Assembly: GCA_029258725.1 (NCBI GenBank)
Contig: JAPDKE010000013.1
Coordinates: 1 to 64,000 of the forward strand
Length of the DNA stretch: 64,000 nt
From: a bacterium
Lineage (GTDB): Bacteria > Hydrothermota > UBA3072 > JAPDKE01
Direction: 5' to 3'
This document shows positions 1 through 64,000 of this stretch, piece by piece (positions within the stretch are counted from its first letter, which is position 1; each line of letters begins with the position of its first letter). The notes under the pieces were generated by a model. The model made no database searches, was not told the origin of the DNA, and was given only the letters and a program-made list of their open reading frames with translations. Position numbers and translations under genes: made by a program.

Positions 1-569
1 ACACCACTGCTGCTGGTGATACGGACACACTCTGGTTGAGGATGCCCAATCTTCTGTATGCGAGTGAGAAGGAGACCACGATTGCTGTTGGAGAGGAGAT
101 TACGGTTGCTCTTGATACCTTTTATCTTTGGGCTGACAGTTTAGCCTGGCTAACCCCTGATACTCTCATATATGTTACACCTTATGGAGAGGATACTCTC
201 TGGCTGCCTGAGGATTCAAATGTCTTCTACTTAGAGGTTGCATGTCTTGCTGATGAGGATATTTCCAACAATGTGATGATGATTCCTGAGGGGATCTCTG
301 AAAAAGAGACCCCTCGTGTAAAGTGGATATGTGGCAGAGATATAGTCTCGGGCGAATTTACGGGGAGGCTTTCTCTTGTGAGAGATGGGGATGTTTCAAT
401 AGCAATTTACAATGTTGCAGGTAGAGAGGTTTACAGTGAGGATATGAGAATGAAAATGGGTGTGAATGAGGTGAGAGTGGATGTAAGTAGATTCACTCCG
501 GGAGTTTACTTCTACATGATAAAGACACCCGATGGAAAGGTCGGCGGAAAGTTCGTACTGATGAGGTAA
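1..569 (+). CDS. C-terminal part of a secreted protein with a T9SS-type sorting domain (partial)
   Basis: The frame is open from the first bases of the window, so this is the 3' end of a longer gene; a TTG at 36 lies in frame but has no ribosome binding site and should not be taken as the start. The last ~65 residues (SIAIYNVAGREVYSEDM, then FTPGVYFYMIKTPDGKVGGK) have the pattern of type IX secretion C-terminal domains: a beta-sandwich with the 'YNVAGREV' strand, the 'GVYFY' turn and a final basic strand. Upstream residues are beta-rich, acidic and repeat-like. The protein is probably exported and anchored on or released from the cell surface. Its substrate is unknown. It ends just before the terminator at 591-612. 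Confidence 0.75.
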   Translation, partial: TTAAGDTDTLWLRMPNLLYASEKETTIAVGEEITVALDTFYLWADSLAWLTPDTLIYVTPYGEDTLWLPEDSNVFYLEVACLADEDISNNVMMIPEGISEKETPRVKWICGRDIVSGEFTGRLSLVRDGDVSIAIYNVAGREVYSEDMRMKMGVNEVRVDVSRFTPGVYFYMIKTPDGKVGGKFVLMR

Positions 570-590
570 TGGTTAAAAAAGGAAAAAGAA

Positions 591-612
591 AAGGGGGGCT
601 TAAGCCCCCCTT
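591..612. terminator. Bidirectional intrinsic terminator
   Basis: Perfect inverted repeat AAGGGGGGCT / AGCCCCCCTT with a two-base centre (TA), flanked by an A-rich stretch on the left (570-590) and TAAATTTTA on the right. It lies between the stop at 569 and the stop of the minus-strand lipoprotein at 629, so it can end transcription from both sides. It is the only clear intrinsic terminator I see in the window. Confidence 0.85.
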
Positions 613-628
613 AAATTTTAACTCACTT

Positions 629-2257
629 TTATTTTATCTCCAGTTCCCCACGCAGATATTTGATGGAGTTCTGTACTACCGTTCTTACAGGTTCGCAGTT
701 CTCAAAGTCTTCCATCTTCATCCAGTACAGCGGGAAGGTATAGAATACTACGCCATAAGTGTCATCCTTGTATCTGAATCCACATCCCCTTTCCTCGAAA
801 AGATCCAAATCCGTGCGGGAATCAAAGAGGTAGATGATGTAGGAGTTAATAGGAACTGCCGCTCCAACCTGTGAGATGGCACCATTCTGCTCTGCAAGAG
901 GAGTTATAATTCTCCCGGTATCCACTTCAAGCGAAGGGAAGAGGTCTTCATTTACTGAAATTCCGCGTAAGAATTCAAACTGTCCGGATACGAGATATCT
1001 TAGATCAAAGATAGAGAATCGATACACAAAAAGCGGCCTTCCATATTTTCCTGCAGTGGTTATGAGCTGATAGGGGATTGTACATCCCCATACAAGAAGA
1101 TGCCCACCGGTATTGAGATAGTCCATCAGCATTCTTGCGGTCTGTTCGTTGAGTCCCAGTTGGCGTGTCTGCATGTCATCACTCACATACACAATGAGGT
1201 CATATCTTGCCAAGGAGTCGTAAAAATCATATGTAAGAGGAAATCCAATTCCATTTTCTATTTCTTTAACCGTCCACCCATCTCCCTCCAGAACCTTCAT
1301 GTAGAAGTGATCCATTACCGAATCCACATATACACTATCTTTTCTGATGAATTGCGTATCAGGTATTGCGTTGTAGTCGTATGTTTCATCTATCAGAAGG
1401 ATGGTATCTTTATTCCATTCCCTTTTTACAGTTTTTATCCTTATTCTCAGGGTTTCCCTTGAAACCGCCCATGCGTCGTCTCTGACGAGCATTTCAAATG
1501 TGTGATATCCCGTAGTCATGAGTGTTTCAACGTCTCCACCGGTGAAGTAAAAGATACTCTCAGAGGTCCACTCTGACCACTCCCCACCATCCCATCTGTA
1601 GGAATACTCAGGTGTGAATACCCTGTCAGAATCAACAGAACTCACATAAAAGGCTATTCCCTTCCAGTAGGGAGTGGTGTCTTCTCTCATGAAAAATATA
1701 AGGGAGTCCTGAGGGTTTCCTTCTTTATCGAAGGTTACATCACCCACCTGAATGATCTTGGGATGGGGAAGATAGTTATTTTTTGCGAATATCCTCTTCG
1801 CCGCCACCTCTGAAAAGGCACTGTCATCATCCATCGCTTTTATATAAACAGTATGCTCGTATGCGGTGTCTATTTGCGGTGCTGAGAAGGCAAGAACATC
1901 CTCAGTGATGAGATTGTATCTCGTAGATGTTATCGTCTCTATCTCAAGGGGTTCGACACTCACTGTATCATAGAAAACAAGCGTGGTTTCAAACGGTATT
2001 CCATGCCATCCAGAATTCAGCACATCTTCCCTTTTTATCGTGTCATCCACCGCCCAGAAGAACTTCACAATTATCCCGTCGGGGTCGTATCCGTACCAGT
2101 ATATCTTTACCGCGTGGGAGAGGGTATCATACTCCGGAGGAACATTTGCAAAGTAAACAACCGGGGGTTTGTTTGGATACTCAACAACCTCGGGTTTCCC
2201 CCTGCATCCTGCTATGAGTAAGATTACCATTAAGGGAACAAGAACCCTTTTCATCAT
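629..2257 (-). CDS. Exported lipoprotein with Ig-like region and C-terminal Rossmann/glutaminase-like domain, unknown function
   Basis: I do not recognise the family. The start is one of two adjacent ATGs (2257 or 2254) behind AAGGAGGAGGT; a longer frame to 2302 is rejected because it lies before that site. The N-terminus MMKRVLVPLMVILLIAGC is a signal peptide with lipobox LIAGC, so the mature protein should be lipid-anchored. Residues ~30-270 are beta-rich with Asp/Thr-rich Ig-like strands (YGYDPDG, YRWDGGEWSEW). The C-terminal ~230 residues contain DTILLIDETYDYN, ARYDLIVYVSD and MDYLNTGGHLLVWGCTIPY, which resemble the alpha/beta fold of glutamine-amidotransferase-like domains of secreted proteins (inference). 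It is the last gene after aspartokinase, 37 bases downstream. Confidence 0.65.
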   Translation of the reverse strand: MMKRVLVPLMVILLIAGCRGKPEVVEYPNKPPVVYFANVPPEYDTLSHAVKIYWYGYDPDGIIVKFFWAVDDTIKREDVLNSGWHGIPFETTLVFYDTVSVEPLEIETITSTRYNLITEDVLAFSAPQIDTAYEHTVYIKAMDDDSAFSEVAAKRIFAKNNYLPHPKIIQVGDVTFDKEGNPQDSLIFFMREDTTPYWKGIAFYVSSVDSDRVFTPEYSYRWDGGEWSEWTSESIFYFTGGDVETLMTTGYHTFEMLVRDDAWAVSRETLRIRIKTVKREWNKDTILLIDETYDYNAIPDTQFIRKDSVYVDSVMDHFYMKVLEGDGWTVKEIENGIGFPLTYDFYDSLARYDLIVYVSDDMQTRQLGLNEQTARMLMDYLNTGGHLLVWGCTIPYQLITTAGKYGRPLFVYRFSIFDLRYLVSGQFEFLRGISVNEDLFPSLEVDTGRIITPLAEQNGAISQVGAAVPINSYIIYLFDSRTDLDLFEERGCGFRYKDDTYGVVFYTFPLYWMKMEDFENCEPVRTVVQNSIKYLRGELEIK

Positions 2258-2294
2258 ACCTCCTCCTTTTTTTCTTTTTTCCCATTCTATTCCA

Positions 2295-3461
2295 TCAACC
2301 ATACTTTGTCAAGAGATTTAAGACTTTTCCCAGGTCGTTGAAGGAAACATAAAGGATTATCTCTCTTCCTATACTGGAAAGTTCCACAAGGTTTATCCCG
2401 TGCCTGGCAAGAATTTCTGTTACTTTATTTATAAGCCCTGGTCTGTCTCTTGCAGTCTTCTTTTTCAAAACCACCATCCCTATCCCATCCTTTTTGACAA
2501 TCCTGTGCTGGGGGAAGAAATCAAGAAATTTCCTTGCAATTTTATCAGAAACCTCCTCCTTCACGTATATCCCGAGATATGAACTCCCCATGGAAATTCC
2601 ATAAATCTCGTAAGATGAAAGGCATTCAAAGATTCCTGCAGGAAATTCATCCCCATAGTGTATGGTTATAAGGGAAAGAGGAGAGGAAGATACCGAAATT
2701 TCCCTCTTCACTTCTCCATCTATAAATGTCCCCTCTTTCATCAAATCCTCTCCATGATGAATTATTCTCGCACGGATGGATTTCTTTTTATATGAAAGGG
2801 CATCCGGATGAAGCACCTTCGCTCCAAGCGAAGAGAGGGTGGAGAGTTCATCAGCGGTTATTACCTTAATCTTTGATGTTTTGAAAAGTTTCGGGTCTGC
2901 CTGGTAAACCCCTGGAACATCCTTCACAATTATCACCTCATCCGCCCCGAATATTCGTGCAAGTAAAAATGCACTCACATCACTCCCACCTCTTCCAAGT
3001 GATACAAGCCTCTTTCCCTTTTCTCTCGCAACAAATCCTGGAAAGATAAGCACATCATAAGCTTCAAGCATTTTTCCAAGTTTTTTCCTTTTTTCCTCCG
3101 TTTTTTCCTTCCAGAGTTCCCCATTTTTTAACCACACAGGCCACAGGGTGGAGGAGGGTTCAATAACCCTTGCCTTTACCCCCATATCCTCGAGTACATG
3201 CCTGAAAATCCTGCATGATTCAATCTCTCCCAGGACAAGAACATCCATGAACCGGTCCATATCCCCTGAAGCAACCATTTCTGTGAATTTTATCAATTCA
3301 TCCGTTCTACCCCTTTTTGCAGAAAGAACCACAAGAAGTTTTTCCCCTTCTTCAATTCTGTTTTTACACGCGTATGCTGATGTCAGCATCTTTTGAGGTG
3401 TATCCACGCATGTTCCACCAAACTTGACAACCCTCAGAGTAAACTTCTTATTCTTTCCCAT
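2295..3461 (-). CDS. lysC: Aspartokinase (aspartate kinase with ACT region)
   Basis: Phosphorylates aspartate to 4-phosphoaspartate, the first step to lysine, threonine and methionine. The N-terminal kinase core (residues ~1-260) shows VVKFGGTCV, SLGRGGSDVSA and DVPGVYQADP, the nucleotide and aspartate sites of the amino-acid kinase fold, and LGAKVLHPDA. The C-terminal ~110 residues hold two ACT-like segments (RDRPGLINKVTEILARHGINLVEL), typical of feedback-inhibited enzymes. The length of 388 residues is a little short of the usual 400-450. The ATG start overlaps the end of the upstream aminotransferase by 28 bases, with AGGAGGAG upstream, which suggests translational coupling. FGGTCV replaces the more usual FGGTSV. 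Confidence 0.9.
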   Translation of the reverse strand: MGKNKKFTLRVVKFGGTCVDTPQKMLTSAYACKNRIEEGEKLLVVLSAKRGRTDELIKFTEMVASGDMDRFMDVLVLGEIESCRIFRHVLEDMGVKARVIEPSSTLWPVWLKNGELWKEKTEEKRKKLGKMLEAYDVLIFPGFVAREKGKRLVSLGRGGSDVSAFLLARIFGADEVIIVKDVPGVYQADPKLFKTSKIKVITADELSTLSSLGAKVLHPDALSYKKKSIRARIIHHGEDLMKEGTFIDGEVKREISVSSSPLSLITIHYGDEFPAGIFECLSSYEIYGISMGSSYLGIYVKEEVSDKIARKFLDFFPQHRIVKKDGIGMVVLKKKTARDRPGLINKVTEILARHGINLVELSSIGREIILYVSFNDLGKVLNLLTKYG

Positions 3462-4486
3462 ACCGGCAGTAACTCCTCCTTTTTTATGATAAGCGGTGGA
3501 AGCAGCCTTATTCCCCTTGCACTCTTCCCGATAATAACTCCTTCTTCAAGCATTTTCCTCATCACCTCGTCCTTTCTCTCGGTGGTTATCCCGATGAAAA
3601 GTCCCAGTCCTTCATTTCCATGGAGTTCTTTTTCCAGTTCCTTTGCATGCCCCATGAGTTTCAATACCTCCTTTATCACAACCCTTGCAAGTTTAAGTGC
3701 AAGAAAATTTCCTCCCATGGTCGTTCCATGGTCTCCTGTTGAAAGAGTACTGGCAATTTCCTTTCTCAGGAGAACGCATCCCAGGGGCAATCCTCCACCC
3801 AATCCTTTCCCCAGGGCAACTATATCCGGTTTGAGTCCAAGCCTCTGAGATGCAAGAAAACTTCCACATCTTCCCAGACCTGACTGTATCTCATCGCATA
3901 TTATTATGGTTCCATGCTTTTTAAGCTCCATTATTGCCTTATAGAACTCCCGGGATGCAACCCTGGGACCTCCCGAGCCCTGAAGGGGTTCAAGTATGAG
4001 GATGGATGGATTTTCTTTTAATACACTTTCTGCATCCCCCCATGGAAGGAATTTTATTTCTGTATTTATTCTGGGAAAGGGCTGTTCTTTCAGCATTCCG
4101 CTCGTGGAAAGCGAACCCAGGGTCCTTCCGTGAAAGGAGTTCTCAAAGGCAACTATTTTCCCTGGATTTTTCTTCCATGCAAATTTTAATGCTGCCTCAA
4201 CCGCCTCGGTCCCTGAGTTTGTGAAGAAGGCAAAATCCATTCCGGTAAGGGAACATAAGATGGATGCAACTTCTTCCTTTAAAGGATGGAGGTAGAGATT
4301 GGAGAGGTGAAGGAAAGGAGGAATGTCCTTTAATTCCTTCACAATGGCAGGATGGTTGTATCCGAGCAGATTAACCCCGAGTCCTGAAAGGAGGTCAAGG
4401 TATCTTTTTCCATTTTTATCCACAAGATAAACCCCCTCTCCTCTTACCGGTTCCACAGGACAGGTCTCATAAAGATTGAGATACAT
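3434..4486 (-). CDS. Class III PLP aminotransferase (acetylornithine / LysJ / succinyl-DAP type)
   Basis: Transfers amino groups from acylated basic amino acids to 2-oxoglutarate, using PLP. Fold-type I signatures are present: KRYLDLLSGLGVNLLGYNHP near residue 30, NSGTEAVEAALK (phosphate loop), FHGRTLG, ILEPLQGSGG, IICDEIQSGLGRCG (Asp binding the pyridine nitrogen) and VALGKGLGGGLPLG with the PLP lysine. At 350 residues it is compact. It heads an operon with aspartokinase, so a role in lysine synthesis (LysJ or DapC-like) is as likely as arginine synthesis (ArgD); the sequence alone does not separate them. No Shine-Dalgarno sequence precedes the ATG, and its promoter predicts a leaderless message. 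Confidence 0.85.
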   Translation of the reverse strand: MYLNLYETCPVEPVRGEGVYLVDKNGKRYLDLLSGLGVNLLGYNHPAIVKELKDIPPFLHLSNLYLHPLKEEVASILCSLTGMDFAFFTNSGTEAVEAALKFAWKKNPGKIVAFENSFHGRTLGSLSTSGMLKEQPFPRINTEIKFLPWGDAESVLKENPSILILEPLQGSGGPRVASREFYKAIMELKKHGTIIICDEIQSGLGRCGSFLASQRLGLKPDIVALGKGLGGGLPLGCVLLRKEIASTLSTGDHGTTMGGNFLALKLARVVIKEVLKLMGHAKELEKELHGNEGLGLFIGITTERKDEVMRKMLEEGVIIGKSARGIRLLPPLIIKKEELLPVWERIRSLL

Positions 4487-4492
4487 GAATAT

Positions 4493-4521
4493 AGTATCAC
4501 ATAAAATGGGGATTTTGTCAA
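4493..4521 (-). promoter_or_regulatory. Sigma70-type promoter of the aminotransferase operon, predicted leaderless
   Basis: Reading the minus strand: TTGACA (4521-4516), 17-base spacer, extended -10 TGTGATACT (hexamer GATACT, 4498-4493), then only six bases (ATATTC) before the ATG at 4486. The start site would fall on or next to the A of the start codon. Confidence 0.65.
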
Positions 4522-4550
4522 TTGACAGAGAGGGGTATATCTATTATTAT
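4522..4550 (+). promoter_or_regulatory. Sigma70-type promoter of the CRP-type regulator and thyX
   Basis: TTGACA at 4522-4527, 17-base spacer, TATTAT at 4545-4550. The start site should be near 4557, leaving a ~15-base leader with GGAGG at 4561-4565. The -35 hexamer abuts that of the divergent promoter, forming the perfect palindrome TGTCAATTGACA (4516-4527), which a dimeric regulator such as the adjacent CRP-type protein could bind (inference). Confidence 0.65.
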
Positions 4551-4571
4551 TCGAAAAAAAGGAGGCGCAAA

Positions 4572-5174
4572 ATGGCAGAAATAGGATATGAAAAAAAACT
4601 TGCTCCGGGAGAGGTTCTTTTCAGGGAAGGGGATCCTGGGGATGAGATGTACCTTATAAAAAAGGGAGAGATAAAGATAACCAAACGCATAGGAGACCAG
4701 GAGAAAGTCCTTGCAGTCCTGAAAGAGGGAGACTTCTTCGGTGAGATGGCGATAATAGATGGGAGTCCCCGCTCTGCCTCTGCAATAGCGGCAACCGAAA
4801 CCGAACTTGTGATTGTTGACCGTGAGGCTTTTTTAAAGCAGATAAGGGAGAACCCATTTATTGAATACGTGCTTGAAACCCTGATAAAGAGATTGAGGGA
4901 GACCGATGAACTTTTGAAGTACATGTTCATAAAGAATGAGGAGAGAAGGATAGCAACCTACCTTTTGAATACTTCAAGGAGTGGGGAGAAGATAGACGTT
5001 AATAAAATTGGGAATATCCTGGGAATAGAGGATTCAAAGGTAAAGGAGGTAATAAGCAAACTTGTAAGGAATAATCTTCTCTCCCTTGAGGGGAATGTTG
5101 TGAAGGTGAAGGATGAAAAATTGCTGCAGGAGTACATAGAGTACATATCCCTCAAAGAGAAGTTTGAGAAGTGA
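4572..5174 (+). CDS. CRP/FNR-family transcription regulator with cyclic-nucleotide-binding domain
   Basis: Residues ~8-120 form a cNMP-binding beta-roll: APGEVLFREGDPGDEMYLI and the phosphate cassette FFGEMAIIDGSPRSASAIA, which keeps the Gly-Glu and Arg-Ser pairs used by cAMP/cGMP-binding members. A long helix (~125-145) then leads to a divergent winged helix (ERRIATYLLNTS, then NKIGNILGIEDSKVKEVISKLVRNNLL). There are no FNR-type cysteines. The start is the ATG behind GGAGG (4561-4565); an in-frame ATG at 4476 lies upstream of the promoter and is rejected. The stop overlaps the thyX start. Ligand and targets are unknown; autoregulation through the 4516-4527 palindrome is plausible. Confidence 0.85.
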   Translation: MAEIGYEKKLAPGEVLFREGDPGDEMYLIKKGEIKITKRIGDQEKVLAVLKEGDFFGEMAIIDGSPRSASAIAATETELVIVDREAFLKQIRENPFIEYVLETLIKRLRETDELLKYMFIKNEERRIATYLLNTSRSGEKIDVNKIGNILGIEDSKVKEVISKLVRNNLLSLEGNVVKVKDEKLLQEYIEYISLKEKFEK

Positions 5175-5839
5175 AGGTTACACTCATTTCTCATACTCCA
5201 GACCCCTTAAAGGTCCTTTATCTTGCCGCAAGGACGTGCTATTCTCCTGAGCCCCCCTCACAGATGGAAATCCCATCCGAGGAGAAGATAAAGAAGATAA
5301 TAAAAAATGTTTACGACCGCGGGCATGAGTCTGTTCTTGAGCATGTCAGCTTCACATTTGCCCTTGAAGGTGTATCCCGTGCCATGACCCATCAACTGGT
5401 CCGCCATCGCCTTGCATCTTACTCCCAGCAGAGCCAGAGATATGTGAGGATGAAGAAGGAAGTGGTCGTGCCTGAGAGCATAAAAAAAAGGGGATTTTTT
5501 GAGGAGTTCAGTAAAGAAGTAGAAAGAATTTTTTCTCTTTATGAGCGCATGATAGAGAATGGAATCCCCGAGGAAGATGCAAGGTACATACTGCCAAATG
5601 CAACTACTTCAAATATTGTGGTGACAATGAACCTGAGGGAACTCATCCATGTTGCAGGTTTGAGGCTGTGCTTCAGGGCGCAGTGGGAGATAAGAAGGGC
5701 TGTTGCATTGATGAAATGGGAGGTTAAAAAGATAAATCCTTTCCTCTCCTCCTTCCTTGTTCCGAGATGTGTGAGACTTGGATACTGTCCTGAAAAGGAG
5801 TCCTGCGGGCTTATGCCCCGGAGGTCTTTATCTCCTTGA
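5171..5839 (+). CDS. thyX: Flavin-dependent thymidylate synthase ThyX
   Basis: Makes dTMP from dUMP with methylene-tetrahydrofolate, FAD and NADPH, replacing ThyA. The family motif RHRxxSxxxxSxR is present as RHRLASYSQQSQR, followed by Y. Also seen are HESVLEHVSFTF near residue 50 and LPNATTSNIVVTMNLREL with LRLCFRAQWEIR near the C-terminus, all typical of the FAD/dUMP site. The length of 222 residues is normal. The start is a GTG overlapping the TGA of the upstream regulator gene (GTGA), so the two are translationally coupled. Its 3' end overlaps the convergent HTH gene by 29 bases. Confidence 0.95.
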   Translation: MKVTLISHTPDPLKVLYLAARTCYSPEPPSQMEIPSEEKIKKIIKNVYDRGHESVLEHVSFTFALEGVSRAMTHQLVRHRLASYSQQSQRYVRMKKEVVVPESIKKRGFFEEFSKEVERIFSLYERMIENGIPEEDARYILPNATTSNIVVTMNLRELIHVAGLRLCFRAQWEIRRAVALMKWEVKKINPFLSSFLVPRCVRLGYCPEKESCGLMPRRSLSP

Positions 5840-6182
5840 AGGCAAGTTTTGCAAGTCCTCCAGCAACGTGAGCCTTTGCAGTCTTTTCTCTCAATTCTCC
5901 CTCAAGGCGCTTCATCACGGTTTCTGTATCCGCGCGTAAGATATTTCTCACCGTCTGCTTTGTAATCCCCAGGAATTCAGCAATCTCGTCCTCGGTTTTG
6001 TTTGCGAGTTCGTGAAGAACAATTGCATATGCGGACTCCATGAGGCTTGTAATCCAGGTGAGATTCCTCAACTCTATGAGTTTCCTTGGTCCCCCTATTA
6101 TCTCAAGCGCCTTGAGGAAGACATCAAGTGCTATTTTATCATAGTCTTCCTTCTTTATATCCTTTTCACTCAGTATTGGCAT
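5811..6182 (-). CDS. Small helix-turn-helix regulator, possibly of the KaiC-adjacent regulatory-domain type
   Basis: 123 residues, nearly all helical. A clear helix-turn-helix lies at ~75-105 (ANKTEDEIAEFLGITKQTVRNIL), preceded by a helical bundle with GGPRKLIELRNLTWITSLMESAYAIV. This resembles, from memory, the archaeal/bacterial 'probable regulatory domain' found near KaiC-like ATPases (TIGR03879); no KaiC homologue is visible here. The C-terminal LAKLAFKEIKTSGA is amphipathic. It is the third gene of an operon behind two small membrane proteins, with three bases between it and the gene upstream, so it may relay a membrane signal to transcription (inference). Confidence 0.6.
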   Translation of the reverse strand: MPILSEKDIKKEDYDKIALDVFLKALEIIGGPRKLIELRNLTWITSLMESAYAIVLHELANKTEDEIAEFLGITKQTVRNILRADTETVMKRLEGELREKTAKAHVAGGLAKLAFKEIKTSGA

Positions 6183-6185
6183 GCC

Positions 6186-6536
6186 TTACCTCGTTATCCA
6201 TCTGTAATAAATCCCGCTTCCCAGCAGGGCAAGCAAACCCGCAAGGAATATGGCACCCGCTTCATAGGTGCTGTGCTGGAGCATGCCGACAATAAGGGGG
6301 AAGAGGTCAGCAGGGTCCGCATGAGAAAGTGCATCTGAGTAGAAGAGAATCCTGTAGAAGTGGATTCCTGCACCAAAGAGAAGCAGGATACCTCCTATAA
6401 CCGGGAATATCCATATTCCCTTTCTGCCAACAAGCCCGAGAAGCCTTTTGAGTATTGCCCCATAGATGAGGATGGAGAGCGTGAAGAGTATTATTCCCAC
6501 AGCAAAGATTATCTCCATCTGTATGTTTATCTTCAT
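6186..6536 (-). CDS. Small three-helix membrane protein (116 aa), unknown function
   Basis: Not recognised. Three hydrophobic segments at ~8-30 (IIFAVGIILFTLSILIYGAIL), ~40-62 and ~88-110 are separated by a basic loop (KRLLGLVGRK) and a longer loop with an acidic patch (SDALSHADPADLF). The basic loop after the first helix suggests a cytoplasmic position, with the N-terminus outside. Its length and helix pattern match the gene just upstream, so the two look like divergent paralogues. Three bases separate it from each neighbour. Confidence 0.6.
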   Translation of the reverse strand: MKINIQMEIIFAVGIILFTLSILIYGAILKRLLGLVGRKGIWIFPVIGGILLLFGAGIHFYRILFYSDALSHADPADLFPLIVGMLQHSTYEAGAIFLAGLLALLGSGIYYRWITR

Positions 6537-6539
6537 CCC

Positions 6540-6890
6540 TTACCTCCTTTTCGGTGAGACAACAGCCCTGAATCTTAAAGCCCCTATGAGTGAGAGAATT
6601 CCGGAGAGGAAGAAGAGTCCATATGCAATCATTTCCTCCATGGGCTTCATTTTTAAATACCCCCTCACTATGCTTGAGTAGAGCATGATAATCGCATAGA
6701 TAAGGATTCCGGATGGCGCCATCATTATGTACTGCCACTGCGTCTTCTTCCTGAGGACCATCTCATATCTTTTGGCAACTATCCCGAAGAATATGAGTGA
6801 AACCCACAGAATAATTGCACCTCCAACAACAAGATAACTTGATACAACCTTCCACTGTATTACCTCAGGTGGCCAGGCTGCTGCTCCCAT
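6540..6890 (-). CDS. Small three-helix membrane protein (116 aa), paralogue of its neighbour, unknown function
   Basis: The start is the ATG at 6890, six bases after AAGGAGGAAGGT; a longer frame to 6944 would run through the promoter and is rejected. Hydrophobic segments lie at ~17-39, ~52-72 and ~85-105, with a strongly basic loop (AKRYEMVLRKKTQWQY) after the first. The first 65 residues align by eye with those of the downstream gene (GGAIILWVSLIFFGIVAKR against VGIILFTLSILIYGAILKR). It is first in an operon ending in an HTH protein. No enzymatic motif is visible. The pair could form a heteromeric membrane sensor or anchor (inference). Confidence 0.6.
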   Translation of the reverse strand: MGAAAWPPEVIQWKVVSSYLVVGGAIILWVSLIFFGIVAKRYEMVLRKKTQWQYIMMAPSGILIYAIIMLYSSIVRGYLKMKPMEEMIAYGLFFLSGILSLIGALRFRAVVSPKRR

Positions 6891-6910
6891 ACCTTCCTCC
6901 TTTTTTCCTG

Positions 6911-6938
6911 ATAATACACCCCTTCCAGAAAAAGTCAA
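6911..6938 (-). promoter_or_regulatory. Sigma70-type promoter of the small membrane protein/HTH operon
   Basis: On the minus strand, TTGACT (6938-6933), 16-base spacer, TATTAT (6916-6911). This leaves a leader of about 15 bases carrying AAGGAGGAAGG before the ATG at 6890. Confidence 0.6.
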
Positions 6939-6954
6939 CCCCAATTTGTGCTGT

Positions 6955-7001
6955 CTCTCCCCAAAATTGAATTTTCTCCAAGCAGATTTTTGAGGGGAGA
7001 G
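6955..7001. repeat. Inverted repeat in the divergent intergenic region
   Basis: CTCTCCCC (6955-6962) pairs with GGGGAGAG (6994-7001) around a 31-base loop; the palindrome AAAATTGAATTTT (6963-6975) lies just inside. TTTTCTTGT follows on the plus strand. It sits between the divergent promoters at 6938 and 7084. It could be an operator region or a weak terminator; nothing decides between them. Confidence 0.3.
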
Positions 7002-7083
7002 TTTTCTTGTCGGTTCCTAAGGACCTTCAGCTGGAGAAGCCCAACAATTTTTGGTCCCATTATTTTGGAGGAAAATCGTTACC

Positions 7084-7112
7084 TTGACAATCGGATTTCT
7101 TTAATATACTAT
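7084..7112 (+). promoter_or_regulatory. Sigma70-type promoter of the T9SS/metabolic operon, predicted leaderless
   Basis: TTGACA at 7084-7089, 17-base spacer, TACTAT at 7107-7112, then six bases (CAACCT) to the ATG at 7119. There is no Shine-Dalgarno sequence. Confidence 0.65.
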
Positions 7113-7118
7113 CAACCT

Positions 7119-7817
7119 ATGAATTTTGTTCTTTTTCTCCTCTCCCTTGGCTGTGGGGGGAGAGTTGGAAAGCCGGAGGTATCCTTCATCAAGGCACCTC
7201 AGGAGGGAGAAACCCTGGATGTATGGATAGTTCCCCTGGGGTGGGAGGGGAATGAGCATACGATTGCATACCGGCTCGGGGTGGATGGAAAGTGGAGCGA
7301 GTGGATGGAAAGGGAAGAGGATACACTCTATCTTGGAGATGGATACCACACGGTTTCTCTTGTTGGAAAAAACCTGATGAATGAACCATCTGATACAGAA
7401 AAGATTTCCTTCTGGGTCGATGCAATAAAAGGTCCTGCACTATGGATATCCCCACGGTATGCTGTCCTCACCACTGATACAGTCTTCAGGATAAAGATAA
7501 AACTTCAGGAAGTCCAGGAAGCTGTCAACCTCAAAATTCTTCTTTCCTGGAATGAGAGGGTTCTTGCGGTTGATTCTATCTCCCCACTTCTGGAAAATCT
7601 TGTGTATCTTACCTCATCAAATCCCGGAAAACTTGAAATAGATGCAGGATTGCTGGAGGGAACAATAGAAGCCGACACTTCCCTGTTTCTTGTCTCCTTC
7701 AATGTCCTTACCCCCTTACCTGACACCATCTCACTGGAAGAAAGTGAGATAAGAAATGAGGAAAATGAAGAAATCCCTGTATCCCTGTATGAATGCATAA
7801 TAGGAGGAGGAAAATGA
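7119..7817 (+). CDS. Putative lipoprotein with Ig-like and cohesin-like regions, T9SS operon
   Basis: I do not recognise a named family. The start at 7119 gives the short signal MNFVLFLLSLGCGGRVGK, with a lipobox-like LSLGC; a longer frame to 6948 would include the promoter and is rejected. Residues ~20-110 are Ig-like (KAPQEGETLDVWIVPLGWEG, YRLGVDGKWSEW, LYLGDGYHTVSLVGKN), similar in style to the lipoprotein ending at 629. Residues ~120-232 (ALWISPRYAVLTTDTVFRIKI, LFLVSFNVLTPLPDTISL) look like a cohesin/dockerin-type beta-sandwich. ATGA overlap with the next gene. The role may be structural or as an envelope-side partner of the secreted proteins (inference). Confidence 0.55.
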   Translation: MNFVLFLLSLGCGGRVGKPEVSFIKAPQEGETLDVWIVPLGWEGNEHTIAYRLGVDGKWSEWMEREEDTLYLGDGYHTVSLVGKNLMNEPSDTEKISFWVDAIKGPALWISPRYAVLTTDTVFRIKIKLQEVQEAVNLKILLSWNERVLAVDSISPLLENLVYLTSSNPGKLEIDAGLLEGTIEADTSLFLVSFNVLTPLPDTISLEESEIRNEENEEIPVSLYECIIGGGK

Positions 7818-9097
7818 TATTCCTATTTTTTGTATGGAGCAGTGAATTCAGACTCACCTCAAAGGCCTCCACTTTCCTGCCCCAGAACAATGCCACGGTT
7901 CTTCTTTCCGATGGAAAGGGAGGGGTGTGGTACATGTTCAGCATGAAGTCAGGGGATTTTTATCAGCTCTATTCCTATCACATAGATTCCAGTTTTTCCA
8001 TTGTTACCCAGTACGAAGTTTCAAGAGGGGTCATAAGGTCCCAGTGGGGAGGATATGGAACATGCCTGATGAAAGAGGATACGCTTATATTTTTCTGGGA
8101 CGATATACGCCTTGACTATCCTGAAATTTACGAGAGATATTATATACTCTCCATCTCAGGAGGTCTTGCATCTCCCATAACAGAAGTGAGCACGGTTGAC
8201 GGACATTATTCCATGAATCCCTCAGCATGCCTGGACTCATCAGGGGCTCTTTATGTTGTCTGGGAGGATACAAAGGATGGATATCCTGCAATTTATATGG
8301 GACCTGGAATTCCGGAAAAAATATCAGAAGAAAATCCCTCCTTCTTCCCCCAGGCTGTGGCAGCCCCGGATGGAATTTACGTTTTATGGGAGGAAGAAAG
8401 GGAAGACGGGATTGAGGTTGTGATGAAGAAAAAAACAGAAGAATGGGGAGAAAAAGAGGTTGTCTCTCCTGAAGATGGTGTTATATCATACGGTGCATGT
8501 GCAACCATTGCTCCAGACGGAAAACTATATGTGTTCTATGTTGACCTTGAGGAAAACACGAGAATTTACTGGAGATATAAGGAGGGAAATACATGGAGTG
8601 ATGTTATTTCCCTTTCTTCTTATGGTGTTGATGCCTTTCATCCCCATGCATGCTCGGATAAATATGGAAATATCCATGTTGTATGGGAGGAAAAGTCGGA
8701 GGATGGAGGGGCAGTATTTTACGCAAAAATAAAGGAGAATGCTATTCTGGAGAAAGAAAAGATAAATGTGAACACATGGGGATGTGTGGATCCATTTGTA
8801 ATGGTGGATGTCTTTTCAAAAGTACATGTTGCATGGTCTGCCTTTGACGGAGACTCCATCCGTTTCCCCTACTACAGGGTCTATACCCCGGAAAAAAGAA
8901 GGGGTCTTACCGAGACAAAACTCGCCCCGCTTGAAATTTCATGCAGTGGAAGGGCTGTTCTTTATGATATAACAGGAAGGGTCGTGAGGGAGTTCGCGGG
9001 AGGGGACATATCTCTCGTTCCCCCCTTACCTGGTGTTTACTTCCTTGTAACCCCTGAGAGGAGAATAAAGATTGTATATCCCGGAGGTGTGAGGTGA
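7814..9097 (+). CDS. Secreted beta-propeller protein with T9SS-type C-terminal domain
   Basis: The start is the ATG at 7814 behind GGAGGAGGAAA. The N-terminus MIFLFFVWSSEF is a short hydrophobic signal. Residues ~30-350 repeat a blade pattern 'SGALYVVWEDTKDGYPAIY', 'APDGIYVLWEEEREDG', 'KYGNIHVVWEEKSEDGG', 'VFSKVHVAWSAFDGDS', typical of sialidase/BNR-like propellers but without catalytic residues I can point to. The last ~65 residues (GRAVLYDITGRVVREF, LPGVYFLVTPERRIKIV) match the T9SS sorting domain pattern. It precedes the PorU-like protease that would cleave such domains, with a GTGA overlap, so it is likely a T9SS cargo or accessory protein. Confidence 0.7.
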   Translation: MIFLFFVWSSEFRLTSKASTFLPQNNATVLLSDGKGGVWYMFSMKSGDFYQLYSYHIDSSFSIVTQYEVSRGVIRSQWGGYGTCLMKEDTLIFFWDDIRLDYPEIYERYYILSISGGLASPITEVSTVDGHYSMNPSACLDSSGALYVVWEDTKDGYPAIYMGPGIPEKISEENPSFFPQAVAAPDGIYVLWEEEREDGIEVVMKKKTEEWGEKEVVSPEDGVISYGACATIAPDGKLYVFYVDLEENTRIYWRYKEGNTWSDVISLSSYGVDAFHPHACSDKYGNIHVVWEEKSEDGGAVFYAKIKENAILEKEKINVNTWGCVDPFVMVDVFSKVHVAWSAFDGDSIRFPYYRVYTPEKRRGLTETKLAPLEISCSGRAVLYDITGRVVREFAGGDISLVPPLPGVYFLVTPERRIKIVYPGGVR

Positions 9098-12000
9098 TAC
9101 TCCTGTTTGCGGCTTTTCAGTTAATGAATATCAAAGATGGAAAAATGGAGATACTTTACAGGGATGATGGAAAATCAAGAGAAACCATAGTATGTATTCC
9201 TCCTTCAGAGAAAGTTAATGTTGATTATCAGGTTGAAAAAACAGAAGGAAAGATTACAGGAACCCCTCTTGAGATAGAAAACCCCGGATTTTTCCGCAGA
9301 AACAGGATACTTATTCTCCGGGTTGCTCCGGGAGTAAAAAGAATGAGAATACACATAAGTTTTCCTGATATTTCAGGCTCCGGGGATAAGGACCCGGCGG
9401 ATGCGGTCCTTGAAAAAATTGCAGTGAATGGGAGGGAGGGAAGAAGGTGGAAAATGGAAAAACCGACAAAGTTTTTCAATTCCTCAATATTTACCGGAAG
9501 CGGTCTCAAAGTCCTTACCTCAAAGGATGCTCCATACATGGTGACTTACAGAATGCTCGAAGAGGCAGGATTTCCAGTTGATGAAAATCCACGAAATTAC
9601 CACCTTTATTATAAAGGAAGGGAGATTCCGATTTACATAAAGGGAGAAGAGGATGGAAGAATGGACCCCGGGGATTACATAATCTTCCTGGGAGAAAGAC
9701 CAAAAGGAGAGAAAACATGGTTTTATCTTCACGATACATGCAATGCCTATATTCTTGTTCCAGAGGATTCTCCGGGACTCAGATTTGTGGAGTACTTACC
9801 CCCTCCTTCCGGGACACCAGATACCCTGGAAACCTCCACCTTACATTTTGAAAAGGACTCGGTTTACGAAGAATCCTTCTATTCTCCTTACAACTGGGTA
9901 TGGAGGACATCACAGGAGGGAGAGGTAAGGATAAAAATTCCAGAAATAGACACCTCTTCCTCTCCTCTTGTCCGCCTCACATTTACCGCATTTTCCTACG
10001 ACCCGGTTGAGATATTCATTAACGGAATATCATACGGCTCTTACTATTTCTCCCGATACATGCCACACACCATTGAGATATCCCTTCCTCCGGGAAGACT
10101 TGTGGAGGAAAATACAGTAAGATGGGAGTGTGCCTCAAATGTGAGCCTTGACTGGATTGAAGTGACCGCTGGAAGAAAAAGGCTTTCAAATGGTTATTAC
10201 TGTGTTTTTACGGGAGAAGGAGGAAAAAAGACCTACAGAGTGGATGGATTCCTCCTGAAGGACCTTATGGTTGTAAGAAAGGATGGGTATATGATAAAAA
10301 ATGTTCAGGTGGAGGAAAGAGAAGGAAGGTTCTCCGTTATATTTTCTGACACAATTGTTTGCCCATCCACCTACTATGTATTCTCAGAAAGACTTGCAGA
10401 AAAACCCAGTGGAATAGAGTGGATAGAACCGCCGGACTTCCTTTCTCCATCCTTTGGAAAGGAGGTCCTTGTTATAACCGGAAGAAAACTCCTGCCATCT
10501 GCCATAAGATACAAATCCCTGAGAGAGTCGATAGACTCTCTTGAGGTTGCAATTGCAACCGTGGAGGATATTGCAGATGTATTCTACTGGGGAAGGATGG
10601 ACTCAAACATGATAACACCCCTTCTCCGTTACGGGTTTGAGAACTGGAATATATTTCCTCTTTATCTTGTAATCCTTGGTAAGGGAACCTATGATGAAAG
10701 GGACATTTTTAAAACTGGAGAAAACATAGTTCCTGCAAAGTTCAGAAGAATGGAGGGCATAAACTTCCCCATTGATTATCCTTACTCTTTCGTAACCGAC
10801 GACAGATATCCTGACTTATTCATAGGAAGAATACCCGCAACCACAGTGGAGGAAGCGGATGCATACCTGGAAAAAATAGAATCTCATGAACTCTTACCCT
10901 CATATGGTCCATGGAGAACCGAGTATGCATTTCTTGCAGGATGGGGAGGTGGGGACAATCCTGAACAGGAATTTGAACAGTTCGTTGAGGCATGTGAGAA
11001 GGGGATAAGGGGACATGTGGAGTTTCCATTTAAACCGGTGAGAATATATCAGACACCGGAAGAAGAAATAAACGCAAGAATAATAAACGAAATGGACCAT
11101 GGGGCTGTGATGTTCATTTTCCATGGGCATGGAGGAAGGGAGATAATCTTTGCATGGCATGGATTTGCAACATGGGATGTTCCAAGATTGAGAAACTATG
11201 GAAGACTTCCATTCCTCCAGATATACACGTGTCTTCCAACAGGGTTTGAAGTTCCTGGATTCCGCTCTGTTGGAGAATATGCGGTCATTTTCCCTCAGGT
11301 TGGAGCCATTGGTGTATTTGGACCAACAGGATATTCCTACCCATCAGATAATGTTATCTTTACCAACCTGACCCTTTATGCATACCGGAGACTGGAGATG
11401 CGCAGACTCGGGGAAATAGTTTTTTATCCCAAACTTCTTTATCCCGGAAAATCAGGCTCATACTTCCATACCCTTCTGGGAGACCCGGTTGTGAAACTTC
11501 CCTTAATAAAAGAAGAGGGAGAACTGGAAATTACCCCGGATGGAGACACCCTCTCTCTTACAATTCACATTCCTGGAAACGGAAAGGGAACCGTTATCTT
11601 TGAAGATACTTTAAGAAATGAGATTGTTTCCTTCCCTGTGGACATAAAAGATGGAATGTGTGATACCTCCATTGTGATGCCAGAAAGCCTCCCTGTTAAT
11701 GTCTGGACACGGGTATATGCACATACAGATAGTGGAGAGTTTGTTACCGGTTCTTACTTCTCTCCTTATGGTCCATTCATTGGCATGCCTTTCGTTATTC
11801 CCTCCTTTCCCGCGGTTGGAGATACAGTGAAGGTTGGGGTAAGGGTGAAAAACCCGCAGGATGGGGTATATCTCTGGTATAAACTCGAGGGATTCCCCGG
11901 GTTTGTAAGAGTCTCAATGTTCCCCTCCGGAGGAGACACATTCATGAGTGGGGAAATATTGCTCACCTCTTCGGGTTCCATGCAGTATTATATAACCGTT

Positions 12001-13359
12001 GTTGACTCATCCCGTACATATCGCGGTCCAACCTACTCGATTTACATAAGAAGAAAACCCGACCTTGCATTTATAGGTGATTCGCTCCTTTTTGAGCTTG
12101 ACTCCATTCCCTATGTTTCCGCCCTTATAAAGAATGCAGGTGAAAGTGATGCCTTCAACTTCGGTGTTTCCTTCTACATCCAGGACCCTGAAAGCGGAAG
12201 TATATTTCTCTCAAGGGTGGTTGTTGATACTCTGTGGTCTGGTAGTGATAAAGAGGTAAAAATACCCTGGTGTGGAAGGGAGGGAAGGCTCACCCTTATG
12301 GTTGTGCTGGACGACAGTTCACAGGTTGAGGAGGAAGATGAAGGGAACAACAGCCTTACCGAGACAAAAATCGTTCCGTTTTTCCGCCTCCTTCCGGGAA
12401 GGTCACGGGAATGGCACCATCCGGATGGATACATATCCGTCAAGATTGAATCCCTCTCCGTTGGAGAGGAGGGATGGTTCATGGTGAAATCCATCCCCTA
12501 CTGCGTCCCGGAGGATGAGGAGGGCTTCTCTCCTGTTCCATTCAGTGGAATAGCCCGCTCTTTTGAGGTTTCCTGGAATGTTTTCTTTTCCACCCCTCCG
12601 GTTCTTATATTCCATCCAGATACGGTGGGAGAAGTATATCACTGGTTTAGAGATAAGTGGGTAAAAGAAAAAGAATACATAAGTCAGGATTCCATCATCT
12701 TCTACCCTGAAAATTCCGGAATATACACCATAGGAACATCTGAGGACAGAACCCCTCCCTTTGTCTCCTCTTTAAAAGACACAGTCCATACCTCAACCAC
12801 ATGCTCCTTTGAGTGGAGAATAGAGGATGAGGATGGAATAGATGTCTTCATTCAACCACCCCGGCTGGAAATAAATGGGGAAGAGGCAACAGGAGCTATT
12901 GTCCTTCCAGACTCTTTAAGGAACACAAATCTTATACCCCTGAAAGCTCAGACAGAACTTGATATGGGAGAACATGAAATAACACTGCGGGTATACGATG
13001 TTCATGGAAACCTGACTGAAAAAACATGGAAGATAAGGGTTTTTGTCCCTTATGAAATAGAGGGAGTTGGGAACTATCCAAATCCATGCCGGGATTATAC
13101 GGACTTTGCATACACCCTCTCAAGGGATGCGGATAAGGTGAAGATAGAGATATTTACAAGAGGAGGAAGAAGGATAGTGGAGAAGGAACTCTCTGGAGAA
13201 TATGCGCAGGCAGGCTATCATGTGTGGAGATGGTATCTTGTGGATGAGAATGGAAACGAACTCGCAAATGGTCTTTACTTTTACAGAATAACCGCATACT
13301 TCGGCGGGATAAAGAGGGAAAAACGCATGAAACTCTTTATTCTGAAAACGGAGGAGTAA
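9094..13359 (+). CDS. PorU-like C25 (gingipain-family) cysteine peptidase, T9SS sortase candidate
   Basis: 1421 residues with a hydrophobic N-terminus (MILLFAAFQL). The first ~450 residues are beta-rich and PorU-like. The C25 peptidase domain spans ~470-790: FPLYLVILGKGTYDER, YSFVTDDRYPDLFIGRIPAT, the catalytic-His motif VMFIFHGHGG (~677-679) and the nucleophile region LQIYTCLPTGFEVPGFRSVG with Cys ~713, then FPQVGAIGVFGPTGYSYPS. CARDB/Ig-like domains follow (~1000-1300), then a FlgD-like C-terminal domain beginning at NYPNPCRDYTDFAYTL. In T9SS, PorU cleaves cargo C-terminal domains and transfers them to lipopolysaccharide. The barrel partner gene follows two bases later. GTG start, GGAGG upstream. 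Confidence 0.8.
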   Translation: MILLFAAFQLMNIKDGKMEILYRDDGKSRETIVCIPPSEKVNVDYQVEKTEGKITGTPLEIENPGFFRRNRILILRVAPGVKRMRIHISFPDISGSGDKDPADAVLEKIAVNGREGRRWKMEKPTKFFNSSIFTGSGLKVLTSKDAPYMVTYRMLEEAGFPVDENPRNYHLYYKGREIPIYIKGEEDGRMDPGDYIIFLGERPKGEKTWFYLHDTCNAYILVPEDSPGLRFVEYLPPPSGTPDTLETSTLHFEKDSVYEESFYSPYNWVWRTSQEGEVRIKIPEIDTSSSPLVRLTFTAFSYDPVEIFINGISYGSYYFSRYMPHTIEISLPPGRLVEENTVRWECASNVSLDWIEVTAGRKRLSNGYYCVFTGEGGKKTYRVDGFLLKDLMVVRKDGYMIKNVQVEEREGRFSVIFSDTIVCPSTYYVFSERLAEKPSGIEWIEPPDFLSPSFGKEVLVITGRKLLPSAIRYKSLRESIDSLEVAIATVEDIADVFYWGRMDSNMITPLLRYGFENWNIFPLYLVILGKGTYDERDIFKTGENIVPAKFRRMEGINFPIDYPYSFVTDDRYPDLFIGRIPATTVEEADAYLEKIESHELLPSYGPWRTEYAFLAGWGGGDNPEQEFEQFVEACEKGIRGHVEFPFKPVRIYQTPEEEINARIINEMDHGAVMFIFHGHGGREIIFAWHGFATWDVPRLRNYGRLPFLQIYTCLPTGFEVPGFRSVGEYAVIFPQVGAIGVFGPTGYSYPSDNVIFTNLTLYAYRRLEMRRLGEIVFYPKLLYPGKSGSYFHTLLGDPVVKLPLIKEEGELEITPDGDTLSLTIHIPGNGKGTVIFEDTLRNEIVSFPVDIKDGMCDTSIVMPESLPVNVWTRVYAHTDSGEFVTGSYFSPYGPFIGMPFVIPSFPAVGDTVKVGVRVKNPQDGVYLWYKLEGFPGFVRVSMFPSGGDTFMSGEILLTSSGSMQYYITVVDSSRTYRGPTYSIYIRRKPDLAFIGDSLLFELDSIPYVSALIKNAGESDAFNFGVSFYIQDPESGSIFLSRVVVDTLWSGSDKEVKIPWCGREGRLTLMVVLDDSSQVEEEDEGNNSLTETKIVPFFRLLPGRSREWHHPDGYISVKIESLSVGEEGWFMVKSIPYCVPEDEEGFSPVPFSGIARSFEVSWNVFFSTPPVLIFHPDTVGEVYHWFRDKWVKEKEYISQDSIIFYPENSGIYTIGTSEDRTPPFVSSLKDTVHTSTTCSFEWRIEDEDGIDVFIQPPRLEINGEEATGAIVLPDSLRNTNLIPLKAQTELDMGEHEITLRVYDVHGNLTEKTWKIRVFVPYEIEGVGNYPNPCRDYTDFAYTLSRDADKVKIEIFTRGGRRIVEKELSGEYAQAGYHVWRWYLVDENGNELANGLYFYRITAYFGGIKREKRMKLFILKTEE

Positions 13360-13360
13360 G

Positions 13361-14152
13361 ATGCTTTTCCTGCTGGCAGGACTTTACAGTTTTGATTTCT
13401 ATGAGGTATCCCAGGAAAGATACCCATCCTGGCTCTTTTATCCATCAGGGGTGGATACTCCCTTTGTTTCATTTTTCTGGTCCTCAAGATTCGGGATGGA
13501 GCAGGAGTTTTCCCTCTCTTACTTTAACATCTTTGATGAACTTGCAACAGGATTTTCAGGAGATGTCCTTTATTCAGGTCCTGTACCGGTATTTCCCTAT
13601 CTTGAGGAGGGTGATACCGCAACCGGGGAACCTGTTATGACCTTCTCTGACGTTGCCCTTCTTCTAACCCTGAACTTCTCCTATCCATTCACCGACGAGC
13701 TCAGGGGAGGGATGAATCTGAAAATATACAGGGAAGGGGCATTTGGATATACCGGAAGCGGTGCCGGAATAGACCTGGGAATAGGATACAGATTCGTGCA
13801 TATCTCCATGAGGGATGTTTTCAGAACCAGAATAGTATGGGGAGACCATGTTGATGTGATTGAGAGGGCATACGGGATTCTGTTCTCCCCATCGTTTTCC
13901 TTCGGTGAAAATACCCTGATTCCATCACTTTCAATTGAGAAAAAGTATGGATTTTTTTATCTCTTTTCTCTTGAATATATCTATCACCGAATCTTTGGGG
14001 TAAATCTTTCAGTTTCAGGGTATGGATTTTCTTTTGGTGGTGCACTCCACCTCAAGTCCCTTTCCCTTTCCTACCTCTACACATCACTTGACGCAGGTGG
14101 AATACATAAAATAGAATTAAAATGGAAGATGGGAGGTGAGTATGAACCCTGA
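13361..14152 (+). CDS. PorV/PorQ-like outer-membrane beta-barrel protein
   Basis: 263 residues with a short hydrophobic N-terminus (MLFLLAGLYSF) and alternating aromatic/glycine strands throughout: DVALLLTLNFSYPFTDELRG, GGMNLKIYREGAFGYTGSGAG, GIDLGIGYRFVHISMRD, FSFGGALHLKSLSLSYLY. It ends in a barrel-like strand (KIELKWKMG). PorV is the outer-membrane shuttle that carries T9SS substrates to PorU. Position directly after the PorU-like gene supports that role, but sequence identity to PorV is weak by eye, so other barrel families remain possible. The phosphohexomutase start lies inside its 3' end. Confidence 0.65.
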   Translation: MLFLLAGLYSFDFYEVSQERYPSWLFYPSGVDTPFVSFFWSSRFGMEQEFSLSYFNIFDELATGFSGDVLYSGPVPVFPYLEEGDTATGEPVMTFSDVALLLTLNFSYPFTDELRGGMNLKIYREGAFGYTGSGAGIDLGIGYRFVHISMRDVFRTRIVWGDHVDVIERAYGILFSPSFSFGENTLIPSLSIEKKYGFFYLFSLEYIYHRIFGVNLSVSGYGFSFGGALHLKSLSLSYLYTSLDAGGIHKIELKWKMGGEYEP

Positions 14153-15503
14153 AATATTCAGGATGTATGACATAAGAGGAATTGCAGACCGGGACCTCAC
14201 CGATGAGGTTGTTGAAAAGATAGGGAAGGCATACGGGACCATGCTCAGAAGAGAAAGAAGGACGGACTGTGCGGTGGGAATGGATGTGAGACACTCCTCA
14301 TCCAGGATAAAGCAGGCGTTAATCCATGGAATAACATCAACGGGAATAGACGTGCTTGATATCGGGATGGTCCCGACCCCTGTTCTTTACTTTTCCGTAT
14401 TCCACTACAATCTCGGAGGAGGAATTGAGGTTACAGGAAGCCACAATCCAGTTGAATACAACGGGCTAAAACTCATGAAGGGAACAAAGACGATATATGG
14501 AGACGAAATTCAGAAATTGAGGGAGATGATAGAAAAAGAGGATTTCGAAAAAGGAACCGGGTCTGTCCGGGAGTTAAACCCTGTTCCTGATTACATTGAA
14601 AAGGTCCTCTCCATAGTTTATCCTGGAAGAAAATTGAAGGTGGTTCTTGACCCGGGAAACGGAACAGCAGGTCCAATTGCGAAAAGGATTTTTGAAAAAC
14701 TGGGGGCAGATGTTGTATGCATAAACTGTGAACCTGATGGAGACTTTCCTGCCCACCTTCCTGATCCAACAATCCCTGAATACATGCAGCAATTGATAGA
14801 AAGGGTTAAGGAAGAAAGGGCGGATTTCGGTGTGGGTTACGATGGGGATGCAGACAGGATTGGTGCCGTGGATGAGCATGGGAACATAGTATGGGGAGAT
14901 AAACTGCTTGGTGTTTTTTCAAAGTATGTGCTTGAGCGCTTTCCTGGCTCCCACATCATATTTGATGTTAAGTGCTCCCAGGGAATAGAGGAATACATAT
15001 CCTCCCTTGGTGGAAAGCCTGTGATGTGGAAGACAGGACATTCCCTGATAAAGGCAAAGATGAGGGAACTCTCCTCCCCGCTTGCAGGAGAGATGAGCGG
15101 GCACATGTTCTGTGGGGGTGATTACTATGGATACGATGATGCAATATTTGCATCCGCAAGGCTTTACGATATACTTTCAAATTCCGAAAAGACGTTAAGT
15201 GAACTCGTTGCAGAAATCCCCTACTACCATGCAACCCCGGAGATAAGGATAGAAACAACCGAGGAGGATAAGTGGAGAATAGTGGAAGAGATAAAAGAAC
15301 TGTTCCGGAAAAAGTACAGAACCATTGAGATAGATGGGGTAAGAATTCTCTTCGGCGATGGATGGGGACTGGTGAGACCATCCAATACCCAGCCGGTTAT
15401 TGTTGCAAGGTTTGAGGCAAGGACTCCGGAGAGGCTCGAGGAGATAAAGAAAGAGGTCCTGGATGAGATATACAAAAGGGGAGGAAAAACTTACACTGTT
15501 TAA
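14142..15503 (+). CDS. manB: Phosphomannomutase / phosphoglucomutase
   Basis: Interconverts hexose 1- and 6-phosphates for nucleotide-sugar and surface polysaccharide synthesis. The alpha-D-phosphohexomutase signatures are present: MYDIRG at the N-terminus, the catalytic phosphoserine loop TGSHNPVEYNGLK (usually TASHNP), the metal loop GYDGDADRIGAVDEHG, EMSGHMFCGGDYYGYDDA for sugar specificity, and the phosphate-binding tail RPSNTQPVIVARFEA. EMSGH with this order is typical of bifunctional PMM/PGM enzymes. The length of 453 is normal. The start at 14142 follows GGAGG at 14132-14136 and overlaps the barrel gene by 11 bases. T9SS cargo is attached to a surface polysaccharide in known systems, which may explain the linkage (inference). 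Confidence 0.92.
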   Translation: MNPEIFRMYDIRGIADRDLTDEVVEKIGKAYGTMLRRERRTDCAVGMDVRHSSSRIKQALIHGITSTGIDVLDIGMVPTPVLYFSVFHYNLGGGIEVTGSHNPVEYNGLKLMKGTKTIYGDEIQKLREMIEKEDFEKGTGSVRELNPVPDYIEKVLSIVYPGRKLKVVLDPGNGTAGPIAKRIFEKLGADVVCINCEPDGDFPAHLPDPTIPEYMQQLIERVKEERADFGVGYDGDADRIGAVDEHGNIVWGDKLLGVFSKYVLERFPGSHIIFDVKCSQGIEEYISSLGGKPVMWKTGHSLIKAKMRELSSPLAGEMSGHMFCGGDYYGYDDAIFASARLYDILSNSEKTLSELVAEIPYYHATPEIRIETTEEDKWRIVEEIKELFRKKYRTIEIDGVRILFGDGWGLVRPSNTQPVIVARFEARTPERLEEIKKEVLDEIYKRGGKTYTV

Positions 15504-15714
15504 GGAATTTGCAGAAAAACTTGGAGCAAGGGTCATATACGATACCTTCCCTGGAAGAGGAGGATGGTGCAGGGCAAATGGAAGGTATTATGTGATAATA
15601 AACCGCAAACTCCCCCCTGATGAAAAGATAGAAATTTTCGTGGACTTCTTCCGCGGGATAAAAACCGATACCGTATACCTCCCCCCTCTCATAAGGGAGG
15701 AGATTGAAAGATGA
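15463..15714 (+). CDS. Small conserved-looking protein (83 aa), unknown function
   Basis: Not recognised. The frame opens with an ATG inside the mutase gene (41-base overlap) and ends in a 4-base overlap with the DUF362 gene, so it is embedded in the operon. Features: an N-terminal helix (LFKEFAEKLGARVIY), then FPGRGGWCRANGRYYVIINRK, a strand pair with one cysteine, then EKIEIFVDFFRGIKTDTVYLPP. GGGGAGG at 15478-15484 also allows a later start around the CTG at 15496, giving ~72 residues. It is probably cytoplasmic. No metal or catalytic motif can be assigned. Confidence 0.55.
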   Translation: MRYTKGEEKLTLFKEFAEKLGARVIYDTFPGRGGWCRANGRYYVIINRKLPPDEKIEIFVDFFRGIKTDTVYLPPLIREEIER

Positions 15715-16739
15715 AGGTATGGATTGCCAAACTATCCGAAAAAAAGAATCTTTTGAGGTGTTTGAGAGAAGTACTTGAACATGTCCCTTTTACCTGGAGG
15801 GAGGGGGAGGTTGTCGCAGTAAAACTCCACATAGGGGAGGTGGGAAACACAACCTTCCTGAGACCTGAATATGCAAGGGTTGTTTATGAATGGCTAAAAG
15901 ATAAAAAAGTTCTTCCATTTCTAACGGATACAACGGTTATATACCGCGGGAAGAGAAACAATGGGATAGAGGCGCATGAGACGGCAATATTCCATGGATT
16001 TGGATTTGCTCCTTTTATTGTTGCGGATGGAATAAGGGGCGTGGATGGGGTGAAGGTTCGGGTGGATGGGATAAGGGAAAAGGAGGTGAAGATAGCAAGG
16101 GCGGTTTATGAATCCGATGCCCTCTTTGTCCTCTCCCACTTTAAAGGGCATGGGGTTACGGGATTTGGGGGTGCAATAAAAAATCTTGGAATGGGATGTT
16201 CAACCAAGGAGGGAAAATTAAAAATGCACTCAGGGACCTCCCCATGGATAGATAAGGAAAAATGCACAGGCTGTGGGCTCTGCTTTGAGGCATGCCCATT
16301 CAATGCAATAAAACTTGAAGCCCATGCTGAAATAATTCCGGATAAATGCTCAGGATGCGGTGCATGCATATCCGCGTGTCCTGTCAAGGCAATAAGAATA
16401 AAGTGGGATGCCTCATCCCGGGCACTCATAGAGCGAATGGTGGACCATGCCCTGGGCGCTGTGAGAAAAAAGCGCGCATTTTACATAAATTTCTTAGTGA
16501 ACATAACCCCTGAATGTGATTGTTTTCCTTACTCAAAACCTCCGGTAGCCCCGGACATAGGACTTGTGGCAGGTGAGGACCCGGTTGCGGTGGACCAGGC
16601 ATCCTATGACCTTGTTGTGGAAAAAACAGGGCATGACCCGTTTAAAAAACTGTATCCCCAGATAGACCCTGCCTATCAGCTTGCCTGCGGTGAGAAGGCA
16701 GGGCTTGGAAGGAGGAAATATGAAAGAGAAGAACTGTGA
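15711..16739 (+). CDS. DUF362 domain protein with two [4Fe-4S] ferredoxin motifs
   Basis: 342 residues. Residues ~1-165 are a DUF362 domain (EGEVVAVKLHIGEVGNTTFL, ALFVLSHFKGHGVTGFGGAI, KNLGMGCSTKEGK), with the family's Lys-His and Gly-rich elements. Residues ~185-245 carry two clusters of the type CxxCxxCxxxCP: CTGCGLCFEACP and CSGCGACISACP. The C-terminus returns to DUF362 (AGEDPVAVDQASYDLV). Family members are soluble Fe-S proteins of uncertain role, common in anaerobes; electron transfer or cofactor metabolism are the usual guesses. It is coupled to its neighbours by overlapping ends. Confidence 0.85.
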   Translation: MKVWIAKLSEKKNLLRCLREVLEHVPFTWREGEVVAVKLHIGEVGNTTFLRPEYARVVYEWLKDKKVLPFLTDTTVIYRGKRNNGIEAHETAIFHGFGFAPFIVADGIRGVDGVKVRVDGIREKEVKIARAVYESDALFVLSHFKGHGVTGFGGAIKNLGMGCSTKEGKLKMHSGTSPWIDKEKCTGCGLCFEACPFNAIKLEAHAEIIPDKCSGCGACISACPVKAIRIKWDASSRALIERMVDHALGAVRKKRAFYINFLVNITPECDCFPYSKPPVAPDIGLVAGEDPVAVDQASYDLVVEKTGHDPFKKLYPQIDPAYQLACGEKAGLGRRKYEREEL

Positions 16740-17856
16740 GGAACTCCAGAGAGAGGTTGAAAGACTCAAATCCTTACTTGATATATCCCTGAAATTCGGT
16801 TCAACCCTTGACCTCCAGGAGATTTTAAACCTCATAATGGAGATAGCAAAGAAAACCCTTGACGCAGAGGCAAGTTCCATATTTCAGATAGATGAGGAAA
16901 AGCGCGAACTCTTCTTTGTGGTTGCAACAGGAGAGAAGGGGAAGGAGGCAAAGACCATAAGAATTCCCTGGGGAAAGGGGATTGCAGGATGGGTTGCGGA
17001 GCATGGAAAACCCTTACTTGTTCCCGATGTATCAAAGGACCCAAGGTTCTTCCAGGATGTTGATAAAAAGACAGGATTCAAAACAAAGTCAATCCTTGCT
17101 GTACCCCTTATAAGGAAGGGAAAGGTCATAGGCGTTGCAGAGGTTATAAACAAAAAAGGCGGTGGAGAATTCACAGTGGAGGACACCATTCTCTTTGAGG
17201 CAATAGCAGAACAGGCAGCGGTTGCGATGGAAAATGCAAAACTTTACTCCCAACTTGAAAATCTCTTCCTTTCATCCATAAGGGCGATTGTTAATGCAAT
17301 TGAAGAGAAGGACGAGTACACAAGGGGTCATACCGGGAGGGTCACGGAATATTCCCTTCTCATAGGGAAAAGACTTGGTCTTTCAAACGATGAGATAAAA
17401 ACCCTTGAACTCTCCGCACTCCTCCACGATGTTGGAAAGATAGGGATACCTGATTCAATTTTAAGAAAACCCGGAAGATTGACCGATGAGGAGTATGCGG
17501 TTATAAAAAGCCATCCTCTCAGAGGGGTGAAAATCCTTGAACCCATAGAGAACATAAAGCATATACTCCCAGGAATAAAGCATCATCATGAAAGATACGA
17601 TGGAAAAGGGTATCCTGATGGCTTAAAAGGGAAGAAGATTCCCTTTTACGCACGGATAATAGCAGTTGCGGATGCATTTGATGCAATGACATCTGACAGA
17701 CCCTACCGAAAGGGTCTGCCCATTGAGATTGCAAGGAAGGAGATAGAGGAAAACAGAGGAACCCAGTTTGACCCTGAATGTGCGGATGCGTTTTTAAGGG
17801 AACTTGATGAAAATCCTGAAAGAATAGAAGAAATAATAAAAAGGGGGAGGGAATGA
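16720..17856 (+). CDS. GAF-domain HD-GYP phosphodiesterase (c-di-GMP hydrolase candidate)
   Basis: The start is the ATG at 16720 directly after GGAGGAAAT; a frame extending to 16681 lacks a site. The order is a short coiled coil (~1-30), GAF domain (~30-175, with FQIDEEKRELFFVVATGEKG and IRIPWGKGIAGWVAEHGKPL), then HD-GYP (~190-365): HTGRVTEYSL, LLHDVGKIGIPDSIL, HPLRGVKILEP, HHHERYDGKGYPDGLKGKKI and DAFDAMTSDRPYR. All metal ligands (HD, HH, D) and the HHExxDGxGYP signature are present, so it is probably active on c-di-GMP. The GAF ligand is unknown. No GGDEF protein lies in the window. ATGA overlap with rpiB. Confidence 0.9.
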   Translation: MKEKNCEELQREVERLKSLLDISLKFGSTLDLQEILNLIMEIAKKTLDAEASSIFQIDEEKRELFFVVATGEKGKEAKTIRIPWGKGIAGWVAEHGKPLLVPDVSKDPRFFQDVDKKTGFKTKSILAVPLIRKGKVIGVAEVINKKGGGEFTVEDTILFEAIAEQAAVAMENAKLYSQLENLFLSSIRAIVNAIEEKDEYTRGHTGRVTEYSLLIGKRLGLSNDEIKTLELSALLHDVGKIGIPDSILRKPGRLTDEEYAVIKSHPLRGVKILEPIENIKHILPGIKHHHERYDGKGYPDGLKGKKIPFYARIIAVADAFDAMTSDRPYRKGLPIEIARKEIEENRGTQFDPECADAFLRELDENPERIEEIIKRGRE

Positions 17857-18296
17857 GAATAGGAATAGGAAGTGACCACAGGGGATACAGGCACAAGGAG
17901 GTTTTAAAATCCTTTCTTTCAGAACTCGGACATGATGTCCATGACTATGGAACGCACTCGGAGGAATCCTGCGACTATCCTGACTTTGCAATCCCCCTTG
18001 CAAGGGATGTTGCATCGGGAAGGATGGAGAGGGGAATTCTCATATGCAACACGGGAATAGGAATGTGCATAACCGCAAACAAGGTGAAGGGGGTTTATGC
18101 GGCACTTGTGACAACGCCGGAGACTGCAGAGTCCGCAAGGAGACACAATAATTCAAATGTGCTTGTCATGGGAGCATCCTTAAATACGCCTGATGAAATG
18201 AAAAATATGGTTGATATATGGCTGAGAACCCCATTTGAGGGTGGAAGACATGAGAGAAGGATAAACAAGATCAAGTCCCTGGAGAATGAAAATTGA
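17853..18296 (+). CDS. rpiB: Ribose-5-phosphate isomerase B
   Basis: Interconverts ribose 5-phosphate and ribulose 5-phosphate. Typical RpiB features: MRIGIGSDHRGYRHKE at the N-terminus, HDVHDYGTHSEESCDYPDFA, and ILICNTGIGMCITANKVKGVYAAL. The catalytic cysteine position (CGTGIGM in many homologues) reads CNTGIGM here. NNSNVLVMGA marks the C-terminal half. The length of 147 is normal. It overlaps both neighbours (ATGA upstream, 11 bases downstream). Confidence 0.93.
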   Translation: MRIGIGSDHRGYRHKEVLKSFLSELGHDVHDYGTHSEESCDYPDFAIPLARDVASGRMERGILICNTGIGMCITANKVKGVYAALVTTPETAESARRHNNSNVLVMGASLNTPDEMKNMVDIWLRTPFEGGRHERRINKIKSLENEN

Positions 18297-19560
18297 GAAT
18301 GCTTTAAAGGAGATATACGGAAAAGTTTACACGGGTAAAGAGATAAAACTCCTTTATTCATACGATGCAACCGGGCAGGCAGGAGAACCGGAATGGGTTG
18401 TTTTTCCTGAAAACGAAGAGCAGGTAAGGAAAACGGTTGAGGTTGCACTTGAAGAAAAAATACCTGTGATTGCGAGAGGAGCGGGGACAGGGCAGTCGGG
18501 GGGGTCCCTTCCGGTTCATGGTGGGGTGGTTATGGTTTTTACCCGGATGAAAAGGATTGAGGTGCTTGAGCGTGATATGGTATGTGTGGTTGAGCCCGGA
18601 GCCATAACGGGCAGGATAAAAAAGGAGGTTGAAAAATACGGGCTTTACTACCCCCCCGACCCTGCAAGTTTTGAGTTTTCAACCATAGGTGGGAATGTTG
18701 CGGAGGATGCGGGTGGACCAAGGGCTGTGAAATACGGGGTTACATCCTCATTTGTGCTCGGGCTTGAGTGGGTGGATGGAACCGGAAAACTGTACCGGTG
18801 GGGTGGAAGGAATATAAAGGATGTATCTGGATATCCGGTTCATAAACTTTTATGCGGTTCGGAGGGAACCCTCGGGATAATAACGAAGATATATCTCAAA
18901 CTCATACCCCTTCCTCCAGAGAGGGATGCCGTTCTTTTAAGGTTCTCAACCCCTGAGGAGGCGGGGGAGGCGGTTCTTGAGATAATGAGGATGGGTATCT
19001 CCCCTTCCTCCCTTGAGTACCTCTCTGAAAAGGCATCATCCCTTATAGGGCTTTCCGGGAATTATCTCATGGTTGAACTTGAGGGAGGAGAGGAGGTTGA
19101 GGAGGGAATAAGGAAAATAAGGGAAAGATTTGGAGGGGAAGAGGCGGGTATATGGGAGAAAAGAAAGAAACTCTCACCTCTTCTTTACCGGCTTGCACCC
19201 ATAAAGATAAACGAGGATGTGGTTCTTCCACGCTCACAACTTCCGGAATTTTTAAGGTTTTTATCTAAACTGGAAAAAGAAAGCGGGGTTCATGTTGTTG
19301 CCTTCGGTCACATAGGTGATGGAAACCTGCATACGAATGTGATGTGTGAGAAAAGGGAGACAGGGGAAAGGGTGGTTGTAAGAATTATGGAGGAGGTTGT
19401 GAGGCGTGGTGGAAGCATATCGGGTGAGCATGGGGTGGGAATAAGGAAAAAGGCATTTTTCAGGCTGCAGTACGGAGAGAGTGAGAGGGAGTTGATGCGC
19501 AGGATAAAAAAGGTTTTTGACCCTGAGGGAATATTAAACCCGGGGAAGATATGGGACTGA
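18286..19560 (+). CDS. FAD-binding oxidoreductase of the GlcD / D-lactate dehydrogenase family
   Basis: Oxidises a 2-hydroxyacid (glycolate, D-lactate or similar) with FAD. The FAD_binding_4 domain (~30-210) shows PVIARGAGTGQSGGSLPVHGG, TIGGNVAEDAGGPRAVKYG and SEGTLGIITKIYLKLIP. The FAD-oxidase C-terminal domain carries VAFGHIGDGNLHTNV and GGSISGEHGVGIRK, with the active-site histidines. It ends in the usual FDPEGILNPGKI. At 424 residues it is slightly shorter than GlcD. No GlcF-like Fe-S partner is adjacent; the DUF362 ferredoxin three genes upstream is the nearest Fe-S protein. The substrate cannot be told from sequence. Confidence 0.88.
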   Translation: MKIENALKEIYGKVYTGKEIKLLYSYDATGQAGEPEWVVFPENEEQVRKTVEVALEEKIPVIARGAGTGQSGGSLPVHGGVVMVFTRMKRIEVLERDMVCVVEPGAITGRIKKEVEKYGLYYPPDPASFEFSTIGGNVAEDAGGPRAVKYGVTSSFVLGLEWVDGTGKLYRWGGRNIKDVSGYPVHKLLCGSEGTLGIITKIYLKLIPLPPERDAVLLRFSTPEEAGEAVLEIMRMGISPSSLEYLSEKASSLIGLSGNYLMVELEGGEEVEEGIRKIRERFGGEEAGIWEKRKKLSPLLYRLAPIKINEDVVLPRSQLPEFLRFLSKLEKESGVHVVAFGHIGDGNLHTNVMCEKRETGERVVVRIMEEVVRRGGSISGEHGVGIRKKAFFRLQYGESERELMRRIKKVFDPEGILNPGKIWD

Positions 19561-20201
19561 TTGAGGAAAGGGTTAAAAAACTTTTAAAAGAGATACCTCC
19601 ACATGTTACCGTGGTTGCAGCAGCAAAGACAAGAACTGCTGAGGAGATAGAGGAGGCTATAAGGGGAGGGATAAGGATAATAGGGGAGAACTATGTTCAG
19701 GAGACGAGAAAGGTAAAGGAAAAGGTCTCGCTCCCCTGTGAATGGCATATGATAGGGCATCTCCAGACAAACAAGGTAAAACACGCCCTTAAACTCTTTT
19801 CCATGATCCAGACCCTTGATTCACTGAAACTTGCGGAGGCACTGGAGAAAAGGTGCAGGAAGGAGGGGAAAGAGATAAGAGTTCTTGTTGAGGTTAACAT
19901 TGCGCATGAACCCCAGAAGTTCGGGATACCACCTGAGGATGTGTTTGATTTTCTTGAGAAACTCAGGGAATTTCACCACATAAGGGTATGCGGTCTTATG
20001 ACCATGGGTCCACCTGTCCCTGACCCTGAGGAGATAAGACCCCTTTTCAGGCGCATGAGGGAACTCTTTGAGCGTGCAAGGGAAAGGTTTTCCGGGATTG
20101 AGATACTCTCAATGGGCATGAGTGATACCTATAAAATTGCAATAGAGGAAGGTTCAAACATGGTAAGGATAGGGACTGCAATATTCGGGAGGAGAAGATG
20201 A
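19551..20201 (+). CDS. yggS: YggS/PROSC-family PLP homeostasis protein
   Basis: Single-domain fold-type III PLP-binding barrel, with no known enzymatic reaction, that buffers free pyridoxal phosphate. The PLP lysine is in VTVVAAAKTRTAEEIEEAI; also typical are GENYVQE, WHMIGHLQTNKVKHAL, VLVEVNIAHEPQKFGI, GLMTMGP and LSMGMSDTYKIAIEEGSNMVRIGTA (quoted in part). 216 residues, family-typical. It overlaps the FAD oxidase by 10 bases and rseC by 4. Confidence 0.93.
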   Translation: MGLIEERVKKLLKEIPPHVTVVAAAKTRTAEEIEEAIRGGIRIIGENYVQETRKVKEKVSLPCEWHMIGHLQTNKVKHALKLFSMIQTLDSLKLAEALEKRCRKEGKEIRVLVEVNIAHEPQKFGIPPEDVFDFLEKLREFHHIRVCGLMTMGPPVPDPEEIRPLFRRMRELFERARERFSGIEILSMGMSDTYKIAIEEGSNMVRIGTAIFGRRR

Positions 20202-20626
20202 AGGAGCCGGGAAGGGTTCTTGAGGTGGATGGGGACAGAGTGAAGGTGAAACTTTTCCCATCCTATGAATGTAAAAAGTGTCCTGCAAGGAAACTCTGCC
20301 ATCCGGATGGGGGGGAGATAATTATTGAGGCAAGGAGTAAGATACCGGTGTCTCCCGGGGATGAGGTGTGGGTGGAGATAAAAGAAAGAGAGGTTCTTTC
20401 TGTTTCTTTTCTGGTTTTTGGAGTTTTACTCATTGCACTGCTTCTGGGATTTTTTGCTGTTTATGCCATCACCCGCAATCCTCTCATCTCCTGCCTTGCA
20501 GCCTTGGGCTTTGCAGCAATTTACATCCTTATCCTCCGCAAAATCCAGGAACGATGGAAGGAGAAGGTGTTTTTTGAGGTGGGGGAGAGGAGGATACCTT
20601 ACACCCGTGAAACCTTGACAAGTTGA
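20198..20626 (+). CDS. rseC: RseC/MucC-family membrane protein
   Basis: 142 residues. The N-terminal ~70 form a small beta domain with the family cysteines (YECKKCPARKLCHP, CxxC-x5-C) and PGDEVWVEIKEREVL. Two transmembrane helices follow (~72-94 and ~97-117), then a short basic tail. RseC-type proteins take part in SoxR reduction and often accompany Rnf or sigma-E genes; neither is here, so the exact role is open. It is the last gene of the 7119 operon; the promoter of the next operon overlaps its 3' end. Confidence 0.85.
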   Translation: MKEPGRVLEVDGDRVKVKLFPSYECKKCPARKLCHPDGGEIIIEARSKIPVSPGDEVWVEIKEREVLSVSFLVFGVLLIALLLGFFAVYAITRNPLISCLAALGFAAIYILILRKIQERWKEKVFFEVGERRIPYTRETLTS

Positions 20627-20643
20627 AAAAAATCTGATATAAG
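20615..20643 (+). promoter_or_regulatory. Sigma70-type promoter of the duplicated membrane cassette, predicted leaderless
   Basis: TTGACA at 20615-20620, 17-base spacer, TATAAG at 20638-20643, then AGGG and the double start codon ATGATG (20648/20651). The -35 box lies inside the last codons of rseC. The transcript should begin at or within a few bases of the start codon. Confidence 0.65.
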
Positions 20644-20647
20644 AGGG

Positions 20648-21736
20648 ATGATGCTTCTCTATCTTCTTTTTGTATCTCCACCTGTTAATGTTCATGCCTA
20701 CGACACTCCTGATGATGCAGGAGGGAGTATAACTGTTGAGTGGTCCCCACCACCTGGAGTGGAGGTAAAGTTTTATGAAGTTTACCGTTCATGTGAGGGG
20801 GGACCTTATGAATTTATTGGAAAGTTCATAGGGAGTCTTCATTCCTATGTTGATAAGGGGCTTGAGGATGGAAAGAAATACACCTACAGGATAAGGCTCA
20901 TTGATGTGAATGGAGATACATCCGAGTTTTCCATGCCCTCATCTCCTGCTGTTCCATCTCCCCAGTGGTTCAAAAAGGGGAAGCTAAATCTTTTCATAGC
21001 CGTTGTCCTTTACTTTGGATTTCTCATATTCTTTGTCCAGTCCGCAAAGACAGGAAAGAGATTATTTATAAGAAGAATAGCAGGGCTTGATGCCCTTGAT
21101 GAGGCAGTTGGAAGGGCAACCGAGATGGGAAGACCAATACTTTATGTCCCGGGACTTGGAACCATGGGTGATGTTGCAACCATAGCATCCGTGAATATAT
21201 TGAAACCCGTTGCAAAGAAGGCTGCGGAATATGAAACGCCGATAATTGTTCCAAATCGTGACCCGATTGTTATGACAGTTGCACAGCAGGTTGTGAAGGA
21301 GGCATATCTTGAGGCAGGCAGACCCGATGCATACCGGGAAGACAACGTGTTCTATCTCACCGATTCCCAGTTTGCCTATGCTGCTGGTGTTGATGGAATA
21401 ATGATGAGGGAGAGGCCTGCAACGAATCTCTTTATGGGTATGTTCTATGCTGAGTCTTTGATTCTTGCTGAGACCGGTAATATGACAGGGGCAATACAGA
21501 TTGCCGGGACTGATGCTGTTGCCCAGTTGCCTTTCTTTATAGCCGCATGTGATTATACGATAATTGGTGAGGAGCTTTATGCTGCGAGTGCATATCTTTC
21601 ACAGGACCCGAAACTCGTTGGCTCACTCAAGGCACAGGATCTCGGAAAGGCAATTCTCATGTTCCTTCTCCTGCTTGGAAGCATCCTTTCTCTGTGCAAC
21701 ATACCCCTTATCCTGAACTTCTTCAGAACCCTTTAA
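20648..21736 (+). CDS. Cassette protein A1: fibronectin-III plus membrane-anchored DUF6754-like domain
   Basis: 361-362 residues. A short signal peptide is followed by one fibronectin type III domain (~20-105: SITVEWSPPPGVEVKFYEVY, LEDGKKYTYRIRLID). A transmembrane helix at ~115-137 precedes basic residues (KTGKRLFIRR), so the following ~190-residue alpha/beta domain should be cytoplasmic: LDALDEAVGRATEMGRPILY, AAGVDGIMMRERP, AESLILAETG, FFIAACDYTIIGEELYAASA. A second helix closes the protein. I recall this domain as DUF6754 (from memory; needs a profile search). First of a four-gene set repeated immediately downstream; A2 (23825) is its paralogue. Function unknown. Confidence 0.75.
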   Translation: MMLLYLLFVSPPVNVHAYDTPDDAGGSITVEWSPPPGVEVKFYEVYRSCEGGPYEFIGKFIGSLHSYVDKGLEDGKKYTYRIRLIDVNGDTSEFSMPSSPAVPSPQWFKKGKLNLFIAVVLYFGFLIFFVQSAKTGKRLFIRRIAGLDALDEAVGRATEMGRPILYVPGLGTMGDVATIASVNILKPVAKKAAEYETPIIVPNRDPIVMTVAQQVVKEAYLEAGRPDAYREDNVFYLTDSQFAYAAGVDGIMMRERPATNLFMGMFYAESLILAETGNMTGAIQIAGTDAVAQLPFFIAACDYTIIGEELYAASAYLSQDPKLVGSLKAQDLGKAILMFLLLLGSILSLCNIPLILNFFRTL

Positions 21737-21745
21737 GGAGGTGGG

Positions 21746-22363
21746 ATGAGAAGGACAGGACCTCTTGTGGTTGCGTTTATAATGGGATTTGCAATGATAT
21801 TCCAGTACTTCATCCCCCATCCTCTTTCCCAAAAGTTCTACGAAATAATGGTCCAGCAGTGGCTTATAATCATAAGTATATTCCTCTACCTCTTTGGTTT
21901 GAGGAGTTTTACCCTTTATCACTATCACAAGGTAAGAAGGAAAAAGGAAGGATGGTATTTTTCCCTGATAGCGCTCCTTGCTGCGCTCATCACGGTTATC
22001 ATTGGCTTTGGAACCCGAAGAGGACCTCTTTTTGATAAAATATACGACTACATCCTTGCACCCCTTCAGGCAACGATGTTCTCCCTGCTTGCCTTCTTCA
22101 TTGCTTCTGCGGCATACCGGGCATTCAGGGCAAGGAACCTCGAGGCAACGCTTTTGCTGGTTACTGCAACCATTGTTATGCTTGGAAGGGTTCCCTTTGG
22201 TGCATTCATGTGGCACAAACTCCCTGATGTTGTTGAATGGATTCTCAAGTATCCAAACATGGCAGCCCAGAGGGGAATCCTCATAGGGGTTGGACTTGGA
22301 ATGATAGCAACATCCATGAAGATAATCCTTGGAATTGAGAGAAGTTACCTTGGAGGTGAATAG
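21746..22363 (+). CDS. Cassette protein B1: multi-spanning membrane protein, unknown function
   Basis: 205 residues with about six hydrophobic segments. The start is the ATG after AAGGAGGTGGG. The most conserved part against its paralogue B2 (24880) is LLAFFIASAAYRAFRARNLE with TLLL, VMLGRVP, then QRGILIGVGLG and IILGIERSYL; a basic motif YRAFRARN lies between helices. It is not a known transporter family by eye. Encoded between A1 and C1, it probably forms the membrane core of a complex with them (inference). A 90-base stretch at 22061-22150 is almost identical to B2 at the DNA level. Confidence 0.7.
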   Translation: MRRTGPLVVAFIMGFAMIFQYFIPHPLSQKFYEIMVQQWLIIISIFLYLFGLRSFTLYHYHKVRRKKEGWYFSLIALLAALITVIIGFGTRRGPLFDKIYDYILAPLQATMFSLLAFFIASAAYRAFRARNLEATLLLVTATIVMLGRVPFGAFMWHKLPDVVEWILKYPNMAAQRGILIGVGLGMIATSMKIILGIERSYLGGE

Positions 22364-23202
22364 TGTGGGAAAAATTGCTGAGACTGGATAGAAGGTGGAT
22401 TTTTGTGCTTGTTGCCCTTTCGGTTCTCATTCCTCTTTTAAGGCCTCTGGGATTGCCTATGAGGACTACAGAACCCGTTCTCAATCTCTACACCTACATA
22501 GATACCCTGAAGCCCCACGATAAGGCTGTTATTCTTGTTACGGACTTTGACCCCTCCACCATGCCGGAACTTTTGCCCATGGCAGAGGCGATAATGAGGC
22601 ACTGTTTTGCGAGAAAGATACCCCTTATCCTCTATGGTGGAATGTATCCGACATTTGTTGGAATGGCAAAGATGGCTCTTTCCAGGGTTTTACCTGATTT
22701 TCCTGATGTAAAATACGGTGAGGATTATGTTTTCCTGGGATACATACCCGGAACATCCCTTATAATTCTCTCGATGGGAGAGTCCATATCAAAAACGTTT
22801 GGAAATGACTACTATGGAAATAAACTTGACTCCCTCCCCTTAATGCAGCGTGTCAAGAACTACGACCAGGTTGCACTGGTTATAGACCTTTCAGGTTCCG
22901 GAACACCCGTCTGGTGGATAATATACGGATACCAGAGGTATGGGGTGAGGGTTGGATGTGGAACGACCGCGGTTTCTGCAGCACAGTACTATCCCTATCT
23001 CCAGACAGGGCAGTTTGTGGGAATGCTTGGAGGACTGAAGGGAGCGGCTGAGTATGAGACCCTGATAGAGCGTGCTGGCATACCTCCCGGGAGAAAGACA
23101 GCATCCATAGGAATGGATGCACAGTCCATAGTCCATCTCATGCTCATATTCCTCATAATCCTTGGTAATATAGGATACTTCATCGTAAGGAGGAAAAGAT
23201 GA
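22363..23202 (+). CDS. Cassette protein C1: bitopic protein with a central alpha/beta domain, unknown function
   Basis: 279 residues. GTG start sharing its G with the TAG of B1. One helix at ~14-30 (WIFVLVALSVLIPLL) after a basic N-terminus, and one at ~252-272 before RRKR; the positive-inside rule puts both ends in the cytoplasm and the ~215-residue middle outside. That middle (HDKAVILVTDFDPSTMPELL, IMRHCFARKIPLILYGG, YGEDYVFLGYIPGTSLIILS, NYDQVALVIDLSGSGTPVWW, GMLGGLKGAAEYE) has a Rossmann-like alternation of strands and helices with no catalytic signature I know. Paralogue C2 at 25521 keeps the STMPEL..RAI..HC, DSLP..R..NY and GGLKGAAEYE positions. Confidence 0.7.
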   Translation: MWEKLLRLDRRWIFVLVALSVLIPLLRPLGLPMRTTEPVLNLYTYIDTLKPHDKAVILVTDFDPSTMPELLPMAEAIMRHCFARKIPLILYGGMYPTFVGMAKMALSRVLPDFPDVKYGEDYVFLGYIPGTSLIILSMGESISKTFGNDYYGNKLDSLPLMQRVKNYDQVALVIDLSGSGTPVWWIIYGYQRYGVRVGCGTTAVSAAQYYPYLQTGQFVGMLGGLKGAAEYETLIERAGIPPGRKTASIGMDAQSIVHLMLIFLIILGNIGYFIVRRKR

Positions 23203-23828
23203 GCACAAATCCATGGGTATGGGTAGCGGCATTTCTGACACTCGCAATATATTCCTTTCTCTATAAAGACAATCCTGTTTACAGGTTTGCAGAACATATA
23301 TTCATGGGAGTTTCTGTTGGATATGGGCTTGTTCTCTTCTGGTATAACTCGGTTATTCCCAGGCTCTGGGAACCGCTTGTGAAGGGGACAGAGCCAACGA
23401 GATTCTTCCTTCTCATCCCCATCCTCATAGGTGCCCTGACCTTCTCTCTTTTTGTTCCCAGGTATTCCTGGCTTGTGAAATATACGCTTGCATTTGTTGT
23501 TGGAGCAAGCGCAGGACTTTCAATTCCCCTGAGCTTTGAGACAAACATATTTGAACAGGTTCGCTCCACCATACTTACAAGACAGATGCTCTCAGGATGG
23601 GGGATGGTGAGCAATCTTATAATGTTTATCGGTGTCATAGTAACACTTGCCTACTTCTACTTTTCCATGGAGCATAAGGGCGTTATAGGAAAGACTGCAA
23701 GGATAGGAAGAATATACATAATGATAGCATTCGGGGCATCCTTCGGATACACGGTTATGGCACGTGTATCCCTTCTTATAGGAAGGATGCAGTTTTTGCT
23801 CCATGACTGGCTTGGAATAATAAAATGA
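23199..23828 (+). CDS. Cassette protein D1: multi-spanning membrane protein, unknown function
   Basis: 209 residues, about six transmembrane segments. The N-terminus WVWVAAFLTLAIYSFLYKDN is followed by the conserved PVYRFAEHIFMGVSVGYGLV, with an amphipathic AEH motif between helices. The C-terminal RIGRIYIMIAFGASFGYTVM, then ARVSLLIGRMQFLLHDWL, is the best conserved part against D2. ATGA overlaps on both sides couple it to C1 and A2. The family is not recognised. Confidence 0.7.
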   Translation: MSTNPWVWVAAFLTLAIYSFLYKDNPVYRFAEHIFMGVSVGYGLVLFWYNSVIPRLWEPLVKGTEPTRFFLLIPILIGALTFSLFVPRYSWLVKYTLAFVVGASAGLSIPLSFETNIFEQVRSTILTRQMLSGWGMVSNLIMFIGVIVTLAYFYFSMEHKGVIGKTARIGRIYIMIAFGASFGYTVMARVSLLIGRMQFLLHDWLGIIK

Positions 23829-24883
23829 TATTGCTTTTTTCCTTGATTATAACGGATACCCCGGACGATGGAGGGGGGAGCATCACGATAAAGATTGAAC
23901 CCCTGCCTCCTGGCGTTCAGGAGGTGAGGATTTACAGGGAGGGGGAGTTTGTGCACTCTCTTGTTCCTCCTTCATGTGAATATCAGGACCAGGGGCTTGA
24001 GAATGGGAAAGAGTATCACTATCGGGTTGAGTATGTTTTTGAGGATACGGTTGTGGTTGAGGAGGGGAGTGCGGTTCCTGTTGCGCAGTGGTTCAATAAA
24101 AAAAGGGTAAATGTTCTCATCCTCATGCTCATTTTCTCCGCATTCATCCTCACCATGATAAGGCTTGCAAGGACCCAGGAACTCTTTATAAGAAAAATAC
24201 CTGCACTTGATGCAATAGATGAGGCGGTTGGAAGGGCAACGGAGATGGGGAAGCCCATCCTTTACGTCCCCGGAATAGGTGACATAACCATGCCTGAAAC
24301 CCTTGCTTCTCTTGCAATTCTGGGGAGGGTTGCAAAGAAGACGGCAGAATACGGGGCTGATATACTTGTTCCAAACTGGGATGCGGTTGTGATGACTGCT
24401 GCGCAGGAGGTTGTCAAGCAGTCATATACCGAGGCAGGAAGGCCTGACCTTTACAAGGAAAGAAACATAATGTACCTCACATCCGAGCAGTTTGGATTTG
24501 CTGCTGGTGTTGATGGAATAATGATGAGGGAGAAACCTGGTGCCATATTCCTTCAGGGAACATTCTTTGCAGAGTCCCTCATCCTTGCGGAGACGGGCTT
24601 CTCCATCGGGGCAATACAGATTGCAGGAACCGTCCAGACTGCACAGTTGCCTTTCTTTGTTGCAGCATGCGATTATACACTCATTGGTGAGGAATTGTAT
24701 GCAGCATCAAGTTACATAACCAGGGACCCTGTCATGCTTGGAACGATAAAGGGTTCGGACTGGAGCAAGGTCCTTATAATGTCCATAATAGGAATATGCG
24801 CAATCCTTGGAACGCTTGCGCACTTTATGCCCGGGCTTGAAGGTGTGTATCAGAACCTTATAAACTGGTTCTCACCAAAATGA
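23825..24883 (+). CDS. Cassette protein A2: fibronectin-III-like plus DUF6754-like domain, paralogue of A1
   Basis: 352 residues with the same layout as A1: a very short signal (MILLFSLIIT), an Ig/Fn3-like domain (~10-85, SITIKIEPLPPGVQEVRIYR), a helix at ~95-115, a cytoplasmic alpha/beta domain (LDAIDEAVGRATEMGKPILY, VPNWDAVVMTAAQEVVKQSY, AAGVDGIMMREKPG, ACDYTLIGEELYAASSYI) and a C-terminal helix. The alpha/beta domain is roughly 60% identical to A1 by eye, while the extracellular domain is much less alike. So the inside face is constrained and the outside face has diverged. ATGA overlaps on both sides. Confidence 0.75.
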   Translation: MILLFSLIITDTPDDGGGSITIKIEPLPPGVQEVRIYREGEFVHSLVPPSCEYQDQGLENGKEYHYRVEYVFEDTVVVEEGSAVPVAQWFNKKRVNVLILMLIFSAFILTMIRLARTQELFIRKIPALDAIDEAVGRATEMGKPILYVPGIGDITMPETLASLAILGRVAKKTAEYGADILVPNWDAVVMTAAQEVVKQSYTEAGRPDLYKERNIMYLTSEQFGFAAGVDGIMMREKPGAIFLQGTFFAESLILAETGFSIGAIQIAGTVQTAQLPFFVAACDYTLIGEELYAASSYITRDPVMLGTIKGSDWSKVLIMSIIGICAILGTLAHFMPGLEGVYQNLINWFSPK

Positions 24884-25512
24884 TGCAGCGCAAACTTCCT
24901 TTGCTCATAACCTTTGTTACCGGTGTTATAATGGTGGTTGCCTTCTTTGTCCCCCATCCACCTCTTGGTGGACTTGAGCAGGTATCCCTGAGGTGGTATT
25001 CAATCATTGCAGGATTCACCCTTCTTCTTGGTGCTGATTCCCTTATAAGGACACATATAAGGAAGATAAGGAGAAGGGAGAATGTGTTTTACTCAACGGT
25101 TCTTCTATGCGCACTCGGTCTTGCAATAGGTGCAGGGGCACATGCCTTTATAACCCGGGGAAGTGCATTTGAGTCCGGAACCTTCTTCATGTACCTCTAC
25201 GATAACCTCCTCATTCCCCTCCAGGCAACGATGTTCTCCCTGCTTGCCTTCTTCATTGCATCTGCTGCATACCGGGCATTCAGGGCAAGGAATCTTGAGG
25301 CGACTCTGCTGCTCATAGCGGCGGTTCTTGTCATGCTTGGAAGGGTTCCTCTTGGAGAGATGATGTGGAGTAAACTTCCGGTGATTGCCGAGTGGATATT
25401 CAACATTCCCCAGATGGCAGCAAAGAGAGGAATTCTCATTGGCTCTGCTCTTGGTGCGATTGCGATGTCTCTGAGAATAATCCTTGGAATAGAGAGAACC
25501 TATCTCTCATAG
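24880..25512 (+). CDS. Cassette protein B2: multi-spanning membrane protein, paralogue of B1
   Basis: 210 residues, same helix pattern as B1. The block LIPLQATMFSLLAFFIASAA, then YRAFRARNLEATLLL, VMLGRVPLGEMMWSKLPVIA and KRGILIGSALGAIAMSL is nearly unchanged, while the first 110 residues differ more. 25216-25305 is the DNA patch almost identical to B1. It starts at an ATG overlapping the A2 stop. Confidence 0.7.
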   Translation: MMQRKLPLLITFVTGVIMVVAFFVPHPPLGGLEQVSLRWYSIIAGFTLLLGADSLIRTHIRKIRRRENVFYSTVLLCALGLAIGAGAHAFITRGSAFESGTFFMYLYDNLLIPLQATMFSLLAFFIASAAYRAFRARNLEATLLLIAAVLVMLGRVPLGEMMWSKLPVIAEWIFNIPQMAAKRGILIGSALGAIAMSLRIILGIERTYLS

Positions 25513-25520
25513 GAGGAGCG

Positions 25521-26339
25521 ATGGGATTCTGGGAGAGAATGGCGAGGATTGACAGAAGGATAATCTATCTCTTCATCGCTGTTGTTGTCATTGTTCCCAT
25601 CCTCCTCCAGATCACACTGCCTGTAACCGTATCACCTCCCGTGAGGATGGCATATGAGACAATAGATGCACTTCCCGAAAGTTCCGTTGTTATGATTTCC
25701 ATAGACTACGATGCTGCCTCCATGCCAGAGTTGCAGCCCATGCTCAGGGCAATTTTGCATCACTGCTTTTCAAAGAATTTGAGGGTTCTCATGATTGCCC
25801 AGTGGGCGCTCGGTGTTCCCCTGGGTATAGAGGCTCTTGAATCGGTGGCAAAGGAGTACGGGAAAAAGTACGGGGTGGACTATGTCAATCTTGGATTCAG
25901 ACCGGGTGGTATGGCGCAGATGGTGGGTATGGGGAAAGAGATAAGGGACTACTTTTTAACGGACTACAGGGGAACACCCATAGACTCCCTTCCCATGATG
26001 AGACACATTCACAACTATCAGGACATAGCCTTGCTTGTCGGGCTTGAGGCTGGTGCAACGGGTGATATGTGGGTTATATATGTGGGTGGAAGATACAGGC
26101 AGGATATCATCCTTGGGGTTACTGCTGTTATTGCTCCTGATGCGTATCCCTATCTTCAGGCAGGGCAGATAAAGGGGCTTATAGGAGGACTGAAGGGTGC
26201 GAGTGAGTATGAGTATCTGGTTGGAAAGCCCGGGCTTGGAATGGCTGGAATGACTGCCCAGTCCTGTGCGCATATTCTCATAATCCTCTTCATAATCATA
26301 GGTAACATAGGATACTTCATGATGAGGAGGAGAAAGTGA
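25521..26339 (+). CDS. Cassette protein C2: bitopic protein with central alpha/beta domain, paralogue of C1
   Basis: The start is the ATG at 25521 behind AGGAGGAGCG; a frame extending to 25392 would overlap B2 by 120 bases and is rejected. 272 residues: N-terminal helix after FWERMARIDRRIIY, external domain (SSVVMISIDYDAASMPELQP, LRAILHHCFSKNLRVLMIA, YGVDYVNLGFRPGGMAQMVG, MMRHIHNYQDIALLVGLEAG, IGGLKGASEYEYLVG), C-terminal helix and RRRK tail. It is collinear with C1. The conserved DYD/DFD-x-STMPEL (here AASMPEL) segment and the paired histidine/cysteine in HHCF/RHCF are candidates for a functional site. Confidence 0.7.
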   Translation: MGFWERMARIDRRIIYLFIAVVVIVPILLQITLPVTVSPPVRMAYETIDALPESSVVMISIDYDAASMPELQPMLRAILHHCFSKNLRVLMIAQWALGVPLGIEALESVAKEYGKKYGVDYVNLGFRPGGMAQMVGMGKEIRDYFLTDYRGTPIDSLPMMRHIHNYQDIALLVGLEAGATGDMWVIYVGGRYRQDIILGVTAVIAPDAYPYLQAGQIKGLIGGLKGASEYEYLVGKPGLGMAGMTAQSCAHILIILFIIIGNIGYFMMRRRK

Positions 26340-26941
26340 TGGAGGTTCTTGGAGTATGGATAGCAGCGGGATTGACCCTGTGCATTTTCTCCTTCCTTTA
26401 CAGGGATAACCCATTCTATAAATTTGCGGAGCATCTCTATGTTGGATTTTCAGCAGGATACTGGCTTGTTTATACCTGGGAATACACAATAAAGGGAATG
26501 CTCATAGACCCTATAAGATTGCAGCATGCATATTCTGTTCTCATTCCTGGATTCTTTGGTGTTCTGATGCTTTCAAGATGGTTTCCCAGGATTGCATGGC
26601 TCAGCAGGATAAGTATATCATTTACGGTTGGAATAGGTGCTGGACTTGCATTAACAGGGCAGATTCATGGATTTATCCTTCCCCAGTTAAAGGCAACCCT
26701 TCTTCCACTCACATCCATAAATAACTTCCTTATAGTATTTGGTGTTATAACAACGCTCTTTTATTTCTTCTTCTCAAGGGAGAGGAAGGGTTTAACCCGT
26801 GTATTTGCAAGGATAGGGATTGTTTACATAATGGTTGCCTTTGGTGCGGCATTCGGATACACGGTCATGGCAAGAATTTCCCTGCTCATTGGAAGATTCC
26901 TCTTCCTCTTCAGGGACTGGCTGCATATAATAAAGGTATGA
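26336..26941 (+). CDS. Cassette protein D2: multi-spanning membrane protein, paralogue of D1
   Basis: 201 residues. GTG at 26336 overlapping the C2 stop, or the adjacent ATG at 26339, behind GGAGGAGAAA. It shares with D1 the ..IYSFLY/IFSFLYRDNPFYKFAEHLY segment and the C-terminal IVYIMVAFGAAFGYTVMARI, then SLLIGRFLFLFRDWLHIIK. It has about six helices. It ends the second cassette; the MNT gene starts within its stop codon. Confidence 0.7.
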   Translation: MMEVLGVWIAAGLTLCIFSFLYRDNPFYKFAEHLYVGFSAGYWLVYTWEYTIKGMLIDPIRLQHAYSVLIPGFFGVLMLSRWFPRIAWLSRISISFTVGIGAGLALTGQIHGFILPQLKATLLPLTSINNFLIVFGVITTLFYFFFSRERKGLTRVFARIGIVYIMVAFGAAFGYTVMARISLLIGRFLFLFRDWLHIIKV

Positions 26942-27279
26942 AGAACAGAACATCTTATCTTGATGAGATAATAAGAAAAAGAAAAGAAAGACTGGAAAAA
27001 GAGAGAAAAGAGATTCTTGAGAGGGTTAAAAATGCTCTTTTGAGGATAAGAGAGAAGTATGGGATAAAGGAGGCATACATCCTTGGTTCACTTGTAAGGA
27101 AAAATGCATGGGGGGAGAATTCCGATGTGGATGTTGCGGTGGGAGGCGCAAGCATGCACATTCTTTCCATAATGAAGGAGATAGAGGATGTCGTGAACAG
27201 GGAGGTGGATGTTGTGGACCTTGACGCTGTCCCTGTTCCTGATGGATTCAGAAGAAAGGGGTTGAGGGTATATGGATAA
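26938..27279 (+). CDS. mntA: MNT-type minimal nucleotidyltransferase (MntA-like antitoxin)
   Basis: 113 residues. A basic coiled-coil N-terminus (~10-35, IIRKRKERLEKERKEILERV) precedes a Pol-beta-type minimal nucleotidyltransferase: ILGSLVRKNAWGENSDVDVA supplies GS plus the two metal-binding Asp of DVD, and REVDVVDLD gives the third acidic residue. With the HEPN partner starting 8 bases before its stop, it forms the MNT/HEPN pair. In characterised pairs the MNT protein AMPylates the HEPN toxin's tyrosine and silences it. ATGA overlap with cassette gene D2 is unusual for a free-standing toxin-antitoxin locus. Confidence 0.8.
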   Translation: MKNRTSYLDEIIRKRKERLEKERKEILERVKNALLRIREKYGIKEAYILGSLVRKNAWGENSDVDVAVGGASMHILSIMKEIEDVVNREVDVVDLDAVPVPDGFRRKGLRVYG

Positions 27280-27718
27280 GAGAATTTTTGAGGCAGAGAT
27301 AAAGGACAGAATGGAGGTTGTGAAAAGGATTTATGAAAAGATAAAAAAGAGGAGGGAAAGTTTCAAGCACAGTGTTGAGGGAGTAGAGAGCATGGCACTT
27401 CAATTGCACAATCTTTATGGTGCCTATGAGGAGGTGATGAAACTTGTGGCAGAATATTTTGAGAATCAGATTGAACCTCCCATGTATCATAAAAATCTTC
27501 TGAGGAGGATGAAACTGGAGATAGAGGGAGTGAGACCTGCTTTGCTTTCTCAGGAGACCTTTTCCCTGCTTGATGAATTGAGAAGGTTCTACCACTTTCT
27601 CAGGCATGCCTACGGGGTGGAGTTACGTGCGGAGAAGGTTGAGGAGATGGTTGAGATAGCCATTAAGGTTGAGCCTTTGTTTTTAAAAGACCTGGAGCGT
27701 TTTATCTCCCTTCTATGA
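27272..27718 (+). CDS. hepT: HEPN-domain protein (HepT-like toxin)
   Basis: 148 residues, all helical. The HEPN signature R-x6-H-x-Y is present near residue 105 in RRFYHFLRHAYG, with Tyr in the position that MntA modifies in known systems and Arg/His forming the RNase site. Further helices: SVEGVESMALQLHNLYGAYE near the N-terminus and EVMKLVAEYFENQ. Together with the preceding MNT gene it makes a two-gene toxin-antitoxin-type module. The next gene (lipM-like) starts in its stop codon. Whether the RNase is active cannot be read from sequence. Confidence 0.8.
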   Translation: MDKRIFEAEIKDRMEVVKRIYEKIKKRRESFKHSVEGVESMALQLHNLYGAYEEVMKLVAEYFENQIEPPMYHKNLLRRMKLEIEGVRPALLSQETFSLLDELRRFYHFLRHAYGVELRAEKVEEMVEIAIKVEPLFLKDLERFISLL

Positions 27719-28449
27719 TTTACCTTTTAAAAACAGGTTTCAGGGACCCTTATGAAAACATGGCAATAGACGAGGCATTGATGGAGTTTGTGAAGAAAGA
27801 AGGAATACCTGTTTTGAGGTTTTTCAACTTCTCACCCCCCTCAACCACCATTGGATTTCACCAGCGAATAGAGGAATGGTTGCTTGAACTTGAAAAGAAG
27901 GGGGTTCCGTGGGTGAGGAGACCAACAGGCGGGAGGGCGGTATTCCATGATGGAGATTTAACCTATTCTCTCACGTTCCCTGAGGACCACGAAATCTTCG
28001 GGGGTTCTGTTCCCGTATCCTTTATGAAAATCTCCCAGGGATTTAAAAGAGGATTTGAACTTGCAGGAATAAGGGTTGAACTTGAAAGTAAAAAGGGAAT
28101 AAAGGGGACAGGATTCTGTTTCAGTGCAACATCCCTTTACGAGTTCACAATAAACGGAAAAAAAATCATGGGAAGTGCGCAGGTGAGGAGGGATGGGGTT
28201 GTTTTGCAGCAGGGAACGGTAGTTATCAGGTACCCTTCCCCTCCATTCCCCCATGTTCCGGGAATGGGAGCGATAGAGGACGTAAAAGAAATTTCCCTTG
28301 AGGAATTGCAGGATAAAATGGTTCAGGGATTTCAGGAAGTTTACGGGATTGAATTCAAACCCCTTTCTTTGTCTTCACTTCCCCCTGTTCCTGTTGAAAA
28401 GTATCGCTCAAGGGAGTGGAACTGGAAAGAATCACGGCCCCGGCAATGA
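27715..28449 (+). CDS. lipM: LipM-like octanoyl/lipoate transferase (BPL/LplA superfamily)
   Basis: Transfers octanoate or lipoate to lipoyl domains. Features: DPYENMAIDEALMEF at the N-terminus, PSTTIGFHQ, WVRRPTGGRAVFHDGDLTYS (the RRxxGGxAVxHD acyl-AMP/acyl site), then GFCFSATSLYEFTINGKKIM followed by GSAQVRRDG, where the cysteine sits as in LipM octanoyltransferases and the lysine as in the whole family. It ends in EKYRSREWN, typical of the family. Cysteine at this position favours LipM over LplA (inference). Its last 95 bases overlap the convergent mnmA. Confidence 0.82.
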   Translation: MIYLLKTGFRDPYENMAIDEALMEFVKKEGIPVLRFFNFSPPSTTIGFHQRIEEWLLELEKKGVPWVRRPTGGRAVFHDGDLTYSLTFPEDHEIFGGSVPVSFMKISQGFKRGFELAGIRVELESKKGIKGTGFCFSATSLYEFTINGKKIMGSAQVRRDGVVLQQGTVVIRYPSPPFPHVPGMGAIEDVKEISLEELQDKMVQGFQEVYGIEFKPLSLSSLPPVPVEKYRSREWNWKESRPRQ

Positions 28450-29395
28450 GTTTTTCTCCATCGTAAAATGCTGCAATCTGTCCGGGTGTAACCGCCCATA
28501 CGGGTTCCTCAAATTCAACCTTCCTCTTTTCCCAGTCTATTTTTCCCCTCACAGGAGGTGACCGGTATCTTACCTGGATTAAAAGAGAGGAGGGGGGATT
28601 TTCACAGAATAGATTTGGTTCATTAAACTCAAGCCCTTTGGAATAAACCTCCTCCCTTTCTCCCACCCAAACATTTTCCTTTTCTATTTTCACAACATAA
28701 AGGGGTCTTTTGTGTGCTATCCCGATAGCCCTTCTCTGTCCTATGGTGTATCTGAAAATTCCCTTATGCCTCTTTATCTTCCTTCCCTTCCATATTATCC
28801 ATCCTGTTCCCTTTATCCCCCTTTCCTCAAAAAATTCCCCCACCCTTTTCCCTTCAAGGAAACAGACATCATGGCTTTCCTTTTCGTGCATGGGTAAAAA
28901 GGAGGGGAAATTTTTCCTCACCTCCTCTTTTGAATAATCGCCGAGGGGGAATAGAATGTGGGAGAGGTTTTCTTTTTTTACAAGAGAAAGAAAATAACTC
29001 TGGTCTTTCCATCCATCCCTTCCCCGGTAAATAAAATCCCCTTTCTTTCTCACGTAATGTCCGGTTGAAACAAAAGAAAATCCATGAGTTTTTGCATACT
29101 CCACAAGGTACCCGAACTTTATCTCTCTGTTGCAAAGGGCACATGGATTTGGTGTGAGACCACGTGTGTAGAATTCAATAAAGGGTTTTATAACCCGTTC
29201 CTCAAAAAGGTCTTTTAAATCAAGGATTCTCAGGGGGAGGTTCAGTTCCTTTGCAGCCCTTTCCGCCCACTCAACCCCTTTTTCATGAAATGGGGAGAGG
29301 ATGTAGTAAAGGAGTGTAACCTCGTATTTCTCACGCAGTAAAAAAGCAGCCCAGGTTGAGTCTATCCCTCCGCTGAACTGGTGAAGGATTTTCAT
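28355..29395 (-). CDS. mnmA: tRNA-specific 2-thiouridylase MnmA
   Basis: Thiolates U34 of Lys, Glu and Gln tRNAs. Features in order: PP-loop HQFSGGIDSTWAAFLL (usually SGGVDSS), TPNPCALCNREIKFGYL with the first catalytic cysteine, TGHYV, KDQSYFLSLV, SHDVCFLEG with the second catalytic cysteine, YTIGQRRAIGIAHKRPLYVV, and a C-terminal beta-barrel (VWAVTPGQIAAFYDGEKL). 346 residues; family homology ends at AGAVI and a ~24-residue tail runs on inside the 3' end of the lipM-like gene. ATGA overlap with nadA. Confidence 0.92.
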   Translation of the reverse strand: MKILHQFSGGIDSTWAAFLLREKYEVTLLYYILSPFHEKGVEWAERAAKELNLPLRILDLKDLFEERVIKPFIEFYTRGLTPNPCALCNREIKFGYLVEYAKTHGFSFVSTGHYVRKKGDFIYRGRDGWKDQSYFLSLVKKENLSHILFPLGDYSKEEVRKNFPSFLPMHEKESHDVCFLEGKRVGEFFEERGIKGTGWIIWKGRKIKRHKGIFRYTIGQRRAIGIAHKRPLYVVKIEKENVWVGEREEVYSKGLEFNEPNLFCENPPSSLLIQVRYRSPPVRGKIDWEKRKVEFEEPVWAVTPGQIAAFYDGEKLIAGAVILSSSTPLSDTFQQEQGEVKTKKGV

Positions 29396-30285
29396 CCTAT
29401 CTCAACCATCCGCTCTATGGACTCCCGGGCGTCCTTTATTATCTCAGGAGGAAGTTCAATCTTATGCTTCATATCCCTCAGTGCCTCATACACGCTTTCT
29501 AAGGTTATTGATTTCATTCCGTCGCATATCTTTGGTTCTCCAAGGGAATAGAACTTTTTACCGGGAAATTCCCTTTTCAATCTCTCTATCAACCCGCATT
29601 CCGTCCCTATAACAAACTCATCTCTTTCTGATTCCCTGACCCTTTTCACCATCCCGTTGGTGCTCAATACATAATCCGCAAGCTCAACCACCTCGGGATT
29701 GCACTCAGGATGCACGAGTATTTCGGCATCTGGATGTTTTTCCCTTGCCTCAAGCACTTCCTCTCTCGTGAACTTCCTGTGGACATAGCAGTATCCTGGC
29801 CAGAGAATTACTCTTTTGTTTACGTGTTTTGACACCCAGTCCCCAAGATTTATGTCCGGAGCAAATATTATTTCTTTCTGTGAAAGGGAATTTACAACCT
29901 TTTCTGCATTTGCAGATGTGCAGCATATATCACACGCAGCCTTTGTCTCTGCGTTTGTGTTTACATAGCATACAATCGGGTCCTCAGGGAATCTCTCTTT
30001 TATCTTTCTTAAATCCTCTCCTGTCACCATGTCTGCCATGGGGCATACTGCGTTTAAGGATGGTAAAAGAACGGTTTTTTCAGGGGAGAGTATTTTTGCC
30101 GTCTCTGCCATAAATCTCACACCGCAGAAGACAATAACCCTTTCCTTCACCTCCATTGCCTTTCTGGAAAGGTCAAGGGAATCTCCGAGAAAGTCTGCTA
30201 TCTCCTGAACCTCGGGTATCTGGTAGTTGTGGGCAAGGATTATGGCATCCCTTTCCTTTTTCAGTCTGAGTATCTCCTCTTTCAT
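29392..30285 (-). CDS. nadA: Quinolinate synthase NadA
   Basis: Condenses iminoaspartate with dihydroxyacetone phosphate in NAD synthesis, using a [4Fe-4S] cluster. The three cluster cysteines are visible: NAVCPMADMV, HPECNPEVVELADYV and EPKICDGMKSITL (often CxNMK). AIILAHNYQIPEVQEIADFL and DSLDLSRKAM mark the N-terminal domain; CYVNTNAETKAACDICCTSA and APDINLGDWVSKHV the middle. 297 residues, normal for the compact form. nadB and nadC are not in the window. It is in an operon with the PEGA kinase and mnmA. Confidence 0.95.
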   Translation of the reverse strand: MKEEILRLKKERDAIILAHNYQIPEVQEIADFLGDSLDLSRKAMEVKERVIVFCGVRFMAETAKILSPEKTVLLPSLNAVCPMADMVTGEDLRKIKERFPEDPIVCYVNTNAETKAACDICCTSANAEKVVNSLSQKEIIFAPDINLGDWVSKHVNKRVILWPGYCYVHRKFTREEVLEAREKHPDAEILVHPECNPEVVELADYVLSTNGMVKRVRESERDEFVIGTECGLIERLKREFPGKKFYSLGEPKICDGMKSITLESVYEALRDMKHKIELPPEIIKDARESIERMVEIG

Positions 30286-30947
30286 TCCTTACCTCCGGTT
30301 AAAAGGTCAAACGCGTTGTACATCCAGAAAAGTAAAACAAGGTCAAAGAAAAACCTGCGCGTTTTGTAGGAGTAGTTGTAGTAATTGTAATATCTAATGA
30401 CCTCCTCAGGGTCTTTTTTGGAAAGGTAAAGGTTGTGTGTGTAGAGATAGAGCAGGTGAGAAAGCGCAAGCCCCCCTGCACTTATCACCGCACCGGTTCT
30501 CAAAAACTCTCCCCTCTTTTTATTCCCGTAGTTTTTCTGGTATCTTCCAGGAATGAGGTAGTCCTTCCAGGAGGGAGGGGGTATGGGTTCTTTTTCCTCT
30601 TTTTCCTTTAAAGAGGCAAAATATTCCTTCTGTGCTTCCCTGAATACCTGAATTATCTTTGGGGATACAAAGTCCGGGTCAAGGTAGTAATCGGGTGCCA
30701 TGGAGAGAATCTGCAGGAAAACGTCTTTTGCTTCTTCGTTTCTTTCAAGGGCAACAAGGGAAAAAGCAAGGTAGGTTCTTATCGGAATTTCTTCACCCTT
30801 ATCGTAATCCCTATCAAAAAGTGCCCTTCTTGCAAGGGTTACAACCTTACCATACTCTCCCCTGTCGTAGAGAAGGATTATTTTCTTCAATGCCTCAGAA
30901 GGAAAAAGAAAGAGGGGTATCAGTAAAAGGAGTGGTGTTTTTCTAAT
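30282..30947 (-). CDS. Small exported TPR-like protein with C-terminal hydrophobic segments; likely ATT start
   Basis: Function not recognised. A TTG at 30890 would start the protein at LKKIILLYDRGEYGKVV, but the frame stays open 19 codons further upstream and encodes RKTPLLLLIPLFLFPSEA, a clear signal peptide. No ATG, GTG or TTG lies between the upstream in-frame stop and this stretch; the best candidate is ATT at 30947, directly behind GGGGGAGGAG (a CTG nearer the middle is the alternative). Residues after the signal form a TPR-like helical pair (YLAFSLVALERNEEAKDVFL), then a Pro-rich linker and two hydrophobic segments (TGAVISAGGLALSHLLYLY; FFFDLVLLFWMYNAFDLL). It overlaps the kinase gene by 28 bases. 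Confidence 0.6.
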   Translation of the reverse strand: MRKTPLLLLIPLFLFPSEALKKIILLYDRGEYGKVVTLARRALFDRDYDKGEEIPIRTYLAFSLVALERNEEAKDVFLQILSMAPDYYLDPDFVSPKIIQVFREAQKEYFASLKEKEEKEPIPPPSWKDYLIPGRYQKNYGNKKRGEFLRTGAVISAGGLALSHLLYLYTHNLYLSKKDPEEVIRYYNYYNYSYKTRRFFFDLVLLFWMYNAFDLLTGGKE

Positions 30948-32398
30948 CTCCTCCCCCTTTCTATCTCTATCTCCTCCTTATAGGTTCCGTATTTAGGATG
31001 TTTCAGTTCAAGTGTGTGTTTTCCCGGTTCAAGCGGTATCTTTCCCATGGGTGTAACCCCTATTTTTTCCCCGTCTATATAAACCTCTGCCCAGGGTTTC
31101 ACCTTTACTATAAGATAACCATATTTTTCCGGAAGGTCAACCGAAAGAAGAAGTGTGTCGTTCTTTTTTATTTCCACTGTTTCCGTAACTGCCTCTCTTG
31201 ATGGATTTTCAAATCTTATTATGTGTTTTCCCTCTTTCAGTTTGAAAGGCTCACCAAAGGGAGTTTCCCCCGCCTTTTTCCCGTCTATGAAAACGTATGC
31301 CCAGGGGGTTGATGTGATTTTGAGCCATCCGTATCCCGGGGGTGTGGGCTGGGGTTTTTTTTCTTCTTCCGGAGGCGGGGGTGGTTGCACGGGCTTTGAT
31401 GGCTTTTCTATTTTTCTCTCAATGCGTGGAGGTGGAGGAGGTTTGGCTTCAGGAATTTCAATTTCTTTTCCCTTCCATTCCCAGAGAATAACACTCAAAA
31501 GAAGTAAGGTAAGAAGGACAAGGGTTCTTATCTCCTTTTTTCTTTCAGCAGGGACTTCAGGAAGAGGGAGAGTCGGATCTTTCAGCCAGTGGATGAACTC
31601 CCTTTTTCCGATGGAGAGATACCTTTTGATGTCCTCATCTATCTCTTCACAGGATTGGTATCTGTCCTTTGGATTTTTTGCAATGAGTTTCATTATTATC
31701 CTTTCAATCCCTTCGGGGATTTTCACGAGCTGGGAGGGAGGGGGAATTTTGCCGTAAAGAATTTTGTTTATTGTTTCGTATGGGGTCCTTCCCCTTGTTG
31801 GCACTTCTCCTGTTACCATCTCATACAGCATTATTCCGAGGGCAAAGTAATCGGATTTCTCGCTGTATTTTTTTCCCGAGAGAACCTCAGGGGCTATGTA
31901 TTCTGGTGTTCCAACATACATTCCGGGTTCTGTGACTCTCGGATATGCCTCACCAAATGCAAGTCCGAAATCCGCAATTTTTATCTCCCCTTTTTCCGAG
32001 ATCATTATGTTTTCAGGTTTTACATCCCTGTGAATTATTCCTTTTGCATGTGCGTATTTTATTCCTGAGAGGATTTCCTTCATTATGTAGAGTGCAGCAG
32101 GAACGGGTATTCTTTCCCTTTCTTTTATTATCTCCCTCAGGGTTTTTCCCTCAATGTATTCAAGAACTATGAATGCCTCTTCTCCTTTTCTTTCGTAATG
32201 CAGGAATTTTATAATGTTTGGATGGTTCAGGGTTTTGAGTATTTCCGCCTCTCTTTCAAATCTTATGAGGAAGTCCGCGTCTCCTGCGAGGTGGGGATGG
32301 AGTTTTTTTATAACCACGCGCTTTCCTCCCCACTCTCCGAGGTAAACCGTTGCCATCCCTCCCACTGCTATTTTTTCTTTTATAATAATTTCCTTCAT
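30920..32398 (-). CDS. Membrane Ser/Thr protein kinase (Hanks type) with two PEGA domains
   Basis: 492 residues. The kinase domain (~1-265) has a glycine loop IAVGGMATVYLG, VVIKKLH lysine, LEYIEGKTL hinge, IIHRDVKPENIMI catalytic loop, IADFGLAFG, and GTPEYIAPEVLSGKKYSEKS (activation segment and APE). One transmembrane helix follows (~288-306, LVLLTLLLLSVILW), then a Pro-rich linker (~315-360) and two PEGA repeats outside the membrane (GWLKITSTPWAYVFIDGKKA; GYLIVKVKPWAEVYIDGEKI). This is the layout of bacterial PknB-like receptors with envelope-binding PEGA domains. The small exported protein encoded next is a candidate partner. No spaced Shine-Dalgarno sequence; leaderless promoter. Confidence 0.9.
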   Translation of the reverse strand: MKEIIIKEKIAVGGMATVYLGEWGGKRVVIKKLHPHLAGDADFLIRFEREAEILKTLNHPNIIKFLHYERKGEEAFIVLEYIEGKTLREIIKERERIPVPAALYIMKEILSGIKYAHAKGIIHRDVKPENIMISEKGEIKIADFGLAFGEAYPRVTEPGMYVGTPEYIAPEVLSGKKYSEKSDYFALGIMLYEMVTGEVPTRGRTPYETINKILYGKIPPPSQLVKIPEGIERIIMKLIAKNPKDRYQSCEEIDEDIKRYLSIGKREFIHWLKDPTLPLPEVPAERKKEIRTLVLLTLLLLSVILWEWKGKEIEIPEAKPPPPPRIERKIEKPSKPVQPPPPPEEEKKPQPTPPGYGWLKITSTPWAYVFIDGKKAGETPFGEPFKLKEGKHIIRFENPSREAVTETVEIKKNDTLLLSVDLPEKYGYLIVKVKPWAEVYIDGEKIGVTPMGKIPLEPGKHTLELKHPKYGTYKEEIEIERGRRLEKHHSFY

Positions 32399-32405
32399 CT
32401 TAAAA

Positions 32406-32435
32406 ATTTTACACCAGATTAATATGCCATGTCAA
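32406..32435 (-). promoter_or_regulatory. Sigma70-type promoter of the PEGA kinase operon, predicted leaderless
   Basis: On the minus strand, TTGACA (32435-32430), 18-base spacer, TAAAAT (32411-32406), then seven bases (TTTTAAG) before the ATG at 32398. The -35 lies just past the stop codon of the 29-codon ORF. The -10 region contains GGTGTAAAA, the half-site also found in the palindrome at 53995-54014. Confidence 0.6.
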
Positions 32436-32439
32436 CCAG

Positions 32440-32529
32440 TTATGGTTTTTGATTAATTGAACGGCTCTTTGTCAAGAATATCTGATTGATTTTTGAAAGG
32501 CTGTTTTTAACGAGGTTTTTGATTTTCAT
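32440..32529 (-). CDS. Small ORF (29 codons) upstream of the PEGA kinase
   Basis: ATG at 32529 follows AAAAAAAAGGAGGTGCGC, one of the strongest ribosome binding sites in the window, and runs 29 codons to TAA at 32440. The peptide is short, basic and Ser/Asn-rich (it begins MKIKNLVKNSLSK). In the same frame the ORF could start earlier (ATG near 32571, 44 residues; MLGRGDHEF..). It lies between a possible structured leader and the kinase promoter. It may be a real small protein or a leader peptide. No homologue is recognised. Confidence 0.45.
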   Translation of the reverse strand: MKIKNLVKNSLSKINQIFLTKSRSINQKP

Positions 32530-32648
32530 GCGCACCTCCTTTTTTTTGAACTCATGGTCCCCACGACCAAGCATTTTGAGGATGAACCCCTTCCATAAAG
32601 CCCCATAACCTGGATAACCCCGGATATTTAACAGAGATTCTTATTATA
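32530..32648 (-). promoter_or_regulatory. Possible promoter and ~107-base structured leader before the 29-codon ORF
   Basis: Minus strand: TTTCCA (32670-32665), 16-base spacer, TATAAT (32648-32643) give a likely start near 32636. The leader has short repeats GGGGTTATCC, GGTTATGGGG and GGGGTTCATCC, and a hairpin TGGTC-GTGGG-GACCA shortly before the Shine-Dalgarno sequence. It does not match a riboswitch class that I know. Together with 32687-32709 this is all I can make of the 361-base gap between 32398 and 32760. Confidence 0.3.
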
Positions 32649-32686
32649 TACACCCGAGGTATTTTGGAAAAACTCAAGCACACCTC

Positions 32687-32709
32687 AAAGGGGTTATCTC
32701 AGCCCCTTT
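32687..32709. repeat. Inverted repeat in the 32.4-32.8 kb gap
   Basis: AAAGGGG (32687-32693) and CCCCTTT (32703-32709) pair around nine bases. Neither strand has a T-run after it, so it is a poor terminator. A second short palindrome, ACTCCCCGGGAGT (32738-32750), lies next to the stop of the TPR gene. Either may end or process the message from the 45067-32760 operon. Confidence 0.35.
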
Positions 32710-32759
32710 CAAGAATCCGGGATAAATTATTTTTATAACTCCCCGGGAGTATTTTCTGA

Positions 32760-33827
32760 TTATCTCAAAAGAACACGCAGGAATAAAAGAAATCCCTTGC
32801 TTTCGTTTTCCATTATCTCAAGGTTCTTCCTCGCCTCTTCATACTCAGGATTTAATTCAACCGCCTTCTGGAGATGGGAGATGGCTGAGTTGAACAACGC
32901 CCTTATCTTGACAAGATATGCCTTTGCAAGCGTATTGTGTAACTCCGGAGAGTCTGGATGTTCTAAAAGGCGGGTTTCAAGAGCGTCTATTATTTCATCA
33001 ATTGTGGGAAGATAATTCCGGTAAGGACTGAATTTGGCAAAGATGGTGAATTCATCTATGAGGGGGTGCACATCCACAGGTTCAAGTTCTCTTTCTATCT
33101 CCTTCATTATCTCCAGCGCCCCTTTTACATCCCCATTTTCCAGTCTCTCAAGCCCTTCTCTATATTTATTTCTCTGGAATCTTTTATCTATAATTCCCGC
33201 ATGTTTGAGATACATTGCTGCCCTATCAGGAGCATCCTCAAGCAGGAGAATTCCCAGGTAAAAATATGCCTCCCCATACTCCGGATTTAACTCCCTTGCC
33301 TTTTCAAAAAGTTCCTTTGCTTTTTCTTTATTTCCTGTCAGGAGCATGAGTTTGCCGTAGTGAAAGTAGTAAGCCGGAGCATCGGGGAAGAGCTCTATTG
33401 CCCTTTTAAATTCCTCTTCAGCCTCCTCATACCTTTTCTCACTCATAAGGATTAAGGCAAGCCCAAAATGAGCGTCAGGAAGTTCTGATAAAGATAGTGC
33501 ATTTCGATATGCCTCTTCAGCCTCCTTTAAAAATCCTCTTCTCCTCAGGATATTTCCAAACCTTACTTCTATCTCTGCATTCTTATCCTCCCTTATCTTC
33601 CCTTTTATATCCTGGAGTTCCTGAACCTCCTGGGTCACTTCCCGGTGGAGGGAATGGACCAGTTGAAGAACATCTTTTTCCTTTATTCCCCTCTCATATC
33701 CCCTTTCCCGGAATACCACCACCCTTCCTTCCCTGAATACCTGGGATACAACCCTCAGATTTGATGCATCGTTAAATGTCTCAACGTGATATTCCCCCAC
33801 CTGGGTATCGAGTCCCATCCCCTTCAT
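32760..33827 (-). CDS. TPR-repeat protein with N-terminal 'FrzS/RsbR-like' leader region unknown
   Basis: 355 residues. The first ~75 residues (GEYHVETFNDASNLRVVSQV, FREGRVVVFRERGYERGIKE) form a small beta domain with a following helix (LVHSLHREVTQEVQELQDIK) and are not recognised; any link to a named signalling domain is speculative. Residues ~85-350 are tetratricopeptide repeats: RFGNILRRRGFLKEAEEAYR, PDAHFGLALILMSEKRYEEA, AYYFHYGKLMLLTGNKEKAK, EAYFYLGILLLEDAPDRAAM, and a final repeat HLQKAVELNPEYEEARKNLE. It has no signal peptide, so it is cytoplasmic. Last gene of the partner-switching operon; ATGA overlap with the STAS gene. It may serve as scaffold or output protein. Confidence 0.7.
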   Translation of the reverse strand: MKGMGLDTQVGEYHVETFNDASNLRVVSQVFREGRVVVFRERGYERGIKEKDVLQLVHSLHREVTQEVQELQDIKGKIREDKNAEIEVRFGNILRRRGFLKEAEEAYRNALSLSELPDAHFGLALILMSEKRYEEAEEEFKRAIELFPDAPAYYFHYGKLMLLTGNKEKAKELFEKARELNPEYGEAYFYLGILLLEDAPDRAAMYLKHAGIIDKRFQRNKYREGLERLENGDVKGALEIMKEIERELEPVDVHPLIDEFTIFAKFSPYRNYLPTIDEIIDALETRLLEHPDSPELHNTLAKAYLVKIRALFNSAISHLQKAVELNPEYEEARKNLEIMENESKGFLLFLRVLLR

Positions 33828-34375
33828 TTTTTCTCCTTCTTAAGTTCATTATATGCAAAAAGCAATCGGTCCATCGGCTTCCACAGATTCATCCTCCTGA
33901 GTATCCTTTTTATCCTCATCCTTCCTGTATCATAGCCCTCATCCCTGAGCATCCGAAGGAGCCTTCTGGGATGGATAAGTGGGTCATCAACAATTATCTC
34001 TTTTATACGCTCTTCAAGGGATTTCTTTTCCTCAACCTCTACCCCAAAGTGGGAGAGTGCATCCTCAACCGTTTCAAATGCCTTTATAATCTGGTCAAGT
34101 TCGAGAAGGTTGTATATTGCCTGAACCTCCCTTTTCATCCCACAGAATACAATATCACCACCCGATTGTTTTATTCTTTTTAACCTCCCCAAAATGGCAC
34201 CCCACCCGGCAGAGGAGACATAGTTTACATCTGAGAGGTCTATGATGAACTTTCTGCCATCCTCTATTTCCCTGTCCATTTCCTCTTTAAGTTTTCCTGC
34301 TGTTATGGAATCAATGGACCCAGAGATATGCAATATTACCACATCCTTTTTCACTTCCTTTCTTATCTCTATCAT
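33824..34375 (-). CDS. STAS-domain anti-anti-sigma-type protein with C-terminal helical extension
   Basis: 183 residues. The STAS domain (~1-110) includes VVILHISGSIDSITAGKLKE, KFIIDLSDVNYVSSAGWGAI with the phosphorylatable serine pair (54/55), and DIVFCGMKREVQAIYNLLEL. In partner switching a STAS protein binds the HATPase kinase unless phosphorylated on this serine. The ~70-residue C-terminal extension (LEERIKEIIVDDPLIHPRRL, MRIKRILRRMNLWKPMDRLL) is basic and HTH-like. It may bind nucleic acid or a partner (inference). Fused output on a STAS protein is uncommon. It overlaps the phosphatase gene upstream by ATGA. Confidence 0.85.
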   Translation of the reverse strand: MIEIRKEVKKDVVILHISGSIDSITAGKLKEEMDREIEDGRKFIIDLSDVNYVSSAGWGAILGRLKRIKQSGGDIVFCGMKREVQAIYNLLELDQIIKAFETVEDALSHFGVEVEEKKSLEERIKEIIVDDPLIHPRRLLRMLRDEGYDTGRMRIKRILRRMNLWKPMDRLLFAYNELKKEKK

Positions 34376-35805
34376 CCTTCCCTCCTCATTACAACAAAGG
34401 TTATATCGTCTGCCTGAGGTGCATTGCGGGTAAACTCCTTCACACTCTTTTCCACCAGCCTCACCGCCTCTCCCACATCCACAGGCATTTCTCTCAGAAC
34501 CTCCTCAAGCCTCTGCTCCCCATACATTTCCCCTTCCGGGTTCTTTGCCTCTGTAACACCATCGGTGTAGATAAAGATTGTATCACCCTCCTCAACCTCC
34601 TTTTCCAGGACCTCAAGGCTCTTTATATACTCCTCAGGCGAAATAAATCCAAATCCCAGGGGCATCCCCCTGGGCTTGTATTTCAGGAGTTCTTTATCCT
34701 TCAGGATGTAAAATGGATTGTGCCCACACGATACAGCCTCTATTTTCTCTCTTTGAAGAATCATAAACAAAAGGGTTATGAACATGCCTTCCGGTATCTC
34801 CTTTAAGAGAACCTCATTCACATTTTTTATTATCTCTTTTATTCCCTTCCCCCTGGCAACCTCCATCTTCAGCAACATCTTGAGCCCGCTCATTATGAGG
34901 GACCCACCAACGCCCTTTCCGGATACATCTGCTATCACAATCCCCATCCTCTCTCCCATGGGGAAGAAATCGTAATAATCACCTCCTACCTCCATCGCAG
35001 GTCTGTAAAACGCACCTGTTTTCCATCCCGGAAATTCCGGAACCTCCTGGGGGAGCAGGGAACTCTGGATGTCCCTTGCTATTTCCATCTCCCTCTTCAT
35101 TCTTTCCTTTTCTATCAACTCCTCCTGAGCCTTTTTTAACTTCCGTGCCATCTCATTCACCACATATGCAATCCTTCCTATCTCATCGCTTCTCTTCACC
35201 TCTATTCTCCTGTCAAAGTTTCCTTCACCAATCTCCTCTATTCCCCGGGTTATTTCCTCAACCGAACCAAGGATGAGTCTTGAGATTATAAGAATCCCAA
35301 GCAAACCCAGGGAGACCATCAACGACCCAACCACAATGACCCACATGAGGGATGTTGTTATGGATTTCTTTATCTCTTTCAGGGATAAACCAATGGAAAC
35401 AGAGCCAAGTTTTACCCTCACATATTTAACAGGAACAACTATCTTTATTATATCTTTCTCCATTTTTACAACCGCAGAATCAGGAGGTGGATTTACCTTT
35501 TTGCCGAGTTTTTTTCTATCGGTATGGGCGATTATTTCCCCATTTTCATCGGTTATGTAACAGTATTCAACCCCGGGATTTTTCTCCTTCGCCCTGTCAA
35601 CAAACATGAAAAGGAGCAAATCATCCCTGTTTATTATGGGGTCCTGCGCACTGTTTGCAATATTTTCACATATTGCAATTCCTCTCAATATCATCTCTCT
35701 GGATAGTATTTTCTTTTCATGAAACAGGAAATACAGGGTGAGACTCCCGAGGGTCAAAAGAAGAAGGGAGGTTGTGAGTATGATGAGGCGCCCCCTCAAT
35801 CCCAT
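34372..35805 (-). CDS. Membrane SpoIIE/RsbU-type PP2C phosphatase with extracytoplasmic sensor and HAMP
   Basis: 477 residues. TM1 ~8-28, an extracytoplasmic sensor ~30-150 (single-Cache-like: CENIANSAQDPIINRDDLLL, GVEYCYITDENGEIIAHTDR), TM2 ~155-178, HAMP (~180-235), coiled coil, then the PPM/SpoIIE phosphatase (~250-477): AMEVGGDYYDFFPMGERMGI, VIADVSGKGVGGSLIMSGLK, FIYTDGVTEAKNPEGEMYGE, APQADDITFVV. All metal-binding Asp are present. It should dephosphorylate the STAS proteins of this operon on sensing an envelope signal, releasing the partner of the HATPase kinase. Confidence 0.9.
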   Translation of the reverse strand: MGLRGRLIILTTSLLLLTLGSLTLYFLFHEKKILSREMILRGIAICENIANSAQDPIINRDDLLLFMFVDRAKEKNPGVEYCYITDENGEIIAHTDRKKLGKKVNPPPDSAVVKMEKDIIKIVVPVKYVRVKLGSVSIGLSLKEIKKSITTSLMWVIVVGSLMVSLGLLGILIISRLILGSVEEITRGIEEIGEGNFDRRIEVKRSDEIGRIAYVVNEMARKLKKAQEELIEKERMKREMEIARDIQSSLLPQEVPEFPGWKTGAFYRPAMEVGGDYYDFFPMGERMGIVIADVSGKGVGGSLIMSGLKMLLKMEVARGKGIKEIIKNVNEVLLKEIPEGMFITLLFMILQREKIEAVSCGHNPFYILKDKELLKYKPRGMPLGFGFISPEEYIKSLEVLEKEVEEGDTIFIYTDGVTEAKNPEGEMYGEQRLEEVLREMPVDVGEAVRLVEKSVKEFTRNAPQADDITFVVMRREG

Positions 35806-36215
35806 GCCACCTCCAGGGTTAACTCGTTTGTCTTTCCCCTCTTCCTGAAGGTTACATTCTCCGTTAACTTTTCAAGCATCCTGAGCCCAAGCCCACCTTC
35901 TCTTTCCTTTTCGATTACCTCATCCAGAGGGATGGGAGAGAGTTTGCGGGTTCCTTTTCCCTTGTCCTTTATTATTATCTTAATCCCCTTCTCCTTTGGA
36001 TGGAAGATGACCTCATAGAAGAGCCCTTTATCCTCCCCCAGTGAGTGCCTCACGACATTCGTCGCAGATTCCTCAAGAATGAGTTTCAATGCATGTATCT
36101 TCTCTTCCGGCATCCCCAGAAAAAAACCAACCCTCTCCCCAATCTCCCTCAAGAGGGGTATATACTCAAGAGATGATGGGAGCCTTATTGAGATTTCACC
36201 TCTTCTCAACCACAA
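35796..36215 (-). CDS. RsbW-like HATPase serine kinase / anti-sigma factor
   Basis: 139 residues, a stand-alone GHKL ATPase. N-box LKLILEESATNVVRHSLGED, G1 IIKDKGKGTRKLSP and G2 GGLGLRMLEKL are present. The N-terminal SIRLPSSLEYIPLLREIGER, then VGFFLGMP matches RsbW-type domains. Known members phosphorylate STAS antagonists and hold a sigma factor or another target. No sigma factor gene lies in the window, so the output is open. The start overlaps the STAS-HATPase fusion gene by 20 bases and its end overlaps the phosphatase gene by 10. Confidence 0.85.
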   Translation of the reverse strand: MWLRRGEISIRLPSSLEYIPLLREIGERVGFFLGMPEEKIHALKLILEESATNVVRHSLGEDKGLFYEVIFHPKEKGIKIIIKDKGKGTRKLSPIPLDEVIEKEREGGLGLRMLEKLTENVTFRKRGKTNELTLEVAWD

Positions 36216-37017
36216 CCTCCGTTCCTTTGCCTTCTTCAGGAACCTTTATCTCAATCTTCCCAAATTTCCTCTCTATGAGTTCAAGCCCCCGTCCCCTTCC
36301 CTCTATTGCCTTCCTTCTGCGAAATCCCCTTCCATAGTCTATAAATGAGATGCGAGGAGGGGATTTACTTCTTATACATACCTTTACCTCTCCTGGTCTA
36401 CCCTCATACCCGTGATGGATTGCATTGTGTAAAAGTTCCTTTACAAGAAACTCCAGTTCATCAGGGTCTAATGGGAGTGATTCAAGATATTTGTAAGCCA
36501 GTGCGGCATATTTCATATCCGCAGGGAACTTTATGCATTCATTTTTGAGTTCGGGGAAGAACTTTCCTATTTCCTGTATCTCATCCATCACCCTCTCCTG
36601 AGGAACAAAGTCCCTCAATATCTTTACCCATCTCTTTCTCAGCTCAACAACAAACCCCTCCATCTTCCTTCTCTCTTCCACCATCTCCTCCGGGAATGAA
36701 GACTCATCAACTTCTTGAAAGTGTTCAAGTATGTTGAGGGTTCTCAATCCCTCCTTCACATATTCATTTGCATAAATACAGACCTTCTCTTTTTTTCTTG
36801 AAAGGAAAAGATACAAAAGCCCTAAGGCTGTGGAACTCATGAAGTTTACAAGAGAAAGGTGGAGGAAATAATCGCGGGGTTTCTGAAACAAAAATGTATG
36901 TTTTTCCCTCCATTCATTTATGGGGTCCGAATCCAGGGAACCCCAGAAGATGATATAGACTGAATCATTGTATATCATTGACCATCCCATTGAGTAAAAA
37001 GTTCCCCTCTCCTTCAT
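36196..37017 (-). CDS. STAS-HATPase fusion protein (antagonist and kinase in one chain)
   Basis: 273 residues. Residues ~10-105 read as a STAS domain: NDSVYIIFWGSLDSDPINEW, then YFLHLSLVNFMSSTALGLLY, with serines 61/62 at the usual phosphorylation site, and KVCIYANEYVKEGLRTLNIL. A linker helix (~110-150) joins it to a GHKL ATPase domain (~160-273): N-box DELEFLVKELLHNAIHHGYE (E194, N198), G1 FIDYGRGFRRR (D227), G2 GRGRGLELIERKFG. The two partners that normally switch are thus in one chain. Both domains appear complete. ATGA overlap with the barrel/TPR gene. Confidence 0.75.
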   Translation of the reverse strand: MKERGTFYSMGWSMIYNDSVYIIFWGSLDSDPINEWREKHTFLFQKPRDYFLHLSLVNFMSSTALGLLYLFLSRKKEKVCIYANEYVKEGLRTLNILEHFQEVDESSFPEEMVEERRKMEGFVVELRKRWVKILRDFVPQERVMDEIQEIGKFFPELKNECIKFPADMKYAALAYKYLESLPLDPDELEFLVKELLHNAIHHGYEGRPGEVKVCIRSKSPPRISFIDYGRGFRRRKAIEGRGRGLELIERKFGKIEIKVPEEGKGTEVVVEKR

Positions 37018-38858
37018 TTCCCCTCAAGTTTCTTTACCTTTTCAAGTTTCTCCCTTGCCCTCTCAAGATTTTTGCGTGCCTTCTCAAAGGCAGGGTCTAT
37101 CTCCAGGACCTTCTCCCAGTATGCAATCGCCTCCTCAAGCCTGTCCTTTGTGTATGCGTTTATCCCCTTCATGTAGAGTTCATAGACATCCACCTTTCTC
37201 TTCTTCTTTTTCACAAGCTGGAGATACTTCTTTGCCCTTGTGAGGGTTGAATCAAGCCTTAATGCAAATTCAAACTCTATTTCAGCCTCTCCATACTTTC
37301 CAGCCCGGTAAAGTTTCTCTCCCTCTGTAAGATGCTTCACTGCCTCTTTCCTTATCCTCTCCTGAATTTCTTTGAAGTCTTTTCTTGCCCTGACGTATGA
37401 GGGGAACTTATTTAAGAGGCTCTTCATTATCCCCTTTGCATCCACAGCCCTTCCCTCTTTTAGCAATTTTTCTATTCTCTTGAGTTCCCTATCTATTATG
37501 CTCTCTATCTTCTTCTTTGCCCTGGATATGTAACTCTGCAGTGTTTTATTGGTTGGGTCTATCTTGAGCCCTTTCCTCCATGAGGATATTGCCTTCTCAT
37601 AATCTCCTTTCTTATAATAATTCATCCCTTCCTCTATATACCTTCCCACCCTTCCCTCTTCCCTTCTCCTTTCAGCCATGGCACGGGTTGTGGCATCAAA
37701 CCATTTAAGAGCAAGGGGATTCTGAGGGTCAAGCCCCAGAGCCCTTGAGAATGCATCTATTGCATTGAAGTAATCACCTTTTTTGTAGTAATCAATCCCC
37801 TCGTTTATTATGCGATTCACCTTCCTTTCCTTAAGTATGCTCCTCACCTCTTCAAGTTTTCTCCTTGCCTCCTCATAATCCGGATCCCATATGAGAGCCA
37901 TGTCAAACGCCTTCTCAGACTCTTCAAGTCTTCCCTCCCTCATGTATTCCACCCCCATGGTATAGAATGACTCTGCTGTGAGTCTGGCCCTCTTTTCTAT
38001 CTCTCTCCTTACAATCTCCTTCTTCCTTTCCTCCTCAAGTTTTTTCCAGTATGGGGTAATAGAGAGGGTAAATATGTGGGTCAGACCGAGTGGACCATAA
38101 GGGACGAATGCATAATCTATTGATACTCCAAACTTTCTCACTCCCAGACCAAACCTGAATCCTCCGGTGGTTCCGCTGCTATATCCCCCCCTTATAAACA
38201 AAACATCCTTTATCTTCCCTTCAAGCCCTGCCTTTATCCTGAACCCATCCGGGAATTCAAATTCCAGGATACCCCTTACAAATTCATTCTCATATCCCCC
38301 TCCCATCCCTATCCTTACCGGGAGCGGTGTGCTTTCCTCTCTGAATCTCATGGGCAACCCCAGATTCTTGAGTGCGAGCCCTCCAAATACATTTTTATTT
38401 ATCCTTGAGGCAATCCCAATATCCAGGGCTCCGGATATGCCGGTATAGGTATCTATCTTCCCGTAGAGGAGTTTGAAACTTCCTCCCACTGAAAATTGCT
38501 TAAACCGGTATGCCCCACCAACATGGAAGGAGGAGAAGAGGGTGGAGAACAGGTAATCCGGTTCCGGGGTGGACTCTATCCGGTGCTCAAATCCCCCGGC
38601 ATATAATAACCTCATCCCGGCCCCGAGTGTGAAATTTGGAAAAACATAAGTAAACGATGCATCATCATATCTTGTTCCCTGAAGGTACTCCCTGTGGGAG
38701 AAGGAGAAGGAGGCAGAGCTGGAGAATGATAGAAAACCGGGGTTTGAGAATATAGACCTTGCCCCATAAAATGCAGAATGCATCCCACCTCCGAGGGCAA
38801 CCTCCTCTCCCCCGGTTTCAAGATTTACAAACAGAATTCCTGATAGAAGAAATATCAT
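37014..38858 (-). CDS. PorV/PorQ-like outer-membrane barrel fused to TPR repeats
   Basis: 614 residues. The N-terminal signal MIFLLSGILFVNLETGGEEV is followed by a PorV-type opening VALGGGMHSAFYGARSIFSN with PGFLSF and ~270 residues of barrel strands (FTLGAGMRLLYAGGF, FSVGGSFKLLYGKID, GVSIDYAFVPYGPLGLTHIF). From ~290 on come at least six TPR-like repeats rich in Lys/Glu (SFYTMGVEYMREGRLEESEK, GIDYYKKGDYFNAIDAFSRA, GMNYYKKGDYEKAISSWRKG, GINAYTKDRLEEAIAYWEKV). The TPR part should lie in the periplasm. The giant secreted protein upstream is a candidate substrate. ATGA overlaps on both sides. Confidence 0.8.
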   Translation of the reverse strand: MIFLLSGILFVNLETGGEEVALGGGMHSAFYGARSIFSNPGFLSFSSSASFSFSHREYLQGTRYDDASFTYVFPNFTLGAGMRLLYAGGFEHRIESTPEPDYLFSTLFSSFHVGGAYRFKQFSVGGSFKLLYGKIDTYTGISGALDIGIASRINKNVFGGLALKNLGLPMRFREESTPLPVRIGMGGGYENEFVRGILEFEFPDGFRIKAGLEGKIKDVLFIRGGYSSGTTGGFRFGLGVRKFGVSIDYAFVPYGPLGLTHIFTLSITPYWKKLEEERKKEIVRREIEKRARLTAESFYTMGVEYMREGRLEESEKAFDMALIWDPDYEEARRKLEEVRSILKERKVNRIINEGIDYYKKGDYFNAIDAFSRALGLDPQNPLALKWFDATTRAMAERRREEGRVGRYIEEGMNYYKKGDYEKAISSWRKGLKIDPTNKTLQSYISRAKKKIESIIDRELKRIEKLLKEGRAVDAKGIMKSLLNKFPSYVRARKDFKEIQERIRKEAVKHLTEGEKLYRAGKYGEAEIEFEFALRLDSTLTRAKKYLQLVKKKKRKVDVYELYMKGINAYTKDRLEEAIAYWEKVLEIDPAFEKARKNLERAREKLEKVKKLEGK

Positions 38859-41800
38859 TTCACCACCACCATCTTTTTTATCACCCTTGCCTTCTCTCCT
38901 GTTTCAAGTGATGTTGCCTCGAAGATGACGAAGTAGATGTCGGTTCCTGTCTTTTCTATATCCCATTCTATCTCTCCCCTCTTCCCACCGGGGAAATTCC
39001 TTTCCTCTCTTGCTATCATTCTTCCTTCAAGATCGTATACCTCAACTTTCACGGTTGCATTCTCGTTTATCCAGAAGGAGAAGAATGCATAATTTCTCCA
39101 TTTTGGAATTGGTGCAGGGTTGGGATATATCCAGACACTGTCTTCAGGAAGCAGAGTGAGGGCAGGATAGAGATAGAAGGTATCACATGATATTCCTTCA
39201 TTCATGAACCGGTCGTATCCCTTAAGGATGAGCTCGCATGGTCCGCGATAGAGTCCTGCTGTTCCTGCTTTTCCTTTTACCGTATCTCCTGGTTCAAGTG
39301 TCAGGGAGAAGGATGTATCCCTTGAGGTAATTTCACAGAAGACCGGGGTATCCGGAAAGAGAGGCTCATCCGGTATTGCAATGAATTCAACCTCCTCCCC
39401 TATGTATGCAGATTCAGGGAGGATTATGGTAAAGGAGGGTCCCTTTGTATCCTCCTCCATGACCATTACTCTCAGACTCTCAGGTCTGCTTTCATTTCCC
39501 TGGCTATCCTTTGCCCTTACAATCAAAACATATTCCCCGTATGACTCAAAGGAAAGGGTGTCTTCCGTTTTCCAGAGTGTATCCCCAATCTTTTCCACAA
39601 CCGATAACTCCCTTACCAATGTATCAATCCTTACCTCCCCTGATGAGAGGGCGTGGTTATCCCAGAGTTCTGTTCTCAATATTACATCTCCTCCTCCCCA
39701 GAGGGTCTCGGGAGTTACCTCTCCGGAGATAAATGGTTTTGTGGTATCCTGGGTAAAGAAGGAGAAATACATCGTTGTCTCCGTGGCATTTCCATAGAGG
39801 TCCTTTATACCGGATGCAAGGTATACGGTTACCGTTTCAAGTTCTGCAAAATCCTCATAGGGATTTATCTTGAGTGTGGAGTCTGTATCCTCGTAGGACA
39901 TCCAGAACTCATGGGTCCCGCTCTTTTTCCCTTCAACCATCACCTTATCGCTTGTTAAACTTGCAGGGTCTATTTTTTCATTGAATGTTACATAGATCCA
40001 GGTATTCAGGGGAACACCATCTTCCCCATCCGCAGGGCTGGTATACGCAATCTCCGGAGGGAAGGTATCCACATATTCTGATACCCAGACCGTGATAGAA
40101 TCTATGGGGCCAAAGTTCCCTGCCGTATCCCTCCCCTGGAAATAGATTCTGTGTTCCTCCCCTGCCTTCCATTGAGACATATCAAATGTATCCACCACGT
40201 CCTCTTTTATTGAATCAAACACTCCATCCACCGGGGAGAGTGGGATTGCAATCTTCATAGAGTCCACATAGTAGAATGCAGCGCTTATTATTGAGTTTCC
40301 CCTTCCAGAGTCCGAGATGGTTGCATAAACAATAAGGTCCTTTGTCCCTTCAGGAGGATACACCGGACTCGTTCCCATGTTAACCACCTCAGGTCCTCTG
40401 GAGTCCTTTATAAACACCCTCAGAATTCCACTTGACCCCTTTGTTCTGTCCCCTGGTTCTCCAAAGTCAAAGTCATTATCGTATGCATATACCTCATACA
40501 CAAAATCCGTCCCGGCATTCTGTTTTGGTATTCTGTAATCGGTTATGAATGTATCTCCCGAAAGCCTGCTCATGGTGTATTCATTTGCATCCATCTCTAT
40601 CTCCCCATCGTTATCCCATAAGAGGTAAACCCCCTGTCCCTGAGAGCCGGTTTCGTCATCGTATACCCCTGATGGATCTGTAATTACTGCTGATATGTAA
40701 AAAGAGGAGGTATCAGGGACCGTATCCGGGGAGAACCCTGAAAATTCAGGGGGGAGGGTGTCATCATCCGGGGTAACGGAGAGGATAATCGAGTCAAAAT
40801 CTCCCCAGTTTCCGGATAAGTCCAGTCCATGCGCGTATATAGAGTGGTCTCCCAGGGAGAGTGTGGTTCCATCCAGATACACATAACTTGTTTCTACATT
40901 CTCATCAAATGCTCCATCTTCAGGAAAGAGAGAAATTCCATCTCCATTTCCCTTTATTGTATCTATAAATATCTCTCCCCCTCCTATCCCGGAGGCAATA
41001 CTTGACGTATCCTCAAGCACAACCTCCACATATATCTTCCTTGCACCCTCGGTGGGATTGGGATATGCGTGAAGGGTATGAACCACAGGAGGTATTGTAT
41101 CCCTTGAAGATGCGGCCACAAACTGGAAAGAATAGGAGGATTCGAGACTGTTTCCTGCGGTATCCTGGAGCTGGGTGGATACACTCACATGCAATGTCTC
41201 ACCCGGGGAGAAGTCAGAGGATGGGTCCATGAGCACCTGATAGAGTGAGGTATCATAGGTCAGGGAGAATGTAAAAAGACCCGATGCAGTTCCGCTGAGC
41301 TCAAAGGCACTTTCCTTAATGGTGGATGTATCAAGTGGTTCTGAGAAGAATATGGAGATATTTGAGTTCAATGGAACATTTGTATCTCCATCCGCTGGCT
41401 TTGTCCCGGTTACATAAGGAGGTATTGTATCCGGAGCAGCCTTAACCTCCACAACGACAGACTCAAGCGTTCCCCAGTTACCATAACTATCCATTCCATG
41501 GAAATACAGGGTATGATAACTTCCCAGCTCCCATCCCGAGATATTTAAAGTATCTACGAACTCCTCCCGGTATGAATCGAAGAGACCATCTGCTGGATTC
41601 AATAAATTTCCTGTTGAGTCAGGACCTCTGACATCTATGAAATACTCTGCACCTGATATGGTTGAATTTCCAAGCCCTGAATCCGATACCACAAAGTATA
41701 TGTATAAGAGTGTTTCTCCAAAGGTTGGATTTGGTGTAACCGAGAGGGATTCTATCTCCGGGGCCCTGACATCCATCACAACTATTTTCATAAGAGGGCT

Positions 41801-44800
41801 CTCCCCTTTGCTTCTGTCCAGGGGATGGTATGTGTCAAAGTCGTTATCCCATGCATATACCCGGTACACAAAGTCCACCCCGGGGGATTGGGGAGGTATA
41901 GGGGATACCGTGTAGAAATAAGAGCCTGAACTGTCAAGCTGGACTTCATTTGCATCCATCTCTATTTCCCCATCGTTATCCCATAAGAGATATACGCCCT
42001 GGCCATCCGACCCGGTGTTATCATCATATACACCGGATATATCCTCTATTCTGCATCTTATATAGAAAGACAGAGTATCAGGGACGGTATCGGGTGAGAA
42101 TGAAAGGAAGTCCGGAGGGATTGTGTCGTCATCCTGGCTAACACTTACAATCACCGTATCAAATCCTCCCCAGTTCCCGGAGGCATCCAGGGCATGTATG
42201 TAGATGCTGTGAGTTTCTCCGGGTTTCCAGCTGAGTGGATATGTATCCAGGGTATCTATTATATCCTCGGATGGCTCATCAAAATACCCATCCTTTGCAG
42301 TCATGGAGATTCCCGTTCCATCAGCCCCTATTCCATCTATAAAGTATTCCGCCCCAGCAATGTTTGAATTCCCGCTATCCACATCGGATGCGTATGCGGT
42401 TATTACAACAAAGTTTACAGGCTCACATGGATTTGGCGTTGCATTTGCAGAGGAGACGGTTGGTGGAGAGGTATCCTTTGCTTTTCCAGTAACAAATGAA
42501 AACTCATATATGCGGTGCATCCTGTTTCCGGCCTCATCCTCCACAAGTGTATCCACCTTTACATTGACGGTCTCATAATCTGCAAACTCTCCATCTATCT
42601 CAAGCGTTGCAGTAAAGGATGCCGTATCGTACGAAAGTGAGAAGGCATACGAACCGTTTATATCCCCGGTAACACTGAAGTATGAATCTATAATGGTGGA
42701 AGGATTCATTGCCTCCGAGAAGGTTATAAGAATGGAGGAGTTTATTGCAACATTTGTATCACCATCGGCTGGATTTGTTGAGGAAACCTGAGGATGTGTG
42801 GTATCAACCTTTGTTTCAGTTTCTGGAATACCGGTTGCCTCCTCTCTATTTCCCGCCCTGTCCTTTGCAAGAGCTTCAAATGCATAGGTATAACCATCTG
42901 CTCCATTATAGGTTGCGGATGTATCGGTGTAATCTGTTAGCCAGGTATTCCAGGACCCACCATTTATGCTTACCAGGACATCGTAGCTCACAACCCCTGA
43001 AAGATTGTCATTCCCTCTGCTCCAGGATACAGTGAAGGATAACCCGGTGGAATAAGAAGGGGAGGTCGCAGAGGCACCATAGGGTGGTGTAAAGTCAACG
43101 CCAAAGAACCTTCTTGCAGAAGATGATGTATTGTAACTTGAGTCCACTGCAAATACCCTCCAGGAATAGATTCCCTCCTCAAGTTTTTCTGTCGCCTCGG
43201 AGGTATATAAGGTATCCAGTAAATAGAGGGTGTTTGATGTATCTATCCTTAAAAGATAGCACAATAAGCCTGCTGCATCATCTGTTGAATTGCTCCAGTC
43301 AAAGTATACGCTTGAGTCATTCATCCATGCATTATCTGGTGGGGATAGGAGGGATGGTGCGGTTGGTGGAAGGGTGTCCTCCTGCAGGACATATACCCCT
43401 GTTCTTGTTCCTGCGAAGAGGAATCCATCCCTGAACAGGAGGTCAAATATTCCATCGGTATCAAGTTCTCCTCTGTTGAATCGAGTCCAGCTTTTCCCCC
43501 TGTTTATCGACTTCAATACACCAAACGGTGTCCCGGCATAGACTATCCTTCCATCATCCCTTTTTACCTCAACCGATAATACCCTGACCCCTGGCAGGAC
43601 CAGTTCCCATGTACCTCCGGCATCAAATGAGCGATATATTCCGGTATCTGTTGCTGCATAAACTATTTTTGGATCAGCCGGGTCTACTGCAATCTTCCTT
43701 ACAGGCCTGTTTACAGGGGCAGGGGTTGGAGAAAATACACCCGAACCATCCGTGCATATAAGGACTCCATTTTCTGCTCCATAGATGGTATCCGGGGAGG
43801 AGGTATACTCTATATCAGAGGGACTGCGGGTTGAGGTCTTAATCCATGTATTTCCACCATCGGTTGAGCGGTATGTTCCATCGGATAAGCCTGCAAGGAT
43901 GAAGGAATGGTTATGGGGATTTATTTTGCAGGATTTCACATTTCCGGAAAGCACCCGGGTCCAGCTCAATCCTCCATCGGAGGACATGAACAATCCATCT
44001 TCACACCCTGCAAATACCGTATCTCTGACCTCACTCGTTACCGAGTAGAACATGTAATTGTAAATTGAGGTTGTGTCCCATTCGTTTGCAGTATCCGAAG
44101 ATACATAAACCCCTCCTTTTATACCTGCATACACCTGAGGGAATGGAGCTACAATGGAGAATGTATAGGTTGGTTTAAGACCTGCACTGGACCTGTTCCA
44201 TCTCAAAAGGTCATGGATAAATACACCAACCCCCTTTGTCCCCGCAATAACGGAGTCTCCCAGGTATTCAAGTCCATATATTACCTTCCGAGAAAGTCCG
44301 GTATGGGTCCATGTGTTTCCGCCGTCGTCGGTAAAGAAGACACCGGAATCTGTTCCTGCAAATGCTACATCTTTATCAAGAGAGTCAAGCAGGAGAATAT
44401 AGACATTGCCCGTATCCAAGGATGTCTGATCCCATGTGTTTCCACCATCGGTGGACAGGTAGCATCCGTGGTATTCTGTTCCAGCGTATATGGTTGAAGG
44501 GTCGTCCCTCGATACCCTCACGCAAAATACTTTTATTCCAGGGAGGCCTGACAGACTCCATGAATTTCCAGAGTTTGTGCTCTTGAATATTCCAGAATCT
44601 GTCCCGGCATACATCCATAAAGAGGTTACCGGGTCTATATCTATTGAATAAACCTCCCTCTCACCGAGAGAGAGATAGGACCATATATTTCCATTGTTTG
44701 ATTTCCAGACCCCTGAGTCTGTCCCGGCATAGTAAACAGAAGCGGAAAGTTTGAAGATGATATCGTACACATTCTTGTTATCTATCCCCGCAAAATCCCA

Positions 44801-45067
44801 GCTGATTCCTCCATCATAGGATATGAACACCCCTCTCTCTGTTCCTGCAAGGACCGTATCCACTCCAAATGGGTGTGCAAACACCGAGAACACATTGTAG
44901 AATTTTAATCCAGAACCTATCCAGGACCTTCCCTTATTGATGCTCTTATAAACACCACCGGATGTTCCTGTATATATTATACTATCCTTTTGGGAGAAAT
45001 CATAAATTATTCCTCCCTCCGGACCTCCTGAACTCCAGGAATAGTAAAGTGACAGCAATAAGAGCAT
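38855..45067 (-). CDS. Giant secreted protein: BNR/sortilin-like propeller, Fn3, Ig/Big_5 repeats, T9SS-type C-terminal domain
   Basis: 2070 residues. Signal peptide MLLLLSLYYSW. Residues ~20-590 contain over a dozen propeller motifs of the type GTDSGVFKSTNSGNSW, each with an Asp-box-like turn. Residues ~600-770 hold Fn3-like domains (YFDWSNSTDDAAGLLCYLLR; FTVSWSRGNDNLSGVVSYDV). Then come two tandem ~455-residue units of one Big_5 domain (TNPADGDTNVAINSSILITF, FSEAMNPSTI) plus Ig-like modules, and a third Big_5 (TSPADGEDGVPLNTWIYVTF). The last ~90 residues are a sorting-type domain (FFSFWINENATVKVEVYDLE, GTDIYFVIFEATS, KKMVVVK). It is probably surface-exposed and adhesive or sensory. It heads the partner-switching operon. 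Confidence 0.85.
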   Translation of the reverse strand: MLLLLSLYYSWSSGGPEGGIIYDFSQKDSIIYTGTSGGVYKSINKGRSWIGSGLKFYNVFSVFAHPFGVDTVLAGTERGVFISYDGGISWDFAGIDNKNVYDIIFKLSASVYYAGTDSGVWKSNNGNIWSYLSLGEREVYSIDIDPVTSLWMYAGTDSGIFKSTNSGNSWSLSGLPGIKVFCVRVSRDDPSTIYAGTEYHGCYLSTDGGNTWDQTSLDTGNVYILLLDSLDKDVAFAGTDSGVFFTDDGGNTWTHTGLSRKVIYGLEYLGDSVIAGTKGVGVFIHDLLRWNRSSAGLKPTYTFSIVAPFPQVYAGIKGGVYVSSDTANEWDTTSIYNYMFYSVTSEVRDTVFAGCEDGLFMSSDGGLSWTRVLSGNVKSCKINPHNHSFILAGLSDGTYRSTDGGNTWIKTSTRSPSDIEYTSSPDTIYGAENGVLICTDGSGVFSPTPAPVNRPVRKIAVDPADPKIVYAATDTGIYRSFDAGGTWELVLPGVRVLSVEVKRDDGRIVYAGTPFGVLKSINRGKSWTRFNRGELDTDGIFDLLFRDGFLFAGTRTGVYVLQEDTLPPTAPSLLSPPDNAWMNDSSVYFDWSNSTDDAAGLLCYLLRIDTSNTLYLLDTLYTSEATEKLEEGIYSWRVFAVDSSYNTSSSARRFFGVDFTPPYGASATSPSYSTGLSFTVSWSRGNDNLSGVVSYDVLVSINGGSWNTWLTDYTDTSATYNGADGYTYAFEALAKDRAGNREEATGIPETETKVDTTHPQVSSTNPADGDTNVAINSSILITFSEAMNPSTIIDSYFSVTGDINGSYAFSLSYDTASFTATLEIDGEFADYETVNVKVDTLVEDEAGNRMHRIYEFSFVTGKAKDTSPPTVSSANATPNPCEPVNFVVITAYASDVDSGNSNIAGAEYFIDGIGADGTGISMTAKDGYFDEPSEDIIDTLDTYPLSWKPGETHSIYIHALDASGNWGGFDTVIVSVSQDDDTIPPDFLSFSPDTVPDTLSFYIRCRIEDISGVYDDNTGSDGQGVYLLWDNDGEIEMDANEVQLDSSGSYFYTVSPIPPQSPGVDFVYRVYAWDNDFDTYHPLDRSKGESPLMKIVVMDVRAPEIESLSVTPNPTFGETLLYIYFVVSDSGLGNSTISGAEYFIDVRGPDSTGNLLNPADGLFDSYREEFVDTLNISGWELGSYHTLYFHGMDSYGNWGTLESVVVEVKAAPDTIPPYVTGTKPADGDTNVPLNSNISIFFSEPLDTSTIKESAFELSGTASGLFTFSLTYDTSLYQVLMDPSSDFSPGETLHVSVSTQLQDTAGNSLESSYSFQFVAASSRDTIPPVVHTLHAYPNPTEGARKIYVEVVLEDTSSIASGIGGGEIFIDTIKGNGDGISLFPEDGAFDENVETSYVYLDGTTLSLGDHSIYAHGLDLSGNWGDFDSIILSVTPDDDTLPPEFSGFSPDTVPDTSSFYISAVITDPSGVYDDETGSQGQGVYLLWDNDGEIEMDANEYTMSRLSGDTFITDYRIPKQNAGTDFVYEVYAYDNDFDFGEPGDRTKGSSGILRVFIKDSRGPEVVNMGTSPVYPPEGTKDLIVYATISDSGRGNSIISAAFYYVDSMKIAIPLSPVDGVFDSIKEDVVDTFDMSQWKAGEEHRIYFQGRDTAGNFGPIDSITVWVSEYVDTFPPEIAYTSPADGEDGVPLNTWIYVTFNEKIDPASLTSDKVMVEGKKSGTHEFWMSYEDTDSTLKINPYEDFAELETVTVYLASGIKDLYGNATETTMYFSFFTQDTTKPFISGEVTPETLWGGGDVILRTELWDNHALSSGEVRIDTLVRELSVVEKIGDTLWKTEDTLSFESYGEYVLIVRAKDSQGNESRPESLRVMVMEEDTKGPSFTIILPESAYIGEEVEFIAIPDEPLFPDTPVFCEITSRDTSFSLTLEPGDTVKGKAGTAGLYRGPCELILKGYDRFMNEGISCDTFYLYPALTLLPEDSVWIYPNPAPIPKWRNYAFFSFWINENATVKVEVYDLEGRMIAREERNFPGGKRGEIEWDIEKTGTDIYFVIFEATSLETGEKARVIKKMVVVK
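40581..41990 (-). repeat. Internal tandem repeat in the giant secreted protein gene
   Basis: 45-base stretches at 40581-40625 and 41946-41990 differ at two positions and are 1365 bases (455 codons) apart. At protein level both encode GQGVYLLWDNDGEIEMDANE. The surrounding Ig and Big_5 modules repeat in the same order at lower identity, so the unit was duplicated once and this segment was kept or re-homogenised. Confidence 0.75.
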
Positions 45068-45076
45068 CCTTTTAAA

Positions 45077-45104
45077 AGGATAACAATTCTTCAGAAATTG
45101 TCAA
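45077..45104 (-). promoter_or_regulatory. Sigma70-type promoter of the giant-protein/partner-switching operon
   Basis: Minus strand: TTGACA (45104-45099), 16-base spacer, TATCCT (45082-45077), then nine bases (TTTAAAAGG) to the ATG at 45067. The leader would be only a few bases, so the message is leaderless or nearly so. Confidence 0.5.
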
Positions 45105-45194
45105 GGACTCTCAGGAAGGGATGATACCACCCGGAAACTTTCAACCAGAAGCCCCATCCGGCATCCCCCTCCCGGACTTTGTGAAAAATTTAAC

Positions 45195-45222
45195 TTGACT
45201 TATCCACAAAAATGAGTAAAAA
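45195..45222 (+). promoter_or_regulatory. Sigma70-type promoter of the pyruvate:ferredoxin oxidoreductase operon
   Basis: TTGACT at 45195-45200, 16-base spacer, TAAAAA at 45217-45222; leader of ~25 bases with AGAGGAGG at 45241-45248. The -10 is weak but the A-rich leader and strong ribosome binding site fit. Confidence 0.45.
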
Positions 45223-45253
45223 TTCAAAAAAGAAATAAAAAGAGGAGGATGGA

Positions 45254-45808
45254 ATGATTGAAATAAGGTTTCATGGAAGAGGAGGTCAGGGAACTGTTGT
45301 TGCATCCAAAATTCTTGCAGATGCCGTATCCAAGGAAGGGAAATGGGTGCAGGCATTTCCTGAGTTTGGAGTTGAGCGAAGAGGGGCACCGGTAACGGCA
45401 TTCATAAGAATAGACGAACAACCCGTCTACATCAAATCAAAGATATACCAGCCACAGCACATTGTTGTGCTTGACCCCACTCTCATTCAGGCGGTTAATG
45501 TTACCGAGGGACTGAAGGAAGGAGGATGGATAATAATAAACACGGAGAGAAAGCCCGAGGACTTCAACTTCGGTCCCTACAAGGTTGCAACCGTTGATGC
45601 TACCAGGATAGCGATAAAATACAGACTCGGTTCAAAGACAGCTCCCATTGTGAATACCGCAATCCTTGGTGCCGTGGTCAATGTCCTGGGACTATGTAGA
45701 CTTGATACTCTTCTTGATGCCGTGAAAGAAGGAGTTCCCGTGAAGCCCGAGGAGAATGCAGAGGCCGCAAAGGAGGCATATGAATCTGTAAGAAAGGAGG
45801 AACAATGA
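45254..45808 (+). CDS. porC: Pyruvate:ferredoxin oxidoreductase gamma subunit
   Basis: 184 residues of the 2-oxoacid:acceptor oxidoreductase gamma family: IRFHGRGGQGTVVASKILAD at the N-terminus, FPEFGVERRGAPVTAFIRID, VVLDPTLIQAVNVTEGLKEG and TAPIVNTAILGAVVNVLGLC. It is part of the four-subunit enzyme that oxidises pyruvate to acetyl-CoA and CO2, reducing ferredoxin. Gene order gamma-delta-alpha-beta is that of anaerobic thermophiles. ATG at 45254 after AGAGGAGG; ATGA overlap with porD. Confidence 0.93.
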   Translation: MIEIRFHGRGGQGTVVASKILADAVSKEGKWVQAFPEFGVERRGAPVTAFIRIDEQPVYIKSKIYQPQHIVVLDPTLIQAVNVTEGLKEGGWIIINTERKPEDFNFGPYKVATVDATRIAIKYRLGSKTAPIVNTAILGAVVNVLGLCRLDTLLDAVKEGVPVKPEENAEAAKEAYESVRKEEQ

Positions 45809-46134
45809 AGCCCTGGAAACCCGATATAGACAGAAAGATGGTTTTTAAATCCGTGAGGGAATACCCACCCATGGCGGTCTCTCTCTATACCATGATGTTC
45901 AACAAGACCGGGACCTGGAGGACTGTGAGACCGGTTATAAATTATGAGAAGTGCGTTTACTGCCTCATGTGCTGGAAGTTCTGCCCTGAGCCCGCGATAT
46001 ACCTGGAACCCATAGAGGTGAAGGGGAAGGAGAGAATGAAGCCCATAATTGACTATGATTACTGCAAGGGATGCATGATATGCGCTGAGGAGTGCCCGGT
46101 AAAGGCAATAGAAGGAGTGGAGGAGGAGAGATGA
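45805..46134 (+). CDS. porD: Pyruvate:ferredoxin oxidoreductase delta subunit (2x[4Fe-4S] ferredoxin)
   Basis: 109 residues. Two ferredoxin motifs, YEKCVYCLMCWKFCPEPA and YDYCKGCMICAEECPVKA, each CxxCxxCxxxCP, carry electrons from the beta subunit to external ferredoxin. The N-terminal TGTWRTVRPVINYEKC segment is typical of PorD. Stop overlaps the porA start. Confidence 0.93.
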   Translation: MKPWKPDIDRKMVFKSVREYPPMAVSLYTMMFNKTGTWRTVRPVINYEKCVYCLMCWKFCPEPAIYLEPIEVKGKERMKPIIDYDYCKGCMICAEECPVKAIEGVEEER

Positions 46135-47282
46135 GAAAGGTATTGATGGGAAACCATGCTCTTTCTTACGGGGCAACCCTCTCAAGGGTTCAGGTTATAG
46201 CAGCGTATCCCATAACACCCCAGACCCAGGTTGTTGAGTTGCTTTCAGAGATAGTTGCGGATGGAAAATTGAAGGCAAAGTTCATAAGGGTTGAGTCAGA
46301 GCATTCCGCAATGGCGGCATGCATTGGTGCATCAGCAGCAGGAGCAAGGGCATTTACTGCAACATCCGCCCAGGGACTTGCCCTCATGCACGAGATGCTC
46401 CACTGGGCAGTTGGTGCAAGGACACCAATAGTTCTCGGAAACATAAACCGCGCAATGGCTCCACCCTGGACCATATGGACAGAACAGAATGACTCCCTCT
46501 CCCAGCGCGATACCGGATGGATGCAGGTTTACTGCCAGAACAACCAGGAGGTTCTTGATTCGGTAATCCAGGCATACAAGGTTTCGGAGCGTGTTCTGCT
46601 TCCAACCATGATAGTTCTGGATGCCTTTGTCCTCTCCCATACCTACGAGGTTGTTGACATTCCCGAACAGGAAAAGGTTGACGAGTATCTCCCTCCCTAC
46701 AACCCTCCCTATAAACTTGACCCGGATGAACCCCATGCCTTTGGAGGATTAACAGGTCCTGATGGATACTTTGAGTTGAGATACATAATTGAGAAGGCGA
46801 TGGAGGAGTCAAGGGAAGTATGGAGGGAGACGGGAAAGGAGTTCGGGGAGGTATTCGGAAGAGAATACGGACTTACCGAAGAATACAAAACCGGGGATGC
46901 GGAGTTTCTGATTGTTGCATCTGCTACCATAGCATCAACCGCAAGGGTTGCAGTGGATGTGATGAGGGAAAAGGGGAAGAAGGTTGGGCTTCTGAGGATA
47001 AGGGTTATAAGACCATTCCCGTTTGATGAGGTGAGGGAGTGTCTTAAGGGAAGAAAGAAGGTTCTTGTTATAGACAGAAACGTATCGTTTGGATTTGGAG
47101 GCATATTCTATCAGGAGGTAAAGTCCGCAATGTACAACGAGGAACACAGACCCCCGATATTCGGGATAATAACAGGACTTGGAGGAAGAGATGTGAGGGT
47201 TGAGGATATAATGGAGATGGTTGAGGATGTTGAACGCAGGGAGAAACCAGAGGATATAATATGGAAGGGGGTGAGGGTATGA
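46131..47282 (+). CDS. porA: Pyruvate:ferredoxin oxidoreductase alpha subunit
   Basis: 383 residues. The start is the ATG at 46131 in the porD stop (ATGA); a longer frame to 46092 would lie inside porD. Features: LMGNHALSYGATLSRVQVIA, AYPITPQTQVVELLSE (YPITP substrate loop), FIRVESEHSAMAACIGASAA, TSAQGLALMHEMLHW, NINRAMAPPWTIWTEQNDSL and a C-terminal domain with VLVIDRNVSFGFGGIFYQEV. Together with porB it forms the catalytic pair. Confidence 0.93.
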   Translation: MRKVLMGNHALSYGATLSRVQVIAAYPITPQTQVVELLSEIVADGKLKAKFIRVESEHSAMAACIGASAAGARAFTATSAQGLALMHEMLHWAVGARTPIVLGNINRAMAPPWTIWTEQNDSLSQRDTGWMQVYCQNNQEVLDSVIQAYKVSERVLLPTMIVLDAFVLSHTYEVVDIPEQEKVDEYLPPYNPPYKLDPDEPHAFGGLTGPDGYFELRYIIEKAMEESREVWRETGKEFGEVFGREYGLTEEYKTGDAEFLIVASATIASTARVAVDVMREKGKKVGLLRIRVIRPFPFDEVRECLKGRKKVLVIDRNVSFGFGGIFYQEVKSAMYNEEHRPPIFGIITGLGGRDVRVEDIMEMVEDVERREKPEDIIWKGVRV

Positions 47283-48160
47283 GGCTTCCTTTACCTGAAA
47301 GAGAGGTGATGACACCCGGACACCTTGCATGTCAGGGATGTGGTGCTGCTCTTACAATGAGGCTTGCCCTCAAGGCACTCGGTCCCAGGACCGTTCTTTC
47401 AATACCCGCATGCTGCTGGAGTGTTATAGATGGTCCATTTCCCCATTCAACCGTAAATGTTCCCCTGTTCCACACCGCATTTGAGACCGCGGCATCAACT
47501 GCATCGGGTATAAGGGCGGCATTTGAGATTCTCGGTAAAGAGGATGTGAATGTTGTTGCATGGGCCGGGGATGGTGGAACTTATGACATAGGAATCCAGG
47601 CACTCTCCGGGGCTGCTGAAAGGAATGATAACATAATCTACATATGCTACGACAACGAGGCATACATGAATACAGGAATCCAGAGGAGTGCTGCAACCCC
47701 ACTCGGTGCATGGACAACAACAACTCCGGTAAAGCATCCAAAGTCGGAGCCAAAGAAGGACATGGTATCAATCCTTGCAGCCCACAGGATTCCCTATATA
47801 GCCACAGCAACCATAGCATATCCCGAGGACCTGGTAAGGAAACTTGAGCGTGCAAAGGAGACAAAGGGAACAAAGTTCATACTCATTCTCTCCCCATGCC
47901 CCCCTGGATGGAAGACGCGCCCCGAGGATACGGTAAAACTCTCAAGGCTTGCTGTTCAGAGCAGGGTATTCCCTCTGCTTGAGATAGAAAACGGTGAAAA
48001 GTGGATACTCAACATGAACATAAAAAAACCGGTTCCGGTGGTGGAATATCTCAAACTCCAGGGGAGGTTCAGGCACCTCAAGGAGGAGGACATCCAGCGC
48101 ATACAGGAATACGTGGATAAGGAATGGGAGAGGATTCTTAAGAGGTGCGGACTTGCTTGA
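47279..48160 (+). CDS. porB: Pyruvate:ferredoxin oxidoreductase beta subunit (TPP-binding)
   Basis: 293 residues, ATG at 47279 in the porA stop. Fe-S ligands: CQGCGAALTM and IPACCWSVIDG, plus a cysteine in the C-terminal half (LILSPCPPGW). The TPP site reads VVAWAGDGGTYDIGIQALSG with ERNDNIIYICYDNEAYMNTG (GDG...NN-type; here GDG...DNEAYMN), as in archaeal-type PorB. YMNTGIQRSAATPLGAWTTT is family-typical. The FmdE-like gene starts within its last codons. Confidence 0.93.
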   Translation: MRLPLPEREVMTPGHLACQGCGAALTMRLALKALGPRTVLSIPACCWSVIDGPFPHSTVNVPLFHTAFETAASTASGIRAAFEILGKEDVNVVAWAGDGGTYDIGIQALSGAAERNDNIIYICYDNEAYMNTGIQRSAATPLGAWTTTTPVKHPKSEPKKDMVSILAAHRIPYIATATIAYPEDLVRKLERAKETKGTKFILILSPCPPGWKTRPEDTVKLSRLAVQSRVFPLLEIENGEKWILNMNIKKPVPVVEYLKLQGRFRHLKEEDIQRIQEYVDKEWERILKRCGLA

Positions 48161-48554
48161 TTATAAACATGCCATAGACTTCCACGGGCACGAGGGTCCC
48201 TTCCTTGCCCTGGGATATAAGATTGGGGAGTATGCAAGGAAAAAGCTGAAACCCTCAGGAATAATGGACCTTCGTGCCCTTATCTTTTTGAAAAAGATTG
48301 AAAAGCCCTATACATGCGTGCTTGATGGAATTCAGTGCTCAACCACATGCACTCTGGGCAAGGGAAATATAGAGGTGAGGGAAGGGGATGGGTGGAGGGT
48401 TGAGATTGAGGGGAAAAATGGGAAGGTTATCTTTGTCATAAAGGAGGAAACCATAGAATATTTCCTTTCTCGGGACGACCTGGAGAGGACAGCGGAGGAG
48501 GTGAGGGAAAATCCCTTAGAAAGATGGGTTTTTCTTCAAGATTTTTCAAACTGA
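48153..48554 (+). CDS. FmdE-family protein (formylmethanofuran dehydrogenase subunit E-like)
   Basis: 133 residues, TTG start inside the 3' end of porB with AGAGGTG upstream. FmdE/FwdE motifs: AIDFHGHEGPFLALGYKIGE (usually HGHxCPG), RALIFLKKIEKPYTCVLDGI and QCSTTCTLGKGNIEV. The family is often attached to molybdopterin or Fe-S enzymes but most bacterial members have no known role. Glu-Gly in place of Cys-Pro in the first motif removes a usual metal-binding cysteine. No formylmethanofuran dehydrogenase is nearby; the link here is with PFOR. Its 3' end overlaps the convergent ntrC-type gene by 19 bases. Confidence 0.7.
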   Translation: MLDYKHAIDFHGHEGPFLALGYKIGEYARKKLKPSGIMDLRALIFLKKIEKPYTCVLDGIQCSTTCTLGKGNIEVREGDGWRVEIEGKNGKVIFVIKEETIEYFLSRDDLERTAEEVRENPLERWVFLQDFSN

Positions 48555-49903
48555 TGGGGTTTTATTCCGTATTTCTTGAGTTTTGCGTATATATTCTGCC
48601 TGGTTATTCCTGAGACCTCAGCAGCAAGCGTTACATTTCCTCCGGTGTATTCTAAGAGGCGGGTTATATACTCCTTCTCAAACTCCTCTTTTGCATCCCG
48701 GTATGGAAGGATTTTCACATCCCTCTCACGTTTCTTCAGTCTCAGGTGTGATGGAAGGTGTTCCGGAAGAATTTCATTTCCCCTTGCGAGTATGACCCCG
48801 TGCTCAATTGCATTTTCAAGCTCGCGGACGTTTCCGGGCCAGTGGTATGAAAGCAAGATTCTCATTGCATCCTCACTTATTTTCTCTATCCTTTTATTGT
48901 TTTTCTCGGCATAAATCTTCAGGAAGTGATGGGCGAGAAGGGGGATATCCTCCTTCCTTTCCCTTAAAGGGGGAATCACAATCTTCACAACATTGAGTCT
49001 GAAATAAAGGTCCTGTCTGAAGACTCCCTTTTCAACCAGTTCCTCAAGGGAGGTGTTGGTTGCAGATATTATTCTCACATCAACCTTAACCGGTTCTGTT
49101 GAACCAAGGGGATAAAAACTTCCTTCCTCCAGGACCCTCAGGAGTTTCATCTGGAAGGATGGGGATGTGTTTCCTATCTCGTCCAGGAATACAGTTCCTC
49201 TATCCGCAACCTCAAAAAGCCCCTTCTTTGAGGATACTGCCCCTGTGAATGCTCCCTTTTTGTATCCAAAGAGTTCTGATTCAAGCAGGGTTTCTGGCAA
49301 TGCACCGCAGTTTATCGCAACAAACTTCCCGTTTTTCCTGGGAGAATTCCTGTGGATTGCCTTTGCAAGCAGTTCCTTTCCAGTTCCACTTTCACCCTCT
49401 ATGAGAATGGTTGCATTTGATGGAGCAACCGTGCGTATCAGTCTGAATATCTCCTTCATTGCCTTGCTCTTTCCTATTATCCCTGAGAAACTGAACCTGG
49501 CATCGGCAAACTCCACCAGATTCTCATACGCCTCCCTGAGTTTCTTTTCCTCAACCGCCCTTTTCAGGATAAACCTTATTTCTTTAACACCAAATGGCTT
49601 CTTCACAAAGTCAAACGCACCCTTTTTCATTGCATCAACTGCACGCTCCACCGTTGGATAACCGGTCATGACTATAACCACAGTGGATGGGGATATCCCC
49701 TTGAGTTCAGGGATGAGTTCTATTCCGTCAGCATCTGGGAGGATGATATCAAGCAGGCACAGGTCAAACTCATCCTTCTCCATTTTCCTGAGTGCCTCCT
49801 CACCCCGCTCCGCCTCCTCAATGCGGTAGTCCTTTCCAAGTGCCTGGCGGAGCATTTCCCTCAAGGCATCATCGTCGTCAACTATAAGCAATTTCGGTTT
49901 CAT
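48536..49903 (-). CDS. NtrC-family sigma54-dependent response regulator
   Basis: 455 residues. REC domain (~1-120) with LLIVDDDDALREML and phospho-acceptor Asp in LCLLDIILPDADGIE; sigma54 AAA+ domain (~145-380) with Walker A GESGTGKELLAKAI, the sigma54-contact loop GYKKGAFTGAVSSKKGLFEV, Walker B GTVFLDEIGN and RQDLYFRLNVVKI; and a Fis-type HTH at the C-terminus (GGNVTLAAEVSGITRQNIYA). GAFTGA is intact, so it should activate sigma54 promoters such as those at 53951-53967 and 54086-54101. It is the last gene of an operon with the hybrid kinase and HD-GYP regulator. Confidence 0.95.
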   Translation of the reverse strand: MKPKLLIVDDDDALREMLRQALGKDYRIEEAERGEEALRKMEKDEFDLCLLDIILPDADGIELIPELKGISPSTVVIVMTGYPTVERAVDAMKKGAFDFVKKPFGVKEIRFILKRAVEEKKLREAYENLVEFADARFSFSGIIGKSKAMKEIFRLIRTVAPSNATILIEGESGTGKELLAKAIHRNSPRKNGKFVAINCGALPETLLESELFGYKKGAFTGAVSSKKGLFEVADRGTVFLDEIGNTSPSFQMKLLRVLEEGSFYPLGSTEPVKVDVRIISATNTSLEELVEKGVFRQDLYFRLNVVKIVIPPLRERKEDIPLLAHHFLKIYAEKNNKRIEKISEDAMRILLSYHWPGNVRELENAIEHGVILARGNEILPEHLPSHLRLKKRERDVKILPYRDAKEEFEKEYITRLLEYTGGNVTLAAEVSGITRQNIYAKLKKYGIKPHQFEKS

Positions 49904-50901
49904 CTCTCCCCCTTTAAGAGTTTAACCGCAATATCAACAAGGGATGGGTCAAGTTTTTTACCTTTGTCTCCCTCAAGTGCCTCAATTGTTTCCTGAACAT
50001 TAAAAGAGCGCTTGTATGCCCTGGGTGACCTCAATGCATCTATGGTATCTGCTGTTGCTATCACTCTTGCAATGAAGGGAATCTCCTCACCTTTCAATCC
50101 ATCAGGAAAACCAAGACCATCCCACCTTTCATGGTGGTGCCTTATTCCCAGGAGGATATCCTCATCGTCTATAACCCCACGGAGTATCTCTTCTCCAGTC
50201 ACGGGATGTTCCTTTATTGTCTCGTACTCCTCTTCTGTTAAAGGGCCTGGTTTAAATAGGATTGCGTCCGGAATCGCAACCTTTCCCACATCATGCAAAA
50301 CGGCTGCTATGCTTATTTTTTCCTTCTCTTTTGAGGAAAGTTCAAGCAATTCCGAGAGCCTTTCAGCGTAGTTCTTCACCCTTTCAGAATGCCCCCTGTG
50401 ATATCTGTCCCTCGCCTCAAGCAGTTTTACAAGGGTTGAAATGGTGTTTATAAATAATCTTTTCAATTCCCTCTTCTCCTTTGCAAGACTCTCCTCCAGG
50501 TACCTTTCATACGCCTTTGCCATGAGCGTCAGTTCCCTTCTTTCAAGAGCCCTCTTTATGGATGAGAGAAGTTCAAATCCCTTGAGGGGCTTTATAAGAT
50601 AGTCATACGCACCTTCGCGGAGCGCCTCCTTTACGGTCTCTATCTCCTTGACCCCTGATATCATTATTGCGGTTATGTGAGGGTCTGTGAGTTTCAGTCT
50701 TTTGTAGAGGGTTATTCCGTCTATGTCCGGAAGGATAATGTCTATAAGAACAACATCAAAGGCACCATCCCGGTAAGCCTCAAGGGCAGAAAAACCATTT
50801 TCTCTTGTCTCCACCTCGTATCCTTCCTTTTCAAGCACAAGCCTTATGCTTTCTCTCACATGCTCCTCATCATCCACAACAAGTATCCTTTTTTTCGTCA
50901 T
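49900..50901 (-). CDS. Response regulator with HD-GYP output domain
   Basis: 333 residues. REC (~1-120: ILVVDDEEHVRESIRLVLEK, VVLIDIILPDIDGITLY with the phospho-Asp), a helical linker (RELTLMAKAYERYLEESLAK), then HD-GYP (~155-333: LLEARDRYHRGHSERVKNYA, AVLHDVGKVAIPDAILFKPG, IRHHHERWDGLGFPDGLKGE, ATADTIDALRSPRAYKR). The HD, HH and GFPDGL motifs are complete (GFP rather than GYP). It is probably a phosphorylation-controlled c-di-GMP phosphodiesterase. ATGA overlaps with both neighbours, and the hybrid kinase upstream is the obvious partner. Confidence 0.92.
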   Translation of the reverse strand: MTKKRILVVDDEEHVRESIRLVLEKEGYEVETRENGFSALEAYRDGAFDVVLIDIILPDIDGITLYKRLKLTDPHITAIMISGVKEIETVKEALREGAYDYLIKPLKGFELLSSIKRALERRELTLMAKAYERYLEESLAKEKRELKRLFINTISTLVKLLEARDRYHRGHSERVKNYAERLSELLELSSKEKEKISIAAVLHDVGKVAIPDAILFKPGPLTEEEYETIKEHPVTGEEILRGVIDDEDILLGIRHHHERWDGLGFPDGLKGEEIPFIARVIATADTIDALRSPRAYKRSFNVQETIEALEGDKGKKLDPSLVDIAVKLLKGER

Positions 50902-53900
50902 TTCATCCCCCTCTTTATGAATTCCTTGAGTTCCTGGATGGAGAAGGGCTTCTTGAGGGTTGGTCTCCGGGTCCTTTCCAGGAACGCCTTTGTTTCAGCA
51001 GATACAACATCTCCTGTGAGGAAGACTATTCTTCTCGTGTACTCCGGATACCTCTGAAGTATTAAGTCGTAAAATTCTATTCCGCTTATTCCGGGCATCT
51101 TTATGTCACACAGAATGAGGTCGTATTTGTCTTTGTCAAGCAGGAGCATTCCCTCACCCACATCTCCTGCTGTTGATACCTGGCATCCGAGTTTTTCAAG
51201 TATCATCTTAAGAGTCATTCTTATTCCTTCTTCGTCGTCTATCACCAGTATTTTCCTGCCGGAGAGCGCAACATCCTCCATCCTTCCCTTTTTCTCCTTC
51301 ACCTCCTCCCTCATGAGTGGAATGGAGACCGTGAATTTTGTTCCCTTTCCAGGGATGGAATGCACCTTTATCTTCCCATTATGGTCCTTTACTATCTTGT
51401 AAACTATAGAAAGTCCAAGTCCCGTTCCCTTTCCAACGGGTTTTGTTGTGAAGAAGGGATCAAATATGCGGTCCATGATGAAGCGGGGAATACCAGGTCC
51501 ATTGTCCTCCACCTCCAGGATACCGCAGTTCTTCTCTGGATAGGTTCTTATCCATACCTTTCCTGACGGTCTCCCATCCATGACTATCGCCTCCATTGCA
51601 TTGTTTACCAGGTTAATGAGAAGCTGTTCCAGTTGTGTTACATCTCCTTTTACCCGGACAGGCTCAGGATGAGTTTCAAGTATGAGTGCCACATTGTTGT
51701 TCTTAAATTCGTATCTTCTCAATTCGTAAACAGTATTGGCTATCTCGTTGAGGTCAACACTTGAAAGCTCTGTTGACTTTGGATAGGCAAACTGAAGAAG
51801 ATTTGTAACTATTTTTTTACTCCGTTTTGCCGCCTCGTATATCTTTTCCAGGATGTCCTTAAGACGGGGAGGAAGTTCCTCCTGAAGCAAATACTCACTC
51901 ATTCCCATGATGGTGGTTAATGGGTTGTTTAACTCATGAGTGACACTTGCTGCCATGCTTGCAAGTGTTGATAGTTTCTCCGCCTTCAGTAATTCCTTCT
52001 TCATTGCCACTTCCTCGGTTATATCCCTGAGAACCACGATGGCGGACTCCTCCTCAGGTACCGGATATCCGAGAATTCGGTAGGTTTTGCCATTTTCCAG
52101 TTCTATTTCACGGTCAATGGATATTCCGGTGCGGAATACATTCTCCGCATAGGAGAGTATTTTTTCTTTTGGTATTTCTTCCAGTACTTTTTTTCCTTTT
52201 GAGTTCATGAAGAGGAAGTCACCATTGGTGGAGACATGAAAGAGTGCATCCTCAAGGTGTTCAAGTATGGAGGCAAGCTTTCTTCTTTCCCTTTCTATTA
52301 TTCCATGAAGCTTTTCAATGGAGTAGGCTGCGTGGGAAACAATGGTGCGAAAGGTGAGGATTTCCCTTTCACTGAATGCATGAGGATGGGTGGAACCAAG
52401 GGCAACTATACCTATCAGTTTTTTCTCAGTCGCTATGGGAAGATAGAAGAACGAGCGGATAGGGATTTTCTTTCTTATATCGGAGACAAACTCAGGAGAA
52501 AATCCCATGTTGAGTTCCTGTTCGGTTACATCCCTTCCCATGCTCTCCTTCACTGCCTTTTTCAGGAGGGAGATGAAGTCCTTCTGAGCGGATAGAGGGA
52601 TTCTTGTATTGTGCTTCACCATAACCTCTATCTTTCCTTCCATGTCAAGAATACATGCCGCAACCTCGTAATTGAAAAGCAACCTGAGTGAGCCGAGCAG
52701 GAAACTCGCAAGGTCACGATAATGGAGGGTATATCCTATTTCTCTTGTGATGTTGTAAAGCACTTCCAGGTAATATGTCTTCTCCTTTACCATCCGGTCC
52801 AGGTCCTCTCCAAATTTCTGTTCCTTCCTCAGAAGCACGAGGTGGTAAAAAAGCAAGGAAAGGTAGGGAAGAAGTGATAAAATAAAGTGCGTATCTTCCT
52901 GATTAAATGGCGTTTTTTTACCGATGGAAAGGACCCCTATGAGTTCATTCTCTATAAGGAGTGGAAGATGCAGATAGTATTTTCCCTTCGCATATGAAGT
53001 TCCGGTGTGTCTCGTGTTTATGACATTTCCCACCTCCTTTTCCCCAACCTCTCTCAGAAACTTTTCCTTCCTCATGCCACTTGATACGACAAAGTGCATT
53101 TTCTCTTTTGTTCCTCCCAGGTAAAGGACGACAGCATCCACCCCCAGGACGTCCTTTATCTTTGTTACTATCTTTTTCAGGGTCTTCTTTACATCCGGTA
53201 CCCCCTTTTCTTCAAGGAAGGAGAGGAACCGGAAGACACTGATTATCTGGAATAAAATGTCCCTTGCCCTTTCTTTTCTATAATCCCTGCTTCTGTCCAC
53301 TATTATGAAAAGATACCCGTCCTTCTCCTTCGTTCCTATCACATCCACCCATACACCTGGTTTGAGATGTACAAAATTGAGGACCGCCCTTCCACTTTTT
53401 TCTATGGTCTCAAGAAACTCCCTTGCCCTGGGATACAGGGCAGAGTCTAAGGCTTCTCTCGCAACCCTGGGATGAGGGACCAGGGAAAAAGACTGTGCAA
53501 ACTCGTTCATGTAAACTATTCTTAAATCCTTATCCAGTTTCACCACCCCGACCTTTGGTTTCCTGACCCTTATCTCTTTTCCTCTGGTCCTGACAAGCTC
53601 TATCTCCTCGAGAGAAAGGACACCAACCACTTTATTTCTCTTCACCACAACAGCGTAATTTGTTTCTTTTTCTTCAAGCACTTTTATAACCCTATCCACA
53701 GACTCCGAGGGAGGAAACACGGGGACAGGTGATGGTGGAAGTATCTCCCCAAGAGATTTTCCTTCAAGAGAAACGTTAAAAGCAGGATAGACAGAATACT
53801 CCTTCTTCCCCACAACAAGCCAGCGGGGCATACGTTTCCTTATTTCCTTCTTCACCCCCTCCACATCCTCCTCCCATCCCACATGAAGGAAAGACCTGTC

Positions 53901-53927
53901 AGCAAATACCTCCGCCCTTAGCTTCAA
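50898..53927 (-). CDS. Multi-domain hybrid histidine kinase (CBS, PAS, GAF, HisKA, HATPase, REC)
   Basis: 1009 residues, no transmembrane helix. Approximate order: a CBS-like motif (~65-115, VIKVLEEKETNYAVVVKRNK), PAS (~120-225), two GAF domains (~240-390 and ~405-570), PAS (~575-650, ILEHLEDALFHVSTNGDFLF), HisKA with the phospho-His (~665-735, SMAASVTHELNNPLTTIMGM), HATPase (~770-880, QLLINLVNNAMEAIVMDGRP; ILEVEDNGPGIPRF; GKGTGLGLSIVYKIV) and a C-terminal REC (~890-1009, ILVIDDEEGIRMTLKMILEK; DLILCDIKMPGISGIEFYD). TTG start after AAAGGGGGAAGC. It probably integrates cytoplasmic signals for the HD-GYP and NtrC-type regulators encoded downstream. Confidence 0.92.
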   Translation of the reverse strand: MKLRAEVFADRSFLHVGWEEDVEGVKKEIRKRMPRWLVVGKKEYSVYPAFNVSLEGKSLGEILPPSPVPVFPPSESVDRVIKVLEEKETNYAVVVKRNKVVGVLSLEEIELVRTRGKEIRVRKPKVGVVKLDKDLRIVYMNEFAQSFSLVPHPRVAREALDSALYPRAREFLETIEKSGRAVLNFVHLKPGVWVDVIGTKEKDGYLFIIVDRSRDYRKERARDILFQIISVFRFLSFLEEKGVPDVKKTLKKIVTKIKDVLGVDAVVLYLGGTKEKMHFVVSSGMRKEKFLREVGEKEVGNVINTRHTGTSYAKGKYYLHLPLLIENELIGVLSIGKKTPFNQEDTHFILSLLPYLSLLFYHLVLLRKEQKFGEDLDRMVKEKTYYLEVLYNITREIGYTLHYRDLASFLLGSLRLLFNYEVAACILDMEGKIEVMVKHNTRIPLSAQKDFISLLKKAVKESMGRDVTEQELNMGFSPEFVSDIRKKIPIRSFFYLPIATEKKLIGIVALGSTHPHAFSEREILTFRTIVSHAAYSIEKLHGIIERERRKLASILEHLEDALFHVSTNGDFLFMNSKGKKVLEEIPKEKILSYAENVFRTGISIDREIELENGKTYRILGYPVPEEESAIVVLRDITEEVAMKKELLKAEKLSTLASMAASVTHELNNPLTTIMGMSEYLLQEELPPRLKDILEKIYEAAKRSKKIVTNLLQFAYPKSTELSSVDLNEIANTVYELRRYEFKNNNVALILETHPEPVRVKGDVTQLEQLLINLVNNAMEAIVMDGRPSGKVWIRTYPEKNCGILEVEDNGPGIPRFIMDRIFDPFFTTKPVGKGTGLGLSIVYKIVKDHNGKIKVHSIPGKGTKFTVSIPLMREEVKEKKGRMEDVALSGRKILVIDDEEGIRMTLKMILEKLGCQVSTAGDVGEGMLLLDKDKYDLILCDIKMPGISGIEFYDLILQRYPEYTRRIVFLTGDVVSAETKAFLERTRRPTLKKPFSIQELKEFIKRGMK

Positions 53928-53950
53928 GCTTCCCCCTTTTTAAAAATGAT

Positions 53951-53967
53951 ATACAAAAAATTTGCCA
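53951..53967 (-). promoter_or_regulatory. Putative sigma54 (-24/-12) promoter of the hybrid kinase operon
   Basis: Minus strand TGGCAA-N5-TTGTA: GG at 53966-53965 and GT at 54-53 (53954-53953), exactly ten bases between, matching the TGGCAC-N5-TTGCA consensus except GT for GC. The predicted start near 53942 leaves ~15 bases to the TTG start at 53927. Confidence 0.5.
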
Positions 53968-53994
53968 GTTATAAGTCCTTAATATCAAATAATA

Positions 53995-54014
53995 TTTACA
54001 CCTTCTGGTGTAAA
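53995..54014. promoter_or_regulatory. Palindromic operator / candidate enhancer site between divergent kinase operons
   Basis: TTTACACC-N4-GGTGTAAA, a perfect 8-base inverted repeat with a 4-base centre. A further half-site-like TTTTACAC lies at 54039-54046. The centre is ~62 bases upstream of the predicted minus start and ~107 upstream of the plus start, a usual distance for a sigma54 enhancer. The half-site GGTGTAAAA recurs in the -10 region of the PEGA kinase promoter (32406-32416, minus strand). Confidence 0.55.
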
Positions 54015-54085
54015 AAATTCACACATGAGTTAAGAAATTTTTACACAGTGGATTTCGCATGTGGGTAATTATCAATGGGTTGGAC

Positions 54086-54101
54086 TGGCACTGTATTTGT
54101 C
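54086..54101 (+). promoter_or_regulatory. Putative sigma54 (-24/-12) promoter of the exported protein / second kinase operon
   Basis: TGGCAC (54086-54091)-N5-TTGTC (54097-54101); GG and GT are ten bases apart as required. The start would be near 54112, directly before AAGGGAGGTGAT and the ATG at 54127. As in the divergent promoter, GT replaces GC at -12. Confidence 0.55.
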
Positions 54102-54126
54102 CCTTTTAAGAAGGGAGGTGATAAAA

Positions 54127-54552
54127 ATGCTCTGGATGCTCATAGGCTTGCTTGTGGTTGGTGAAAAAGAAGTGACAGGTGCGATAAAGGTGTGCCTGAG
54201 GATACCCGGAAAGAAGGTGGAAAGGGAAGAGTCCTTTTACGGGGACGACCTTCCACCTTCACTCGAGGTGCTCAGGGTCCTGAGGGAGGGAAAGGATATA
54301 AGGGTTCTTGTTGCTCCTCAGGACACCGTAAGGGTTTTTGCATGGATTGAGATAAGAAGAGGAAAGGAAAGGATACTTGGACAAAAAAAGGAGATAGAGA
54401 TAAGGAAAAACACATGGATAAGGTTCAGGCTTGGGAGAAGGAGACTTAAACCAGGAGATTTTGTGCTTCTGAGAATCGTTGGAGAGGAGTTTGAAAAAAA
54501 TATAGGTTTTGTCTACCAGGGGGGATGGGATGACGCTCTCACTTGGAAGTAA
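54127..54552 (+). CDS. Small exported protein encoded with a histidine kinase, unknown function
   Basis: 141 residues; start at 54127 behind AAGGGAGGTGATAAA (a frame extending to 54061 overlaps the promoter). MLWMLIGLLVVGEKEVTGA is a signal peptide or N-terminal anchor. The rest is a small all-beta domain (VTGAIKVCLRIPGKKV, DIRVLVAPQDTVRVFAWIEI, KNTWIRFRLGRRRLKPGDFV) with a single cysteine. It looks like an Ig-type extracytoplasmic domain. The 23-base overlap with the kinase gene suggests a sensory partner (inference). Confidence 0.6.
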   Translation: MLWMLIGLLVVGEKEVTGAIKVCLRIPGKKVEREESFYGDDLPPSLEVLRVLREGKDIRVLVAPQDTVRVFAWIEIRRGKERILGQKKEIEIRKNTWIRFRLGRRRLKPGDFVLLRIVGEEFEKNIGFVYQGGWDDALTWK

Positions 54553-56056
54553 AAAGATAGAACTAAAGGAACATGAGATATTCATGCTATTCCGGTGGCT
54601 GCTCGTGCTTCTCATTCTCTTCATGATAGGATACAGCAAGGTGGGTTTGACAAGACTCCACTGGGGATATGTGCTCATCCTTATTTACTTTGGAATAAAC
54701 ATATCTCTCAGGGTTTTTCTTCCGAAACTTTACGGTAATGAAGCCTTTATCTTTGCACTTGCTCTCATGGATATAATATTTGTATCTGTTGCAATTTACA
54801 TAGCAGAGGTATTTCGTTCAGAATTGTACCTCTTATATTTTCTCACAATCCTCATGCCCTCCCTCGGGGGGAGCCTCCGCTCCTCCATCCCGGCCGCCAT
54901 TGTGTCAAGCACCCTTTACATCTGGCTCATGAGCAAACATGATGGAATTTCGTGGACCGAACCGGGAAGTCTTCTCAAGATACCATTTTTCTTCCTTGTT
55001 GCCTTCTTCACCGGGTTCTGGGCGGACACGGTGAGAAGAAGGGCAAAGGAAAGAGAGGTGGAGGCGGAGAGGGTCCTTTCTAACCTTTCATCAGGGGTGG
55101 TGGTTGTGGAGAGGGACGGGAGAATAAAATTCATAAACGATGTTGCCAGGGAAATATTAGGACTGCATCTCCCCCCCGGGACCCTCTCCGACCTCCCCTC
55201 TCCCTTTAAAAAAATCCTGGAGGATGGATTTTCAGGAAAAATATATCAGAGACACGAGTTTGATTTTGAAGGAAAAAAGATTGGACTTTCAACATCTCTC
55301 ATTGCCATGGATGACGAAATAAAGGGAGTTATTGCCATATTCAAGGACATAACGGAGATGGAGCGCATGAAACGGGAAATGGAAAGGGCAAAAAGACTTG
55401 GACTGCTTGGGGAGGTTGCACTCTGGATTGCACACGAGATAAGGAACCCCCTTGCCGTGGTTCAGGGGATGGCGCAGCTCATAGAGATGGTTGATACATG
55501 TGGGGATGTAAAGAAGTATGCGGCAGAGATTGTGAAGAATGCAAGGAGGATAGAGGGAATTATTGAGGATATTCTTGAATTCCACAGGGATGATGTAATG
55601 AAGAAGGAGGAATTTAACCTGCTTGAACTCGCTCAGGAGGTTGGAGAGGACATGCGGATAAAGTTCGGGGACAGGGTAAAAGTGAGGGGTGAGGATGTTG
55701 AGGTTATGGGGGATAGGGAAAAAATAAGAAGGGTTATTGTAAATCTTGCAACCAACGCAATAGAGGCATCACCTGATGATGAGGAGGTGAAGATTGAGGT
55801 TGGCAGGAAGGGGGATTTTGCAGAGATAAAGGTTGTGGACAGAGGGGATGGAATTCCTGAGGAGATAAAGCAGCATATTTTTGAGCCATTTTTCACAACA
55901 AAATCCCATGGAAGTGGTCTCGGGTTACCCATCGTCCACAGGATTGTGGAAAAGCATGGTGGAAGTATAACCTTTGAAAGTTCCCCGGGTGAGGGGACAA
56001 CCTTTTATGTAAAACTTCCAATAAAAGGAGGTAAAGATGAAGGTACTCATAGTTGA
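54530..56056 (+). CDS. Membrane sensor histidine kinase (multi-TM, PAS, HisKA, HATPase)
   Basis: 508 residues; ATG at 54530 after GGGGGATGG. N-terminal membrane region of about five helices (~20-165: LFRWLLVLLILFMIGYSKV, YVLILIYFGINISLRVFL, IPFFFLVAFFTGFWADTV), PAS (~185-285, VLSNLSSGVVVVERDGRIKF), HisKA with phospho-His in LWIAHEIRNPLAVVQGMAQL (~305-370), HATPase (~390-508: VIVNLATNAIEASPDDEEVK; KVVDRGDGIPEEIKQHIF; GSGLGLPIVHRIVEKHGG). NtrB/AtoS-like layout. Its cognate may be the single-domain regulator just downstream or the NtrC-type protein of the divergent operon. Confidence 0.92.
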   Translation: MTLSLGSKKIELKEHEIFMLFRWLLVLLILFMIGYSKVGLTRLHWGYVLILIYFGINISLRVFLPKLYGNEAFIFALALMDIIFVSVAIYIAEVFRSELYLLYFLTILMPSLGGSLRSSIPAAIVSSTLYIWLMSKHDGISWTEPGSLLKIPFFFLVAFFTGFWADTVRRRAKEREVEAERVLSNLSSGVVVVERDGRIKFINDVAREILGLHLPPGTLSDLPSPFKKILEDGFSGKIYQRHEFDFEGKKIGLSTSLIAMDDEIKGVIAIFKDITEMERMKREMERAKRLGLLGEVALWIAHEIRNPLAVVQGMAQLIEMVDTCGDVKKYAAEIVKNARRIEGIIEDILEFHRDDVMKKEEFNLLELAQEVGEDMRIKFGDRVKVRGEDVEVMGDREKIRRVIVNLATNAIEASPDDEEVKIEVGRKGDFAEIKVVDRGDGIPEEIKQHIFEPFFTTKSHGSGLGLPIVHRIVEKHGGSITFESSPGEGTTFYVKLPIKGGKDEGTHS

Positions 56057-56411
56057 TGATGACATATCCGTGAGGAGCCTTTTCAGGGAGTTTTTCAAAA
56101 TGAAGGGGTTTGAGGTTCTTGAGGCACAGGATGGTCATGAGGCGATGAGGAAACTCCACGAGACAGAACCTGATCTTATAATCCTGGATATGAAGATGGG
56201 AAGGATGAGCGGGCTTGAGGTCCTGGAGAAGATAAGGGAACTCTTCCCTCACATCCCGGTCATAGTCTGCACCGCATACAAGCACCTGAGGATGGATGTT
56301 GACCTGGTATCTCTCGGAAAGGCATACTTCCTGACAAAGCCCGTTGATTTCACCGAACTCAACAAGCTCCTCATAGAGATATTCCCGATGATGGCGCTCA
56401 ATATAACATGA
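56037..56411 (+). CDS. Single-domain (CheY-like) response regulator
   Basis: 124 residues, REC domain only: KVLIVDDDISVRSLFREFFK (acidic pocket), LIILDMKMGRMSGLEVLEKI (phospho-Asp), VIVCTAYKHL (Thr/Ser switch) and AYFLTKPVDFTELNKLL (Lys). No output domain. It overlaps the kinase gene by 20 bases. It may act as a phosphate relay or by protein-protein contact. Its 3' end overlaps the convergent gene by 14 bases. Confidence 0.92.
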   Translation: MKVLIVDDDISVRSLFREFFKMKGFEVLEAQDGHEAMRKLHETEPDLIILDMKMGRMSGLEVLEKIRELFPHIPVIVCTAYKHLRMDVDLVSLGKAYFLTKPVDFTELNKLLIEIFPMMALNIT

Positions 56412-58419
56412 GGAAGGGAAGGAGAAGGTAAATCCCGGAAAGGAAAAGGACCTTCCATGCTCCGTAAATGGAGAAGAGGAAGAGGGATGTGAGGAATGAG
56501 GCAAGCGCCCCTCCAAGGAGGTCTGCACCGTAGATTATCCCCGCTCCCACGGTTCTTCCTCCAAGTTTTTTCACGGCTAAGGGGTAAAGCATTCCAACTG
56601 AAAAACCCGCTCCAAAATTCACAAGGAAGAGGAAAAGAGGGGGAGGAAGGGAGAGTTTCAGGAGGAATGGAAAGGAAAGAGAAATGAGGAGTGAGATGGC
56701 AAAGGGGAGTTTTATGGAAAGATTTCTCCTTTCTCCCGATATTTCTCCTCCTGCAATACCGAGCATGAAGGAGGAGATTGCAAGACCTGCAAGGTGATAA
56801 ACCCATCCTGCCCGGGACTGAAGTGAAAGAAGGGAGAGCATTTCAATGGTGATACCCCACACCCCCATACACAAAACCGGGAAGAATATGCCTCTCTTTA
56901 TGAAGAATAGAAGGGGCAAGAAGAGCAAGAGATAGGGAAGGCGTAAAAGAAACGGGAAAAGATACCTGAATAAAAATGGATACTCCATGTTCCATCTCCA
57001 CATGGAGAAGAAGGGGAGAATGGGATGAGGGTCGGTGTTTAAGGGGGCAGGTTCTATTTCTTTCCTTATCCATCTCATTCTTTCCGGATTGTATTCAAGG
57101 GGAAGGAGGGAGGGATGGAAGTAAAGGGTTTTTATCTTTCTTCTTTCATACCTTGCAACAAGCGTGTCAAAAGAAAAGGGGATTTTTTCCCCTGCTATAA
57201 AGAAAATCTCCTCACCGGGAAGGACGAGGACATCAGGGAATACCTTTTTTAAAGAGAAATAAAGGGACGAGAGCATGAGTTTTTCAGGGGTTGAGAGGGA
57301 TGTTTCACTTCCAGGTATTTTTAAAAAGAAAATGCCATCCTTCCTTAGATGCTCCCTTACCTCCCTGAAAAATTCAACCGTGTAGAATCTTCCAGAGGAG
57401 AGATTCTCAGGTTCGGGAAGCATGACGAAAACACCATCCCACTCTCCTTCCCTCACCACCTTTCTTCCATCCCCTGCAATGAATTCCCCCTCCCCTTTTG
57501 AAATCTCCCTGCATACCCTCAGGAGAATCGGGTCAAGCATTACGGTCTTTATCTTTTTTACCCCGTGTTTTTTCACCTCTCTGGATACCGGAGGGGGTGC
57601 CTCAATAAGGAGGATTCTCTCAGGGTGGGGAATGAAAAGCATTGGGAGATGGACATCCTCAAAAAAGGGGGATGGAAACGAAAATGAGAGGGAATTGTTC
57701 TGGAAGACATGCAGGATACTGTCCCTTTCAAGCACGGTTATCCTGGTGTATGGGGAGTCCTTTTCCTCAATTACCTTATATCCCGGAAACGATGCCTCAA
57801 GGATTTTCTTGCCGAGAACGGAGGGTATGGGGGTGAAGGAGAGAGCAAGCAGAGAAAGAGAAAGGGGGATAAAGGGCTTTTTCCTTAAAGATATGGGAAG
57901 TGAGAGAAGGAAGGAAATAAAGAAGGCAAAGGGAAGAGGGGGGAGGTGGATGAAGAGATAGGAAAAACCAGCCCCTGCCAGGGTGTCTCCAACTGCATCC
58001 AGTCTGTAAACCTCTCCTATTCCTGGTACTCCCCTTATTTCCTCTCCCACGCGTGTGAGTTTCATGAAGAGCATTCCCATTGCAAATGAGAGGGGAAATA
58101 CAAAGAAAAATCCTGTTATTATGAGTGCACCGGAACCCAGGACCTCTCCAGGAGAAAGCCCGAATATCTTACCCGTCCCCCTTAAAAGATAGACAAGCCC
58201 GAGAAAAAGGAATGAAAGCAGTAAAAACTGCCCCTCACATGAAAGAGGGGTCCTTTTTCTTCCCTCAAAAAAACTCCCGAGCCCCATCCCCGCCATCCAT
58301 CCTGAGGCAAGGAATCCAAAGGAGAATTCGTTTCCTGCAAAGAGGGAAAGCAGTTCTCTTAAAATGTAAACCTGCGAAAGGACGGAAAAGAAACCTGAAA
58401 GGAGGTAGTAAAACCTCAT
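56398..58419 (-). CDS. Membrane protein fused to a spermidine-synthase-like domain
   Basis: 673 residues. N-terminal membrane domain (~1-195, six or so helices; YLLSGFFSVLSQVYILRELL, SFGFLASGWMAGMGLGSFFE), a central spermidine-synthase-like Rossmann domain (~205-430; ITVLERDSILHVFQNNSLSF, DVHLPMLFIPHPERILLIEA, TVMLDPILLRVCREIS, GDGRKVVREGEWDGVFVMLP), then a second membrane domain (~450-673). This matches the 'fused MFS/spermidine synthase' family. The aminopropyl-donor Asp residues are not clearly kept (VMLPEP in place of the DxxDP motif), so polyamine synthesis is doubtful. Terminal gene of the 61522 operon. Confidence 0.75.
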   Translation of the reverse strand: MRFYYLLSGFFSVLSQVYILRELLSLFAGNEFSFGFLASGWMAGMGLGSFFEGRKRTPLSCEGQFLLLSFLFLGLVYLLRGTGKIFGLSPGEVLGSGALIITGFFFVFPLSFAMGMLFMKLTRVGEEIRGVPGIGEVYRLDAVGDTLAGAGFSYLFIHLPPLPFAFFISFLLSLPISLRKKPFIPLSLSLLALSFTPIPSVLGKKILEASFPGYKVIEEKDSPYTRITVLERDSILHVFQNNSLSFSFPSPFFEDVHLPMLFIPHPERILLIEAPPPVSREVKKHGVKKIKTVMLDPILLRVCREISKGEGEFIAGDGRKVVREGEWDGVFVMLPEPENLSSGRFYTVEFFREVREHLRKDGIFFLKIPGSETSLSTPEKLMLSSLYFSLKKVFPDVLVLPGEEIFFIAGEKIPFSFDTLVARYERRKIKTLYFHPSLLPLEYNPERMRWIRKEIEPAPLNTDPHPILPFFSMWRWNMEYPFLFRYLFPFLLRLPYLLLFLPLLFFIKRGIFFPVLCMGVWGITIEMLSLLSLQSRAGWVYHLAGLAISSFMLGIAGGEISGERRNLSIKLPFAISLLISLSFPFLLKLSLPPPLFLFLVNFGAGFSVGMLYPLAVKKLGGRTVGAGIIYGADLLGGALASFLTSLFLFSIYGAWKVLFLSGIYLLLPFLMLY

Positions 58420-59393
58420 ACCGAGAACCTTATCTCAACCACATCCCCATCCTGGACCACATAGTCCTTTCCCTCAAGCCTCAAAAGCCCCATTTCCCTC
58501 GCATGCTTCATGGACCCGGCACGAACCAGGTCCTCAAAGTTTATAACCTGTGCCCTTATGAATCCCCTTTCCATATCCGTGTGAATCTTTCCCGCAGCCT
58601 CCTTTGCAGTTGTTCCCTTTTTTATACTCCATGCCCTTGTCTCTTTTTTACCAAGTGTGAAAAAGGTTATAAGACCGCAGGTTCTGTAAACTTCTTTTAT
58701 CAATCTATCAACCGCAGGTTCCTCTATTCCCATCTCTTTCAGAAACAATGGTCTTTCCTCCTCCGGCAGTTCCGATATCTCCATCTCAAGTTTCCCCTGG
58801 ATGGAAAGAACAGGAAGGTTGAGATTGTATTCCCCTTTCTCCCCCTCTTTTTCATTCACAACGACAAATAATGGTTTAAGAGAAGAGAAGGCATATCCAC
58901 GAATGAGTTCCTCTTCCCTTTTATCAAGTTCAATCCCCCTCAGGGGCTTCCCCTCATCAAGCAGTCCCTTAAATCTTTCAAGAATTTTTTCTTCAAGTAA
59001 TCTTTCCTGGTCCTTGTGGTGTTCCTTTCTGAGTTTTGAGAGCCTCTTCTCCACAACATCCAGGTCGGATATTATCATCTCCTCCTCGACTTCTTTCACC
59101 TTTTCCTCAACCTCCACATTGCCCATAAAGTTTCCAACAACCAGCAAATACGCATCCGCATTCCTTATCGTCTCCTCCCGGAAGTTGAGTTCTTTTGTAT
59201 CAATAAAGGTTATGGTTGAGAAGACCGGTTCTGTTCCGGGGTTGAATTCAAGGAGTTTTATGAGTCTCTCATCCGGAACCCTCACCTCCTTTATGTGTTC
59301 CTCCCTCTTTCCTAAGGATGCTCCCGCCCCTGTGAGTGCGTTGAATATGGTTGTCTTTCCTGCCCCTCTTTTTCCTATTATTGCTATCCTCAT
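58416..59393 (-). CDS. ychF: YchF/Obg-family NTPase with divergent G3 motif
   Basis: 325 residues against ~360 in most YchF. P-loop GKRGAGKTTIFNALTG; NxxE-type G4 in FVVVNEKEG, the feature that makes YchF prefer ATP. The usual G3 region (DIAGLV..GEG) reads FIDTKELNFREETIRNADAY, so the DxxG glycine and the following switch segment are missing. The C-terminal TGS-like domain is well kept (GLITFFTLGKKETRAWSIKK; ERGFIRAQVINFEDLVRAGS; LRLEGKDYVVQDGDVVEIRF). YchF binds ribosomes and is involved in stress responses. ATGA overlap on both sides. Confidence 0.85.
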   Translation of the reverse strand: MRIAIIGKRGAGKTTIFNALTGAGASLGKREEHIKEVRVPDERLIKLLEFNPGTEPVFSTITFIDTKELNFREETIRNADAYLLVVGNFMGNVEVEEKVKEVEEEMIISDLDVVEKRLSKLRKEHHKDQERLLEEKILERFKGLLDEGKPLRGIELDKREEELIRGYAFSSLKPLFVVVNEKEGEKGEYNLNLPVLSIQGKLEMEISELPEEERPLFLKEMGIEEPAVDRLIKEVYRTCGLITFFTLGKKETRAWSIKKGTTAKEAAGKIHTDMERGFIRAQVINFEDLVRAGSMKHAREMGLLRLEGKDYVVQDGDVVEIRFSV

Positions 59394-60181
59394 AACTCGT
59401 AGAACTCCCTTCTTCTGTCCTCAAATATGTGGTTTTCAGGGGTTATGTGTTTGTCCTCAGCCTCTTTCAGGTTTATCTTTGCAAAACCAGCCCCTTCCCT
59501 TCTCGGGCTGTCCCTCAAGACAAGCCTTCCTCCCGGGGCAACTATCTGGCTCATTCCCGTGAATGCATACTCCTTATCCCCCCTTTTCTCCTCCCCAACC
59601 CTGTTTGCGGTTATTATGAATATCCTGTTCTCAATGGAACGGGTTATCATCGCATCCTGGCAGAAAGGCAGGACCAGGTTTGCGGAGTGAAGGATTATAT
59701 GAGCACCCTTTAAGGCAATGGTTCTTGCTGCCTCGGGAAAAAGCCAGTCAAAGCATATAAGCAAGCCTGCCTTAAAATCCGGTGTCTCAAAAACGGGAAA
59801 ACCAAGGTCTCCGGGGTCAAATATTTCCTTCTCCTCGTAAAAAAGATGAATCTTCCGGTACTTCCCCATGTATCCATTTGGTCCCAGGAGAAAGGATGAA
59901 TTGTATATTCTATCCCCATCCCTTTCCGCAATCCCTCCTGCAATGTACATGTTTTTTCTTCTTGCAAACTCACAGAGTTCCTCAACCGTGGGTCCCGGGA
60001 GGGGTTCTGCATATTTTTCAAGTTCCTCCCTTGAAAGAAAGGCATAGCCTGTTGTGAAGAGTTCCGGAAGGACAACAAGATGTATTTCATGGGGCTCAAG
60101 CAGAGCCTTTACCTTTTCTATATTCTCCTTAACCTTACCGAACTTTGGTCTTAACTGAACATATCCTGCCCTTATCTTCAT
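59390..60181 (-). CDS. Carbon-nitrogen hydrolase (nitrilase superfamily)
   Basis: 263 residues; ATG at 60181 in the stop of the upstream gene (a frame to 60217 is rejected). The Glu-Lys-Cys triad is visible: VVLPELFTTGYAF, GKYRKIHLFYEEKEIFDPGD, and KAGLLICFDWLFPEAARTIA. Other family marks: ENRIFIITANRVGEE and GMSQIVAPGGRLVLRDSPRR. It resembles the omega-amidase / N-carbamoyl-putrescine amidase branch; the substrate is not clear. With a spermidine-synthase-like gene in the operon, a polyamine link is possible but unproven. Confidence 0.87.
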   Translation of the reverse strand: MKIRAGYVQLRPKFGKVKENIEKVKALLEPHEIHLVVLPELFTTGYAFLSREELEKYAEPLPGPTVEELCEFARRKNMYIAGGIAERDGDRIYNSSFLLGPNGYMGKYRKIHLFYEEKEIFDPGDLGFPVFETPDFKAGLLICFDWLFPEAARTIALKGAHIILHSANLVLPFCQDAMITRSIENRIFIITANRVGEEKRGDKEYAFTGMSQIVAPGGRLVLRDSPRREGAGFAKINLKEAEDKHITPENHIFEDRRREFYEL

Positions 60182-60861
60182 TTCAAAATCTCCATGAATC
60201 TTATCGCATCCTCCCACATGTTTGTGTTGTTGAAAAGAACGTACGCATCCGGTTCAAGCATACCTTTCAATTCCTTCAATTCCTCATCCGTGTACCGGTA
60301 TCTATATCCTCCCTTCCCGTGGAGCCTGTAGTAGGGAATCTCCCCCTTTATTCTTTTGTCCTTGAAAGGGTCAACCACGTGGGAGAGGGAACATTTATCA
60401 AGCATTTCCTCTATCTCTTTTCTTTTCCATGCCCCTCTGGGTTCCCATAACAGGTTAAATCCTTCTCTTTCTATGTTTGAAAAAAACTCAACCATGTTTT
60501 TCTTGTTCTCATCGGTTGGTTTAAACGAGGCAGGTGTCTGGAAAAGAATGATGTTCGCACCAAGTGCCTCCGCACATTCTTTTATTCTTTCCCATGCCTG
60601 GAATACATCCGGAACAGGCTGGAAAAAACCACATTTCTCAGGTTTTGTCTTTGCCCTGCGGTAGGTCGGGGAGGATGGGGGATGGGTTATCACCTGCCAT
60701 GCCTTTATTGTAAACTCAAAGTCCTCCGGAGCCTTTTCTCTCCATTTTTTGAGTGTATCAAGGGATGGAGGTTCATAAAATGTCTGCTGAACCTCAACGA
60801 GTTTGAAGGTCCTGAAGTATTTTTCTTTTCCCCTCGGGAATCCACAGCACCCTATTTTCAT
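60178..60861 (-). CDS. DUF72 family protein
   Basis: 227 residues, TIM-barrel-like DUF72 protein: MKIGCCGFPRGKEKYFRTFK, VEVQQTFYEPPSLDTLKKWR, FTIKAWQVITHPPSSPTYRR, ILFQTPASFKPTDENKKNMV, LLWEPRGAW, YYRLHGKGGYRYRYTDEELK and AYVLFNNTNMWEDA. All conserved landmarks are present. The biochemical role of DUF72 is not known to me. ATGA overlaps with both neighbours. Confidence 0.92.
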   Translation of the reverse strand: MKIGCCGFPRGKEKYFRTFKLVEVQQTFYEPPSLDTLKKWREKAPEDFEFTIKAWQVITHPPSSPTYRRAKTKPEKCGFFQPVPDVFQAWERIKECAEALGANIILFQTPASFKPTDENKKNMVEFFSNIEREGFNLLWEPRGAWKRKEIEEMLDKCSLSHVVDPFKDKRIKGEIPYYRLHGKGGYRYRYTDEELKELKGMLEPDAYVLFNNTNMWEDAIRFMEILK

Positions 60862-61184
60862 ATTATCTCCACAACTGCTATTGCGTATTCTCCATCGTGG
60901 GAAAGGGAAAGGGAGAAGGATTTTCCCTGGAGGATTTTTTCAGCATGGGGGGTGAGCCGGGGTTTTTGAGTGTAGGAAATGTCATGGAACGATGTTTTTC
61001 CTCCTGTTGCCTTGTAAAATGCCTCCTTCAATGCAAATCTTGCGGCAAGGGATGGATATGGATTTTTCTTTCTCATGCAGTAGTTTATTTCTTCCCGGGA
61101 GTAAACCCTTGAAAGAAACCTCTCCCCCCATCTCTCCACCGCCCTTTTTATTCTCTCAACCTTCACTATATCCACCCCTATCAT
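60858..61184 (-). CDS. acpS: Holo-[acyl-carrier-protein] synthase
   Basis: Transfers 4'-phosphopantetheine from CoA to acyl carrier protein. 108 residues, slightly short: MIGVDIVKVERIKRAVERWG (Mg-binding Asp), YPSLAARFALKEAFYKATGG (Glu/Lys site) and SFSLSLSHDGEYAIAVVEI. It overlaps the ACT gene and the DUF72 gene by 4 bases each. Confidence 0.95.
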   Translation of the reverse strand: MIGVDIVKVERIKRAVERWGERFLSRVYSREEINYCMRKKNPYPSLAARFALKEAFYKATGGKTSFHDISYTQKPRLTPHAEKILQGKSFSLSLSHDGEYAIAVVEII

Positions 61185-61522
61185 ATTCTCTGGGTGTATC
61201 TGAATATCTCCTCGTCCTGGACGTAAACCCTCACCCCTATCCTTTCCCCTTCCCTCTCAAGTTCCTGTTTGAAGGTTGAGAAATCTGTGTTTCCTGTTGA
61301 GAGGTCGCAGACCATGGTCATCGTGAAGTATCCTGAAAGGATGGTCTGGGATATCTCCAGGATGTTGACATTGAAGGAGGCTATCTTTCCCGACATGGCT
61401 GCAACTATTCCGGGTCTGTCCTTCCCCACGACGGTTACAATGACCTTTTTCCCCTTGGTGGGCTCAAGCCCCATCTCCTGTATCACCCTCTTTACTATTG
61501 CCTCTATATCCTTCCTTTCCAT
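61181..61522 (-). CDS. ACT-domain protein of the UPF0237 family
   Basis: 113 residues. A ~20-residue helical N-terminus precedes a tandem ACT-type fold (~24-113: KVIVTVVGKDRPGIVAAMSG, VNILEISQTILSGYFTMTMV, FKQELEREGERIGVRVYVQD). UPF0237 members normally are ~90 residues of the ACT fold alone; the N-terminal addition here is extra. Ligand unknown, probably a small metabolite. First gene of a six-gene operon; AAAGGAGGGAGG precedes the ATG. Confidence 0.87.
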   Translation of the reverse strand: MERKDIEAIVKRVIQEMGLEPTKGKKVIVTVVGKDRPGIVAAMSGKIASFNVNILEISQTILSGYFTMTMVCDLSTGNTDFSTFKQELEREGERIGVRVYVQDEEIFRYTQRI

Positions 61523-61539
61523 CCTCCCTCCTTTTCTGG

Positions 61540-61569
61540 ATGATAGGGGAAGAAAAAGAGGGTTGTCAA
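61540..61569 (-). promoter_or_regulatory. Sigma70-type promoter of the ACT-acpS-ychF operon
   Basis: Minus strand: TTGACA (61569-61564), 18-base spacer, TATCAT (61545-61540). The leader is ~10 bases and carries AAAGGAGGGAGG before the ATG at 61522. Confidence 0.6.
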
Positions 61570-61581
61570 GGATAAAATCCC

Positions 61582-61610
61582 TTGAAGTTTATTTTACCTG
61601 CGGGTATAAT
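61582..61610 (+). promoter_or_regulatory. Sigma70-type promoter of the potassium channel gene, predicted leaderless
   Basis: TTGAAG (61582-61587), 17-base spacer, TATAAT (61605-61610), then six bases (CTGCAT) to the ATG at 61617. No Shine-Dalgarno sequence. It is divergent from the promoter at 61540-61569. Confidence 0.65.
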
Positions 61611-61616
61611 CTGCAT

Positions 61617-62615
61617 ATGGAAATCAAGGGCTTCAGAAAGAATCTCATTATCATACTCCTTCTCATACTCACACTCATTACCTACGGGGTGGTGGGATAT
61701 GAGATTATAGAAGGATGGTCTCTTCTCGATGCAATTTACATGGTGGTTATCACCCTCACAACTGTGGGGTTCAGGGAGGTGCATGAACTTTCAGGGGCAG
61801 GGATGATATTCACCGTTTCTCTCATCCTTCTCGGAACGGGTGTTCTTTTTTATGGGCTTTCAACCGTTGCTGGTTTTGTCCTGGAGGGAGACTTACCGGA
61901 AATATGGAGGAGGAGAAAGATGGAAAGGAAGATAAAGAGATTAAAAAATCACTTTATTGTCTGCGGGGCGGGAGATACCGGGAAGTATGTGATTGCAGAA
62001 CTCATCAAGGCAGGGGAAGGATTCGTGGTGGTGGATAACAATCCAGAACGGGTTAAAGAACTTCCTGATGTGATTTTTGTTGAGGGGGACGCAACGCAGG
62101 ATACTGTTCTGAAAGAGGCAGGGATTGATAAGGCACAGGGGCTTGTTGCAACTCTTCCCACGGATGCAGAGAACCTCTTTCTTGTTGTAACTGCAAGAAG
62201 CCTCAACCCGAACCTCAGGATAATAACCCAGTGTCTTCATGAGGAAACCATACCCAAGATGATAAAGGCAGGGGCGGATAAGGTTGTTTCTCCTGCAATG
62301 ATAGGGGGGTTGCGTATAGCATCCGAACTCATAAGACCTGCTGTTGTGGACTTCCTGGATACCATGCTCAGGGAGGGGGGTGGCAGGCTCAGGGTTGAGG
62401 AGGTTACGATAAGAAAGGGGTCAAGGTATGAGGGAAAAAGCGTTGGGGAACTGAAGAGGTTTGCAGAGGAGAAATTCTCAGTACTTATCCTTGCAGTGAA
62501 CAGGAGGGGGAGACACATTTTCAATCCCCCACCGGAGGAAAAACTTGAGGCAGAGGACAGGGTTATAGTGATGGGAGAGATGGATAGATGCAGGCTCCTT
62601 GAAAAAGAAGTGTAG
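61617..62615 (+). CDS. Two-helix potassium channel with RCK (TrkA-N/TrkA-C) domain
   Basis: 332 residues; start at 61617 (a frame open to 61269 crosses the divergent gene and promoter and is rejected). TM1 ~10-30, pore loop with ITLTTVGFREVHEL (TVGF in place of TVGYG), TM2 ~60-85; then RCK-N (~110-225: FIVCGAGDTGKYVIAELIKA, VVVDNNPERVKELPDVIFVE, GDATQDTVLKEAGIDKAQGL) and RCK-C (~245-330: RGRHIFNPPPEEKLEAEDRV). This is a MthK/Kch-type ligand-gated K+ channel, probably NAD(H)-, nucleotide- or Ca-controlled. The altered filter residue may relax selectivity. Confidence 0.9.
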   Translation: MEIKGFRKNLIIILLLILTLITYGVVGYEIIEGWSLLDAIYMVVITLTTVGFREVHELSGAGMIFTVSLILLGTGVLFYGLSTVAGFVLEGDLPEIWRRRKMERKIKRLKNHFIVCGAGDTGKYVIAELIKAGEGFVVVDNNPERVKELPDVIFVEGDATQDTVLKEAGIDKAQGLVATLPTDAENLFLVVTARSLNPNLRIITQCLHEETIPKMIKAGADKVVSPAMIGGLRIASELIRPAVVDFLDTMLREGGGRLRVEEVTIRKGSRYEGKSVGELKRFAEEKFSVLILAVNRRGRHIFNPPPEEKLEAEDRVIVMGEMDRCRLLEKEV

Positions 62616-62669
62616 GATTTCCGTTGAGGGGTTGGAATACTCTGGACTTTTCTTTTCCACAATTTTGTT

Positions 62670-62675
62670 TATAAT
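62670..62675 (+). promoter_or_regulatory. -10 element of the SNF2-type helicase gene
   Basis: TATAAT at 62670-62675, ten bases before the ATG at 62686, with no good -35 at the right distance and no Shine-Dalgarno sequence. If used, the leader is only ~4 bases. Confidence 0.4.
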
Positions 62676-62685
62676 ATTTAGCAGT

Positions 62686-64000
62686 ATGGAGGTCTGCTTT
62701 ATTCCAGAGAAAGAGGCACTGTTTTTCTGGAATCCCGGTAAGGAGGATGAATGGGAGGACCTCCTTCATATAGGAGGAAAGGTCCCTTTTCGGGTGGTTA
62801 ATCGTTTCCTTTCGTTTCCTGATCCAAAAAAGAAGGACTGGAAAAGGAAAAAGATCAAGGGATATGAGGTTTCGCTTCCCGAAGCCTCTTTTTACGTTCT
62901 CTCACTTAACAGAAGTCGTTCTTCTGCAGTTGGCTCCTCAATCCGCACCTATGCCCTCATCACACGCCTTGCCCTTTCTCTTCTTCACAGGGGTCTTTAC
63001 ATTCCTGCTCCGGAGGGTGAGTGCTTTTTTATGTGGAAACCCCTGCTGTTTATGGAAAAGGACATCCTCTTTTTCAGGGGAGTTTGCAGGGCGGCTCCTC
63101 CATGTGTTTCAGTGGGAGAATTTCCCCCTCCGATAACGGATATTATCCTTGAGCAGTATCTTACCTTCACAGTGGATACTTTTGTAAGAAAGTTGAGCGA
63201 GAATGTCTATAAAAGGTATGTTTCAGGTCGGGTATTCCGTGAAGAATTTCTCTTCCTCTCCTCTCTTCTTTCTCCTGTATCCAGGGAATTTCACCCGACC
63301 CCTGAGAGAAAGGCAATTTTTGATGAGGTGAGGAGATGGGGTGCGGTTCTTGTTGAGCCCGGGAAGACAGGGCTTATTCTGAAACTGGAAAGGGGGGAGA
63401 AAAACTGGATTCTTCACTTTCTCATGCATAAAAGGGGTGAGCTCAGGGAGGCGGATTTTACACGGAGGGACATTCTCCTGCAAACACACCTGCTTTCCCG
63501 TCTTTTTCCTCCATTTGCGAGTGTTCTGGAGAAAGAAGTTTACCACATTGTTCTTGCGGATGAGGAACTTGTGGAGATGCTTGAAAATCATGAGGTGTTC
63601 AAACTGCTGGGGATAAACTTCATGTTGCCGCGGGAACTTGTTGTGGCACCTCCGAGAACAAAATTCAGGATAAGAAGGAAGAAAGATATGCGGGTTAAGA
63701 AATATCTTGACCTTTACAAAATACTTGAATTTGACTGGAAAATAGCAATAGGGGATGTGGAACTGGATGATAAAACCGCTGAGAGGTTATTGAAGAAGGG
63801 AGAAAGGCTTGTAAAGATAAAGGACAGGTGGATATTTATTGACCCGGAGGAGCTGAAAAATCTCCTCCACAGGAGAAAGAAGAAGCCGGAAAATCCGTTT
63901 GAGGGAATGAGGCTGCTTCTTGAGGCTCAGGATGAAGCAGAGATGGAAGAGGAGGTGAGGGAATTTTTCAGGGGGTTTAGGAAACCCAGGAGAATCCCAA
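62686..64000 (+). CDS. N-terminal part of a SNF2-family helicase (SNF2-associated domain), truncated by the window edge
   Basis: The frame is open from ATG 62686 to the last base (438 codons and one base). The N-terminal ~290 residues have few landmarks (ALFFWNPGKEDEWEDLLHIG, SSIRTYALITRLALSLLHRG). From ~310 on it matches, from memory, the SNF2-helicase-associated domain (PF12419/DUF3670): LLGINFMLPRELVVAPPRTK, KYLDLYKILEFDWKIAIGDV, LLKKGERLVKIKDRWIFIDP and EVREFFRGFRKPRRIP. In complete proteins this domain is followed directly by the SNF2 ATPase, which lies beyond the window. Many such proteins are chromosomal HepA/RapA-like enzymes; some belong to phage defence islands. Context here does not decide. 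Confidence 0.75.
   Translation, partial: MEVCFIPEKEALFFWNPGKEDEWEDLLHIGGKVPFRVVNRFLSFPDPKKKDWKRKKIKGYEVSLPEASFYVLSLNRSRSSAVGSSIRTYALITRLALSLLHRGLYIPAPEGECFFMWKPLLFMEKDILFFRGVCRAAPPCVSVGEFPPPITDIILEQYLTFTVDTFVRKLSENVYKRYVSGRVFREEFLFLSSLLSPVSREFHPTPERKAIFDEVRRWGAVLVEPGKTGLILKLERGEKNWILHFLMHKRGELREADFTRRDILLQTHLLSRLFPPFASVLEKEVYHIVLADEELVEMLENHEVFKLLGINFMLPRELVVAPPRTKFRIRRKKDMRVKKYLDLYKILEFDWKIAIGDVELDDKTAERLLKKGERLVKIKDRWIFIDPEELKNLLHRRKKKPENPFEGMRLLLEAQDEAEMEEEVREFFRGFRKPRRIP

Follow-up and report, generated by a model that had tools for sequence, protein, structure and literature searches.

A duplicated four-gene DUF6754 membrane cassette and a candidate ASKHA ATPase partner in Hydrothermota and other bacterial phyla

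We focus here on a 64,000-nucleotide stretch of DNA (the window), positions 1 to 64,000 of contig JAPDKE010000013.1 in assembly GCA_029258725.1 of a Hydrothermota bacterium. Between 20648 and 26941, eight open reading frames lie on the plus strand in the order A-B-C-D-A-B-C-D: A1 (20648..21736), B1 (21746..22363), C1 (22363..23202) and D1 (23199..23828), then A2 (23825..24883), B2 (24880..25512), C2 (25521..26339) and D2 (26336..26941). An earlier sequence-only reading had described eight genes in one repeated order, and all frames, their strand and their order are borne out. It had also described nearly all junctions as 4-base overlaps, which is somewhat overstated: four of the seven internal junctions overlap by 4 bases and B1/C1 by 1 base, while A1/B1 and B2/C2 are gapped by 8–9 bases. 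The start of C2 is the ATG at 25521, with AGGAGG before it, and not that of the longer frame from 25392. Across their full length (global alignment), the two copies are 55% identical in A, 54% in B, 42% in C and 48% in D. This similarity is not due to chance, since like pairs score 850 (A), 495 (B), 551 (C) and 455 (D) and mismatched pairs only 6–29. Promoter and terminator scans gave no more than shuffle level, a phage, plasmid or defence origin found no match, and none of the PADLOC anti-phage defence models was matched by A–D or by the partners E and F described below. Directly 5′ of A1 lies a gene for an RseC/MucC-family membrane protein (20198-20626, plus strand; PF04246, E 4e-23), which does not recur at other loci. 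Past D2, a nucleotidyltransferase gene and a HepT-like gene (26938-27718, plus strand) form a probable MNT-HEPN toxin-antitoxin pair.

Membrane topology was derived from hydropathy and charge averaged over 131–165 homologues per family, and it agrees with what had been proposed for the window's proteins. In A, the fn3 part is predicted outside and the DUF6754 domain inside, with two helices; A1 reads as signal peptide, outside fn3 domain, transmembrane helix, inside DUF6754 alpha/beta domain and transmembrane helix, and A2 is similar but with a shorter outside domain. B would cross the membrane six times with both ends inside, and D six or seven times with its N-terminus outside, against about six passes proposed for each. 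C carries one helix at each end, N-in and C-in, around an alpha/beta domain predicted to lie outside. DUF6754 had been named as a possible identity for the inside domain of A, and on profile evidence A is certainly a member of that family (PF20539), with a match spanning the whole protein (A1 410.8 bits, E 2.3e-123; A2 378 bits, E 2.3e-113; Pfam gathering threshold 27 bits). The proposed Fn3-type domain passes the fn3 cut-off in A1 only (PF00041, 27.5 bits against 25, E 3.8e-6), where the model shows an all-beta fn3 fold, and A2 gives no hit. Between the two A copies, identity is 51% outside and 67% inside, so that the proposal of a conserved inside and a divergent outside holds in its direction, but the contrast is milder than was stated. 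For B, C and D, no Pfam or NCBIfam family scores above its cut-off. The annotation of B1 and D1 is based on family alignment and topology, that of C1 also on its model; B2 and D2 are assigned by alignment, gene tree and typing, C2 by alignment and typing, and A1 and A2 additionally by typing, with the tree and profiles used for A1.

The AlphaFold models of A (pLDDT 93) and C (pLDDT 96, for C1) are confident, and both contain a helix-(strand-helix)x6 domain between membrane helices. Profile comparison of the two soluble domains, with or without secondary structure, scored no better than a reversed control, and we regard this as a resemblance only; similar comparisons gave no support to B and D as inverted paralogues. 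Among the matches listed in a fold search with A, fn3 alone was found and none for the DUF6754 domain; a search with C gave no convincing match, only a weak Rossmann-like resemblance (query-normalised TM <0.4). Sequence searches of the PDB found no significant match for B, C, D, E or F. Isolated matches to Acyl_transf_3 (E 3e-4, lower than the cut-off) in 5 of 46 B members were judged to be chance. Profile searches also asked whether A–D might belong to unrelated known transporters; none of B, C and D hits a transporter family.

The relationship between the two copies was examined in a tree of 113 complete cassettes, a quick tree in which the deep branching is uncertain. Two large groups appear, each spanning several phyla, with the first window cassette in one (61 rows; type 1) and the second in the other (44 rows; type 2), and a few divergent cassettes from Poribacteria, L042 and L151 fall outside both. 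L042 (G015, contig C116) is a very divergent ABCD set, and its genome additionally encodes a type-2 cassette and lone A genes. When A, B, C and D are placed in trees of their own, each tree reproduces the same two-type split with a single change, which argues for one duplication of the whole cassette, with no later swaps of members between the types. The trees thus agree with the suggestion that the subunits were duplicated together, and they place a single whole-cassette duplication before the separation of the carrier phyla, making it far older than a local event.

Both types have also been kept. In 31 genomes of the window's phylum every detected C was typed. Both types occur in 30 of these, and exactly one type 2 in 29, the exceptions being G063, with two type-1 C genes and no type 2 found, and G086, with two type-2 genes. 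The two types are adjacent in many genomes and often far apart on the chromosome, so their co-retention is more than linkage. Additional type-1 cassettes are found where there are no additional type-2 ones. Genomes of the Methylomirabilota type hold only one cassette, whose genes differ in affinity (A1, B1 and C2-like, with D not clearly typed), and two types are therefore not obligatory everywhere.

The cassette is widespread. DUF6754 is present in 36 of 40 relatives, C in 97 of 100 genomes of the window's phylum, and A in 58 of 60 genomes from the phylum to which a Cloacimonadota genome belongs. When named genomes were scanned, at least 566 more loci came up; the 80 best of these come from Stahlbacteria/WOR-3, Zixibacteria, Latescibacterota, Edwardsbacteria, Fermentibacterota, Poribacteria, Coatesbacteria, Effluviviacota, TA06, Eisenbacteria, Cloacimonadota and Methylomirabilis-labelled genomes. 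In a survey of neighbourhoods, the ABCD order recurs in the window's phylum and about ten others and is kept in nearly all loci, apart from additional lone A genes, insertions and the ends of contigs; homologues are thus not scattered without each other, as they might have been for unconnected genes. Four genomes of the Cloacimonadota phylum (L256, L258, L260 and L262) have type-1 A proteins of about 950–1000 residues with a long outside region, two such enlarged A genes flanking one B1-C1-D1 set, with the type-2 cassette elsewhere. The window's genome itself has a third A gene (L035:8840-9895, contig C12), a lone type-1 gene without B–D, which is 73% identical to A1 (DNA 93% over 597 bases) and sits behind LemA-like and M48-protease-like genes, as read by eye. 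Two near-complete genomes of one genus in the window's class (G002 and G004) have no A or C and are natural null cases.

Clustering of neighbours brought out two soluble partners absent from the earlier reading: E, a 373-residue barrel-sandwich-like protein, and F, a 600-residue GlmL/MutL-type protein. E lies directly before A in 13 loci, with F before E. In the window's phylum E is present in 94 of 100 genomes and F in 55 of 60; the genomes lacking A and C (G002, G004) also lack both, and one genome (G014) has E and F with A and C not detected. E is also found in 20 of 22 named carriers from about ten phyla. In the phylum of a Methylomirabilis-labelled genome (G107), A occurs in 13 of 60 genomes, and E and full-length F occur in exactly those 13, three others showing weak partial matches to F only; the probability of a single coincidence of this kind is 2e-13, a number that is too small because it ignores relatedness. 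The gene order there is F-E-A-B-C-D, with c6 in front where found. Furthermore, paralogous F′-E′ fusions of about 950 residues occur in three genomes (L265:3760-6612, L266:3715-6558 and L269:4047-6953), which speaks for joint action of E and F; in L268, F′ and E′ form an unfused pair. Average conservation across phyla is 68% for E and 73% for F, with an identity of about 70% between phyla for the latter. The evidence for a link of E and F to ABCD is strong, and ABCD with E and F as one system is well supported.

The ASKHA superfamily is recognised by its phosphate 1, phosphate 2 and adenosine motifs. In the F alignment, read by eye, DCGSTTTK, D.GGATTD (DIGGATTD) and GSGG are invariant, and F matches Pfam MutL (PF13941) end to end; F is thus a predicted ASKHA superfamily ATPase. 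Its scores of 221.5 and 160.5 bits are below the NCBIfam GlmL equivalog and subfamily cut-offs (475 and 204 bits), and it also falls below the curated Or-4 cut-off. E reaches at best 21.4 bits in one member and 13.8 in another against the Biotin_lipoyl cut-off of 22.1 bits, lacks, by eye, an obvious lysine for biotin or lipoyl attachment and gives a weak RnfC_N hint.

These findings suggest an ATP-linked inner-membrane machine, likely built from both protomer types together with E and F and used for envelope transport or assembly, a reading that we consider evenly balanced between right and wrong. B and D would form the membrane core, A would cross the membrane with its DUF6754 domain inside and its fn3-type arm outside, and C would position a second alpha/beta domain outside. 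On the cytoplasmic side, the adaptor E and the ATPase F would form a module on the inside domain of A, and the ATP cycle of F probably drives or gates the complex through E and that domain, as co-occurrence, gene order and the fusions suggest. The two protomer types may alternate in one hetero-oligomer, which we infer with moderate confidence because it best explains their retention together and the split shared by the gene trees. The earlier reading had also proposed one membrane complex, perhaps now a hetero-oligomer, and the comparisons speak in favour of this proposal.

The types could, on the other hand, form two separate homomeric complexes that serve different clients and are both kept by the same genomes, the system being otherwise the same. 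This is possible, if doubtful: it would fit the frequent separation of the types on the chromosome, the extra type-1 cassettes, the outside domains as the most divergent parts, and the phylum in which one cassette suffices. However, the near-invariant co-retention, the single type 2 in 29 of 31 genomes and the frequent adjacency fit interdependence better. Against a hetero-oligomeric machine also speak the single mixed cassette of the Methylomirabilota type, G063 with no type 2, G014, where E and F are present but A and C were not detected, and the window's own genome, in which E and F are encoded away from the cassettes on contigs of their own (L237 and L267).

The neighbourhood of the cassettes points in part to metabolism. 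In the window, an LplA-type lipoate ligase gene (27715..28449, plus strand; PF21948, E 1.7e-26) follows the putative toxin-antitoxin pair, and in ten other loci the +1 gene following D is of the same family; the ligase is thus a recurrent neighbour of D, though a candidate member of the system only. GcvPB-c6-F-E is a recurrent block, of which the window's genome has GcvPB-c6-F, and at L054 a superoperon runs from GcvPB, c6, F and E through both cassettes and LplA on to ExbB. Such neighbours suggest a possible metabolic role, in which E and F, as a GlmL-like ATPase and a carrier-like protein, would serve metabolic maintenance, and ABCD would be a transporter or enzyme of a pathway linked to glycine and lipoate. 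The recurrence of the block and of LplA, together with the place of F in Pfam MutL, speak for this reading, which we nevertheless judge unlikely: F falls below the GlmL and Or-4 equivalog cut-offs, E lacks, by eye, a clear attachment lysine, and outside the window's phylum and some of its neighbours the flanks are unrelated (shikimate genes, MazG, transketolase) but E/F-ABCD persists.

A second set of neighbours belongs to the TonB system. In ten loci, type-2 D is followed, directly or past LplA, by all or part of DUF4388-c18-c17-c16-c15-ExbB-ExbD-ExbD-TonB. The window also holds, on its minus strand, genes for the small membrane protein c16 (6540..6944; tblastn 55% to c16 members, E 1e-25) and for its partner c15 (6186..6536; 48%, E 3e-23), which elsewhere belong to the DUF4388-c18-c17-c16-c15-ExbB-ExbD-TonB operon that follows type-2 D. 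As an accessory, ABCD might assist the TonB-ExbB-ExbD motor, drawing energy from the proton gradient and serving outer-membrane transport. We consider this improbable, as E and F are kept without adjacent TonB genes in the Methylomirabilota and Cloacimonadota types, and the ExbB clusters of the window's genome lie away from the cassettes. For the ATP-linked machine, the frequent presence of this operon behind the type-2 cassette, and an outside arm of A that varies most between lineages, hint weakly at transport or assembly across the envelope as its task. Lastly, a recent tandem duplication without further meaning, as the head-to-tail layout and short overlaps might suggest, is refuted by the trees and scarcely credible, the copies being only 42–55% identical and each resembling its own type from other phyla more closely than the copy beside it.

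It is also informative to compare the proposed machine with known systems. First of all, Pfam DUF6754, the domain carried by A, is itself a family without assigned function; the literature searched contained no mention of DUF6754 or PF20539, and the sources searched contain no record of B–F, its constant partners. Second, F shares its PF13941 match and ASKHA motifs with GlmL/MutL (PF13941, NF040745, TIGR01319), the accessory ATPase of B12 mutases. It differs in being longer, in scoring below the GlmL, Or-4 and GlmL-subfamily cut-offs and in its association with E and a membrane complex instead of a mutase, and no mutase gene was identified among the recurrent neighbours scanned. Third, PilM-PilN, GspL and FtsA resemble the system only in how they work, with a cytosolic ASKHA ATPase on a membrane assembly; no component hits a PilM, FtsA or T2SS family, and the membrane parts are unrelated. 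Rnf/Nqr, on the other hand, recalls it in having several small six-helix subunits in opposite orientation and a barrel-sandwich protein (here E), but no flavin or Fe-S subunit is present here, no homology was found between B and D, and Rnf-Nqr membrane subunit families are absent among the matches listed for 46 B and 45 D members. TonB-ExbB-ExbD adjoins type-2 cassettes, yet none of A–F matches its families. Finally, ABC_transp_aux (GldG-type) was found in none of 45 C members, with one isolated ABC2_membrane_2 match (E 0.004), and no ATP-binding cassette gene was identified among the recurrent neighbours scanned. F and the fn3 domain are, by profile, members or relatives of known families, and the system as a whole matches none of those tested. 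That no described system has this composition, as had been supposed, agrees with the searchable literature. A catalogue of unknown families from uncultivated taxa treats lineage-wide families in general (PMC10849945); its main text leaves WOR-3, Cloacimonadota and Zixibacteria unmentioned, and single families may be in its supplements.

The near-universal retention of the system in the window's phylum and in the Cloacimonadota type, combined with the conservation of F, points to core cell machinery. A bolder form of our proposal, possible but tentative, is that the system may represent a new category of trans-envelope machine that belongs to the core of several uncultured phyla. An actin-fold (ASKHA) ATPase would act here through an adaptor on a DUF6754 hetero-oligomer made of two ancient, paralogous protomer sets. 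B, C, D and E have no curated family, and the part list of A–D in two types with E and F would turn orphan proteins into a testable complex. It may also serve as a marker system for the envelope biology of candidate phyla.

Follow-up and report, generated by a model that had tools for sequence, protein, structure and literature searches.

The 199-bp gap (53928-54126) between two divergent histidine-kinase operons contains, as read from the sequence, two predicted sigma54 promoters, both facing outward. It lies within the window, the 64,000-nucleotide stretch of DNA analysed here. With moderate confidence, we propose that these promoters serve a minus-strand operon for a hybrid kinase, an HD-domain regulator and an NtrC-type activator, and a plus-strand operon for a small protein, a kinase and a receiver, and that both would be driven by the locus's own activator from shared sites, with feedback. 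The components supported by the sequence itself are the promoter elements, their spacing, the presence of rpoN, the gene order and the integrity of the activator motifs.

Table 1. Position and basis of the features of the locus (window coordinates)
Feature	Position	Strand	Basis
NtrC-type activator: receiver, sigma54-interaction AAA+, GAFTGA, Fis-type HTH; 455 aa	48536..49903	-	gene calls, Pfam, motif reading
Response regulator with HD (HD_5) output domain; 333 aa	49900..50901	-	gene calls, Pfam
Hybrid histidine kinase (CBS, GAF, HisKA, HATPase, receiver); 1009 aa	50898..53927	-	gene calls, Pfam
Ribosome-binding site, GGGGG run before TTG 53927	53932..53937	-	read directly
Predicted transcription start, minus operon	53941	-	12 nt past -12 base at 53953
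-24/-12 element, minus operon: TGGCAAATTTTTTGTA = TGGCAA-N5-TTGTA	53952..53967	-	read directly
Perfect 8+8 palindrome TTTACACC-TTCT-GGTGTAAA, putative activator site	53995..54014	.	read directly; putative function
Second inverted repeat GTGTAAAAAATTC / GAAATTTTTACAC, overlapping the palindrome	54008..54046	.	pair I3, 92% complementary; putative function
-24/-12 element, plus operon: TGGCACTGTATTTGTC = TGGCAC-N5-TTGTC	54086..54101	+	read directly
Predicted transcription start, plus operon	54112	+	12 nt past -12 base at 54100
Ribosome-binding site GGGAGGTGAT before ATG 54127	54113..54122	+	read directly
141-aa protein, first plus-operon gene	54127..54552	+	gene calls; no Pfam match
Membrane histidine kinase (weak PilS-like + DUF4118 membrane region, PAS, HisKA, HATPase); 508 aa	54530..56056	+	gene calls, Pfam
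Receiver-only response regulator; 124 aa	56037..56411	+	gene calls, Pfam

Genes and promoter elements of the two operons

A first-pass annotation of this DNA had placed an NtrC-type activator with an intact GAFTGA at the end of the minus operon. This proved correct: the genes overlap by 4 nt at each junction, the activator is the third of three, and it carries a Walker A motif (GESGTGKE) and GAFTGA at residue 217, with a Sigma54_activat match of 241.6 bits. Response_reg and HTH_8 matches give it the receiver and the C-terminal Fis-type HTH of the family. Elsewhere in the window, a repeat-rich 2070-aa protein, probably secreted, is encoded on the minus strand (38855-45067); its C-terminus presumably resembles a type IX secretion sorting domain.

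Direct reading recovered both -24/-12 elements and the palindrome at the positions proposed in the annotation. Each element has GG at -24 and GT at -12 with exactly ten bases between them (GG-N10-GT, reading of 53500-54600), again as proposed. Starts had been put about 15 bases ahead of the start codons, and the starts that we predict give leaders of 14 nt on the minus strand (TTG 53927) and 15 nt on the plus strand (ATG 54127). The start codons lie 26 nt (minus) and 27 nt (plus) from the -12 base, against a range of 26-42 nt in 16 other promoters of the genome; the plus-site distance is that of L119 and L123. No sigma70-type promoter was matched in the gap (0.8 matches in shuffles). One point against our reading is that TTGT is followed in the plus element by CCC, without the A present there in 15 of the 16 promoters.

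The genome, 95% complete with 2.11 Mb in 53 contigs, encodes one RpoN, with a PF04552 match of 175.6 bits covering the DNA-binding domain and an RpoN box, ARRTVAKYR; the absence of rpoN, which would have spoken against the annotation, is thus not the case. Sixteen proteins match PF00158 above cut-off, 11 of them strongly (>200 bits). The five weaker ones need not be sigma54 activators, because the family also matched all 14 control genomes, only 4 of which matched the RpoN family. Five of the ten other strong activator genes have a predicted sigma54 promoter less than 1 kb away (contigs C3, C7, C15, C22, C26).

As a yardstick, the generic consensus TGGCAC-N5-TTGC with up to two mismatches was rejected, giving 41 matches in the window versus 35.4 ± 5.7 in shuffles. 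Since it was uninformative, the motif was learned from the genome's own promoters. The pattern TGGYA-N6-TTGY followed by GGAGG within 5-35 nt has 24 matches in the genome (11 for the reversed-pattern control). One, L103, is the plus site of the locus and was excluded from training; seven (L101, L102, L108, L113, L116, L118, L122) were discarded because they had no start codon, lay inside a reading frame or were atypical sites. The other 16 are plausibly positioned and have a start codon following the ribosome-binding site; they formed the training set. Four of them (L107, L117, L119, L120), as well as L124, overlap some reading frame of at least 100 aa and were retained because a ribosome-binding site and start codon come directly after.

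Several observations from these genome searches stand apart from the locus. Exact TGGCACG-N4-TTGC occurs 6 times in the genome, once (L067/L114) 42 nt ahead of the start codon of a gene that we take, from its sequence, to be type IV pilin-like. The sigma54-type site TGGCACTTTTTTTGT (L105; C2:26402-26437, minus strand) lies 28 nt before the start of a ribosomal protein L34-like gene, which from its sequence we assume to be L34 and which would be an unusual sigma54 target. Four copies (L076, L078, L081, L092) were found of a reading frame beginning MPRPLRVDYPGALYHVIFKGN, presumably of the REP-associated (Y1) transposase family.

With a 15-position core matrix built from the 16 other promoters, the plus site ranked first (19.55 bits) and the minus site second (14.08 bits) among 127,970 window positions; leave-one-out gave 12.4-22.1 bits, a range that includes both scores. 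Adding five flanking positions put the minus site first (17.2 bits) and moved the plus site to rank 15 because of its CCC; at 6.8 bits it falls below the leave-one-out minimum (range 14.6-27.4 bits) and would be rejected on this 20-position matrix alone. The ranking depends partly on the form of the motif, because both sites fit TGGYA-N6-TTGY, the pattern used to find the training set. Given the ranks on the genome's own matrix and start-codon distances within the genome's range, both sites are very probably real sigma54 promoters; every feature is present in the minus site, and the plus site has its odd CCC.

The palindrome and the identity of the activator

Centred at -107 from the plus start and -63 from the minus start, both predicted, the palindrome is of a kind that arises by chance at some rate: an 8+8 inverted repeat occurred in 153 of 2000 Markov sequences of the same composition, and in 21 of 2000 with at least three G/C per arm. 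A second inverted repeat, missed in the first-pass annotation, is centred at 54027, halfway between the predicted starts. With its right arm comes another TTTACAC half-site, the third (54040-54046), which lies 45 nt away from the first. From this geometry, we infer two dimer sites, one strong and the other degenerate, arranged symmetrically so that each start has them at about -63 and -107.

Palindromes of at least 7+7 also lie upstream of 5 of the 16 other sigma54 promoters (Markov mean 0.94; 0/200 simulations reach 5), compared with 28 of 399 window tiles (Fisher p=0.005). Three of the five are centred at -84 to -86, and every sequence is different, as expected with several activators. At the lowest threshold, 6 dyads were counted at -70 to -90 of sigma54 promoters versus 1.9 expected. 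By an equal criterion, 11 of the 16 promoters have no palindrome, which also speaks against our reading, as do the short distance of the palindrome from the minus start and, from the searches described next, its single genomic copy, the lack of sigma54-linked matches in the phylum and the lack of an orthologous locus.

In its own genome, the palindrome has a single copy at up to 2 mismatches, the next best having 3. Across the phylum, matches were found in 7 of 147 genomes (1/147 for the reversed-pattern control), and none of these 7 other matches lies at a sigma54 promoter or an activator gene. The annotation had suggested looking in the genome for further -24/-12 elements preceded by this palindrome; such a search found none. 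With one genomic copy and no sigma54-linked site in 147 genomes, the palindrome was rejected as a conserved regulon motif. Recurrence at other targets or conservation in relatives, which would support a shared enhancer and is not strictly required of one, was thus not found. In two related species of the phylum (G028, G022), the palindrome, as TTACACC-N4-GGTGTAA, is found ahead of one conserved gene (L095 and L096), without a sigma54 site; it is probably another regulator's operator.

An orthologue search over 60 genomes, including its own and with one genome of the genus among the relatives, found no orthologous locus for footprinting: beyond the query, kinase matches were domain-level, about 27-42% identical among the matches listed. 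The N-terminal part of the kinase, scanned against genome contigs, gave no match. The DNA-binding domain of the activator gave two distant matches, which differ in their recognition helices and lack a palindrome of this kind in their vicinity.

The proposed mechanism is as follows. Sigma54 polymerase would wait in a closed complex on each promoter, and a phosphorylated NtrC-family activator would bind the TTTACAC half-sites between them, that is, the strong palindrome and a weaker site around 54040-54058. The bound activator would then loop to the polymerase and open the promoter. Its most likely identity is the product of the third minus-operon gene; the locus would then work as a self-reinforcing switch with two co-expressed kinases. 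The transcription starts, the enhancer role of the palindrome, the identity of the activator and the feedback are the elements that we infer. That the palindrome is a shared enhancer of the cognate activator, with positive feedback, is plausible; for the loop to close, this activator would have to bind there. If the activator gene were strictly sigma54-dependent, its initial expression would have to come from some other source.

This start-up problem would disappear if both promoters were sigma54-dependent and one of the ten other strong activators bound the palindrome, the locus then being a downstream target with no direct feedback. We regard this as rather unlikely, though it is the alternative to which we give most weight. 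Candidates exist in the ten further strong PF00158 proteins, and nothing found ties the palindrome to the locus's own HTH, the two nearest DNA-binding domains differing in recognition helix and having no palindrome nearby. Local control is favoured, in contrast, by the frequent position of predicted sigma54 promoters within 1 kb of an activator gene on the five contigs named above, and the absence of further copies of the palindrome in the genome is as expected of a local regulator.

It is less likely still that the palindrome is a repressor operator or the site of an unrelated factor, with no role in sigma54 activation. Palindromes of such a kind fit many transcription-factor families, and the two exact matches L095 and L096 precede an unrelated conserved gene; against this, at -107 from the plus start it falls where enhancers usually lie, and the genome's sigma54 promoters are preceded by palindromes more often than expected. 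Quite improbable is a sigma54-dependent minus promoter alone, with a chance TGGCAC...TTGT before the strong plus-strand ribosome-binding site and an unrecognised promoter type for the plus operon: the flanked-matrix score and the CCC would fit it, but the plus site is the window's best on the core motif, stands at a start-codon distance shared with two other promoters and has no sigma70-like match in the gap.

T at position -12 and the RpoN helix

The first-pass annotation had treated GT at -12 as a deviation from GC. Most promoters of this genome have it: of the 16 others, 11 show T and 5 show C. A genome search with TGGCA-N6-TTGN-SD, allowing any base at -12, gave 20 matches, all with T or C and none with A or G. 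T at -12 is therefore expected to be functional in this genome, with no defect. The earlier interpretation as a whole thus stands for the outward sigma54 promoters, rpoN, the start spacing and the activator-ending operon, and falls for GT as a deviation. The 16 promoters also divide into two subclasses by the base after TGGCAY, which is G in 5/5 promoters with C at -12, and A in 7/11 or G in 3/11 of those with T.

We compared TGGCAY-N5-TTGT-N8-32-GGAGG with its TTGC form in 147 genomes of the phylum. The own genome has 10 TTGT matches (control 0) and 7 TTGC (control 2), versus 48 (control 25) and 228 (control 21) in the phylum outside the class (Fisher p = 0.0003); after correction for the controls, roughly one site in ten outside the class has T. 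Nine other class members have 6 TTGT and 2 TTGC. The shift to T is well supported for the own genome only, because the class-member matches are few and many look like chance in a looser search, where A and G also appear at -12.

GT at -12 has precedents. In the available part of a table of Salmonella intergenic sigma54 sites, it is found at pspA, hydN and pspG, which are listed as sigma54-bound and read TGGCA...TGT then A (PMC3844500). In that source GT is a small minority, whereas it is the majority form here. Our search of the open-access literature, through listings and passages, met no lineage in which GT predominates at -12; class-wise logos are mentioned in the accessible text of PMC12316311.

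We aligned 40 RpoN proteins (its own, 9 from the class and 30 others from the phylum). At E. coli positions 377, 378 and 382, the own RpoN has D, I and H, and it keeps S379 and R383; D377 and H382 were found in it alone among the 40. According to excerpts of the structural work, H377, S379 and R383 read the conserved GC in cryo-EM (PMC9770992), and E378 and R383 cross-link to promoter DNA (PMC5505868). A Cereibacter study, seen in part, offers a precedent for joint divergence of RpoN and promoter: position -11 tells two RpoN proteins apart, a C-to-T change in the -12 GC is suggested to lower expression, and a strain carrying this single change resembles one in which the downstream gene is deleted (PMC11999139).

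A single RpoN residue accounting for T at -12 was rejected as a simple rule, as other families do not follow it. With N382, family f8 has mostly C (1 T, 19 C in G018, G024 and G029 together; RpoN aligned for G018 and G029 only) and family f21 is mixed (13 T, 29 C in four genomes together; RpoN aligned for G042 only). The f3 class members have S382 yet T only (5 T, 0 C; some perhaps chance).

A causal link between the RpoN substitutions and T at -12 is suggested by one genome. Tentatively, and as a possibility that falls short of probable, the -12 element of this lineage may have been retuned, GT(A) displacing GC as the preferred form together with the changes D377, I378 and H382 in the RpoN helix by which the element is read. 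Promoters that would be weak in model bacteria would then be standard here, and the pair in the window typical. Searches with a consensus of GC at -12 would score most of the genome's sigma54 promoters as defective. If T dominates at -12 with matching oddities in the RpoN helix, the lineage would offer a natural experiment on the reading of -12 by sigma54; so far this contact is described, in the text available, from structures of model proteins (PMC9770992).

Comparison with known divergent systems

By analogy, the layout would belong to a known kind, divergent sigma54 promoters under one activator, as in zraP/zraSR and orp1/orp2. In enterobacteria, the hycA and hypA promoters presumably diverge too, with fhlA ending the hyp operon. 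Excerpts of PMC3844500 list these as neighbouring sigma54 promoters, and they are under FhlA; FhlA is controlled by ligand binding, versus phosphorylation for the NtrC-type activator here.

In zraP/zraSR of Salmonella and E. coli, the sigma54 promoters are likewise divergent, one of them serving a kinase and NtrC-type activator operon, and ZraR controls both (PMC4987338, in the part available). Unlike there, kinases are present here in both operons, GT stands at -12, the activator is the third gene, with a hybrid kinase and an HD regulator ahead of it, and its binding is putative.

The orp1/orp2 promoters of Desulfovibrio vulgaris, also divergent and sigma54-dependent, are co-activated by DVU2106 from palindromic sites between the promoter regions, at -88 and -131 according to excerpts of PMC3897727; the palindrome here lies nearer the minus start, at -63. 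The DVU2106 gene is transcribed from a sigma70 promoter under repression by its own product (same source). This is the opposite of the positive feedback proposed here and shows that such feedback should not be taken for granted. The divergent layout is an already known way of locking two operons together, and the new part of this locus and its genome is the T-majority -12 consensus.
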